DNA of 35,152 nucleotides from Syntrophorhabdus sp. (GCA_012719415.1 JAAYAK010000172.1:1-35152); one strand, 5' to 3'; counted from the first letter of the stretch, positions 1 to 35,152 are shown. Notes: generated from the sequence alone by a model not told the origin. A program made the numbers and translations.

Positions 1-197
1 CAAGGGTTCAAGGGTTCAAGGGTTCAAGGGTTCAAGGGTTCAAGGGTTCAAGGGTTCAAGGGTTCAAGGGTTCAAGGGTTCAAGGGAAAGACCGCGAAGG
101 GGGGTCGGCTGTCAAGGGGATTCGCACACCGGCCGAAGGCGCCGGTGCCCTTTCTGTCTTTTACTCTTGAACTTTTGAACTCTTGAACTCTTGAACC
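1..197. repeat. Inverted tandem-repeat element A (8-bp unit), left arm a perfect octamer array
   Basis: Bases 1-80 are ten perfect copies of CAAGGGTT, plus CAAGGG at 81-86; the array may continue beyond the window edge. The opposite arm, 164-197, is four copies of CTCTTGAA (one is CTTTTGAA). Each right-arm unit pairs with a left-arm unit at 7 of 8 positions. Between the arms are an A-rich border (GGGAAAGACC), a hairpin with 7-bp stems CACCGGC at 127-133 and GCCGGTG at 141-147, and a T-rich stretch near 150-162. The right arm ends 6 bp before the cheV stop codon, so cheV transcripts would run through it. The core is clearly related to the element at 3610-3752. Confidence 0.9.
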
Positions 198-203
198 TTA
201 TTT

Positions 204-1163
204 TTATGCTGCCTTCTGTCTCTTCTCCACGAGTTCCTTCATGAAGGACAAAAGGCTGAGGTCCGGTTTTGAGAATTGGCCGTCGGCACCGACGGACTGG
301 CCTTTATGGATGAGCTTGTCCGTTATGAGAGAAGAGAAAAGGATGACGGGAATGTCTTTGAATTCCGCCGACTCCTTGATCCTCTTGCAGAGGTGGTATC
401 CATCCATGCCGGGCATTTCTATGTCCGTGAGAACCACGTCCACGAGTTCCGTCACGGGCACACCTTTCGCGAGGGCCTTGTCTCTGAGGCTCACCAGATG
501 GTTCCACGCCTCCTCGCCGTTGCCCACGGAGTGGACGGTAAAATGCCCGTGTTCCTCCAGGCGGGCCCGCACGTTGTGGCGTATGACGTTGGAATCGTCG
601 GCATGGAGCACTTTGATGGGCCTGTCGAGGCTGAAATCCATCTCTGCCTCCGTGTTCGCCGAAGGGGCCTTCAAAGCCAGTTCCGGATTCAGTTCCGCGA
701 TGGCCTTCTCGAGGTCAAGGAGAAAGACAAGGTTATTCTCAAGCTCGATGACCCCCGTCACGGCATCGCTCACGTTCTCCATGTACCCGTCGAGAGGTTT
801 TATGTCCTGCCAGGTGACGCGGTGTATCCGTGTGACGCCCGACACCATGAAGGCCGTCACGACGTTGTTGAATTCCGTTATGAGGACGTTGCAGGGTTTT
901 GTCTCCACCCTCGTCTTTCCCAGCCAGACGGCGAGGTCTATGAGGACCACCACCTTGTTCCGATGGTTGAAAAGACCCGAAACCATCCCTTTCTTCGAAT
1001 CGGGCGGGTTTATCTTGTTCTTGGGAACGGGAATGATCTCTATGACCTTCGCGACATTGACACCGTAGTAGCCGCGATACCCTTCCTCATCGATATACAG
1101 CTCCAGTATCTCAACCTCATTTGTCCCCGTTTCGAGAAGAATGTTCGACGTCCCCTGGGCCAT
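204..1163 (-). CDS. cheV: CheV-type chemotaxis coupling protein (CheW domain plus response-regulator receiver)
   Basis: The 319-residue product has an N-terminal CheW-like domain (about residues 12-150) and a C-terminal receiver domain (about 175-300). The receiver shows the acidic pair in ADDSN, the phospho-acceptor Asp247 in LTDIEMPG and the conserved lysine in FSKPD. CheV proteins couple chemoreceptors to the CheA kinase, and phosphorylation of the receiver tunes that coupling in the cytoplasm. I chose the ATG at 1163 because AAAGGAGGGG lies just upstream; the longer form beginning at 1205 lacks such a site. No receptor, CheA or CheY gene is nearby, so its array partner is elsewhere or it serves a non-motility pathway. 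The 3' end abuts repeat element A. The family call is firm; the pathway is inferred. Confidence 0.88.
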   Translation of the reverse strand: MAQGTSNILLETGTNEVEILELYIDEEGYRGYYGVNVAKVIEIIPVPKNKINPPDSKKGMVSGLFNHRNKVVVLIDLAVWLGKTRVETKPCNVLITEFNNVVTAFMVSGVTRIHRVTWQDIKPLDGYMENVSDAVTGVIELENNLVFLLDLEKAIAELNPELALKAPSANTEAEMDFSLDRPIKVLHADDSNVIRHNVRARLEEHGHFTVHSVGNGEEAWNHLVSLRDKALAKGVPVTELVDVVLTDIEMPGMDGYHLCKRIKESAEFKDIPVILFSSLITDKLIHKGQSVGADGQFSKPDLSLLSFMKELVEKRQKAA

Positions 1164-1255
1164 AACCCCTCCTTTGGCTCTATCAGCACGGTAATCGGAA
1201 TGCACACATCTGTATTGTTATCGGAGGATATGGGAATAGATTAAGGGGAAGAAAA

Positions 1256-1415
1256 AGCGGCTTGAACCGCTTGAACAGCTTGAGCTGCTTGAACGGGAAA
1301 GACCAAGGTGGGCACAATGAATACAACCCTGCTCGTATACCACCCGGTGCCGGTCCGCGATAGTTCGTTTTCATTCTTCTTAACGCTCAAGCGGTTCAAG
1401 CGGTTCAAGCGGTTT
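1256..1415. repeat. Inverted tandem-repeat element C (9-bp unit)
   Basis: The left arm (1258-1296) has four units of the form CNGCTTGAA with a period of 9, then GGGAAAGACC. The right arm (1384-1414) has units of TTCAAGCGG or CTCAAGCGG, also period 9. The arms are reverse complements and flank about 85 bp. The right arm reaches the ferredoxin stop codon (1416-1418). On the minus strand the far arm is followed by a T-rich run, as in a terminator. Arm sequence is nearly shared with the element at 20902-21070, but the cores differ. Confidence 0.85.
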
Positions 1416-1607
1416 CTACTGTTCTTTCCTTGGAAAAGGTATGTCTATCGCCTTCACCGGGCATTCGGCGGCGCAGAAGCCGCATTCCTCGCAAAGGTCT
1501 TCGTCGATTATGGCCTTGCCTTCCCTGAACAGTATGGCACCGGGAGGACATACCTCCCAGCACGTCGCGCACCCTGTGCATGTTTCCTTGTCGACAACGG
1601 GGATCAT
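1416..1607 (-). CDS. Small 2[4Fe-4S] ferredoxin
   Basis: The 63-residue product has two complete C-x2-C-x2-C-x3-CP cluster motifs: CTGCATCWEVCP near residue 10 and CEECGFCAAECP near residue 39. This is the bacterial-type two-cluster ferredoxin fold, a low-potential cytoplasmic electron carrier. Its ATG shares its A with the TGA of the upstream flavoprotein gene (TGATG at 1607), so the two are translationally coupled. The likely job is to pass electrons to or from that flavoprotein; the direction cannot be told from sequence. The stop codon touches the arm of repeat element C. Length and motifs are typical. Confidence 0.93.
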   Translation of the reverse strand: MIPVVDKETCTGCATCWEVCPPGAILFREGKAIIDEDLCEECGFCAAECPVKAIDIPFPRKEQ

Positions 1608-3544
1608 CAGAGCACCATCCCTAAGCGGTATCCGTCACGGATCGCGTTCAGAAGGCGCCTCGGTTTCTTCGCGTCTCCGATGAAATACACCTCTTTCGCA
1701 AGCGATCCCGCGGTATCTTTCCATACACCTTCTTCCGGGGCCATGAGCGACGTTATGACGCTGTCGGCTTCGACAACCCCCTCGCCCGAGGGCCCCGTGA
1801 CACGCACCCGACCGTCTTCCACGGAGTTGACAACGGTGCGCATCATGAAGCTGACCTTCCGTTTTCTCATGAGGGCCATGTACTGCCAGAAATAGAAGGG
1901 GTTGACATCTCTGCCGGCCTTTCCCGTCTCATCTATGACGGTGATCTCGTATTCACCGCTCCGAAGGAGGTAAACGGCAACACCAAGTCCCACGCCCCCT
2001 GCCCCCATGATGACGACCCTGGGTCCGACCTTCTCTCCCGCCGCCATCACATTGTGAGGCGTCAGGACCCCTTTCGAGACGCCTTTCATGGACGGCCCCG
2101 AGGCCACCACCAGGACGTCGGGCGCCTGTCTGCCGACCATCGCCGGGTCACAGTTGACGCCAGGCCTGATGGAAACGCCCGCCTTGCGGCAGAGCTGCTC
2201 GAGGGTCGCTATCGGTCTCAGAAGCTCCGCCGCGCCGGCATCGACACGGGAAGCTATGAGAATATTGCCGCCCAGCCCGTCGCTCTTCTCGAAGAGCGTT
2301 ACCTCGTGGCCCTTGCGTGCCGCCACCTCGGCGCACTGCAGGCCCGCGGGTCCGCCGCCGACGACGACGACCTTCTTCCTCCTCTCCGCCGGCATGAACC
2401 CGTAATATCCCCAAGCGTCTTCGCCCTCGTGTCCCAGGCTGGGACGGACGGAGCACATGATGGGCTGGTGGTAGTAAAGCCGCGAGAAACAGACGTTGCA
2501 GGCGATGCAGGGGACGATCTCCCCTTCCCTTCCCTCCCTGACCTTGTTCGGAAACTCGGGGTCGGCTATCATGGGCCGGCACATCTCCACGAAGTCTATC
2601 TGTCCGCCGGCGATCGCCTTCTCGGGGATATGGGGGAGGAACTGCCGAAAGGCCATCATGACGGGAACGTCGACGGCCTTCTTCACCGCCTCCGCTATGT
2701 AAAGCCAGTGGCCCATGGGAACGTCCCTCGTGATGACGGACTGAGATGATTCGTGCCATCCCACGGTGACGCTGAGGTAATCCGCCCCGGCGTCCTCGGC
2801 TATCCTGAAGCTTTCGACGCTCTCTTCGAAGGTGTTGCCGCCCCGGTCGTCAAGAAGTTCGTGTCCACAGAGACGGATGCCCACGGGCATGTCGCCCACC
2901 TCGGCCTTCACGCCTTCGATGACCTCAACCATCAGCCGGCACCGCGCCTTCAGGTCCCCGCCGTATTCATCGGTCCTCTTGTTGGTGTAACGTGACAGAA
3001 AGGTGGAGATAAGGTAGCCGACGATACCGGAGAGCTCTATCATATCGAACCCGGCCTGTCTCGCGCGCCGGGCAGCCGCCACGTGGTCCTTGACGGCCTG
3101 TCTTATCTCTTCCTTCGTGATCTCCCGGGGTGGCTTGAAATAGGACAACTTCTGGGGCACAACGGAGGGCATGAGGCAATAATCGAGCTCGATCCCACCC
3201 TCCCTTCCGCAATGGAGTATCTGGATGCTCGAAAGGGCGCCGTTGGCACGGATCACATCGGCTATCCGCGTAAGACCGGGGATGTACCTGTCGTCATTGA
3301 TGGACATCATCCCTTTGAAGCCCTTCCCTTCACCTTTCTTGTCGGGATAGGCTCCCTGGGTCGTCACTATGCCCGCCCCGCCCTTCGCCTGAGCCTCCAT
3401 GTAGGAGACCTCACGGTCGCTCACGTAGCCGTCGCCATACGGGAAGTTCGTCTCCGTGGCCGCGTACTTTATCCTGTTCTTCACGGCCAGTTTGCCGATA
3501 GCACCCTGTTGAAAGATATGCGGATATCGTTCCATGTTCGCCAT
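1607..3544 (-). CDS. Old-yellow-enzyme-family iron-sulfur flavoprotein (2,4-dienoyl-CoA reductase / NADH:flavin oxidoreductase type)
   Basis: The 645-residue product follows the FadH layout. An FMN-binding TIM barrel fills about residues 1-340. Four cluster cysteines follow (C346, C349, C352, C364). An FAD-binding GGGPAG motif sits at 396-401 and a second dinucleotide-binding motif (GAGGVGLG) near 510. Family members reduce activated C=C bonds such as 2,4-dienoyl-CoA, or enoates and aromatic intermediates, moving electrons from NAD(P)H through FAD and 4Fe-4S to FMN. The substrate cannot be assigned here. The overlapping ferredoxin gene suggests ferredoxin is a partner. The start at 3544 has a short AGGACAGG upstream; an ATG three codons later is also possible. 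A promoter-like sequence lies at 3578-3606. Confidence 0.88.
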   Translation of the reverse strand: MANMERYPHIFQQGAIGKLAVKNRIKYAATETNFPYGDGYVSDREVSYMEAQAKGGAGIVTTQGAYPDKKGEGKGFKGMMSINDDRYIPGLTRIADVIRANGALSSIQILHCGREGGIELDYCLMPSVVPQKLSYFKPPREITKEEIRQAVKDHVAAARRARQAGFDMIELSGIVGYLISTFLSRYTNKRTDEYGGDLKARCRLMVEVIEGVKAEVGDMPVGIRLCGHELLDDRGGNTFEESVESFRIAEDAGADYLSVTVGWHESSQSVITRDVPMGHWLYIAEAVKKAVDVPVMMAFRQFLPHIPEKAIAGGQIDFVEMCRPMIADPEFPNKVREGREGEIVPCIACNVCFSRLYYHQPIMCSVRPSLGHEGEDAWGYYGFMPAERRKKVVVVGGGPAGLQCAEVAARKGHEVTLFEKSDGLGGNILIASRVDAGAAELLRPIATLEQLCRKAGVSIRPGVNCDPAMVGRQAPDVLVVASGPSMKGVSKGVLTPHNVMAAGEKVGPRVVIMGAGGVGLGVAVYLLRSGEYEITVIDETGKAGRDVNPFYFWQYMALMRKRKVSFMMRTVVNSVEDGRVRVTGPSGEGVVEADSVITSLMAPEEGVWKDTAGSLAKEVYFIGDAKKPRRLLNAIRDGYRLGMVL

Positions 3545-3577
3545 CCTGTCCTATTCAGAAGTGAAGGAACCTCGAAT

Positions 3578-3606
3578 TGAGTAACACACCGCCAAAAACG
3601 AGTCAA
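3578..3606 (-). promoter_or_regulatory. Possible promoter of the flavoprotein-ferredoxin operon
   Basis: On the minus strand TTGACT (3601-3606) is followed after 17 bp by TACTCA (3578-3583). The -35 is good and the -10 poor. It would give a leader of about 25-30 nt. Confidence 0.35.
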
Positions 3607-3609
3607 GAC

Positions 3610-3752
3610 GGAAAAAAAGAAGGTTCAAGGGTTCAAGGGAAAAACCGCGAAAGGGACTCGGCCGCCAACACAATTCGCACACCGGCCGAAGGCACCGGTG
3701 TTCTTATTGCCTTTCACCCTTGAACTTTTGAACTCTGGAACTCTTGACCCTT
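3610..3752. repeat. Inverted tandem-repeat element B (8-bp unit), homologous to element A
   Basis: The left arm (3622-3639) has two copies of GGTTCAAG. The right arm (3717-3750) has four degenerate CTCTTGAA-type units. The core matches element A closely, including ACCGCGAA, TTCGCACACCGGCCGAAGG and a hairpin of CACCGG (3680-3685) with CCGGTG (3695-3700). On the minus strand the distal arm is followed by TTCTTTTTTT (3610-3621 in complement), as expected of a rho-independent terminator for glgP. The right arm ends 4 bp before the glgP stop codon. Confidence 0.9.
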
Positions 3753-3754
3753 CC

Positions 3755-6211
3755 CTACCGGGTTACCGGTGAGATGTTCCATATGGTGCGGGCGTACTCG
3801 TGGATCGCGCGATCGCTCGAGAACTTGCCTGACCTTGCCACGTTAAGGATCGCCTTACGTGTCCACTCGTCCCTGTCGTTATATGCCCGGGCCACCTCCT
3901 CCTGGCACGCCACGTAGAGGGAATAGTCGGCCAGGACACAATAACGGTCGCCGTCCATAAGGGCCTGCACGATGGGTTGGAACAGGGCCGGCTCTTCAGG
4001 GGAGAAAAATCCTGATTGAAGCTGATGCATCACCTGGGCGAGTTCCTTGTTCTCCTCGATGTATCTTTTCGGGTCGTACTGTTTTCTCAACTCGAAGATC
4101 TCCTCGGCCCGGTGCCCGAAGAGGAAGAAGTTCTCCTCTCCCACTTCCTCCCGTATCTCTATGTTCGCGCCGTCGTATGTGCCTATCGTAAGCGCACCGT
4201 TAAGGGCGAATTTCATGTTCCCCGTACCCGACGCCTCGTAGCCGGCCGTCGATATCTGCTCCGACAGGTCCGCCGCCGGTATGGTGACCTCAGCGATGGT
4301 AACACCGTAGTTCGGAACGAAGACCACCTGGAGCTTGTCCTTCACCAGCGGATGGGCTGCGACTATCTCGGAAACGTTGTGTATGAGCTTGATGATGAGC
4401 TTGCACATGAGGTACCCGGGTGCCGACTTGCCCGAGAAAAGGACAACCCGGGGCACAAAACCCTCCGGCACCCGTCCTTCCTTGAGACGGTTATAGAGGG
4501 TGATGACGTGAAAGACGTTGAGGAGCTGCCTTTTGTATTCGTGAAATCTCTTTACCTGGCAATCGAGGAGAAGATCCGTTTCAAGGGTGAAGTTGAAGAC
4601 CCTTTCCATCGCCCCGCAGAGGCGAAGCTTGTTCTCTTTCTTGACCGCGTTGAAACGGTCCCTGAAAGCGGCGTCCTCCGCCATGGGCTCGATCTTCTTC
4701 AACTCCTCGAGGTCCTGCGTCCACCCGTCGCCAATGGCTTCAGTGATAAGCGAGGTAAGACCGGGGTTCGCGGACAGGAGCCACCGCCTGTGGGTAATGC
4801 CGTTCGTCACGTTCCGGAACTTCTCGGGGTACATGAGGTAGAAATCGTTGAACACGTGGCTCTTCAGGAGCTCGCTGTGCAGACGGGACACCCCGTTCAC
4901 CGCGTGGCTTCCCACGATGGCAAGCCGGGCCATGTTGACCACCTTCCCTCCATCTCCCGTGACGATCCCCATCTGGTAGGCCTTGTCGAACTCCTCGGGA
5001 AAGCGCCGGGCCACCTGGATATGGAACTTCCTGTCCATCTCCTGAATGATCTGGAGGTGGCGGGGAAGCAGGTGCCCGATAAGGTCCTCCGACCACGTTT
5101 CGAGCGCCTCGGGAAGGATGGTGTGGTTCGTGTAGGCAAAGGTCTCCCGCGTCAGCTTGCTCGCGATATCCCAGGTGAGCCCGTGATCGTCGATGAGTAT
5201 CCTCATCATCTCGGGGATCGCGATCGAGGGATGGGTATCGTTGAGCTGGATCGCGACCTTGCTCGGCAGCATGTTCAGATTGCTGTACGCCTTCCCGAAC
5301 CGTCTCATGATGTCGGCAAGGGTGGCCGCCACGAAAAAGTACTGCTGTTTGAGTCTCAGTTCCTTGCCGGCCAGCGACAGGTCGTTGGGGTAAAGGACCT
5401 TCGAGATGTTCTCGCTGTTGTTCTTGTTCTCCACGGCCCTGACATAATCACCGCTATTGAAATAGTCGAAATCGAAATCACGCGTCGACTTCGCCGCCCA
5501 GAGGCGCAGGGTATTCACCGTGTTCGTCCGAAAGCCGGGCACGGGATAATCGTAGGCCATGGCGAGGATCTCGCTCGTGTCGACCCATTCCGTCCTCGCG
5601 GAATGCGTCTCCACCCTCCCGTAGAACCGGACAGGATATATGAGCTCAGGTCGCGGGAACTCCCAGGGGTTGCCATAACGCAACCAGTTGTCCGGCGCTT
5701 CCGCTTGATACCCGTCAACGATCCTCTGTGTGAAGATACCATACTCGTACCTGATCCCGTAGCCATAGGCCGGGTAGTTGAGCGTGGCCATGGAATCCAT
5801 GAAACAGGCCGCCAGCCTCCCGAGCCCGCCATTGCCGAGCCCGGCATCCCACTCGTACTCCAGGGTATCCTCCAGCCTGGTGGCCAATACGTCCATGGCC
5901 TCGCGGTATTCGTCGAGAAGGTCGATGTTGATGAGGTAGTTCTTGAGAAGCCTCCCCATGAGGAACTCCAGGGAAAGGTAATAGAGGCGCTTGGCGTCAT
6001 GCTTGTAATAGCTCTGCTGGCATTCGATCCAGTTCTTGACTATCCGGGCCCTCACGGAAAGGGCCGTTGCCGTGTACTTGTCCCTTTGGGTCGCCGAATA
6101 CATGTCTTTCGACAGGGAATAGGTGAGCTGGTTCGTCAGGATCCTGCGGAAATCATCCACGCCCCGGCCGTCTGGCTTTTTCACGGCAGCCCCATCAGAG
6201 GTTTCATTCAT
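3755..6211 (-). CDS. glgP: Glycogen/starch/maltodextrin phosphorylase
   Basis: The 818-residue product is full length for the GT35 phosphorylase family. It removes terminal glucose from alpha-1,4-glucans with phosphate, giving glucose 1-phosphate, in the cytoplasm. The pyridoxal-phosphate lysine is K667 within GTGNMKFALNGALTIGTYDG, the family signature. Other conserved blocks are GNGGLGRLAACF (active-site glycine loop), QLNDTHP and CQVKRFHEYKRQ. An upstream GGAG sits close to the ATG at 6211. The gene appears monocistronic. The leader carries a 7-bp hairpin at 6231-6252, and the 3' end runs into repeat element B. Glycogen synthesis genes are not in the window, but the dikinase-like protein and GAPDH nearby also belong to glycolytic or storage metabolism. 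Confidence 0.97.
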   Translation of the reverse strand: MNETSDGAAVKKPDGRGVDDFRRILTNQLTYSLSKDMYSATQRDKYTATALSVRARIVKNWIECQQSYYKHDAKRLYYLSLEFLMGRLLKNYLINIDLLDEYREAMDVLATRLEDTLEYEWDAGLGNGGLGRLAACFMDSMATLNYPAYGYGIRYEYGIFTQRIVDGYQAEAPDNWLRYGNPWEFPRPELIYPVRFYGRVETHSARTEWVDTSEILAMAYDYPVPGFRTNTVNTLRLWAAKSTRDFDFDYFNSGDYVRAVENKNNSENISKVLYPNDLSLAGKELRLKQQYFFVAATLADIMRRFGKAYSNLNMLPSKVAIQLNDTHPSIAIPEMMRILIDDHGLTWDIASKLTRETFAYTNHTILPEALETWSEDLIGHLLPRHLQIIQEMDRKFHIQVARRFPEEFDKAYQMGIVTGDGGKVVNMARLAIVGSHAVNGVSRLHSELLKSHVFNDFYLMYPEKFRNVTNGITHRRWLLSANPGLTSLITEAIGDGWTQDLEELKKIEPMAEDAAFRDRFNAVKKENKLRLCGAMERVFNFTLETDLLLDCQVKRFHEYKRQLLNVFHVITLYNRLKEGRVPEGFVPRVVLFSGKSAPGYLMCKLIIKLIHNVSEIVAAHPLVKDKLQVVFVPNYGVTIAEVTIPAADLSEQISTAGYEASGTGNMKFALNGALTIGTYDGANIEIREEVGEENFFLFGHRAEEIFELRKQYDPKRYIEENKELAQVMHQLQSGFFSPEEPALFQPIVQALMDGDRYCVLADYSLYVACQEEVARAYNDRDEWTRKAILNVARSGKFSSDRAIHEYARTIWNISPVTR

Positions 6212-6230
6212 ATGGCATCTCCTTGAATAA

Positions 6231-6252
6231 TACCGGAACCCAGGCTCCGGTA
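6231..6252 (-). promoter_or_regulatory. Hairpin in the glgP leader
   Basis: TACCGGA (6231-6237) and TCCGGTA (6246-6252) form a perfect 7-bp stem with an 8-nt loop, 20 bp upstream of the glgP start and just before its GGAG. It could affect leader stability or ribosome access. No riboswitch class is recognised, and no clear -35/-10 pair was found upstream. The rest of 6212-6391 shows nothing else I can name. Confidence 0.4.
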
Positions 6253-6391
6253 CCTATACTTATCGATATTTACTATGGGTTCTTTAGCTGCGATATTCTG
6301 AAAGGGCCGTGATCGCCCACGGCGGAAGGTCACTCCCCTGACGGTACCGGGCCCCAGGACACTGTCGTCAGCGTTGCCCGGGGCAACCATC

Positions 6392-6721
6392 CTAACGGTC
6401 CAGCATCGATGCCGGCTCGAAAACCTCGCCGAGAGGCCTCACAAAGGTATAGTTCGTGGTCTCGCCCAGCATGGCGTCCCCGACCTCCCTCGTGTTGTTG
6501 GCTATTATGGAAAAAGGCAGGGCCGCAATGGTTGCCGCGAAACCGACTCCCATGCTGGCAATACCGATAGGTCTCAAGAGCACGAGGTCGAAGAACATGG
6601 CCTCCCCCTTGCCCGTCCCCCTCCAGGAACGCTCCTCGGTATCATCCCCGGCAAAGGCGGGAAGAACGAAAAGACCACAGGAAAAGGCAGCGACCAGAAT
6701 AAATATTGCAACTTTTTTCAT
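6392..6721 (-). CDS. Small exported or membrane protein of unknown function
   Basis: The 109-residue product begins with a typical signal peptide: KK at the start, a hydrophobic core to about residue 22 and a probable cut after PAFA. A second hydrophobic stretch (about 50-72, IGIASMGVGFAATIAALPFS) could span or associate with the inner membrane. The rest is polar, ending in a PLGEVFEP-like segment. I do not recognise a named domain. AGGGGG lies before the ATG, and a strong sigma-70-type promoter lies at 6753-6781, so this looks like a real, separately transcribed gene. No repeat element lies at its 3' end. Confidence 0.72.
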   Translation of the reverse strand: MKKVAIFILVAAFSCGLFVLPAFAGDDTEERSWRGTGKGEAMFFDLVLLRPIGIASMGVGFAATIAALPFSIIANNTREVGDAMLGETTNYTFVRPLGEVFEPASMLDR

Positions 6722-6752
6722 ATGTTACCCCCTTTTCTTAAGACCTTTTGTT

Positions 6753-6781
6753 TTTATAGCACAGCATTTAGCCGTTTTCAA
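6753..6781 (-). promoter_or_regulatory. Sigma-70-type promoter of the small exported protein
   Basis: On the minus strand TTGAAA (6776-6781), 17-bp spacer, TATAAA (6753-6758). The predicted leader is about 25 nt and holds the AGGGGG ribosome site. Confidence 0.65.
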
Positions 6782-6831
6782 TAATTTTTTTGTATACATA
6801 TCTAAAGCGGCTTGAATCGCTCGCGGAAGAT

Positions 6832-6973
6832 GTCGCACGTCGCATGTTTCATGCTGTAAGCCAAAAACCCGAAAAGGGCCCGCTCAGGATACCCGCTGTT
6901 TTGTCTTATACCGGAAACCTGAAACTGCCTCTATTCTTTTGCCTGTGACCTGCGACCTGAGACCTGAGACTTG
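6832..6973. repeat. Inverted tandem-repeat element D (7-bp unit) downstream of tRNA-Arg
   Basis: The left arm (6832-6852) has three 7-bp units, GTCGCAC, GTCGCAT and GTTTCAT. The right arm (6942-6973) has four units of the CCTGAGA type (CCTGTGA, CCTGCGA and CCTGAGA twice) followed by CTTG. The right arm ends 11 bp from the 3' end of the tRNA-Arg gene, so the same element type serves an RNA gene as well as protein genes. The left arm is more degraded than in other elements. Confidence 0.7.
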
Positions 6974-6984
6974 TTTCACAGAAA

Positions 6985-7058
6985 TGCCCCCGGCATGACT
7001 CGAACATGCGGCACATGGATTAGGAATCCATTGCTCTATCCACCTGAGCTACGGGGGC
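6985..7058 (-). tRNA. tRNA-Arg (anticodon CCU)
   Basis: A full 74-nt cloverleaf can be folded by eye. The acceptor is GCCCCCG with CGGGGGC and discriminator A; the D arm is GCTC/GAGC; the anticodon stem is ATGGA/TCCAT with loop TTCCTAA, giving anticodon CCT; the T arm is GCATG/CATGC with loop TTCGAGT. CCA is not encoded. It decodes the rare arginine codon AGG. Confidence 0.95.
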
Positions 7059-7159
7059 AAGGTCATTGATTATAAACGCTTCGTGCTTCCTTTTCAACAG
7101 AAACCGTCGTCCGGGGCCTCAAGACGCCGGCAAATGGTTAACCCGAGCCGCTCCTGCCG

Positions 7160-7188
7160 TTGACTTGACCGTAAAATTTTGATATATT
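7160..7188 (+). promoter_or_regulatory. Sigma-70-type promoter of the GAPDH gene
   Basis: TTGACT (7160-7165), 17-bp spacer, TATATT (7183-7188). The start would be near 7195, leaving a leader of about 140 nt before the ATG at 7337. I see no known riboswitch in that leader. The rest of 7059-7336 shows nothing else. Confidence 0.7.
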
Positions 7189-7336
7189 TGAACTTCCAAA
7201 GAGGCATGTACGCCTTTCAGCCGTTTTCGGTCATTCGATGATGCATGCTTCGTACTCAAGATTGGAGAACCCTTTGGCCACATGAACATAAACCCCACAT
7301 CACTCAGGTTCCCCACTACATACAGGAGGTATCACC

Positions 7337-8614
7337 ATGGGTAAAGTCGAAGTCTTCGAGAACAAACGCCCCGTACTTGGGATCAACAGCCTTGGAAGGA
7401 TCGGAAAGCTGACGCTCTGGCATCACGTCGCTCGCAAGTACTTCCAGGAGATCGTCATCAACCTCGGTCGTGACGTGGGCAACGGCATCCCCGCCATCGC
7501 CCAGATCATCGAGAAGGATGCGACGTACGGAAGCATACATCGCTTTCTCTACGGCATTAAATCAAAGAGGATCATCGAGATAGTCGACGAGAAGAAGGGA
7601 AAGCTCCTTATCGACGGTATCCCTGTCACCATTTTGAGGGAAAACCGCAATCCCGCCGAGATCGGATGGCGCGACCACTCTGTCGACCTCGTCGTCGAGT
7701 GCACGGGCAAGTTCCAGGACCCCACCATAGCCGCTGACGACAAGGGCGGGTCCATACGGGGACACCTCGCAAGCGGGGCCAGGGCCGTCATCAACTCGTC
7801 GGCCTTCAAGATCAAGAACAAGGCCCTTTCGACTCCCGATGACTGCGTGACGCTCATCTACGGGATCAACCACACTGCTTTCGATTTCAAGAAACACAAG
7901 GTGCTCTCCGCGGCGTCCTGCACGACCACGGGCCTCGCGCACATGATAAAACCGCTCCTCAACACGGCAGCCACGAGCAAGATCCTCACCGCGTCCATGT
8001 CCACGGTGCACGCCGTAACGAATTCCCAGAGTATCCTCGACAAGACCCCGAAGGCCGGGGAAAAGGACATGAGGAAGAACCGCAGCACCCTGAACAACAT
8101 AATCCTCACCTCCACGAATGCCGCCGCGGCGCTCATTCAGGTCATACCGGAAGTGAAGGACATAGGGTTCATGGCCGATTCGATCCGGGTGCCGACGAAC
8201 ACGGAGTCCCTGATCGTTCTCAACTGCACCTTCCAGACGCGCGCGGGCGCCGACGGCAAGAAAGAGCCCGTGACCACCAAGCTGCTCAACGAGATCTACC
8301 AGAAGGCCGCGGACAACGACCCGGAACACCTCGTCATCTTCACCATGGAACAGAACGTCTCCACGGACCTCATCGGCACCGATGCCGCCATCGTCATCGA
8401 GGGCCAGTTCAATCACACAAGGACAGCCTTCATCGACGTAGACGTCGCCGGGATCCCCAACGTGCCGGAGGAGCTTCTCAAGGCAGCGCCCAAGGGCAAC
8501 ATTCGGGTCCCCGTGGTCCACGCGAAGATCTTCGGATGGTACGACAACGAATACGGCAGCTACACCAACAGAATGGGCGACCTCTCGGTATACGTGCACA
8601 AGAGCATGGCCTGA
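7337..8614 (+). CDS. gap: Glyceraldehyde-3-phosphate dehydrogenase, long divergent form
   Basis: The 425-residue product is about 90 residues longer than usual GAPDH (about 330-340) but keeps the catalytic set. Catalytic Cys195 is in SAASCTTTG and His225 in STVHAVT. ECTGKF, RVPT and a C-terminal WYDNEYG (usually WYDNEWG) are present. The nucleotide-binding start reads NSLGRIGKL rather than NGFGRIGRL. The usual SCTTNC reads SCTTTG, so the second cysteine is absent. The enzyme should oxidise glyceraldehyde 3-phosphate to 1,3-bisphosphoglycerate, or the reverse, in the cytoplasm. Cofactor preference cannot be told. AGGAGGT precedes the ATG, and a good promoter lies at 7160-7188. No other glycolytic gene is in the operon. 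The stop codon overlaps a 12-bp inverted repeat. Confidence 0.92.
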   Translation: MGKVEVFENKRPVLGINSLGRIGKLTLWHHVARKYFQEIVINLGRDVGNGIPAIAQIIEKDATYGSIHRFLYGIKSKRIIEIVDEKKGKLLIDGIPVTILRENRNPAEIGWRDHSVDLVVECTGKFQDPTIAADDKGGSIRGHLASGARAVINSSAFKIKNKALSTPDDCVTLIYGINHTAFDFKKHKVLSAASCTTTGLAHMIKPLLNTAATSKILTASMSTVHAVTNSQSILDKTPKAGEKDMRKNRSTLNNIILTSTNAAAALIQVIPEVKDIGFMADSIRVPTNTESLIVLNCTFQTRAGADGKKEPVTTKLLNEIYQKAADNDPEHLVIFTMEQNVSTDLIGTDAAIVIEGQFNHTRTAFIDVDVAGIPNVPEELLKAAPKGNIRVPVVHAKIFGWYDNEYGSYTNRMGDLSVYVHKSMA

Positions 8615-8638
8615 TCTTTTGTCCGAGGACAAAAGATC
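8613..8638 (+). terminator. 12-bp perfect inverted repeat at the GAPDH stop codon
   Basis: GATCTTTTGTCC (8613-8624) and its exact complement (8627-8638) are separated by 2 bp and overlap the TGA stop (8612-8614). It probably forms a 3'-end hairpin. No T-run follows directly; repeat element E begins 2 bp later. Confidence 0.6.
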
Positions 8639-8639
8639 C

Positions 8640-8754
8640 GGGTCATAGGTCATAGGTGACAGGTCATAGCAAGAACACGAGAAATGAGCGAAGGCTTGTC
8701 AAAACTGTGACCGAGACCCATGGCCTACTACCTATCACCCATTACCTGTGACCC
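8640..8754. repeat. Inverted tandem-repeat element E (7-bp unit GGTCATA)
   Basis: The left arm (8641-8668) has four 7-bp units, GGTCATA three times and GGTGACA once. The right arm (8727-8754) has four complementary-type units (CTACTAC, CTATCAC, CCATTAC, CTGTGAC). It separates the convergent GAPDH and dikinase genes. The right arm runs into the hairpin at the dikinase stop codon. Confidence 0.85.
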
Positions 8755-8775
8755 GGGCTTCGGCCCGGGTCACAG
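8746..8775 (-). terminator. 13-bp hairpin with TTCG loop overlapping the dikinase stop codon
   Basis: CTGTGACCCGGGC (8746-8758) pairs perfectly with 8763-8775 around the tetraloop TTCG (8759-8762); read on the minus strand the loop is CGAA. The dikinase stop codon (8770-8772) lies inside the stem, and the last 7-bp unit of element E forms part of the other side. No T-run follows at once, so it may act by stabilising the 3' end as well as by termination. Confidence 0.6.
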
Positions 8776-11700
8776 TGTTATCTTGTACGACTCTTCCTTT
8801 TCTATCTCGTGTTTGCCGAGGTAGACGGCGCCGGTCCATCCGTCTATGCTGATATAGTCCCCGCCCCTGATGGTGTTGCCGTCACAGGTGCTGTACGCCT
8901 CTGTCTCGTACACGTGAAGCTTCGAGAAACCCACGACACCAACCTTGTTGAGCTGGGGGATGGTGACGGCGGCGTGGGATGTGCCTCCTCCACGGGCCGT
9001 GAGGATGCCTTCCACCTTGAGGATGATCCCCACGTCATCGGGCACGGTGTCGGGCCTGATGAGGATGAGGGGCTCCTTTTCATTCTGGCGCCGGTAGCGT
9101 TCTATCTCTTCCTCGGAATAGACGACGCGGCCGGCGAGCGCCCCCCCGCTCACGCCGATCCCTATCCCGAGCTGAGACCTTTCGAGTTCCGGGCTGTCCC
9201 TAAATGAAACGACCTTGCCCGCCCCCCGCTGGACCATGTCCCGTGTCTGGAGGATGAAAAGACCCCTCGGACTTGCCGTCTCGAAGGTGAACTCGATCTC
9301 CTGGTGATTGAAGCGCTTCTCATAGACAAGGAATTCGGCGATGCGCACCAGTTCTCCGTATATCTCGGGAAAACGTTTCTCCAGGGATATCAGTGACTGT
9401 CTCTTCTCCGAGACCCTCTGTCTTTCCGATATGGGATAGGTCTCAACAAGGCCGGAAACGATATCATCGCCCTGGACGCCGAATATGAAATCACCGTAGA
9501 GCGCCACGTTCTGCGACGACCCCCGGGGGTCGCGGGTGAAGATGACGCCGGACCCGGAATTCTCGTTGAGGTTTCCGAAGACCATCGCCTGGACGATAAC
9601 GGCCGTGCCCCATTCGTCGGACACGTGCATCTGGTGACGGTAGATGCGTGCCTGCTGCGAGTACCAGGAGTCGAAGACGAGCATGATCGCCTCCTGGAGC
9701 TGCTTGTGAGGGTCGTTGCTGATAACGATGCCCCTGTCCTCCATCGCCTTCTTGTAGGAAAGGGCAAGTTGCCTCATCTGGTCGGGTCCGAACTGTATCT
9801 TCTTGGAAACACCGTACTTCAGCTTAAAGCTGTTCATGATCTCATCGAAGATGTTCCTCTCGAGACCCTGGAACATGCCCCATGTCTGAAGGAACCGCCG
9901 GTAGGAGTCCCAGGCCGCCCAGCGGTATTCCCTGAACCTGCTGAGGCCCTCGGCTATCGTCTCGTTGAGTCCCACATTGAGAAAAGAGTGCATCATGCCG
10001 GGCAACGAGATCGTGGCACCGCTGCGGACGGACAGAAGAAGCGGGTTGCGCGGATTGCCGAACTTCTTCCCCGTCACGCGTTCCAGCGACTGTATCTCGT
10101 TGTAGATGCGGGCGCTCAAGTCCTTGAAGATGTACTTGTACCCGATGACCGCCTCGTATCCCCGGAAGACCTCCGTCGTGATGATGAAACCGGGCGGCAC
10201 CGGAAAACCGAGGGACGCCATCTGCTTCAGGAAATACCCCTTGTTCCCGATGAGGACCTGGTTATCGATATCCTTCTTCTTCTCGTATATCGGAGAAATG
10301 GTCAGCTCCGGGATGTAGGCCATGACGAGGTTGAGGATCTGCTTGTTGTCCTTGAACTTCTCGAGTTCCTGACCGAGGGCCCTGGTGATGGAGTTTATGA
10401 AATTGTCGAAGACCTGAAGGCCGAAAGCCGAGGCAATGAAAGACCGGATGAAGTTCTCGGAGTCGCGGTAGATGACCTCCTGCCTCGATTGCCCCGTCCC
10501 ATCGCCATCCCCCTTCAGATCCATGATCTGGTCGATGATGACAGGCAGGTTCATCGCGTGGGCGTTGATGTAATAATCCCTGATGATATCCTGTATCTGT
10601 TTCGAGATGAACTGGAATATATCTATGTACTGATCTATGGAGAACTGCCGTATCTGGAGGGCGGCGGTGATGTATCTCATCTTGGACACGAGGCCCTCGG
10701 TCGCTATGCCGTCCACGTCCAGGGCCTTCACATAGAGCCAGAGATACTCATGGATCCTCATGAGGGTGCTCTTCGTTATGAACTTCAGATTGAGGGACTG
10801 AATGAGCTTGTCGAAGAGCATCGTCGCGAGGCTTTCAAGGCGAAAGGTGAGGCCCATGGCCTCGAACTTCTCTTCGCGGTATGTCCCGTACATGGACGGT
10901 ATGCCGGCGGCTATGTGCCTCTTGTGGTATATGTTCTCGAAATAATCCGTCTTCACGGGAGAAAGGACCTTTCCTTTCAGTCCCGCCAGCATGTCCAGAG
11001 TGATGTTGAGCGCCGCGTAGTGGTCCTTCCTCTTCAGCGCCCTTTTCAGCGAACGGATCCTGGGAATATCGACGATGCAGGATATCTCGAGGTCCCTCAG
11101 GAGGTCGATGTGCTGATGGTTGTATTTCTTGTATATGAGCTGATAGTACCGGAGCATGAGCCGCGCCCTTTCACGCTCCCTGTCGCTGATCCTGCGTATA
11201 CCCTTGACCTCCTTGAAGATCCTTGCCGCGTCCCATTCCAGGAAATTCCTCGGGTCTTCCTTGGCGCGGATGAGGAGGTTCTTGAAGGCGATATGAAGAT
11301 CGTCGAAAAACTCTCCTTCACTGTGGACCTGTTCGAAAACCTCCTCGGGAAGATGGGGCTTGATGTAAGACCTGTCTCCTGTGGCCCAGTACCGGAAGAT
11401 ATCCTCCGTGAAAGGGACGAGGAGGCTGTTGCTCTCCACGTGAGATTGCTTCCTCAGGAAAAATATGAGCTTGTCGTTGCGTGCCGACAACTCGTCGACA
11501 TTCGTCGACGTTTCCCTCAGCTCGCCTTCGGCGCCTATCTCCGTAAAAAAGATGGGAAAAAGCCTGAGAAGCTGTTTGACCAGGTTGTAGGAAGGGGTAA
11601 TGTCGGAGTTCAGGAACGCCGATATCTCCTTCTGGAAGAGGTCCGTGTCCTTGACGAAGACGCCCTGCAGTTTGAGATTGACGATGAGAGCGGAAAGAAG

Positions 11701-12981
11701 CCTCTTTGTCCACCGTGGCCTGAAACCGATTATCTTCAGCCAGGACCTGATATTCTCGATATGCGCCGGGTTGGCCTTGATCTGCCACTCCGACGTGGAA
11801 CCCGCGATGTCGGGGTACTGAAACCCGAACCCGATGAGTTCGTCGATGAAGGCATCCACGAGGGGATGGTTGTTCTGGTCGAAGACACCCCTGGCGAGGG
11901 TTGTGATGCAGTCGATTATCTTCGACTGGAACTGGCTGCGCCCGATGGTCCGTTTCATGGAGGAGAAAACCTTCTTCACGAACTCCTGAAGGTCCTGGTC
12001 CTGCGTCTGCTGAAAGACCTTTCCCAGGCATCGGTTGATCTCTATAAGGCCCGACGCGTGGATATCGATGAGGCCCGGCACGTTCAGGACGTGAAAGAGG
12101 AAGTCGAGTTTGACGAGAAAGCTTCTGCCGGTGAACACCCCCGACCGCTCCAGCTCATCGGCTACGAGAAGATACCCATTTACAATCTGGAAGTAATCGG
12201 GCATCTCGAGATAATCCCGAATGCCATCCGTTCCGGTGGCCACGGCGTCGTGGAGTCTGTCCACACGCTCGAGGAGCTCTTTCATGTGCCCGTGGCTCAA
12301 GGGAGAGACAAGCCTCCTGAACTCCATGGCCGCCGCTTCGTCTTCCCCATCGGACACGTACCACTCCGTCGGGTCAGGCTGCGTTGCCCAGAAGTCGTAG
12401 GTCTCCCGGAACATTATGTAGAGAAGATCCCTGAGGACAGGGAGTTCGACGGAGCACTCGTGCTCCCGCAGAAGCCCAAGCGTCGCCTTCAGATACGTCG
12501 ATGATTTCCTCAGGAACGGATGCCTCCCCTTGCGGGCAAATTCGAGGAGCGAGGAAAAAATAGAGGAGACAAGGCCGAGATTCCTTTCCAGTCTCCCGCC
12601 GCTCTTTCCGATGATCGTGTTGATGAACTCGAAGAGATACCTGACCGCGCTGTCCTGGACACGTTCGTCCCGGGCCAGGGAAATGGTATCCGTGTATATG
12701 TCGGAAAGAAGGGCAAGCGCCGCAAGACCATTGTCATGACGGTTGAAATCGTAGAAATCCCCGATGGAAAGACCCTTGAGCTGCGTCAGAACATACTCCC
12801 AGTTGACAAAGGGATGGTTCAGCTCGACAAGCAGATCTTCGAGACGCCTCAGGATACCGTAGTGCCCCTCCATGACCTCCATCAGGACCCGGTACTTCTC
12901 GGGTATCTCGACGGTCGCCCTCGTCCGCTCGAGATTGATCTCCAATGCCGTGGATTTAAATGTAGCGTCTGTGTTTTCCAT
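8770..12981 (-). CDS. Large PEP-synthase/PPDK-related dikinase without a PEP-binding barrel; substrate unknown
   Basis: The 1403-residue product has an unrecognised, mostly helical N-terminal region (about 1-890). It is followed by an ATP-grasp PPDK_N-type domain (about 905-1230) with GNKGYFLKQMASLGFPVPPG, LLSVRSGATISLPGMMHS and GVIFTRDP. A C-terminal swivelling domain carries the phosphohistidine motif GGGTSHAA with His1336. The protein ends soon after, so the TIM barrel that binds PEP or pyruvate in PpsA and PPDK is missing. The chemistry seen is ATP to phospho-His. The acceptor is unknown and may be held by the N-terminal region. Rifampicin phosphotransferase and glucan water dikinase use the same two domains with other acceptors. 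The ATG lacks a ribosome site; TTTAAT (12991-12996, complement) would give a near-leaderless transcript. Confidence 0.8.
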   Translation of the reverse strand: MENTDATFKSTALEINLERTRATVEIPEKYRVLMEVMEGHYGILRRLEDLLVELNHPFVNWEYVLTQLKGLSIGDFYDFNRHDNGLAALALLSDIYTDTISLARDERVQDSAVRYLFEFINTIIGKSGGRLERNLGLVSSIFSSLLEFARKGRHPFLRKSSTYLKATLGLLREHECSVELPVLRDLLYIMFRETYDFWATQPDPTEWYVSDGEDEAAAMEFRRLVSPLSHGHMKELLERVDRLHDAVATGTDGIRDYLEMPDYFQIVNGYLLVADELERSGVFTGRSFLVKLDFLFHVLNVPGLIDIHASGLIEINRCLGKVFQQTQDQDLQEFVKKVFSSMKRTIGRSQFQSKIIDCITTLARGVFDQNNHPLVDAFIDELIGFGFQYPDIAGSTSEWQIKANPAHIENIRSWLKIIGFRPRWTKRLLSALIVNLKLQGVFVKDTDLFQKEISAFLNSDITPSYNLVKQLLRLFPIFFTEIGAEGELRETSTNVDELSARNDKLIFFLRKQSHVESNSLLVPFTEDIFRYWATGDRSYIKPHLPEEVFEQVHSEGEFFDDLHIAFKNLLIRAKEDPRNFLEWDAARIFKEVKGIRRISDRERERARLMLRYYQLIYKKYNHQHIDLLRDLEISCIVDIPRIRSLKRALKRKDHYAALNITLDMLAGLKGKVLSPVKTDYFENIYHKRHIAAGIPSMYGTYREEKFEAMGLTFRLESLATMLFDKLIQSLNLKFITKSTLMRIHEYLWLYVKALDVDGIATEGLVSKMRYITAALQIRQFSIDQYIDIFQFISKQIQDIIRDYYINAHAMNLPVIIDQIMDLKGDGDGTGQSRQEVIYRDSENFIRSFIASAFGLQVFDNFINSITRALGQELEKFKDNKQILNLVMAYIPELTISPIYEKKKDIDNQVLIGNKGYFLKQMASLGFPVPPGFIITTEVFRGYEAVIGYKYIFKDLSARIYNEIQSLERVTGKKFGNPRNPLLLSVRSGATISLPGMMHSFLNVGLNETIAEGLSRFREYRWAAWDSYRRFLQTWGMFQGLERNIFDEIMNSFKLKYGVSKKIQFGPDQMRQLALSYKKAMEDRGIVISNDPHKQLQEAIMLVFDSWYSQQARIYRHQMHVSDEWGTAVIVQAMVFGNLNENSGSGVIFTRDPRGSSQNVALYGDFIFGVQGDDIVSGLVETYPISERQRVSEKRQSLISLEKRFPEIYGELVRIAEFLVYEKRFNHQEIEFTFETASPRGLFILQTRDMVQRGAGKVVSFRDSPELERSQLGIGIGVSGGALAGRVVYSEEEIERYRRQNEKEPLILIRPDTVPDDVGIILKVEGILTARGGGTSHAAVTIPQLNKVGVVGFSKLHVYETEAYSTCDGNTIRGGDYISIDGWTGAVYLGKHEIEKEESYKITL

Positions 12982-13027
12982 GAGAGATAGATTAAAGGAA
13001 AAATGGGAAAGAGTAAAGAGGGGGAAA

Positions 13028-14167
13028 CTATCTCTTCCCCACCACCTCGATCACCGTCACTTCCGGTGGGGTGAGGAAGCGTATCGGGGGGCCCCATGTT
13101 CCGGTCCCCCTGCTGACATAGAGGAGGGAACCGTTCTTCAGCGGGTAGAGGCCGGCGACCATGGGGAAAGATATGCGCGTTATATACTTGAAGGGATAGA
13201 TCTGCCCGCCGTGGGTATGGCCGGAGAGCTGGATGTCGAAGAACCCCTGAGATGATCCTGCCACGACGGGACGGTGTTTCAAGAACACGGTGAAAAGGTG
13301 CCGCGGCAACCCCTCGAGCAGGGATCTCTCCCCGGGCGAGTGGCGGCCCGACGACCTGTGTGCGGCATCATCGTCGACACCTGCCACGTTCATGATCCCA
13401 TCGATGGTGATGCCTTCGTTGCGGAGCATCCTGAACCCGGCTTTCCTGGTGAAATCCTCCGAAACCCCGACACCCGCGTAGAACTCGTGGTTTCCCATGA
13501 TCGCGTATTTCCCGTACCGGGGCTTGATGTCCCTGAGCATGTCGGAAAGACCGTTGATATTGTTGATCTGTCCGTCCACGAGATCGCCCGTCGACACGAC
13601 CATGTCGGGACGGGCCTCCCTCACGGCCGCCACCGCTCTCTCCAGCATCCTTTCCCTGTTGACGAGCCCGAGATGGATATCCGAGACCTGGACTATCGTC
13701 ACCTTTTCGATCCCGGCAGGGAGCTTGGACGTCTCGACGCGCACCCTCTCCGTGCGGACCGAAGCGGCCTCATGGTATCCGTACACCACTGTGAAGACCG
13801 ATACGGCGACAGGAACAAGGAAAAGAACCAGGTTCGAGCGCACCGTTGCCGGCAGCCCGACCTTGAAGAGCGACGCCGCGATGATAACACACAGTCTGCC
13901 GATATCGATGGCAAGGGATGCGATAAAGAAGATAAAGACCGCGCTCATCCAGATGTAACCGGCATAGGCGAACATTCGCGCGATGGATTCCTGCCCGCCC
14001 TGTTCGAGGGCACGGACAAAAAGGGGCATGAAGACACAGAAGAGGAGTATGAAACCGATGACGCAGCCCGTAAGCGGCCGGAACCGAAAGGCATACCATG
14101 CCTTTATGAAAACATACGCGTGAAGCGCCGTGTAGAGCGTGAAAAAGGTGATAAAGAAAAGACTCAT
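13028..14167 (-). CDS. Membrane-anchored metallophosphoesterase (YkuE/YaeI-like)
   Basis: The 379-residue product starts with four hydrophobic segments (about 3-27, 35-55, 68-95 and 111-130). A calcineurin-like phosphoesterase domain follows. Its metal-binding blocks are visible in order: VSDIHLG, TGDLVDG, MGNHEFY, LKHRPV and SGHTHGGQ. The domain probably faces the periplasm or the membrane surface. Relatives cleave phosphate esters, some of them of lipid intermediates, but the substrate here is not known. AAGGA lies six bases before the ATG. The dikinase gene follows after 46 bp, and the end of the efflux operon lies 93 bp upstream, so it may be partly co-transcribed with either. Confidence 0.85.
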   Translation of the reverse strand: MSLFFITFFTLYTALHAYVFIKAWYAFRFRPLTGCVIGFILLFCVFMPLFVRALEQGGQESIARMFAYAGYIWMSAVFIFFIASLAIDIGRLCVIIAASLFKVGLPATVRSNLVLFLVPVAVSVFTVVYGYHEAASVRTERVRVETSKLPAGIEKVTIVQVSDIHLGLVNRERMLERAVAAVREARPDMVVSTGDLVDGQINNINGLSDMLRDIKPRYGKYAIMGNHEFYAGVGVSEDFTRKAGFRMLRNEGITIDGIMNVAGVDDDAAHRSSGRHSPGERSLLEGLPRHLFTVFLKHRPVVAGSSQGFFDIQLSGHTHGGQIYPFKYITRISFPMVAGLYPLKNGSLLYVSRGTGTWGPPIRFLTPPEVTVIEVVGKR

Positions 14168-14260
14168 TTCGTATCCTTACATGCCGTCCTTATGCTCTTC
14201 CCGACAGAGCACGATCGTACATAAGATAAGCACCGGCCGGCTATTTCGCAAAGGGGGAGG

Positions 14261-14551
14261 TTAAATGGTTCCCTCGACCGTAAGGATAAAGGTCTTTATG
14301 CCCCCTTTCGGATGGGACCCCTTTAGATCCCGAAGGAATCCCGAAACCGTGGGAAGTTCTTCGTCGTTCACAACAACGGCGATGACGTTGTTCTTGCCGG
14401 GCCAGATGTTCGTGGCCAGTTTGGGCCCCGTTCCCGGCCCTTCTCCCAGGGTCTCTTTCCACTTCGTGTATCCGGAAACGCCGGCCTTCTTCAACGCCGC
14501 GACAAGCTCTTCATCGACGACATCGCTGTAGACAATGATCAGCATCTTCAT
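14261..14551 (-). CDS. PII-like protein of the PG0541 transporter-associated type
   Basis: The 96-residue product has a small alpha/beta fold with a PII-like start (MKMLIIVYSDVVDEELVAAL) and a glycine-rich middle loop (LGEGPGTGPKL). The gene begins 1 bp after the stop of the RND pump, so it is coupled to it. PII-like proteins sit next to many transporters and are thought to sense a small ligand and gate or tune them. The PG0541 family is found specifically beside RND efflux genes. The ligand is not known. Assignment rests on the sequence pattern, length and position; I could not run a profile. Confidence 0.75.
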   Translation of the reverse strand: MKMLIIVYSDVVDEELVAALKKAGVSGYTKWKETLGEGPGTGPKLATNIWPGKNNVIAVVVNDEELPTVSGFLRDLKGSHPKGGIKTFILTVEGTI

Positions 14552-14552
14552 T

Positions 14553-17500
14553 CTATCCGTCCTTCCGGGGAAAATATCTTTCTTTCATCTCGTCGAAAAG
14601 ATCATACGCCACGGGAATAACAACGAGCGTCAGGATCAGCGACGTGACAAGACCTCCAATGGTGGCAAGGGCCATGGGGGAGCGGGTTTCGGCACCCTCG
14701 CCGATCCCGATGGCGATGGGCAGCATGCCCATGATCATGGCGAAGGTGGTCATGAGAATGGGACGGAGCCTGACGGGGCCGGCTTCGAGGAGAGCGTCCC
14801 TCCGCGCGGCCCCGCGCTCCCTGAGTATATTCGTGTAGTCCACGAGGAGGATGGCGTTCTTCTTCACGAGGCCCATGAGAAGGATGAGCCCGATGATGCT
14901 GAAGATGTTGAGCGTCTTTCCCGTGACAAAAAGGGCGCCGAAAGCCCCTATAAGGGAGAACGGCATGGACAGAAGCACCGTGAAGGGATGTATGAAGCTT
15001 TCGAATTGCGCGGCGAGGACCATGTATGCCATGATCACGCCCAGGATGGCGGCGAACAGGAGATATCCGAAAGACTCCTTCATGGTGTCGGCCTGCCCCT
15101 TGTAGCTGCCTGAATACCCGGCCGTAAGCACCTTTGAGGATATGTCGTCAAGCTCCGACTTCGCCTGTCCCAGGGGTTTTTTCTCGAGGTTCGCGAAAAG
15201 GGTCACCGCCCGCTGTCGGTCGACGCGGTTTATGACGCTCGGACCGCCGCCTTCCTTGAGGCTCACGATGTTGGAAAGCATGACCAGTTTACCCTCTTTC
15301 GACCTGATGTAGATCTCGCCGATGTCCTCAGGATCGGTCCTGTTCTCAGGATTGAGCCTCACCCGAACATCATAGCGCCTTCCCCTCGCCTCGTCCTTGA
15401 ACTTCGTTATCTCCACCTCACCGCTGAGGAGAAAGTTGGCCGTCTCGGCCACCGTCGCCACGTCGACGCCAAGGTCGGCAGCCTTGTCACGATCGATGAA
15501 GACGCGGACCTCCGGCTTGCCCTTCTCAAGTGATGTGTCGAGGTCGACTATCCCCGGCAACCTGCCGAAGCGGTCGCGGATATCCCTCGTGTACGCCTCC
15601 AGTTTGTCCAGTTCCAGGCCGCGGATGCTGTACATGATGGCCACCTGTCTCTGTCCGCCTCCTATCATGGATATGTTCTCCACGGAAGCCTTCAGTCCCG
15701 GTATCTTCCTCAAGGCCCTGCGCATCTCGGCCTTGATCTCTTCCTGGGTCCTCCGGCGCTCCGATTTCGGAACGAGATTAACGGACAGGTTCGCCTTGTT
15801 CGTTTCCTTCGTACGTCCCCCACCCTGCGTATACAGAACGCTCCGGACCTCCGGGAACCTCTTCACGATCTCCTCGGCCTTGCGGTTCATGTGGTCCACC
15901 TCATCGACGGAATAATCGATGGGGGTCTGGAGCCGGATGACGAAGCGGCTCTGGTCTTCCGACGGAGTGAACTCCTTTCCGATGAAGAACATGAGACAAA
16001 GACCCAGAACGAATGTGCCCCCGGCGAAGACAAGCACCTTCGTCCGGTGGTAAAGGGCCCACGTGAGTACCCCGCGGTACCTTCCTTCGAGCCTCTCGTA
16101 GCTCCCTTCGAGGAGCGCCGAGAACCGTTGCAGTCTCTCGGATACGCGGCAGCGCTCCCCGATCCTTCGGACACATGCCGGCATTCTGACAGACTTTCCG
16201 GTACTGCTCCTGCCCTTCAGGTAGAGGGACGCCAGCATGGGCGTCAACGTGAACGAAACAAACCAGGAGACCATCACGGCAAAGACCACCGTCATACCGA
16301 ACTGGAAGAAGAAGCGCCCGATGATGCCCTTCATGAATGCCACGGGGATGAAGATGACGATGATGGCAAGCGTCGTTGCCGAAACAGCAAGGCCGATCTC
16401 GGAGGTGGCAAAGAAGGCGGCTTCCCTGGGTGTCATCCCCTCCTCGATATGGCGCTGGATATTCTCTATGACGATGATGGCGTCATCTATCAGAATACCA
16501 ATGGAAAGCGACAGGGCCAGCATGGACATGTTGTTGAAGGTGAAGCCGAAGGCGTTCATGATCGCGAAGGTCGAAACGACAGACGCCGGGATGGCCAGCG
16601 CGCTTATGATCGTCGTCCTGAAGTTCCTCAGGAAAAGAAGGACGGCCAGAATGGCGAAGAACCCGCCGTACACGAGGTGATGCTGGACCTCGTTTATGGA
16701 CCTTTTTATGAAGTTCGACTGGTCGAAGGCAATACCCAGGTTCATGCCGTTGGGCAGGAGCCGCGATACCTCTTCGAGTTCTTTCTTTATCCTCTCTATG
16801 ACCTCGACGGTGTTCGTTCCCGACTGTTTCTGGATACCGACCGCGACACTGGGAGCTCCATTATACCGGGAAATGGTCCGCTTCTCTTCCATGCCGTCCT
16901 CGGCGCGGCCGATGTCCCTCAGGCGCACGGGCGTTCCCTTGTAATACCCCAGTACCATCTCGTTGAACTGCTGGATCGTCGGGAACTCGCCCTTGACCTT
17001 GATGGTGTACTCTTTCGTCGCGCTCTCTATCCTTCCTCCCGGCAGCTCGACGTTCTCCCTCTGGAGGCATTTCATGACGTCATGGGCCGTCACGCCATAT
17101 GCCCTCAACCTGTCGTTGTCGAGCCATATGCGGGCCTGGCGGAGCCTCAGTCCATACAGTCGGATCGCACCGACCCCGTTTATCCGCTGGAGCTGTTCCT
17201 TGAGGACCTCATCGGCGTAGGTGGAAAGATCACGGATCGATCTCTGCCCGTGCAGGGCAAGCCACATGACGGGTGTCGCGTCGGGATCGACCTTCTCCAC
17301 GATGGGCTCGTCGATGTCACTCGGCAGCTTGGACCGTATCACGGATATCTTTTCCCTGACATCCTGCACGGCCAGGTCGATGTCTTTTTCGAGCACGAAC
17401 TCAACGGTGATGTTCGATGCCCCTTCCGTGCTCGATGAGGTGATCGTCTTGATGCCGCTGATGGTGTTGACGGACTCCTCGATCTTGTCCGTAACGTCGA

Positions 17501-17681
17501 TGTCCATGATCTCGGGGCTCGCCCCCTTGAGCTCCGTCCTGATGTTGACCATGGGCAGATCGACCTTGGGGAAAAGATCGACACCGATGCTCGGATAGCT
17601 GACAATGCCGAGAACAACGAGGGCCATGACGAGCATGGTGGCAAATACGGGTCTCTTGATTGATGTATCGGAAAGCCACAT
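14553..17681 (-). CDS. RND-family multidrug efflux pump (AcrB/MexB type)
   Basis: The 1042-residue inner-membrane protein has the full RND layout: two repeats of a large periplasmic loop and six membrane spans. The start SDTSIKRPVF is the classical RND amino end. The proton-relay acids are in SIGILIDDAIIVIEN, and the partner lysine is in LVKKNAILLVDYTN. The pump drives substrates through the TolC-like channel using the proton gradient; the substrate range cannot be predicted. It forms one operon with the adaptor (44-bp gap), the TolC-like gene, the tetR gene and the PII-like gene. No strong ribosome site precedes the ATG, but the amino end fits the family. Confidence 0.95.
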   Translation of the reverse strand: MWLSDTSIKRPVFATMLVMALVVLGIVSYPSIGVDLFPKVDLPMVNIRTELKGASPEIMDIDVTDKIEESVNTISGIKTITSSSTEGASNITVEFVLEKDIDLAVQDVREKISVIRSKLPSDIDEPIVEKVDPDATPVMWLALHGQRSIRDLSTYADEVLKEQLQRINGVGAIRLYGLRLRQARIWLDNDRLRAYGVTAHDVMKCLQRENVELPGGRIESATKEYTIKVKGEFPTIQQFNEMVLGYYKGTPVRLRDIGRAEDGMEEKRTISRYNGAPSVAVGIQKQSGTNTVEVIERIKKELEEVSRLLPNGMNLGIAFDQSNFIKRSINEVQHHLVYGGFFAILAVLLFLRNFRTTIISALAIPASVVSTFAIMNAFGFTFNNMSMLALSLSIGILIDDAIIVIENIQRHIEEGMTPREAAFFATSEIGLAVSATTLAIIVIFIPVAFMKGIIGRFFFQFGMTVVFAVMVSWFVSFTLTPMLASLYLKGRSSTGKSVRMPACVRRIGERCRVSERLQRFSALLEGSYERLEGRYRGVLTWALYHRTKVLVFAGGTFVLGLCLMFFIGKEFTPSEDQSRFVIRLQTPIDYSVDEVDHMNRKAEEIVKRFPEVRSVLYTQGGGRTKETNKANLSVNLVPKSERRRTQEEIKAEMRRALRKIPGLKASVENISMIGGGQRQVAIMYSIRGLELDKLEAYTRDIRDRFGRLPGIVDLDTSLEKGKPEVRVFIDRDKAADLGVDVATVAETANFLLSGEVEITKFKDEARGRRYDVRVRLNPENRTDPEDIGEIYIRSKEGKLVMLSNIVSLKEGGGPSVINRVDRQRAVTLFANLEKKPLGQAKSELDDISSKVLTAGYSGSYKGQADTMKESFGYLLFAAILGVIMAYMVLAAQFESFIHPFTVLLSMPFSLIGAFGALFVTGKTLNIFSIIGLILLMGLVKKNAILLVDYTNILRERGAARRDALLEAGPVRLRPILMTTFAMIMGMLPIAIGIGEGAETRSPMALATIGGLVTSLILTLVVIPVAYDLFDEMKERYFPRKDG

Positions 17682-17725
17682 AGGTCAGCAGGCAACCGTC
17701 CCGACGCGGAGCATCCCGTGCGTTG

Positions 17726-18859
17726 TCATCTCTTTCCCTCTTTGTCTTCCATTCCCTCTTTGCCCTTCTCCCGCTCCGGGGACTTCTCGACGGAGACCTT
17801 AGCCCCTTCCGAAAGGTTCTGCTGTCCCGCGACGACGACCATCTCACCCGCCTTCAACCCCGAGGAGATCTCCATGAATTCGCCATATTTGTTGCCCAGC
17901 TTCACGGCGCGCTCCCTGGCGGTGGTGCCCTCAATAACATAGAGGCGCACCCTGTCGCCCTCGTACAGGAGAGAGGTAACGGGAACGAGGACCGTATCCT
18001 GCTCATCGCCTGTATACAGGCGGACCTTCGCGAAAAGGCCGGGTTTGAGCTCATCCTGTCCGTTCGGGATAAGGGCTTCCACCGTAAGGCTCCGCGTCTT
18101 CTCCTCGAGGCTCGGGAAGACTATGGACACCTTCCCGACAAACTCACGCCCGGGAAAGGCATCGACCCTGACGTGTACCTCCTGGCCGACCTTCATCCTG
18201 CCGATATCGCGTTCGGGAACAGAAAATCGAAGCTTCAGGGGGGCCGGTTGGATCAATACGAGCATCGGGGTCCCGTTCTTCACGAAATCCCCCACGGACA
18301 CCTTCTTCTCCTTGACCCGGCATGCCGTCGGTGCGTGGAGCCTCGTTTTGGCCAGCTTCTGATTGGCTATGACGAGGGCGGCCCTGGCGCGATCGACCTC
18401 GGACTCGGCAAGGGTCAACCGCGTGAACACATCATCGTATTGTTGTCTCGTCACGAGCTGTTCCTTGTAGAGGGCATCCTTCCTCGAGAACTCCATCTTC
18501 GTGTTCGCCAGCGACGCCTCTGTCTGCTTGAGGGCCGCCTTTGCCCGTATCACTTCGTGCGCGTACTCCGTATCGTCCAGCGTCGCGAGGAGCATTCCCT
18601 TCGTGACGACGGTGCCCTCGTCCACCTTCACGGTCCGGACTATTCCGTCTATTTCGGCGCCCATGACTATCTCTTCATTGGGGTTCAGGGTCCCCGTGGA
18701 CTCTATGTAGGGGCGCACCTTACGGTTTTCCGCGGCCTGCACGATGACGTTCACGGCCTTGTCCCCGGCACTCTTTTTTCCGCAACCCGCCGACGGCAGG
18801 ATAATGCCTGACAGGGCAAGGAGCGTGAGGCCCGCTATTCCGATGGTCCTTCTTTTCAT
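17726..18859 (-). CDS. RND efflux periplasmic adaptor (HlyD/AcrA family) lipoprotein
   Basis: The 377-residue product has a signal peptide with a lipobox (PSAGC, lipidated Cys26), so it is probably anchored to the inner membrane facing the periplasm. Next come a beta-barrel/lipoyl region beginning at RKVRPYIESTGTLNPNEE, an alpha-helical hairpin (about 100-170) and a second lipoyl half (LHAPTACRVKEKKVSVGD). A beta-barrel and membrane-proximal domain complete the fold, ending in a charged tail. It bridges the RND pump and the TolC-like channel. The ATG overlaps the TolC-gene stop by 4 bp (ATGA), which shows tight coupling. Confidence 0.93.
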   Translation of the reverse strand: MKRRTIGIAGLTLLALSGIILPSAGCGKKSAGDKAVNVIVQAAENRKVRPYIESTGTLNPNEEIVMGAEIDGIVRTVKVDEGTVVTKGMLLATLDDTEYAHEVIRAKAALKQTEASLANTKMEFSRKDALYKEQLVTRQQYDDVFTRLTLAESEVDRARAALVIANQKLAKTRLHAPTACRVKEKKVSVGDFVKNGTPMLVLIQPAPLKLRFSVPERDIGRMKVGQEVHVRVDAFPGREFVGKVSIVFPSLEEKTRSLTVEALIPNGQDELKPGLFAKVRLYTGDEQDTVLVPVTSLLYEGDRVRLYVIEGTTARERAVKLGNKYGEFMEISSGLKAGEMVVVAGQQNLSEGAKVSVEKSPEREKGKEGMEDKEGKR

Positions 18860-20247
18860 TTCACCATGTTCTCCTTCACGACCCCGGCGGGGGCACCAAT
18901 GGTCCCCTTGTTCACCGACGCGAGCAGTGTCCCCGTGGAGCGTCTCAGACGGACAACAGCCTGCTGGTACTGGTACAGGGCATCGATAAGCTGACGCTCG
19001 GCCGTCACGAGGAGCGTGTTGGCGTCCATAACATCCACACTCTGCGCGAGACCGAACTCGAACTGCTTTGAAACGGCCTTGTAGTTATCGTCGGCAAACA
19101 CCCATTGGTCCTCGAGGGACCGCAGGATACCCTTCTGGGTGATAAAATCAAGGTAAGAGCTCTCAACCTCGACAGTGACGCTCTTTTTCAGGTCATCGTA
19201 CGCATAGTCCGTTTGTCTCTTCCTCGATTCCGCCTCCCTCACCTCGGCGGCCCTTAAGCCCCCCTCAAAAAAGGGAAACACCAACCTGACGCCGCCATAG
19301 AGATTGTCCCTGATGAGACCGCTTGTCTCGGGGGTCTCCTTCTTCTGCGCGAAAACCCCCTCAACGGCAAGGGTCGGCCAGTAAGAGCCCCGGGCGATGG
19401 CGACCTGGGAGGAAGCGATATCCTTCTGGATCCCCGACGACTTCAACTCCGCCCTCTCCACGGAAGCGATCTGTCTCAGGCACCCAAGCTCGAGCCCCGG
19501 GCAATTCCCGATGACAGGGTCGGCGTTGCCCTCACTTATGTCCTTGAGACCTGCGGCGCCTCCCTTATGTGTATCGACGATATCGAACTCGTCCTCGAGG
19601 CCGACGATCCTCTTCAGGACGGCCTTTGTGAACCTGAGGAGATTCTCCGCCTTGACGAGATCGGAACGCGCCCCCGACAGCTCCGCCTCAGCCCTCAGGA
19701 CGGCCGTCTTCGTGACCTCGCCTATCCTGAGCCTGATCGATGCCGCATCCCTGTGTTTCGTCAGGCGCTCCACGTTCTGCTTCTGTATCTCCACGAGGCG
19801 CGACGCCTTGAGGACGTCGTAATAGGCGTTCGTCACCGAAAGGATGTACTGTTCCTTCACCGCGAAGAGGTCATGGTCCGTCTTCTTTATGTTGTCCCTC
19901 GCCGCCCTGTAGGCTGTGATCTCCCTGCCCGACATGGACACGGAATGGTCGAGGCGCAGACTCCACGCGGAGGACTCATCAGGCTGGGTCAGGCTCCCTG
20001 TGTCGGAGACCTTCCGGTCCTTGTACCCCGTGTAATTGCCCAGACCGGATATCGTCGGCAGCAGGGCGGACATGGCCTTGTCCTTCCCTGTCCTGGCTAT
20101 GGCGAGGTCCTCTTCGGATATCTTCACCCTCTCGGAACGCTGGAGGGCTATGGAGTAAAGATCGTCCAGGGTGTACGACCCGCAGTGTCCCATGGCTGCG
20201 AGCCACAGGAACGTGAAGGTCATGAATATCGGGACAGGTAATCTCAC
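18856..20247 (-). CDS. TolC-family outer-membrane efflux protein
   Basis: The 463-residue product has a signal peptide (hydrophobic to about residue 20), then two repeats of long helices typical of the TolC/OprM trimer (YTLDDLYSIALQRSERVKI near the start; DYAYDDLKKSVTVEVESSYL in the second half). It forms the outer-membrane channel and periplasmic tunnel of the efflux pump. Its start overlaps the tetR stop by 4 bp and its stop overlaps the adaptor start by 4 bp. Length is normal. TolC genes placed first after the regulator are common in this kind of operon. Confidence 0.93.
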   Translation of the reverse strand: MRLPVPIFMTFTFLWLAAMGHCGSYTLDDLYSIALQRSERVKISEEDLAIARTGKDKAMSALLPTISGLGNYTGYKDRKVSDTGSLTQPDESSAWSLRLDHSVSMSGREITAYRAARDNIKKTDHDLFAVKEQYILSVTNAYYDVLKASRLVEIQKQNVERLTKHRDAASIRLRIGEVTKTAVLRAEAELSGARSDLVKAENLLRFTKAVLKRIVGLEDEFDIVDTHKGGAAGLKDISEGNADPVIGNCPGLELGCLRQIASVERAELKSSGIQKDIASSQVAIARGSYWPTLAVEGVFAQKKETPETSGLIRDNLYGGVRLVFPFFEGGLRAAEVREAESRKRQTDYAYDDLKKSVTVEVESSYLDFITQKGILRSLEDQWVFADDNYKAVSKQFEFGLAQSVDVMDANTLLVTAERQLIDALYQYQQAVVRLRRSTGTLLASVNKGTIGAPAGVVKENMVK

Positions 20248-20849
20248 CGGGAAAGACCCGCTCCTTTTTCAGGATCCCGGCGTTTGACAAGACCATTGAG
20301 AAGGATGTCCGTGCACGCGTCGGCGGTAAAAAGATTCTCGGGATCGATGACGATGGAAACGACATACCCCCTGAGAACGCTGAGGACGATCTTTGTCGCC
20401 TCGCTCTCCTCGATGTCGGCAAAGGTCCCCTCTTCTATACCCCGTCTGATGATCCCGTTCATGAACCCCCGGAGTTCCACGAAGAACCTCTGCTTCCATT
20501 CCACACCGAAGGTGAACCCTTTATCCTTATTGAAGGTATAGATGAACTCGCGATGGACCCTTGCCATTTCCATATACGCTCTTATGTAGGAGCGTATCTG
20601 TTCGGCCGGGTCGGAGATCCCCCGGGTCCTTTCCGCGATGGCATTCCGGAACTCCTCGAAAAGACCTCTGAAAACAGTGGAGCAAAGCTCCTCCTTGCTC
20701 CTGTAGTGAAGATAAAGCGCCCCCACGCTGATGCCGGCCTCCGACGCTATCATCCTCATGCTGGCCCCGTCATAGCCCGATCGCGAGAACACCCGGAGCG
20801 CCGCATCATTGATCATAGCACGAGTCTCTTGAGCTGAACGCCTGTTCAT
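20244..20849 (-). CDS. TetR/AcrR-family transcriptional repressor of the efflux operon
   Basis: The 201-residue product has an N-terminal TetR helix-turn-helix (AALRVFSRSGYDGASMRMIASE then AGISVGALYLHYRSKEEL, about residues 15-60) and a helical ligand-binding domain. It is the first gene of the efflux operon, ends in a 4-bp overlap with the TolC gene, and probably represses the operon until a pump substrate binds. Two adjacent palindromes of the form TGAAC-N4-GTTCA lie at the start codon (20835-20864), one of them inside the first codons. No ribosome site precedes the ATG, and the likely promoter puts the transcript start a few bases upstream, so it may be leaderless. A start at the second ATG (codon 12) cannot be excluded. 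Confidence 0.9.
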   Translation of the reverse strand: MNRRSAQETRAMINDAALRVFSRSGYDGASMRMIASEAGISVGALYLHYRSKEELCSTVFRGLFEEFRNAIAERTRGISDPAEQIRSYIRAYMEMARVHREFIYTFNKDKGFTFGVEWKQRFFVELRGFMNGIIRRGIEEGTFADIEESEATKIVLSVLRGYVVSIVIDPENLFTADACTDILLNGLVKRRDPEKGAGLSR

Positions 20850-20864
20850 TTGAACCCGCGTTCA
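20835..20864. promoter_or_regulatory. Two adjacent palindromic operators for the TetR regulator
   Basis: TGAACGCCTGTTCA (20835-20848) and TGAACCCGCGTTCA (20851-20864) share perfect TGAAC/GTTCA half-sites with 4-bp centres and lie 16 bp apart centre to centre. They cover the tetR start codon and the expected transcription start. The layout fits cooperative binding of two dimers and autorepression. Confidence 0.75.
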
Positions 20865-20892
20865 GTCTACAGAACCCGGGGAAAAGAGTCAA
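20864..20892 (-). promoter_or_regulatory. Promoter of the tetR-efflux operon
   Basis: On the minus strand TTGACT (20887-20892), 17-bp spacer, TAGACT (20864-20869). The predicted start falls inside the downstream operator, within about 8 bp of the ATG. The -35 lies next to element F. Confidence 0.6.
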
Positions 20893-20901
20893 GGCTAAAG
20901 A

Positions 20902-21070
20902 CTGCTTGAACAGCTTGAGCCGCTTGAACGTGAAAGACAAAAAACAGACCCCCCTTATCTCCGCCAGGCTGGAGCGCTCGTGATCGCGCCAAGTCAAAGA
21001 TACGAGTGGCGTTATTTCTTCTTATTCTTTAACGCTCAAGCGGCTCAAGCGATCTAAGCTGTTCAAGCCG
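20902..21070. repeat. Inverted tandem-repeat element F (9-bp unit)
   Basis: The left arm (20902-20930) has three units of the CNGCTTGAA type with a period of 9, then GTGAAAGAC. The right arm (21033-21070) has four units of the CTCAAGCGG type. Left-arm bases match element C (1256-1415) almost throughout, while the core is unrelated to C. The right arm ends 4 bp before the feoB stop codon (21075-21077). Confidence 0.87.
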
Positions 21071-21074
21071 TCTA

Positions 21075-23318
21075 TCAGATCCCTGCCGCCCTTGCGAGGC
21101 TGTAGGCGGCCATTCCCATGATATAGGACAGAAAGATCATGAAGAAGAAAGATATGATGAACCATTTCCTGTCGTTCATCTCCTGCTTCATGACGACGAT
21201 GGTGGGAGCGCAGGGAATGAAAAGCATGAGCACCACAAGGAAGGACAATGCCGACGCGTGAGGGATGGCACTCGAAAGGACCGCCATCAGACCCTGGTCT
21301 CCGACATTGTACAGAACACCCAGGGTCGCGACGGAGTTCTCCTTGGCGATGACGCTCGAAAGGAGAGCAACGACCATCCGCCAATCAAGGCCAAGAGGCC
21401 TTCCCAGGGGTTCGAGAAGGATCCCTACCCTTCCAAGCACGCTGTTCTCGACGCTCCCCGCAGGTACGTTCGACAGGATCCAGAGAAAGATGGAGAAGAG
21501 GAGGATGACCGTGCCCGCCTTTTTGATGAAGGCGACGGTGCGATGCCACACCACGAGTCCGATGGTCCTGAAATCGGGTTTGTGATAGAGTGGGAGTTCC
21601 ATGATGAATGGAACTGCCTCCTGACGGAGCAGGAACCTTCCAATGAACATACCGGCCACACCGAGCATGACAACGTTGAGGGCCACGAGGAGCCATGTGA
21701 CGACAAGCGCCTTGCCCGCGAAGACGGCCGCCGCGACAAAGGTTATCACAGCCAGCCGGCCAGTGCAGGGAACGAATGGCGTGAGGAATATGGTAAGGAG
21801 CCTCGCCTTCCTCGATTCGACTATACGCGCTCCGAGCACGGACGCGACATTGCACCCGAACCCGAGACACATGGGTAGAAAGCTCTTCCCGTGAAGCCCG
21901 ATGATATGCATGAAACGGTCCATGACAAAGGCGGCTCGGGCCATGTACCCAACATTCTCCAGGAAGGACATGGCAAAGAAGAATATGAGGAGTATGGGGA
22001 CAAAGGTCGTAACGGATCCCGCCCCCCCGATGATCCCATCGACGAGAAGTCCCTTGATCCACTGCGGCTCCTCCTCGAGAAGGTTCTGAACCATGGAGCC
22101 CAGGGACGCTACAAGAGACTCGAGGTAACCCTGCAGGGGATACCCGACAGCGAAAGTGACAAGAAAAACGATCCCAAGAATGGCAAGAAGCACGGGTATG
22201 CCTGTCAGGGGCCTGGTCAGGACATGGTCTATGCGGTCCGTCATCAACACCTGGCCGCGCCTGAACCGTGAGACCGCGGCGCGGGTAGCGTCCTCTATCC
22301 AGTCGTACCTCCCCCCCACGACGGCGCGCAATGCATCCTCGTGAGCGACGAGAAGGGTCTGTATCTCGTTCCAGGTCCCGGAGGGAATGATCCCCTGGAA
22401 CGTCTCGCTAACCTCCGAGTCGCCCTCCATGAGCTTCGTCACCACCCATTCCACCGTGTAGGGCACGGGCACATGGTCCCTGATGAGTTCCGATATCTTC
22501 AGGTATATGTCATGGTGGTCCTGTGTCACCCGGGGGGTCTTCGGTTTGTACAGGCCCGGGTTCTCCGCCACCTTGAGGATCTCCTCGAGGAGTTCCCTGA
22601 TGCCCTTGTTCTTCGTGGCCACCGTTGAGATAACGGGCAAACCCAGAGATGCCGCAAGAGCCTCTGTGTCTACATGCACGCCCTGGTCTTCCGCGACATC
22701 GAACATGTTGACGGCCACGATCACAGGTGACCGCAGAAGGAGAAGCTCGGTGAGAAGATAAAGACTTCTTTCCAGCGCCGATGCGTTGACGAAGAGGACC
22801 GTTATGTCCGGGTGCTCCTGGATGAGGAACTCCCGCGTCACCCTTTCCTCCTCCGAGTAGGCGCTGAGGCTGTAAGTCCCGGGGAGGTCCACGAGCGTGA
22901 TCTCAGTATCTTTTATCCTGTGGATGCCTTCCTTGCGCTCCACCGTCTTTCCCGGCCAGTTGCCGATGTGCTGTGAAAGCCCGGTGAGGAGGTTGAAGAC
23001 CGTCGTTTTGCCCACGTTCGGCTGCCCCGCCAGAGCAACCAGAAGACTGCGCCTTGCCTCGGGCCTGCCTTCGGCCTCATCCGGGCTTTCCCTCTTGACA
23101 AGGATCTTCTCCGCCTGGCCCTTGCCAAGGGCAACGCGGGTATCGGAAGCGAGGACAATGATCTGTCCCCGGCTCTTCCTGAGGAGCTTGATCCGTGTCC
23201 CGGGAATGATGCCCATCGCCGCGAGACGTCCCGTCAGTGCCTCCCCCCCCGAGAGAAGACGCACCGTTGCCTCCTGTCCCTCATCAAGAGCGGTTACGGG
23301 AAACAGCTCCTCGCTCAT
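21075..23318 (-). CDS. feoB: Ferrous iron transporter FeoB with fused N-terminal FeoA domain
   Basis: The 747-residue product starts with a FeoA SH3-like domain (about 5-78), then a G-protein domain with G1 GQPNVGKT (98-105), G3 DLPG (144-147) and G4 NMFD (204-207, usually NMMD). The C-terminal membrane region follows, with the gate motifs LTPFVPCTGRLAV and CLGFGCNVASVLGARI and a late FIPCAPTIVV. It imports Fe2+ across the inner membrane, a major iron route for anaerobes. Separate feoA and feoC genes are absent nearby. A weak AAAGG lies upstream of the ATG. The promoter at 23346-23374 would give a short leader; no clear Fur box was identified. The gene stands alone between elements F and G. 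Confidence 0.95.
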   Translation of the reverse strand: MSEELFPVTALDEGQEATVRLLSGGEALTGRLAAMGIIPGTRIKLLRKSRGQIIVLASDTRVALGKGQAEKILVKRESPDEAEGRPEARRSLLVALAGQPNVGKTTVFNLLTGLSQHIGNWPGKTVERKEGIHRIKDTEITLVDLPGTYSLSAYSEEERVTREFLIQEHPDITVLFVNASALERSLYLLTELLLLRSPVIVAVNMFDVAEDQGVHVDTEALAASLGLPVISTVATKNKGIRELLEEILKVAENPGLYKPKTPRVTQDHHDIYLKISELIRDHVPVPYTVEWVVTKLMEGDSEVSETFQGIIPSGTWNEIQTLLVAHEDALRAVVGGRYDWIEDATRAAVSRFRRGQVLMTDRIDHVLTRPLTGIPVLLAILGIVFLVTFAVGYPLQGYLESLVASLGSMVQNLLEEEPQWIKGLLVDGIIGGAGSVTTFVPILLIFFFAMSFLENVGYMARAAFVMDRFMHIIGLHGKSFLPMCLGFGCNVASVLGARIVESRKARLLTIFLTPFVPCTGRLAVITFVAAAVFAGKALVVTWLLVALNVVMLGVAGMFIGRFLLRQEAVPFIMELPLYHKPDFRTIGLVVWHRTVAFIKKAGTVILLFSIFLWILSNVPAGSVENSVLGRVGILLEPLGRPLGLDWRMVVALLSSVIAKENSVATLGVLYNVGDQGLMAVLSSAIPHASALSFLVVLMLFIPCAPTIVVMKQEMNDRKWFIISFFFMIFLSYIMGMAAYSLARAAGI

Positions 23319-23345
23319 ATCCGCAAACCTTTCATTTTCCGTTTG

Positions 23346-23374
23346 GTTATACTATGGAGATGACAAAGAAACAA
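23346..23374 (-). promoter_or_regulatory. Probable feoB promoter
   Basis: On the minus strand TTGTTT (23369-23374), 17-bp spacer, TATAAC (23346-23351). The -10 is good and the -35 weak. Start near 23339, leader about 20 nt. Confidence 0.5.
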
Positions 23375-23397
23375 GGGAAAAGACCGTTCCAGAACCG

Positions 23398-23515
23398 TCT
23401 CAAGCCTCAAGTTCCACCTTTCAGGTTCTCTACCCGGTGCATCTTTGACCTCTAACCTGGGACTTGAAACCGCTTTTTCCTGCCTGAAACTTGAAACCTG
23501 GAACCTGGAACCGTC
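23398..23515. repeat. Inverted tandem-repeat element G (7-bp unit)
   Basis: The left arm (23398-23430) has 7-bp units of the TTYCARG type: TCTCAAG, CCTCAAG, TTCCACC and TTTCAGG. The right arm (23483-23515) has CCTGAAA, CTTGAAA and CCTGGAA twice, then CCGTCTG. A third 7-bp-periodic stretch (23442-23472) lies inside, so this may be two overlapping elements. The right arm ends 2 bp before the stop codon of the iron-sulfur flavoprotein gene. Confidence 0.75.
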
Positions 23516-23517
23516 TG

Positions 23518-24087
23518 TTAATGCGTCATGAGCTGTTTCGCGGCTTCGTAGACATCGTTGAGGGCCGTCGGATGCGAACGGATGGCTCCTTTCGAATCAA
23601 TGCCGAGGTATGCCAGGGTCCTATGCTCCTCAACGCTCACGCTCCGAAAAAAAGCTGTCGCCGTGGCGCCGGCGCAATCGGCACCCACCTGCTTCTTCAT
23701 CCCCCCGACCAGGATGAGGAGGCCCTTGCGGTGAATGGGCCCATGGAGAGGCATGTTGTGGATATACTTTTCACACCACAGAGGCTGACACCGGTCGATC
23801 ATGGTCTTCGTCTGGGCCGACAGTCCGGAGAAGTAGATGGGCGAAGCGAGGATGATCCTGTCCGCTTTCCTGAGGGCCGGATACACCTGCTGCATCTGGT
23901 CCTTCAGGACGCACACCCCGGTATCGGTGCATCCTCCACAGTTCTGGCAGGGCCTGATATTCATGTCGTTGAGACGGAATATATCCACACGGTGCAGATG
24001 CCGATCGATCCCCTTCTGGACCGACGTGACGAGGAGGTCCGTGTTGCCCCCTACCCTGGGACTTCCATTGAATACGACCAGTCTCAC
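23518..24087 (-). CDS. Iron-sulfur flavoprotein / NADPH-dependent FMN reductase family
   Basis: The 189-residue product opens with the flavodoxin-like phosphate loop FNGSPRVGGNTDLLV and has a compact cysteine motif CQNCGGCTDTGVC (C-x2-C-x2-C-x5-C) followed by a conserved SPIYFSGL. This matches iron-sulfur flavoproteins that bind FMN and one 4Fe-4S cluster and pass electrons, often to O2 or peroxide, in anaerobes. I chose the GTG at 24087 because GGAGG lies 5 bp before it; a longer reading from 24201 would include unrelated sequence overlapping the rubrerythrin 3' end. It is the third gene of the flavodiiron-rubrerythrin operon, 65 bp after rubrerythrin. Confidence 0.87.
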   Translation of the reverse strand: MRLVVFNGSPRVGGNTDLLVTSVQKGIDRHLHRVDIFRLNDMNIRPCQNCGGCTDTGVCVLKDQMQQVYPALRKADRIILASPIYFSGLSAQTKTMIDRCQPLWCEKYIHNMPLHGPIHRKGLLILVGGMKKQVGADCAGATATAFFRSVSVEEHRTLAYLGIDSKGAIRSHPTALNDVYEAAKQLMTH

Positions 24088-24152
24088 CTGATCCTCCACA
24101 AGAAGAGGGCCGGGAAGGCTAACCCCTCCCCGGCCGCTCAGATATTGCCACG

Positions 24153-24647
24153 TCAGGCTACCTTGTAGAAGGCAACCTTCTTCGCCTTGCAGACCGGACA
24201 CTCGTCGGGCGGCTCTCCCTCAACGGTATTGCCGCACACCTTGCAGATCCAATAGTCGGTGTCCTCGTTCTTGCCAAGGGTGTCGAGTGCCTTTTGATAG
24301 AGACCCGCATGCACGATCTCAACATCGTTGGCGAACTGGAAGGTTCTCACAGCGCCCGCGTTCCCCTCCGCCTTCGCCTCCTCGATCATTGCCGGATACA
24401 TGGACTTGAACTCGTGGGTCTCTCCGCCGATCGCTTCCATGAGGTTCTCTTTCGTACTCTTTATACCCTTGAGCTCCCTGAGGTGGTTGTGGGCGTGAAT
24501 GGTCTCCGCCTCCGCCGCCGCTCTGAAGAGCTTGGCCGCCTGTTTGAAACCTTCTTCATCCGCCTTCTTCGCGAAGGCGAGATACTTCCGATTGGCCTGC
24601 GACTCGCCGGAGAATGCTTCCTCGAGGTTCTTCTGTGTTTTTGACAT
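24153..24647 (-). CDS. rbr: Rubrerythrin
   Basis: The 164-residue product has a ferritin-like di-iron domain (about 1-125), with carboxylates and histidines in EAFSGESQANRKY, EAETIHAHNH, GGETHEFKSMYP and VEIVHAGLY. A C-terminal rubredoxin-like domain has cysteine pairs CKVCG and CPVC. Rubrerythrin reduces hydrogen peroxide in the cytoplasm of anaerobes. The ATG at 24647 has AAAGGAGG at ideal distance; the upstream in-frame ATG at 24674 does not. It sits between the flavodiiron and iron-sulfur flavoprotein genes, so the three work as an oxygen- and peroxide-scavenging set. Confidence 0.95.
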   Translation of the reverse strand: MSKTQKNLEEAFSGESQANRKYLAFAKKADEEGFKQAAKLFRAAAEAETIHAHNHLRELKGIKSTKENLMEAIGGETHEFKSMYPAMIEEAKAEGNAGAVRTFQFANDVEIVHAGLYQKALDTLGKNEDTDYWICKVCGNTVEGEPPDECPVCKAKKVAFYKVA

Positions 24648-24686
24648 GGTGCCTCCTTTCGGTGTTATACGCAAATATGGTGACGC

Positions 24687-25901
24687 TCAATACTTTCCAT
24701 GATACTCCTTCAGACGCTTCGCGAAGTCCCGGCCGAATTCGTAGCATCTGTTCATGTCCTCTTCTGACGGTTTGTACAACACCTGGAGACCGGGCTCCAC
24801 CGTTTCGAGGCCCATCTGCTGAAACCTGGCATAGGCCTCCTTGACCGCACCACCTCCCCATCCGTAGCTGCCAAACCCACCGACGATCCTGTCTTTCGGC
24901 CTCAAGCCCGCAAGGTGATACAGGAACTCCGCAACGGACGGGAACATGACGTTGTTGATGGTCGGGGTACCGATGAGGCAACCCCGCGCCTTCCAGAACT
25001 CCTTTATCGCCTCGCTCATGGGTGTCGACCTCAGTTTGATCACCTTGCACGGCACCCCTTCGTCCTTGATGCCGTTCATGATGGGATCGCTCATGAGCTC
25101 CGTCGAATGCCACATTGTGTCGTAAATGATGACGGCTGACAGATCCGCCTTGCCTTTCGCCAGGTCGAGGTACCGCTGTATGATGTAACCCGGGTCCTTT
25201 CTCCATATGACACCATGATCGGGAGCTATCATATCGATCTCCAGCCCGAGCTTCACGATCTCCTGGATCTTCGCCTCGATGAGCTTCCCGAAGGGCATGA
25301 GGATGTTGGCGTAATAGTCCACGATGGCGTCGTCGAGCTCGAACTGGGAGTGGCATGAAAAGAACTCATCGTCGAACCTGGCCGCCGAGGCCATGTGCTG
25401 ACCGAAGGCATCCTGCGATATGAGGAGCTTCGCCTCGGGTATGTAGGTCACCATGGAATCCGGCCAGTGAAGCATGGGCGTTTCCAGGAACGTCAGGGTG
25501 TACTTCCCCGTCTTCAGCGTATCGCCGCTCTTGACTATCCTGAACTTCCACCGTGATGTGTCGAAGTGGCGGTCAAGACCCTTTTTTCCCCTCTCCGTGA
25601 TGAAGATGGTCGCGTCGGGTGTATACTCCATGATCGCCGCGATGCTGCTCGCGTGGTCCGGTTCGATGTGGTTTATCACGATGTTCCTGATCTTGTAAGG
25701 ATCGACGACGCGCCTTATGTTCTCCACTGCCGTCGTGTCGAAGTCATGTTTGACGGTGTCGAGAAGGGTCACCTCATCATCCATGATAAGGTAGTTATTG
25801 TACGTGGTGCCATTCTTCGTAACGTAACCGTGAAAATCCCGGACGGCCCAGTCGATCACCCCAACCCAGTAGATACCCGGTTTGATCTCTATCGGTTTCA
25901 T
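24687..25901 (-). CDS. Flavodiiron protein (rubredoxin:oxygen / nitric oxide oxidoreductase, FprA type)
   Basis: The 404-residue product has a metallo-beta-lactamase-like di-iron domain (about 1-250) with ligands HIEPDH (78-83), then a flavodoxin domain (about 255-400) with IIYDTMWHSTE, GTPTINN and GSYGWGGGAV. Family members reduce O2 to water or NO to N2O with electrons from rubredoxin or a similar carrier. AAGGAGG precedes the ATG. It is the first gene of the operon, with rubrerythrin 39 bp downstream; the rubredoxin-like domain of rubrerythrin or another carrier may donate electrons. O2 or NO preference cannot be read from sequence. Confidence 0.95.
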   Translation of the reverse strand: MKPIEIKPGIYWVGVIDWAVRDFHGYVTKNGTTYNNYLIMDDEVTLLDTVKHDFDTTAVENIRRVVDPYKIRNIVINHIEPDHASSIAAIMEYTPDATIFITERGKKGLDRHFDTSRWKFRIVKSGDTLKTGKYTLTFLETPMLHWPDSMVTYIPEAKLLISQDAFGQHMASAARFDDEFFSCHSQFELDDAIVDYYANILMPFGKLIEAKIQEIVKLGLEIDMIAPDHGVIWRKDPGYIIQRYLDLAKGKADLSAVIIYDTMWHSTELMSDPIMNGIKDEGVPCKVIKLRSTPMSEAIKEFWKARGCLIGTPTINNVMFPSVAEFLYHLAGLRPKDRIVGGFGSYGWGGGAVKEAYARFQQMGLETVEPGLQVLYKPSEEDMNRCYEFGRDFAKRLKEYHGKY

Positions 25902-25949
25902 GTGTCCTCCTTTTCGCTATGATGGAAAGACCGCTAACTGACGTAACAA

Positions 25950-25978
25950 AGGATAAAACCTCGTCTTGAAAAAGACAA
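25950..25978 (-). promoter_or_regulatory. Possible promoter of the flavodiiron-rubrerythrin operon
   Basis: On the minus strand TTGTCT (25973-25978), 17-bp spacer, TATCCT (25950-25955). A short dyad (CTTGTCTT with AAGACGAG) overlaps the -35 and could bind a regulator. Confidence 0.42.
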
Positions 25979-26000
25979 GCCCTCCGCACGATTCGGCCGA

Positions 26001-26039
26001 AAAAAGAACGGGCAAAACCGGCTGCGGCCCACCCGTTCC
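26001..26039 (-). terminator. Rho-independent terminator of the C-terminal processing protease gene
   Basis: GAACGGG (26007-26013) pairs with CCCGTTC (26033-26039). On the minus strand the stem is followed by six T (26001-26006 in complement). This is a classical terminator 21 bp after the protease stop, where no repeat element is present. Confidence 0.8.
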
Positions 26040-26059
26040 CGTCCTCCGCGAGGGGGCCT

Positions 26060-27373
26060 TTAGGAGGCCTTGCCCCTCAAAGCCTCCCAGCTCTTGAGGA
26101 TCTGAAGGCCCATGTAAAGCTGGAAATCCTCATCCTCGAGGTTCTTTATGGTGATGTCCTCGGGCCTCCTGGGCATGGGGCTCCTGTCGTTCTTCTTCTC
26201 GAGGTCCTTTTCCGTGATGGGCGCCAGCTTCTCCCTCGACCTCACGAAGGTGTTCTCCACGGTGATGTCGGGAACGATGCCTTCCGATTGGATGGACCGC
26301 CCTTTGGGCGTGAAATACTTCGCTGTCGTCAACCGCACGGCGGACCCGTCACCCAGAGGGAATATGGTCTGCACCGATCCCTTACCGAAGCTTTTCGTGC
26401 CAACTATGACGGCCCGTTTGTAATCCTGAAGGGCCCCCGCGACGATCTCCGACGCGCTGGCGCTGCCCTCGTTGACAAGCACGACCATGGGCCCCAGGAA
26501 TTCCTGGCCCTTTTTCTGTGCATAGAACTTCATCTTGCTGTCATCGGGAGCTTTCTTGCCTCCCCTGCCCTGTATGGAAACGATGACGCCTTCGGAGAGG
26601 AACTTGTCCGTCACTTCCACCGCTTGTTCGAGAAGCCCGCCGGGATCGTTCCTGAGGTCCAGCACCAACCCTTTCAAAGGTTTGCCCTTGTTGCTCCTCT
26701 CAAGCTCTTTCAGCGCATTGTCCAGGTCCTTCGACGTCTTCTCCTGGAACTGGGCGAGACGGATATAGCCATATTCGTCGGAAAGCATTCTGAACTTGAC
26801 GCTCTTGACTAAGATAATATCACGAACGACGGTGTATTCCTTGAGGCCCTGCGTCCCTTCCCGGGCCACGGTCAGGGTGACAGCCTTGCCCTTGGGTCCA
26901 CGGATCAGCTTCACCACATCCATCAGCCCCATGTTCTTTGTCGGCTTGCCGTCGATCTTCACGATATGGTCTCCCGCCTTCATTCCCGCCTTGAAGGCCG
27001 GCGTATCCTCTATGGGAGTGATGACCGTCGGGAATCCATCCTTTATGGTGATCTCGATACCGATCCCGCCGAACTCACCCTTGGTATCGGTCTGCATCTC
27101 CTTGTACATGTCAGGGGGAAGAAATGATGAATGGGGATCCAGGGATTCGAGGATACCCTTGATGGCCGCGTACACGATGTCCTTATCCTTCACGTCCTCC
27201 ACGTAATTGCGCTTGACGAGATCGATAACGTCGGAAAACGTCCTCAGGTATTCGTATATCTCCTTGCTCTCCCCGCCCTGTGCGGTCCTCTTTCCATAGG
27301 CGCCGATGTAGATCCCGAGAAGAAAGATGGACACCAGGAACAGGCTGACAAAGATCTTAGTTTTCTTGTTCAT
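26060..27373 (-). CDS. ctpA: C-terminal processing protease (S41 family, CtpA/Prc)
   Basis: The 437-residue product begins with a hydrophobic segment (about 7-27, uncleaved anchor or signal), then an N-terminal helical region with SLDPHSSFLPPDMY. A PDZ domain follows (about 95-185, GGIGIEI to TVAREGT), then the S41 catalytic domain. The nucleophile serine lies in NEGSASASE and the lysine base in GTKSFGKGSVQT. It cleaves C-terminal tails of periplasmic or envelope proteins. GGAGGGG precedes the ATG, and a good promoter (27394-27422) overlaps that of the divergent mnmA gene. A terminator at 26001-26039 separates it from the flavodiiron operon. Confidence 0.95.
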   Translation of the reverse strand: MNKKTKIFVSLFLVSIFLLGIYIGAYGKRTAQGGESKEIYEYLRTFSDVIDLVKRNYVEDVKDKDIVYAAIKGILESLDPHSSFLPPDMYKEMQTDTKGEFGGIGIEITIKDGFPTVITPIEDTPAFKAGMKAGDHIVKIDGKPTKNMGLMDVVKLIRGPKGKAVTLTVAREGTQGLKEYTVVRDIILVKSVKFRMLSDEYGYIRLAQFQEKTSKDLDNALKELERSNKGKPLKGLVLDLRNDPGGLLEQAVEVTDKFLSEGVIVSIQGRGGKKAPDDSKMKFYAQKKGQEFLGPMVVLVNEGSASASEIVAGALQDYKRAVIVGTKSFGKGSVQTIFPLGDGSAVRLTTAKYFTPKGRSIQSEGIVPDITVENTFVRSREKLAPITEKDLEKKNDRSPMPRRPEDITIKNLEDEDFQLYMGLQILKSWEALRGKAS

Positions 27374-27393
27374 TCACCCCTCCATGTTGGATG

Positions 27394-27422
27394 ATGATAC
27401 TACAATACCGGTGAAGTTTCAA
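27394..27422 (-). promoter_or_regulatory. Promoter of the processing protease gene
   Basis: On the minus strand TTGAAA (27417-27422), 17-bp spacer, TATCAT (27394-27399), leader about 15 nt. Its -35 overlaps the mnmA -35 on the other strand, so the two promoters may compete. Confidence 0.62.
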
Positions 27423-27446
27423 CCATCTGAGCCTTTGTGGTATGAT
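27418..27446 (+). promoter_or_regulatory. Promoter of mnmA, predicted to give a leaderless transcript
   Basis: TTCAAC (27418-27423), 17-bp spacer, TATGAT (27441-27446) with an upstream TG at 27438-27439 (extended -10). Seven bases further is 27453, on the ATG at 27452-27454. No ribosome site precedes that ATG. Confidence 0.55.
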
Positions 27447-27451
27447 GGATC

Positions 27452-28525
27452 ATGGAAACGGTCTTTGTCGCCATGAGCGGGGGCTTCGACAGCTTTCTGG
27501 CAGCGTTCCTTCTCAAGGGAGCCGGCTACCGCGTCGTCGGGGTAACCTTCACGCTCCTCGAGGGACCGCTGTTCGACGACCGGGACCCTGCCGTCCTGAT
27601 CATGAGGTCCGCGCTCGCCGAGGCGAAGGGTCTCTGTCGTGATCTCGGTCTGCCCCATCACGTGGTCGACCTCAGCGACGTTTTCGCCGGGCGGGTCATC
27701 GAGCCCTTCATAGAGAGCTACCGCCATGGTATCACTCCCAATCCCTGTGTCCTGTGCAACCGGTTCGTAAAGTTCGGTGCCTTCTACGAGCGGGCTATGG
27801 CCATGGGGGCGGAGATGATCGCCACCGGGCACTACGCGCGCACGGAGCACAGCGATGGGGACATACTTCTCAGGAAAGGCAGGGACGCGGTCAAGGACCA
27901 ATCCTATTTCCTCTACTCCATCAGCAGGGAAACGTTGTCGCGAACGCTCTTCCCCCTCGGCGAGCACACGAGAGCGGAGCTCAGGGCCTTGGCCCGGAAT
28001 ACGGGGCTGCGCCTTCCCCGCTCGCGGGAGAGCCAGGATATCTGCTTTCTTGGCGGCCGCAGATACACGGACTTCCTGTCACGGTTCATCAAACCCCGAC
28101 CGGGGTCCGTTTATCTCACGGACGGCACGCTGCTCGGGCACCATGAAGGCATCCATCTCTTCACGATCGGGCAGCGAAGAGGCATACACATCCCTTTCAG
28201 GGAAGCACTCTACGTCGTCGACATCTTCCCCGACGAGAACGCTGTTTTTGTCGGCACGAAAAGGGAGCTTTTTGGTCGTGCCCTCGCGGCCCGGGACATC
28301 TCGGTCCGCCGTTCCCTCGACGGCGGGATCACCGCCAGGGTCCGTTACCGTCAGTCCGCCAGACCCTGCTCCTGCACCGTCAGCGGCGATATCCTTTCGG
28401 TCACCTTCAAGGAACCCGTCGACTGCGTCACACCGGGTCAGTCCGTCGTGCTCTACGATGACGATATCATTGCCGGGGGTGGTGTCATAGAAAAACGTGT
28501 TGCATTGGGGGAGGCCATATTATAA
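27452..28525 (+). CDS. mnmA: tRNA-specific 2-thiouridylase
   Basis: The 357-residue product has an N-terminal PP-loop (SGGFDS at 9-14; SGGVDS in most homologues) and the catalytic cysteine pair at C102 (in NPCVLCNRFVKF, with an extra Cys99) and C198 (in SQDICFL). ATGHYAR and KDQSYFLYSI also fit. MnmA adds sulfur to uridine 34 of tRNA for Lys, Glu and Gln using ATP and a persulfide relay. The C-terminal barrel is present, so it is full length. The V-to-F change in the PP-loop and the extra cysteine are unusual. The gene seems leaderless. The GYD gene follows after 25 bp with its own ribosome site. Another mnmA elsewhere cannot be excluded. Confidence 0.88.
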   Translation: METVFVAMSGGFDSFLAAFLLKGAGYRVVGVTFTLLEGPLFDDRDPAVLIMRSALAEAKGLCRDLGLPHHVVDLSDVFAGRVIEPFIESYRHGITPNPCVLCNRFVKFGAFYERAMAMGAEMIATGHYARTEHSDGDILLRKGRDAVKDQSYFLYSISRETLSRTLFPLGEHTRAELRALARNTGLRLPRSRESQDICFLGGRRYTDFLSRFIKPRPGSVYLTDGTLLGHHEGIHLFTIGQRRGIHIPFREALYVVDIFPDENAVFVGTKRELFGRALAARDISVRRSLDGGITARVRYRQSARPCSCTVSGDILSVTFKEPVDCVTPGQSVVLYDDDIIAGGGVIEKRVALGEAIL

Positions 28526-28550
28526 TATTTTCGGGAAAGGGGGTGACCAT

Positions 28551-28835
28551 ATGCCGATATACATACTTGTGAGCAAGCTGACCTATGAGGGCAGGAAGAC
28601 GATCAAGAACAATCCCGAGCGCATCAGGGAGGTGGACCAGGAGATCGAGAAGATGGGCGCGAAGGTCCTGGCCCAGTATGCCACCCTGGGCATGTACGAC
28701 TTCATCAACATCGTCGAAGCCCCCGACAACGAAACGATCGCCCGCGTCTCCACCGAGCTCGGTGCCAGGGGAACCGTGGAGATAACGACACTATCCGCCA
28801 TACCCGTCTTCGAATTCGTGGAAAAGATGGGGTAA
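28551..28835 (+). CDS. GYD-domain protein
   Basis: The 94-residue product has a ferredoxin-like alpha/beta fold. It opens with PIYILVSKLTYEGRKTI and has the middle segment QYATLGMYDFINIVEAPDNE, the usual region of the GYD motif. GYD proteins are small, widespread and of unknown function. I chose the ATG at 28551 because GGGGTGA lies just upstream and the longer reading overlaps mnmA. Terminator and repeat element H lie directly downstream. It is probably transcribed with mnmA. Confidence 0.83.
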   Translation: MPIYILVSKLTYEGRKTIKNNPERIREVDQEIEKMGAKVLAQYATLGMYDFINIVEAPDNETIARVSTELGARGTVEITTLSAIPVFEFVEKMG

Positions 28836-28844
28836 AAAAAAAGA

Positions 28845-28978
28845 GTTAGAACCGTTAAAGCCGTTAGAACCGTTAGAAGGTGAAAACAAAAGAAAACCCC
28901 GGATGGTCATCCGATCGTCCGGGGTTCTTGGTCTTTGATTTCTGTTTATTCCAACGGTTCTAACGGTTCTAACGGTTT
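28845..28978. repeat. Inverted tandem-repeat element H (9-bp unit)
   Basis: The left arm (28845-28880) has four units with a period of 9, GTTAGAACC and close variants. The right arm (28952-28978) has three units of the CTAACGGTT type. The two arms are near-perfect reverse complements. The element fills the gap between convergent genes, 9 bp after the GYD stop and 2 bp before the acyl-CoA dehydrogenase stop. On the minus strand the distal arm is followed by nine T (28833-28842 in complement). The core holds a terminator-like hairpin at 28895-28926. Confidence 0.93.
28895..28926. terminator. Bidirectional terminator hairpin within element H
   Basis: AACCCCGGA (28895-28903) pairs perfectly with TCCGGGGTT (28918-28926) around a 14-nt loop. 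On the plus strand it is followed by CTTGGTCTTTG; on the minus strand by a T-rich run (TTCTTTTG). It suits both convergent genes. Confidence 0.7.
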
Positions 28979-28980
28979 TG

Positions 28981-30159
28981 TTACCCCATTCTGTTCCTGA
29001 AGATGTCTCTTGCTATGACGACCCTCTGGACCTGGTTCGTGCCTTCGTATATCTGGGTGGCCTTCGCGTCGCGCATCATGCGCTCCACGGGATACTCCTT
29101 CGTGTAACCGTACCCACCGAGTATCTGGACCGCGTCGGTCGTGACCTTCATCGCAACGTCGGCGGAATAGACCTTCGCCATGGCGGAAAGCTTGTCGACG
29201 CCGATGGCGCTCATCTTGTCCCTCTCGTAGACTTTCATGTCAAGGAGATGGGCCGCGTCATAGACGAGGGCCCTCGCGGCCTCCACGCCTGTGGCCATAT
29301 CGGCCACCATGAACTGTATACCTTCGAAATCAGCCAGTTTCTGGCCAAACTGAACCCTCTTCCAGGCATATTCAACGGCGAAATCAAGGGCGCCCTGGGC
29401 GATGCCCACCGCCTGTGCCCCGACGGCGGGACGGGAAAGGTTGAGGGTCGACATGGCGATGTCCCACCCCTGCCCCTCCTTCCCCATAAGATTCTCCTTT
29501 TCCAGCCTGACATTGTCGAATATGATCTCGGTGATGTCGGAACCGATCATGCCCATCTTGTCTTCGCTCTTGCCGATGATGACCCCCGGGTAGTCCTTCT
29601 CAAGGTAGAAGGCCGAGATGCCCTGGGTCCGTTTGGCAGGGTTCGTCGAGGCAAATACCGAAAAGAACTGCGCGTTCGCCCCGTTGGTGATCATCGATTT
29701 CTTCCCGTTGAGGTAGTAATGGTCTCCCTCTTTCACTGCCGTCGTCCTCATATGGGACGCGTCGGAACCCGCGTCGGGCTCGGTGAGCGCGAAGGCAACG
29801 ACATACATCTTGTCCGGTTCGCAAAGCTTGCTGTAGATGTACTCCTTCTGCTCCTCGTTCGCCGCTATCATGATCGGCATGACGCCGACATTGTGCGCGA
29901 GAGGTATGAGAGAAGAGGCTCCGGACACCTTGGCCAGTTCTTCAATTACAAGGCACAGGGACGTGATATCGCCATCGAGGCCGCCGAACTTCTCGGGAAG
30001 CATCAGATAGAGGAAACCGTGTTTCTTATAGATGTCCACAAGGTCCCAGGGGAAGGCACCCGTAGAATCGATCTCTTTTGCGCGGGGGGCCACTTTGTCC
30101 CTGGCCAGCTTTTCGGCGATCTTCTGTATCATGCCGTGTTTATCAGAAAGATTCAGCAT
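28981..30159 (-). CDS. Acyl-CoA dehydrogenase
   Basis: The 392-residue product shows the standard family signatures. FALTEPDAGSDASHMRTTA is the flavin/substrate-binding loop; GGYGYTKEYPVERMMRDAK and IYEGTNQVQ near the C-terminus include the catalytic base Glu372. It oxidises an acyl-CoA to a 2-enoyl-CoA with FAD and passes electrons to electron-transfer flavoprotein. Chain length cannot be assigned. The ATG at 30159 has AAGGAGG upstream; the longer reading from 30186 would include that site. No ETF, thiolase or CoA ligase gene is adjacent, so pathway context is lacking. Its stop codon touches element H. Confidence 0.94.
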   Translation of the reverse strand: MLNLSDKHGMIQKIAEKLARDKVAPRAKEIDSTGAFPWDLVDIYKKHGFLYLMLPEKFGGLDGDITSLCLVIEELAKVSGASSLIPLAHNVGVMPIMIAANEEQKEYIYSKLCEPDKMYVVAFALTEPDAGSDASHMRTTAVKEGDHYYLNGKKSMITNGANAQFFSVFASTNPAKRTQGISAFYLEKDYPGVIIGKSEDKMGMIGSDITEIIFDNVRLEKENLMGKEGQGWDIAMSTLNLSRPAVGAQAVGIAQGALDFAVEYAWKRVQFGQKLADFEGIQFMVADMATGVEAARALVYDAAHLLDMKVYERDKMSAIGVDKLSAMAKVYSADVAMKVTTDAVQILGGYGYTKEYPVERMMRDAKATQIYEGTNQVQRVVIARDIFRNRMG

Positions 30160-30179
30160 CCGTCTAACCTCCTTAATTG

Positions 30180-30209
30180 TTGACAAAATCGCCTAACTTC
30201 TAACATAAT
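30180..30209 (+). promoter_or_regulatory. Promoter of the DUF362 ferredoxin gene
   Basis: TTGACA (30180-30185), 18-bp spacer, CATAAT (30204-30209); start near 30216 and a leader of about 26 nt. The acyl-CoA dehydrogenase gene is divergent and must use overlapping sequence; no convincing promoter for it was seen. Confidence 0.6.
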
Positions 30210-30241
30210 TTGCCTGTAAAGTGAACAAAAAAGGAGCCCCC

Positions 30242-31345
30242 ATGAGCACCGTGTATTTCACAGACCTGCGAACAAAGCCGGGCCGCAATCTCCTCGATAA
30301 GATCGTTGACCTCATGAACGCGGCACGGCTTGACAGGAAAATAGTAGGAAACGACCTCGTCGCCATCAAGGTGCACTTCGGGGAACTGGGCAACACGGCA
30401 TACCTGAGACCCGTATTCCTGAGGAGGATAGCGAAGCGGCTCAGGGAAGCCGGGGGCAAACCCTTTCTCACCGATACCAACACCCTCTACAGAGGCTCGC
30501 GAAGCGACACCGTCAGCCATCTCACCACGGCGTTACACAACGGGTTCGGTTATTCCAGCGTCGAGTGTCCCATTGTGATAGCCGACGGCCTTAAGGGGGG
30601 CAGCGGGACACGGGTACCCATCGCCGGAGAGGTATTGAAAGAGGCGCACATAGCGAAGGAGATCGCCGATGCCGACGCCCTCGTCGCCGTCACACACTTC
30701 AAGGCCCACGAGCTCTCCGGGTTCGGGGGCTGCCTCAAGAACCTCGGCATGGGGTGCGCCACGAGGGAAGGCAAACTGGTCCAGCACTCGACGGTCTCCC
30801 CCAGGGTGAACGTGGAGACATGCCGGGGATGCAAGCTCTGCACGGGCTATTGCCCCGCCGGGGCCATCTCGGTGACATCGAAGAAGGCATCTATCGACGG
30901 CAAGAAATGCATCGGCTGCGGAGAGTGCATCCTCATCTGCCCTTTCAGCGCCATTGAGGTACAGTGGAACGAATCCCCCGACATCTTCCAGAAAAAGATG
31001 GTCGAATACGCCCTTGGCACCCTCACGGGCAAGGCAAAAAAGTCGCTCTTCATCAACTTCGTCGTCCAGGTCAGTCCCGCCTGTGACTGCTACCCCAACA
31101 GCGACGCCCCCATCGTCAGGGACATCGGGATCCTCGCCTCCGAGGACCCCGTGGCCATCGACGCCGCGTCCTGCGACATGGTCAACAACGAGACCTCGCT
31201 GCCCTGTACCGCGATCGATCACACCCTCCATAAAGGTGAGGACAAATGGCGGACCCTCTTCCCCGAAATAGACTGGAACATCCAGCTCGACCACGCCGAG
31301 AAGATAGGACTGGGAACGAGAAAGTACAAGCTGAAGAAGGTTTAA
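30242..31345 (+). CDS. DUF362-domain protein with two 4Fe-4S motifs
   Basis: The 367-residue product has an N-terminal DUF362 domain (about 1-180 and 265-350) interrupted by a two-cluster ferredoxin module. That module has the motifs CRGCKLCTGYCP and CIGCGECILICP (about residues 192-235). Such proteins are common in anaerobes and probably carry low-potential electrons for unidentified redox reactions. A more exact role cannot be given. I chose the ATG at 30242 because AAAAAGGAG lies just before it. It is divergent from acyl-CoA dehydrogenase and convergent with the DUF4197 gene across element I. Confidence 0.87.
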   Translation: MSTVYFTDLRTKPGRNLLDKIVDLMNAARLDRKIVGNDLVAIKVHFGELGNTAYLRPVFLRRIAKRLREAGGKPFLTDTNTLYRGSRSDTVSHLTTALHNGFGYSSVECPIVIADGLKGGSGTRVPIAGEVLKEAHIAKEIADADALVAVTHFKAHELSGFGGCLKNLGMGCATREGKLVQHSTVSPRVNVETCRGCKLCTGYCPAGAISVTSKKASIDGKKCIGCGECILICPFSAIEVQWNESPDIFQKKMVEYALGTLTGKAKKSLFINFVVQVSPACDCYPNSDAPIVRDIGILASEDPVAIDAASCDMVNNETSLPCTAIDHTLHKGEDKWRTLFPEIDWNIQLDHAEKIGLGTRKYKLKKV

Positions 31346-31350
31346 AAAAG

Positions 31351-31475
31351 GGTCTCAGGTCTCAGGTTTCAAGTTTCAGGTCAGGAACAAGATCCGAACC
31401 TTTCCAACAACAAAGAGCGTTGCTTCTCTGGCCTTTAGCCTGGGACCTGCGACCTGAGACCTGAGACCTGGAACC
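31351..31475. repeat. Inverted tandem-repeat element I (7-bp unit)
   Basis: The left arm (31351-31378) has four 7-bp units: GGTCTCA twice, GGTTTCA and AGTTTCA. The right arm (31445-31472) has ACCTGCG, ACCTGAG twice and ACCTGGA, then ACCG. The element lies between convergent genes, 5 bp after one stop and 4 bp before the other. On the minus strand the distal arm is followed by six T. Its unit is shared with elements D, G and K. Confidence 0.9.
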
Positions 31476-31479
31476 GTCC

Positions 31480-32208
31480 TTACTTCCCGAACACCGTCTT
31501 CAGGAGGTCCGTGACCCTGGCGGCGGGGTCGGTGCGGATCTTTTTCTCTTCCTCCCCTATCATGTAGAAAAGGCCGTCGAGGGCCTTCGTCGTCACGTAA
31601 TGGTCGAGGTCCAGGGAATCCATCCTTGCGAAGGGCACGGACGACGTGTAGGTTCCCACCATGTCCTTGTACGACCTCGTCACGCCGACCTTGTTCATGC
31701 TGGCCGATATGGAGGGTTTGAACTCGTTGTAGAGTCTCTGTTGGGTCTTGGACTTGAAGTATTCCGTTGCCGAGGTATCGCCGCCGCGCAGTATCCCCAT
31801 GGCATCCTCGAAGGTCATCTGCTTGATGGCATCAACGAAGTATCTCTTCGCCTTCGGGGCCGCGTTCTCAGCGGCCCTGTTCATGCTGAGGATAAAGGCA
31901 TCCACCTTCTTCTGGTAACCCAGCTTTCCCAGGACATCCGCAATGGTCCGGATATTCTCGGGAAGCAGGATCTTGATGAACTGATTGGCGAAATAACCGT
32001 CGATCTTGGACACGGACGCAACGGCGTTTCCTGTCCCGACGGAAAGGGCCTCTTTCAGGCCCGAGGCCGTGGTCGCTTCGTCGGCCCCGGCGCCGCTTCG
32101 GGCCGCCGGGAGCTTGACCCCCTTCAGGAGATCGTCGAGGGGCCCGGCCCACGATCCTGCTGTCCAGATCAGGCAAACCGCCATGATGACAATCAATGCT
32201 ATCTTCAT
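31480..32208 (-). CDS. Exported DUF4197-domain protein
   Basis: The 242-residue product has a signal peptide (hydrophobic to about residue 18, likely cut after GSWA) followed by a mostly helical domain. Recognisable DUF4197 stretches are [29 protein letters not shown] and [20 protein letters not shown]. The function of this periplasmic family is unknown. GGGAGG precedes the ATG. CorA lies 52 bp upstream on the same strand and is probably co-transcribed. The stop codon abuts element I. Confidence 0.85.
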
Positions 32209-32260
32209 TGTTCCTCCCGATCAGATTCCGTCCCGACCCTCCTTTCACGGGATCCGGGTG

Positions 32261-33325
32261 TCAGAACCATTTCTTCTTCTTGAAATAATAGAGCATCGCC
32301 AGACTCACAAGGACCATGAGAGCCAGTGACGCCGGGTAGCCGTACTCCCAGCCTATCTCTGGAATGTTCTTGAAGTTCATTCCGTAGACACCGGCTATGA
32401 AGGTCAGCGGTATAAAGATGGTGGAGATGATGGTGAGGACCTTCATGACCTGATTGAGGCGGTTGCTGACGCTCGAGAGGTATATGTCGAGCATGCCCGA
32501 AAGCATGTCGCGCAGGGACTCTATCGTATCGATGGCGTGGATGGTATGGTCGTAGATGTCCCGGAAAAATACGTGCAGCCCGCCCGATATGAGCCGGGAT
32601 TCCCCCCTCTCCAGGCCGGAGAGCGCCTCGCGCAGAGGCCATACGGACCTCCTCAGATAGATCAGGTCCTTCTTCATCCTCTGGATGGCGGCCAGCGTCT
32701 CCACCCTCCCACCCGATATGAGCCTTACCTCCATCTCCTCCACGTTGTCCCCTATGAGTTCCAGAATGACGAAGTAGTTGTCGACGATGACGTCTATGAG
32801 AGAATACAGGAGATAATCGGCCCCGCTTTTCCGGATCCGCGACTTGCCCATTTGCAGCCTGTCGATGACGGCCTTGAAGAGATCGGTCTTCCGTTCCTGA
32901 AAGGAGATGAGGTACCTGTCCCCCAGCACGAAGCTGATCTGGTCAGACCCGATCCGGCCCGCCCCGTTATCGGGGAAAAGGACCCTCAGAACCAGGAAGA
33001 GGAGATTATCGTAATCCTCCATCTTCGGCCTCTGCTCGGTGTTCATGACATCTTCCAGGAGAAGCGGGTGAAGGTTGAAGCGGCTCCCGATGGCTTCCAC
33101 GGTCTTCGCGTCATTGATGCCATCGACATTGACCCAGGTCACCCCGGACGGGTCAATGAGGGAAAAGCACTCCTCGACGCTCGACGCCTCCTTGACCCTG
33201 AACTCCCCTTCGCCGTAGGTGACAACGGTGATCGTCGCCTTCCCGGCGGCATGCTTGCCCACATGCACGAGCGACCCCGGCGGCAGCCCCGCCTTCGCCG
33301 AACGCCTCGAACGTGATCCTGCCAT
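32261..33325 (-). CDS. corA: CorA-family magnesium/cobalt transporter
   Basis: The 354-residue product has the long cytoplasmic N-terminal domain (about 1-285), including GVTWVNVDG and SFQERKTDLF, and two C-terminal membrane helices. The first helix ends in the pore signature YGMNF (GMN at 315-317); the second is followed by a lysine-rich tail, KKKKW. It conducts Mg2+ (also Co2+ or Ni2+) into the cell as a pentamer. The ATG at 33325 lacks a ribosome site, and the predicted promoter places the transcript start on its A. It lies downstream of the hydroxyacid dehydrogenase gene, separated by element J. Confidence 0.93.
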   Translation of the reverse strand: MAGSRSRRSAKAGLPPGSLVHVGKHAAGKATITVVTYGEGEFRVKEASSVEECFSLIDPSGVTWVNVDGINDAKTVEAIGSRFNLHPLLLEDVMNTEQRPKMEDYDNLLFLVLRVLFPDNGAGRIGSDQISFVLGDRYLISFQERKTDLFKAVIDRLQMGKSRIRKSGADYLLYSLIDVIVDNYFVILELIGDNVEEMEVRLISGGRVETLAAIQRMKKDLIYLRRSVWPLREALSGLERGESRLISGGLHVFFRDIYDHTIHAIDTIESLRDMLSGMLDIYLSSVSNRLNQVMKVLTIISTIFIPLTFIAGVYGMNFKNIPEIGWEYGYPASLALMVLVSLAMLYYFKKKKWF

Positions 33326-33331
33326 AGCGAA

Positions 33332-33361
33332 ACGTTACCAGAGCAAAGTCTGAAATGTCAA
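33332..33361 (-). promoter_or_regulatory. Possible corA promoter, predicted leaderless
   Basis: On the minus strand TTGACA (33356-33361, perfect -35), 18-bp spacer, TAACGT (33332-33337, weak -10). Seven bases on is 33325, the A of the corA ATG. Confidence 0.42.
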
Positions 33362-33364
33362 TGA

Positions 33365-33431
33365 GACAGGTTACGGGCAAGAGCAGAGACCCTTCCCTTC
33401 CCATGACCTATCACCTGTTACCCATGACCTG
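33365..33431. repeat. Inverted tandem-repeat element J (7-bp unit), arm overlaps a coding end
   Basis: The right arm (33401-33431) has units CCATGAC, CTATCAC, CTGTTAC, CCATGAC then CTG. It runs through the stop codon (33418-33420) and last codons of the hydroxyacid dehydrogenase gene, so repeat bases encode its GHG end. The left arm (33365-33384) is short and imperfect (CAGGTTACGGG). The units resemble those of element E. This is the most reduced element in the set. Confidence 0.62.
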
Positions 33432-34281
33432 CCCTTATTACCTCGTACACCACCGACATGTCGAGGGGTTCCTTGTTCTCCCTGAAGGTCAGGGCGAAGA
33501 TCTCTTTCGTCATGGCTCCTGTGAACAGGGGTACCCGCAGTGTCCGGGCGAGGTCCTGAAGGTAATGGAGGTCCTTGTATATGAGAGCGGCGGAGAAGTG
33601 CGTGGTGAAATCCTCATTGAGGATGCGTTCCTTCTTCGCATTCATGACCCCCGAGTTACCCGCCCCGGCGGACAGGATATCGAGGACTGTTTCCTTCTGT
33701 ATCCCTGAGCGCTCCCCCAGCACCGTCGCCTCGGCGATGACGGCCATGAAGGTCCCGAGAACGAGATTGTTGACGAGCTTCATCCTGTTCGCGAGGGCCT
33801 TCTCCCCGAGGAAGAAGATATTCCTGCCAAGCCTCCGCAGATACGGTTCGGCCCTCTCGAAGGCCCCCACCTCCCCGCTGACGAGGATCACGAGGTTGCC
33901 CTGGGAGGCAGGAATGACACTCCCGAGCACGGGAGCCTCGATGTAGTCGCAGTCCTTCCCGGAACAGGCATCATGGAAGGCGAGGACGTCGAAGAAATGG
34001 TTCGTCGTGGTGTCGACGATAAGCTTCCCGGCGACATCGCCCTCGAGAAGCCCCCCGGAGCCCGTGAGCACCTCTCTCACGGCCGCGCTGTCGAAGAGGT
34101 TCAGAAAGATGATGTCCGCCCTGTCCGCCACCCCGGCCGGTGAGGCCGCGACCTCCACCCCGAGGTCCTTCGCCTTCTGAACGGTCCTGTTCCAGACGAC
34201 AAGATCTATCCCCTCCGAGATGAGTCGTCTCGCCATCGCGCCTCCCAGGTGTCCGAGCCCTATGAATCCGGCCTTCTTCAT
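33418..34281 (-). CDS. NAD(P)-dependent beta-hydroxyacid dehydrogenase (3-hydroxyisobutyrate dehydrogenase family)
   Basis: The 287-residue product starts with a Rossmann motif GFIGLGHLGGAMARRL, then an all-helical C-terminal domain with the catalytic lysine in ANRMKLVNNLVLG. The substrate loop reads VDTTTNHFFDV where most members have D-x-S-T. Relatives act on 3-hydroxyisobutyrate, tartronate semialdehyde, succinic semialdehyde or glyoxylate; the substrate here is unknown. AAGGAGG lies 9 bp before the ATG and a perfect TATAAT lies further up. Its last few residues are encoded by the repeat arm of element J. Confidence 0.9.
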   Translation of the reverse strand: MKKAGFIGLGHLGGAMARRLISEGIDLVVWNRTVQKAKDLGVEVAASPAGVADRADIIFLNLFDSAAVREVLTGSGGLLEGDVAGKLIVDTTTNHFFDVLAFHDACSGKDCDYIEAPVLGSVIPASQGNLVILVSGEVGAFERAEPYLRRLGRNIFFLGEKALANRMKLVNNLVLGTFMAVIAEATVLGERSGIQKETVLDILSAGAGNSGVMNAKKERILNEDFTTHFSAALIYKDLHYLQDLARTLRVPLFTGAMTKEIFALTFRENKEPLDMSVVYEVIRAGHG

Positions 34282-34313
34282 CGGTCATCTCCTCCTTCTC
34301 TCTTCCTTGTATC

Positions 34314-34319
34314 ATTATA
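34314..34319 (-). promoter_or_regulatory. Probable -10 box of the hydroxyacid dehydrogenase gene
   Basis: A perfect TATAAT on the minus strand, placing the start near 34307 and giving a leader of about 26 nt. No good -35 lies 17 bp upstream, so the promoter may need an activator. Confidence 0.45.
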
Positions 34320-34344
34320 CTCCGCCCCGTTCCAAGCGATTTAT

Positions 34345-34375
34345 TTGACCAGAGTGGACCGTGTTGAGGTAGAAT
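34345..34375 (+). promoter_or_regulatory. Possible mscL promoter
   Basis: TTGACC (34345-34350), 19-bp spacer, TAGAAT (34370-34375). Spacing is longer than ideal. The leader would be about 33 nt and includes GGAGGT before the ATG. Confidence 0.4.
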
Positions 34376-34414
34376 ATCCCTATTACATCAAGACAAGACT
34401 CCAGGGAGGTATCC

Positions 34415-34858
34415 ATGGGAAAAGAATTCAAGGAATTCATCATGCGGGGCAACGTCGTCGATATGGCCGTAGGCATCATTATCGGCGCCGCCTTCGTCAC
34501 CATTGTAAAGTCCCTTGTCGATGACATCATCATGCCGCCCATCGGGCTCCTTCTCGGCAACATAGACTTCACCAATTTCTTCGCCGTCCTCAAGGAAGGC
34601 AAGGTCGCGGGCCCCTACGGGACTCTCGCTCAGGCAAAGGCAGCCGGCGCGGTGACGATCAACTTCGGTGTCTTCATCAACACGATCATCAGCTTCCTCG
34701 TCGTCGCTTTCTGCGTGTTCATCCTGGTAAAGAACGTCAACCGGATCAAAAAGGAGCCCGCTCCCGCCGAACCCGACACGAAGGAATGTCCCTATTGTCT
34801 GTCGACAATACCTGTAAAGGCAACGAAGTGCGCCCACTGCACTGCGGAAATAACGTAG
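34415..34858 (+). CDS. mscL: Large-conductance mechanosensitive channel MscL with C-terminal zinc ribbon
   Basis: The 147-residue product begins with the MscL core: [25 protein letters not shown] at the amino end (amphipathic helix and first membrane helix), a periplasmic loop, and a second helix ([19 protein letters not shown]). After the usual NRIKKE it carries a cysteine motif, C125-x2-C128-x10-C139-x2-C142, that fits a zinc ribbon. MscL opens under membrane tension to release solutes in osmotic downshock. GGAGGT precedes the ATG. The added ribbon replaces the end of the usual cytoplasmic helix and could bind zinc or a partner. Element K follows the stop codon. Confidence 0.94.
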
Positions 34859-34870
34859 AGGACCGTTCGA

Positions 34871-35035
34871 GGTCTCAGGTTCCAGGTTTCAAGGAGAAGA
34901 CAAGAAGCAGTTGCTGGACAAGGTGTCCGGGAAGGCCGGAACCTTTACGCTGGGGATGTTTTGCCTGAGACTTGAGACCTGAAACTTGAAGCCGTCTCTA
35001 CGCTTTTTCCCTGAAACCTGAAACGTGAGACCTTG
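34871..35035. repeat. Inverted tandem-repeat element K (7-bp unit) with a second right arm
   Basis: The left arm (34871-34891) has three units, GGTCTCA, GGTTCCA and GGTTTCA. A first right arm (34963-34993) has CCTGAGA, CTTGAGA, CCTGAAA, CTTGAAG and CCG. A second right-arm-like stretch (35011-35035) follows after CGCTTTTTCCC. It starts 13 bp after the mscL stop. The doubling resembles element G. Confidence 0.82.
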
Positions 35036-35152
35036 TATGTTACTCCCCATGGAATATCACAGGCAGTCCATGATAAGAAACATGAAAGTGAGGTTACCGG
35101 CGTGGCAGGCCGTTTAGACCAGGGGATCCCATCCCGTGTTCCAGCCCGGGTC
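35036..35152. other. Right edge of the window, nothing recognised
   Basis: About 117 bp to the end contain no open reading frame that I can support and no RNA gene that I recognise. GGGATCCC (palindrome) and short GC-rich inverted stretches occur. A gene or RNA reaching in from outside cannot be excluded. Confidence 0.5.

Follow-up and report, generated by a model that had tools for sequence, protein, structure and literature searches.

The window analysed here, a 35,152-nucleotide stretch of Syntrophorhabdus DNA, encodes a member of a real family of PPDK-derived dikinases that have no PEP/pyruvate barrel and occur in several phyla. Its informative neighbour is a divergent GAPDH at 7337–8614, here called GapX, which the earlier sequence-only reading of this DNA did not mention and which we propose to be the dikinase's obligate partner. 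Taken together, the results raise the tentative and still rather doubtful possibility that the pair is a second route between glyceraldehyde-3-phosphate (GAP) and 3PG, widespread in anaerobic bacteria, in which a hitherto undescribed PPi-linked phosphoglycerate dikinase with a new-fold acceptor domain works with a dedicated NADP-type GAPDH.

Domains and catalytic residues of the dikinase

An open reading frame on the minus strand (8770–12981) begins with ATG and encodes the dikinase-like protein. The features discussed below, with residue numbers referring to this protein, are:

8770..12981 (−): dikinase-like protein, 1403 aa, with an N-terminal all-alpha region, an ATP-grasp domain and a phosphohistidine domain, barrel absent
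11845..12981 (−): residues 1–379, alpha-solenoid-like N-terminal part, weakly conserved (mean column identity ~0.33–0.53)
10267..11844 (−): residues 380–905, conserved core without a recognised fold, proposed acceptor or partner site (~50 invariant columns)
9217..10266 (−): residues 906–1255, PPDK-type ATP-grasp domain with K914, R986, E1230, Q1245 and R1247 conserved
8803..9168 (−): residues 1272–1393, phosphohistidine swivel domain, with the H1336 codon at 8974–8976
7337..8614 (+): GapX, divergent GAPDH, 425 aa, convergent with the dikinase gene across a gap of 156 bp

Pfam matches PPDK_N (residues 954–1255), PEP-utilizers (1303–1384) and no other family in the protein, and phmmer against PDB sequences aligns residues 908–1393 to residues 15–515 of solved PPDKs (E 2.6e-77). 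In both searches the ATP-grasp and His domains are adjacent, with no domain inserted between them. The polypeptide stops just past the His domain, so the PEP/pyruvate barrel is missing. The open reading frame, Pfam and phmmer thus agree with the sequence-only reading, which had described a 1403-residue dikinase-like protein with a PPDK_N-type ATP-grasp domain, a phosphohistidine at H1336 shortly before the end, and no PEP barrel. When 36 representatives were aligned together with the PPDK from the window's own genome, six residues (K914, R986, E1230, Q1245, R1247 and H1336) showed no variation. We take H1336 to be the PPDK catalytic histidine and assign the roles of all six from established PPDK knowledge.

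Curated models place the protein outside each named family. It scores 380 bits with TIGR01828 (PPDK, cut-off 843), 60.8 bits with TIGR01418 (PEP synthase, cut-off 739.75; barrel absent) and 32 bits with NF041857 (rifampicin phosphotransferase, cut-off 999), and PEP synthase models as a group give it 61–72 bits. By these scores, the dikinase sequence is much nearer to PPDK than to PEP synthase or rifampicin phosphotransferase. A comparison with glucan water dikinase, which the sequence-only reading had drawn, does not hold up: the dikinase scores far closer to PPDK, and the domain order of glucan water dikinase is the opposite one, i.e., the His domain and then a C-terminal ATP domain.

A family in several phyla

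Scanning genome contigs revealed 79 loci with relatives of the dikinase. Hosts include Syntrophorhabdus, Syntrophus/Smithella, Geobacter-like bacteria, Clostridia and Bacteroidales, as well as Cloacimonadota, Kapabacteria and Gemmatimonadetes MAGs, and complete members are ~1360–1430 aa long. Full-length orthologues at 33–95% identity in this many loci mean that the architecture is not a product of chance. The window's own genome also carries a separate full-length PPDK on another contig (G000:C301). A tree built from the shared region has a branch with 100/100 support that splits 17 PPDKs from the dikinase family; the PEP synthase outgroup was too long-branched to root this tree. The active-site residues are intact across phyla, which argues against a decayed PPDK paralogue.

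The N-terminal region

The sequence-only reading had found about 890 N-terminal residues without a recognisable domain. Pfam indeed matches no family there, and the extent of the region needs correcting, to approximately residues 1–905. Among 51 aligned family members, Pfam gave only scattered weak matches in the N-terminal region, and the best match of an N-terminal profile to PDB sequences had an E-value of 0.005.

AlphaFold2, run with the family alignment, produced an all-alpha model of residues 1–905 (pLDDT 86.8, pTM 0.80), and the core (380–905) predicted alone gave a pLDDT of 89.3 and a pTM of 0.87. The full model matched only generic alpha-solenoids in Foldseek (TM ≤0.21) and only generic HEAT-type solenoids in VIA (Z ≤10.3). 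It is residues 1–380, which are weakly conserved, that resemble generic HEAT-type solenoids in these searches. For the core, Foldseek against the PDB returned nothing at an E-value of 0.001 (best 0.21), and VIA reached Z ≤10.1 over ~110 residues. Structure prediction and structural search of the N-terminal part, the check that had been suggested earlier, therefore give an all-alpha region with no PEP/pyruvate-binding barrel.

Some 50 columns of the core are invariant, and charged residues (K/R/H/D/E) occupy many of these. R510, K511, H514, K687, R688 and H689 are among the invariant residues. An invariant K-R-H loop (approximately 688–693) lies between two strands and is the least confident part of the core model, and this low confidence would fit a mobile active-site loop. 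The best reading of the invariant, often charged columns is that residues 380–905 hold a new acceptor site, in keeping with the earlier suggestion that the N-terminal region may bind a new acceptor. A core profile showed no stand-alone copy in 247 genomes of the window's phylum. In 74 of the 75 genomes with the core, it sits inside one open frame of at least 1140 aa (usually ~1370–1590). The one exception, G133, has an interrupted dikinase frame and an intact GapX.

GapX, a divergent GAPDH beside the dikinase

Clustering of neighbouring genes gave one gene common to loci across phyla, encoding the GAPDH-like GapX (~417–425 aa), while the other conserved neighbours were lineage-specific. A tblastn search recovered six further loci that the ORF caller had overlooked. 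In most loci GapX immediately follows the 3′ end of the dikinase gene, whichever its orientation: most Syntrophorhabdus/Syntrophus/Smithella-type loci have the two genes converging, and in Bacteroidales, Clostridia, Geobacter-like and Cloacimonadota loci, as in several others from the window's phylum, GapX is downstream in the same direction. An 1820-aa open frame in one genome (G287) was considered as a dikinase–GapX fusion and rejected, as the dikinase ends with TGA and GapX starts 12 nt later. Glycogen phosphorylase (cluster 39), from which a glucan link had been suggested, is beside the dikinase in only four loci (the window, L005, L008 and L023), and GapX is there across phyla, so the glucan link is unsupported.

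GapX keeps the SCTT motif, the catalytic Cys, the (V/I)H catalytic His, R(V/I)P, WYDNE and the phosphate-site Arg, and it has several conserved insertions relative to canonical GAPDH. Both Pfam domains (Gp_dh_N and Gp_dh_C) score above gathering, and the TIGR01534 score (GAPDH type I) is 274 bits, below the curated cut-off of 367. At the NAD ribose site, the ND of canonical enzymes is replaced by NxGR in 72 of 73 GapX sequences. This loss of Asp and gain of Arg at the NAD site predicts that GapX uses NADP. In three genomes estimated to be 100% complete (G072, G133 and G262), GapX is the sole GAPDH, and it therefore very probably handles glyceraldehyde-3-phosphate.

Co-occurrence of the two genes

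Our large sample consisted of 247 genomes from the window's phylum, each at least 90% complete. The set of 75 that carry the dikinase core, spanning 53 genera, is identical to the set with GapX (Fisher p 2.5e-65, a value that overstates independence, given the kinship among the genomes). The two genes are not linked or are on different contigs in 17 of these, so their co-occurrence is more than linkage. Among 99 relatives, the dikinase is in 43 genomes, GapX in 44 and both in 42; that is, both are present in 42 of the 45 with either, and the three mismatched genomes are 74–86% complete. GapX was also found in 20 of 21 genomes reached through other loci, most of them from other phyla.

Distances between dikinases correlate with those between GapX proteins (0.95), and both proteins fall into the same three groups, one of which unites members from Clostridia, Geobacter-like bacteria, Bacteroidales and Cloacimonadota. 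Such matching would fit inheritance, perhaps transfer, as a pair.

Metabolic setting

Gene order in some loci places the pair at a specific metabolic node. L148 has a single run of gap-dikinase-gapX-pgk-tpi, L114 and L116 have similar runs, and in L153 GapX is unlinked from the dikinase and sits with pgk/tpi. Canonical GAPDH and PGK usually coexist with the pair in the same genomes, PGK being present in nearly all of the near-complete holder genomes examined, and a true PPDK is often there as well. The idea that the dikinase replaces PGK was therefore rejected.

Textbook energies put the step from 3PG to 1,3-BPG at approximately +3.8 kJ/mol by the proposed dikinase route versus +18.9 kJ/mol by PGK, so the proposed route would be about 15 kJ/mol easier in the gluconeogenic direction. 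Syntrophus aciditrophicus, relatives of which hold the dikinase–GapX pair, has high PPi and an AMP/ATP ratio of 5.9 and makes ATP from AMP + PPi (PMC4992975), so a PPi/AMP economy exists there.

Proposed reaction and alternatives

We propose that, with the C-terminal pyruvate barrel gone, the N-terminal all-alpha domain of this PPDK-derived enzyme serves as a second station. H1336 would receive a phosphoryl group from ATP at the ATP-grasp site (Pi taking part, as it does in PPDK), and the His domain would then swivel and deliver that group to the core of the N-terminal region. The most likely acceptor would be a metabolite of the GAPDH node, giving 3PG + ATP + Pi <-> 1,3-BPG + AMP + PPi, and GapX would interconvert 1,3-BPG and glyceraldehyde-3-phosphate with NADP(H). 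Cells would then have, alongside PGK and canonical GAPDH, a second route that is linked to PPi and in principle reversible. Energy-limited anaerobes would gain most from it in gluconeogenesis. Here we infer Pi/PPi use from PPDK kinship, and the acceptor and direction are likewise inferred.

Such a PPi-forming "phosphoglycerate dikinase" working with GapX is quite possible, if somewhat short of probable. In its favour are the invariant PPDK residues, the strict co-occurrence of the two genes, their linkage and their placement in gap-pgk-tpi operons; that GapX and the dikinase depend so strictly on each other suggests that they belong to a single reaction sequence. Three things stand against it: PGK in nearly all near-complete holders means that the dikinase is not needed as a substitute, G133 keeps GapX intact with a disrupted dikinase frame, and the high PPi and AMP/ATP of S. 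aciditrophicus would push a PPi-forming reaction backwards (PMC4992975).

The same architecture could serve another small-molecule acceptor (e.g., glycerate, a triose, pyruvate at a new site, or a GapX cofactor), with the GAPDH link being indirect. We consider this unlikely but worth keeping in view. The superfamily phosphorylates diverse acceptors, including rifampicin and, via HpeHI, hydroxyphenylethanones (PMC12167813), and holder genomes usually have PGK and frequently a true PPDK; one-to-one co-occurrence with GapX and the gap-pgk-tpi operons, however, favour the GAP/1,3-BPG/3PG node. As to mechanism, the strongest rival to the phosphoglycerate dikinase is a regulator like VadK (Rv1127c), a barrel-less, His-autophosphorylating PPDK derivative that tunes methylcitrate cycle flux (PMC13400623). 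Such a regulator would autophosphorylate at H1336 and use its alpha-solenoid to dock onto GapX, or onto some other enzyme of the node, and control it. A phosphoryl group might or might not be passed to protein in the process, and no small-molecule acceptor would be involved. Residues 1–380 do resemble a protein-binding alpha-solenoid in the model, and the conserved GapX insertions could be a docking surface, but the invariant, often charged core columns and the invariant low-confidence loop look more like an active site, and VadK has no domain such as the 380–905 core. We therefore regard a purely regulatory role as improbable.

Least likely of all, and in our view very unlikely, is an ordinary PEP-forming PPDK or PEP synthase with its N-terminal part standing in for the barrel, or a PPDK paralogue that has decayed. 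Strong kinship to PPDK is what speaks for it. The N-terminal models, however, contain neither a barrel nor an alpha/beta fold, the full-length PPDK elsewhere in the genome is a separate protein, the fully supported branch sets the family apart from PPDKs, and a degraded paralogue would not be expected to keep its active-site residues in phylum after phylum.

Significance

The pair suggests that glycolysis or sugar synthesis has an unrecognised second route at its central step. We found no paper on such a dikinase–GapX pair in the open-licence literature; within that literature, the ATP-grasp/His part is of a known kind, and the N-terminal domain, the family and the obligate GAPDH partner were not found described. 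Automatic annotation may label the dikinase as PPDK or PEP synthase and GapX as an ordinary GAPDH, and models of anaerobes could then assign the ATP/PPi costs of gluconeogenesis to the wrong place. With the pair in about 30% of the phylum's sampled genomes and in several other phyla, the proposal, if true, would give gluconeogenesis a new path over its most uphill step, from 3PG to GAP, and extend phosphohistidine dikinases to carboxylate acceptors.

Comparison with known systems

Like PPDK (TIGR01828), the dikinase has an ATP-grasp domain followed by a phosphohistidine swivel domain with conserved catalytic residues; unlike PPDK, it has no C-terminal PEP/pyruvate barrel, carries ~905 additional N-terminal residues and forms a separate clan. 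Phenylphosphate synthase also uses an ATP-grasp and a His swivel domain to serve a non-pyruvate acceptor site. The same is true of rifampicin phosphotransferase and HpeHI (PMC4844700, PMC12167813), but a rifampicin-type acceptor domain is not recognisable in the dikinase.

VadK shares the PPDK-derived ATP-grasp and His domains and the absence of a barrel, and its autophosphorylating histidine and interaction with methylcitrate cycle enzymes have been described (PMC13400623). However, its ATP domain is preceded by just 17 residues, versus a 905-residue N-terminal region in the dikinase, and VadK comes from a different phylum (Mycobacterium tuberculosis) with those methylcitrate cycle enzymes as its partners. 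PGK acts on the same acyl phosphate as that proposed for the dikinase, but it uses ATP/ADP directly with no phosphohistidine, and we found no sequence relation between the two. GapX, in turn, differs from type I GAPDHs, including the gluconeogenic NADP-dependent GapB, in its length (~417–425 aa), several insertions, NxGR in place of ND and a score below the GAPDH-I cut-off, and it shares with them SCTT, the catalytic His, R(V/I)P and WYDNE.

Neighbouring genes

Upstream of the dikinase gene, the window carries the following block:

13028-14167, metallophosphoesterase, between the dikinase gene and the RND efflux permease gene
14553-17681, minus strand, RND efflux permease
17726-18859 and 18856-20247, two more ORFs of the block

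Conservation of this block is limited to close relatives, and we therefore consider it not functionally tied to the dikinase.

Two other kinds of gene were noted:

Window 24687-25901, minus strand, ODP-type beta-lactamase plus flavodoxin protein (flavodiiron-like)
Loci L150, 11110-12922, and L153, 8101-8535, small GNAT acetyltransferase genes

In the Bacteroidales loci L063, L066, L072, L073 and L079, the flavodiiron-like genes (cluster 21 of the neighbour-gene clustering) recur downstream of the dikinase, two genes away, which perhaps reflects no more than a common anaerobic lifestyle. The acetyltransferase genes adjoin the dikinase or GapX (the divergent GAPDH) in some phylum members, making a regulatory link possible; in L150 they also adjoin RapZ and ribosome hibernation factor genes.

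Variant gene arrangements

Genome G160 has two equal-scoring GapX copies, one adjoining the dikinase and the other sitting elsewhere (G160:C1:505479-506699 and G160:C1:1778728-1779948). In genome G133 the dikinase gene is split:

Locus L149, 2933-7100, dikinase gene in two frames

This could be either a sequencing error or recent decay; GapX, the sole GAPDH of that genome, is intact.

A stand-alone PPDK_N-type protein

The window's own genome also encodes a separate protein:

G000:C137:55751-56698 (locus L080), stand-alone PPDK_N-type protein, open frame of ~393 aa

Syntrophorhabdus degrades phenol, and this protein may be one part of a dikinase made of two components, of which phenylphosphate synthase is an example.
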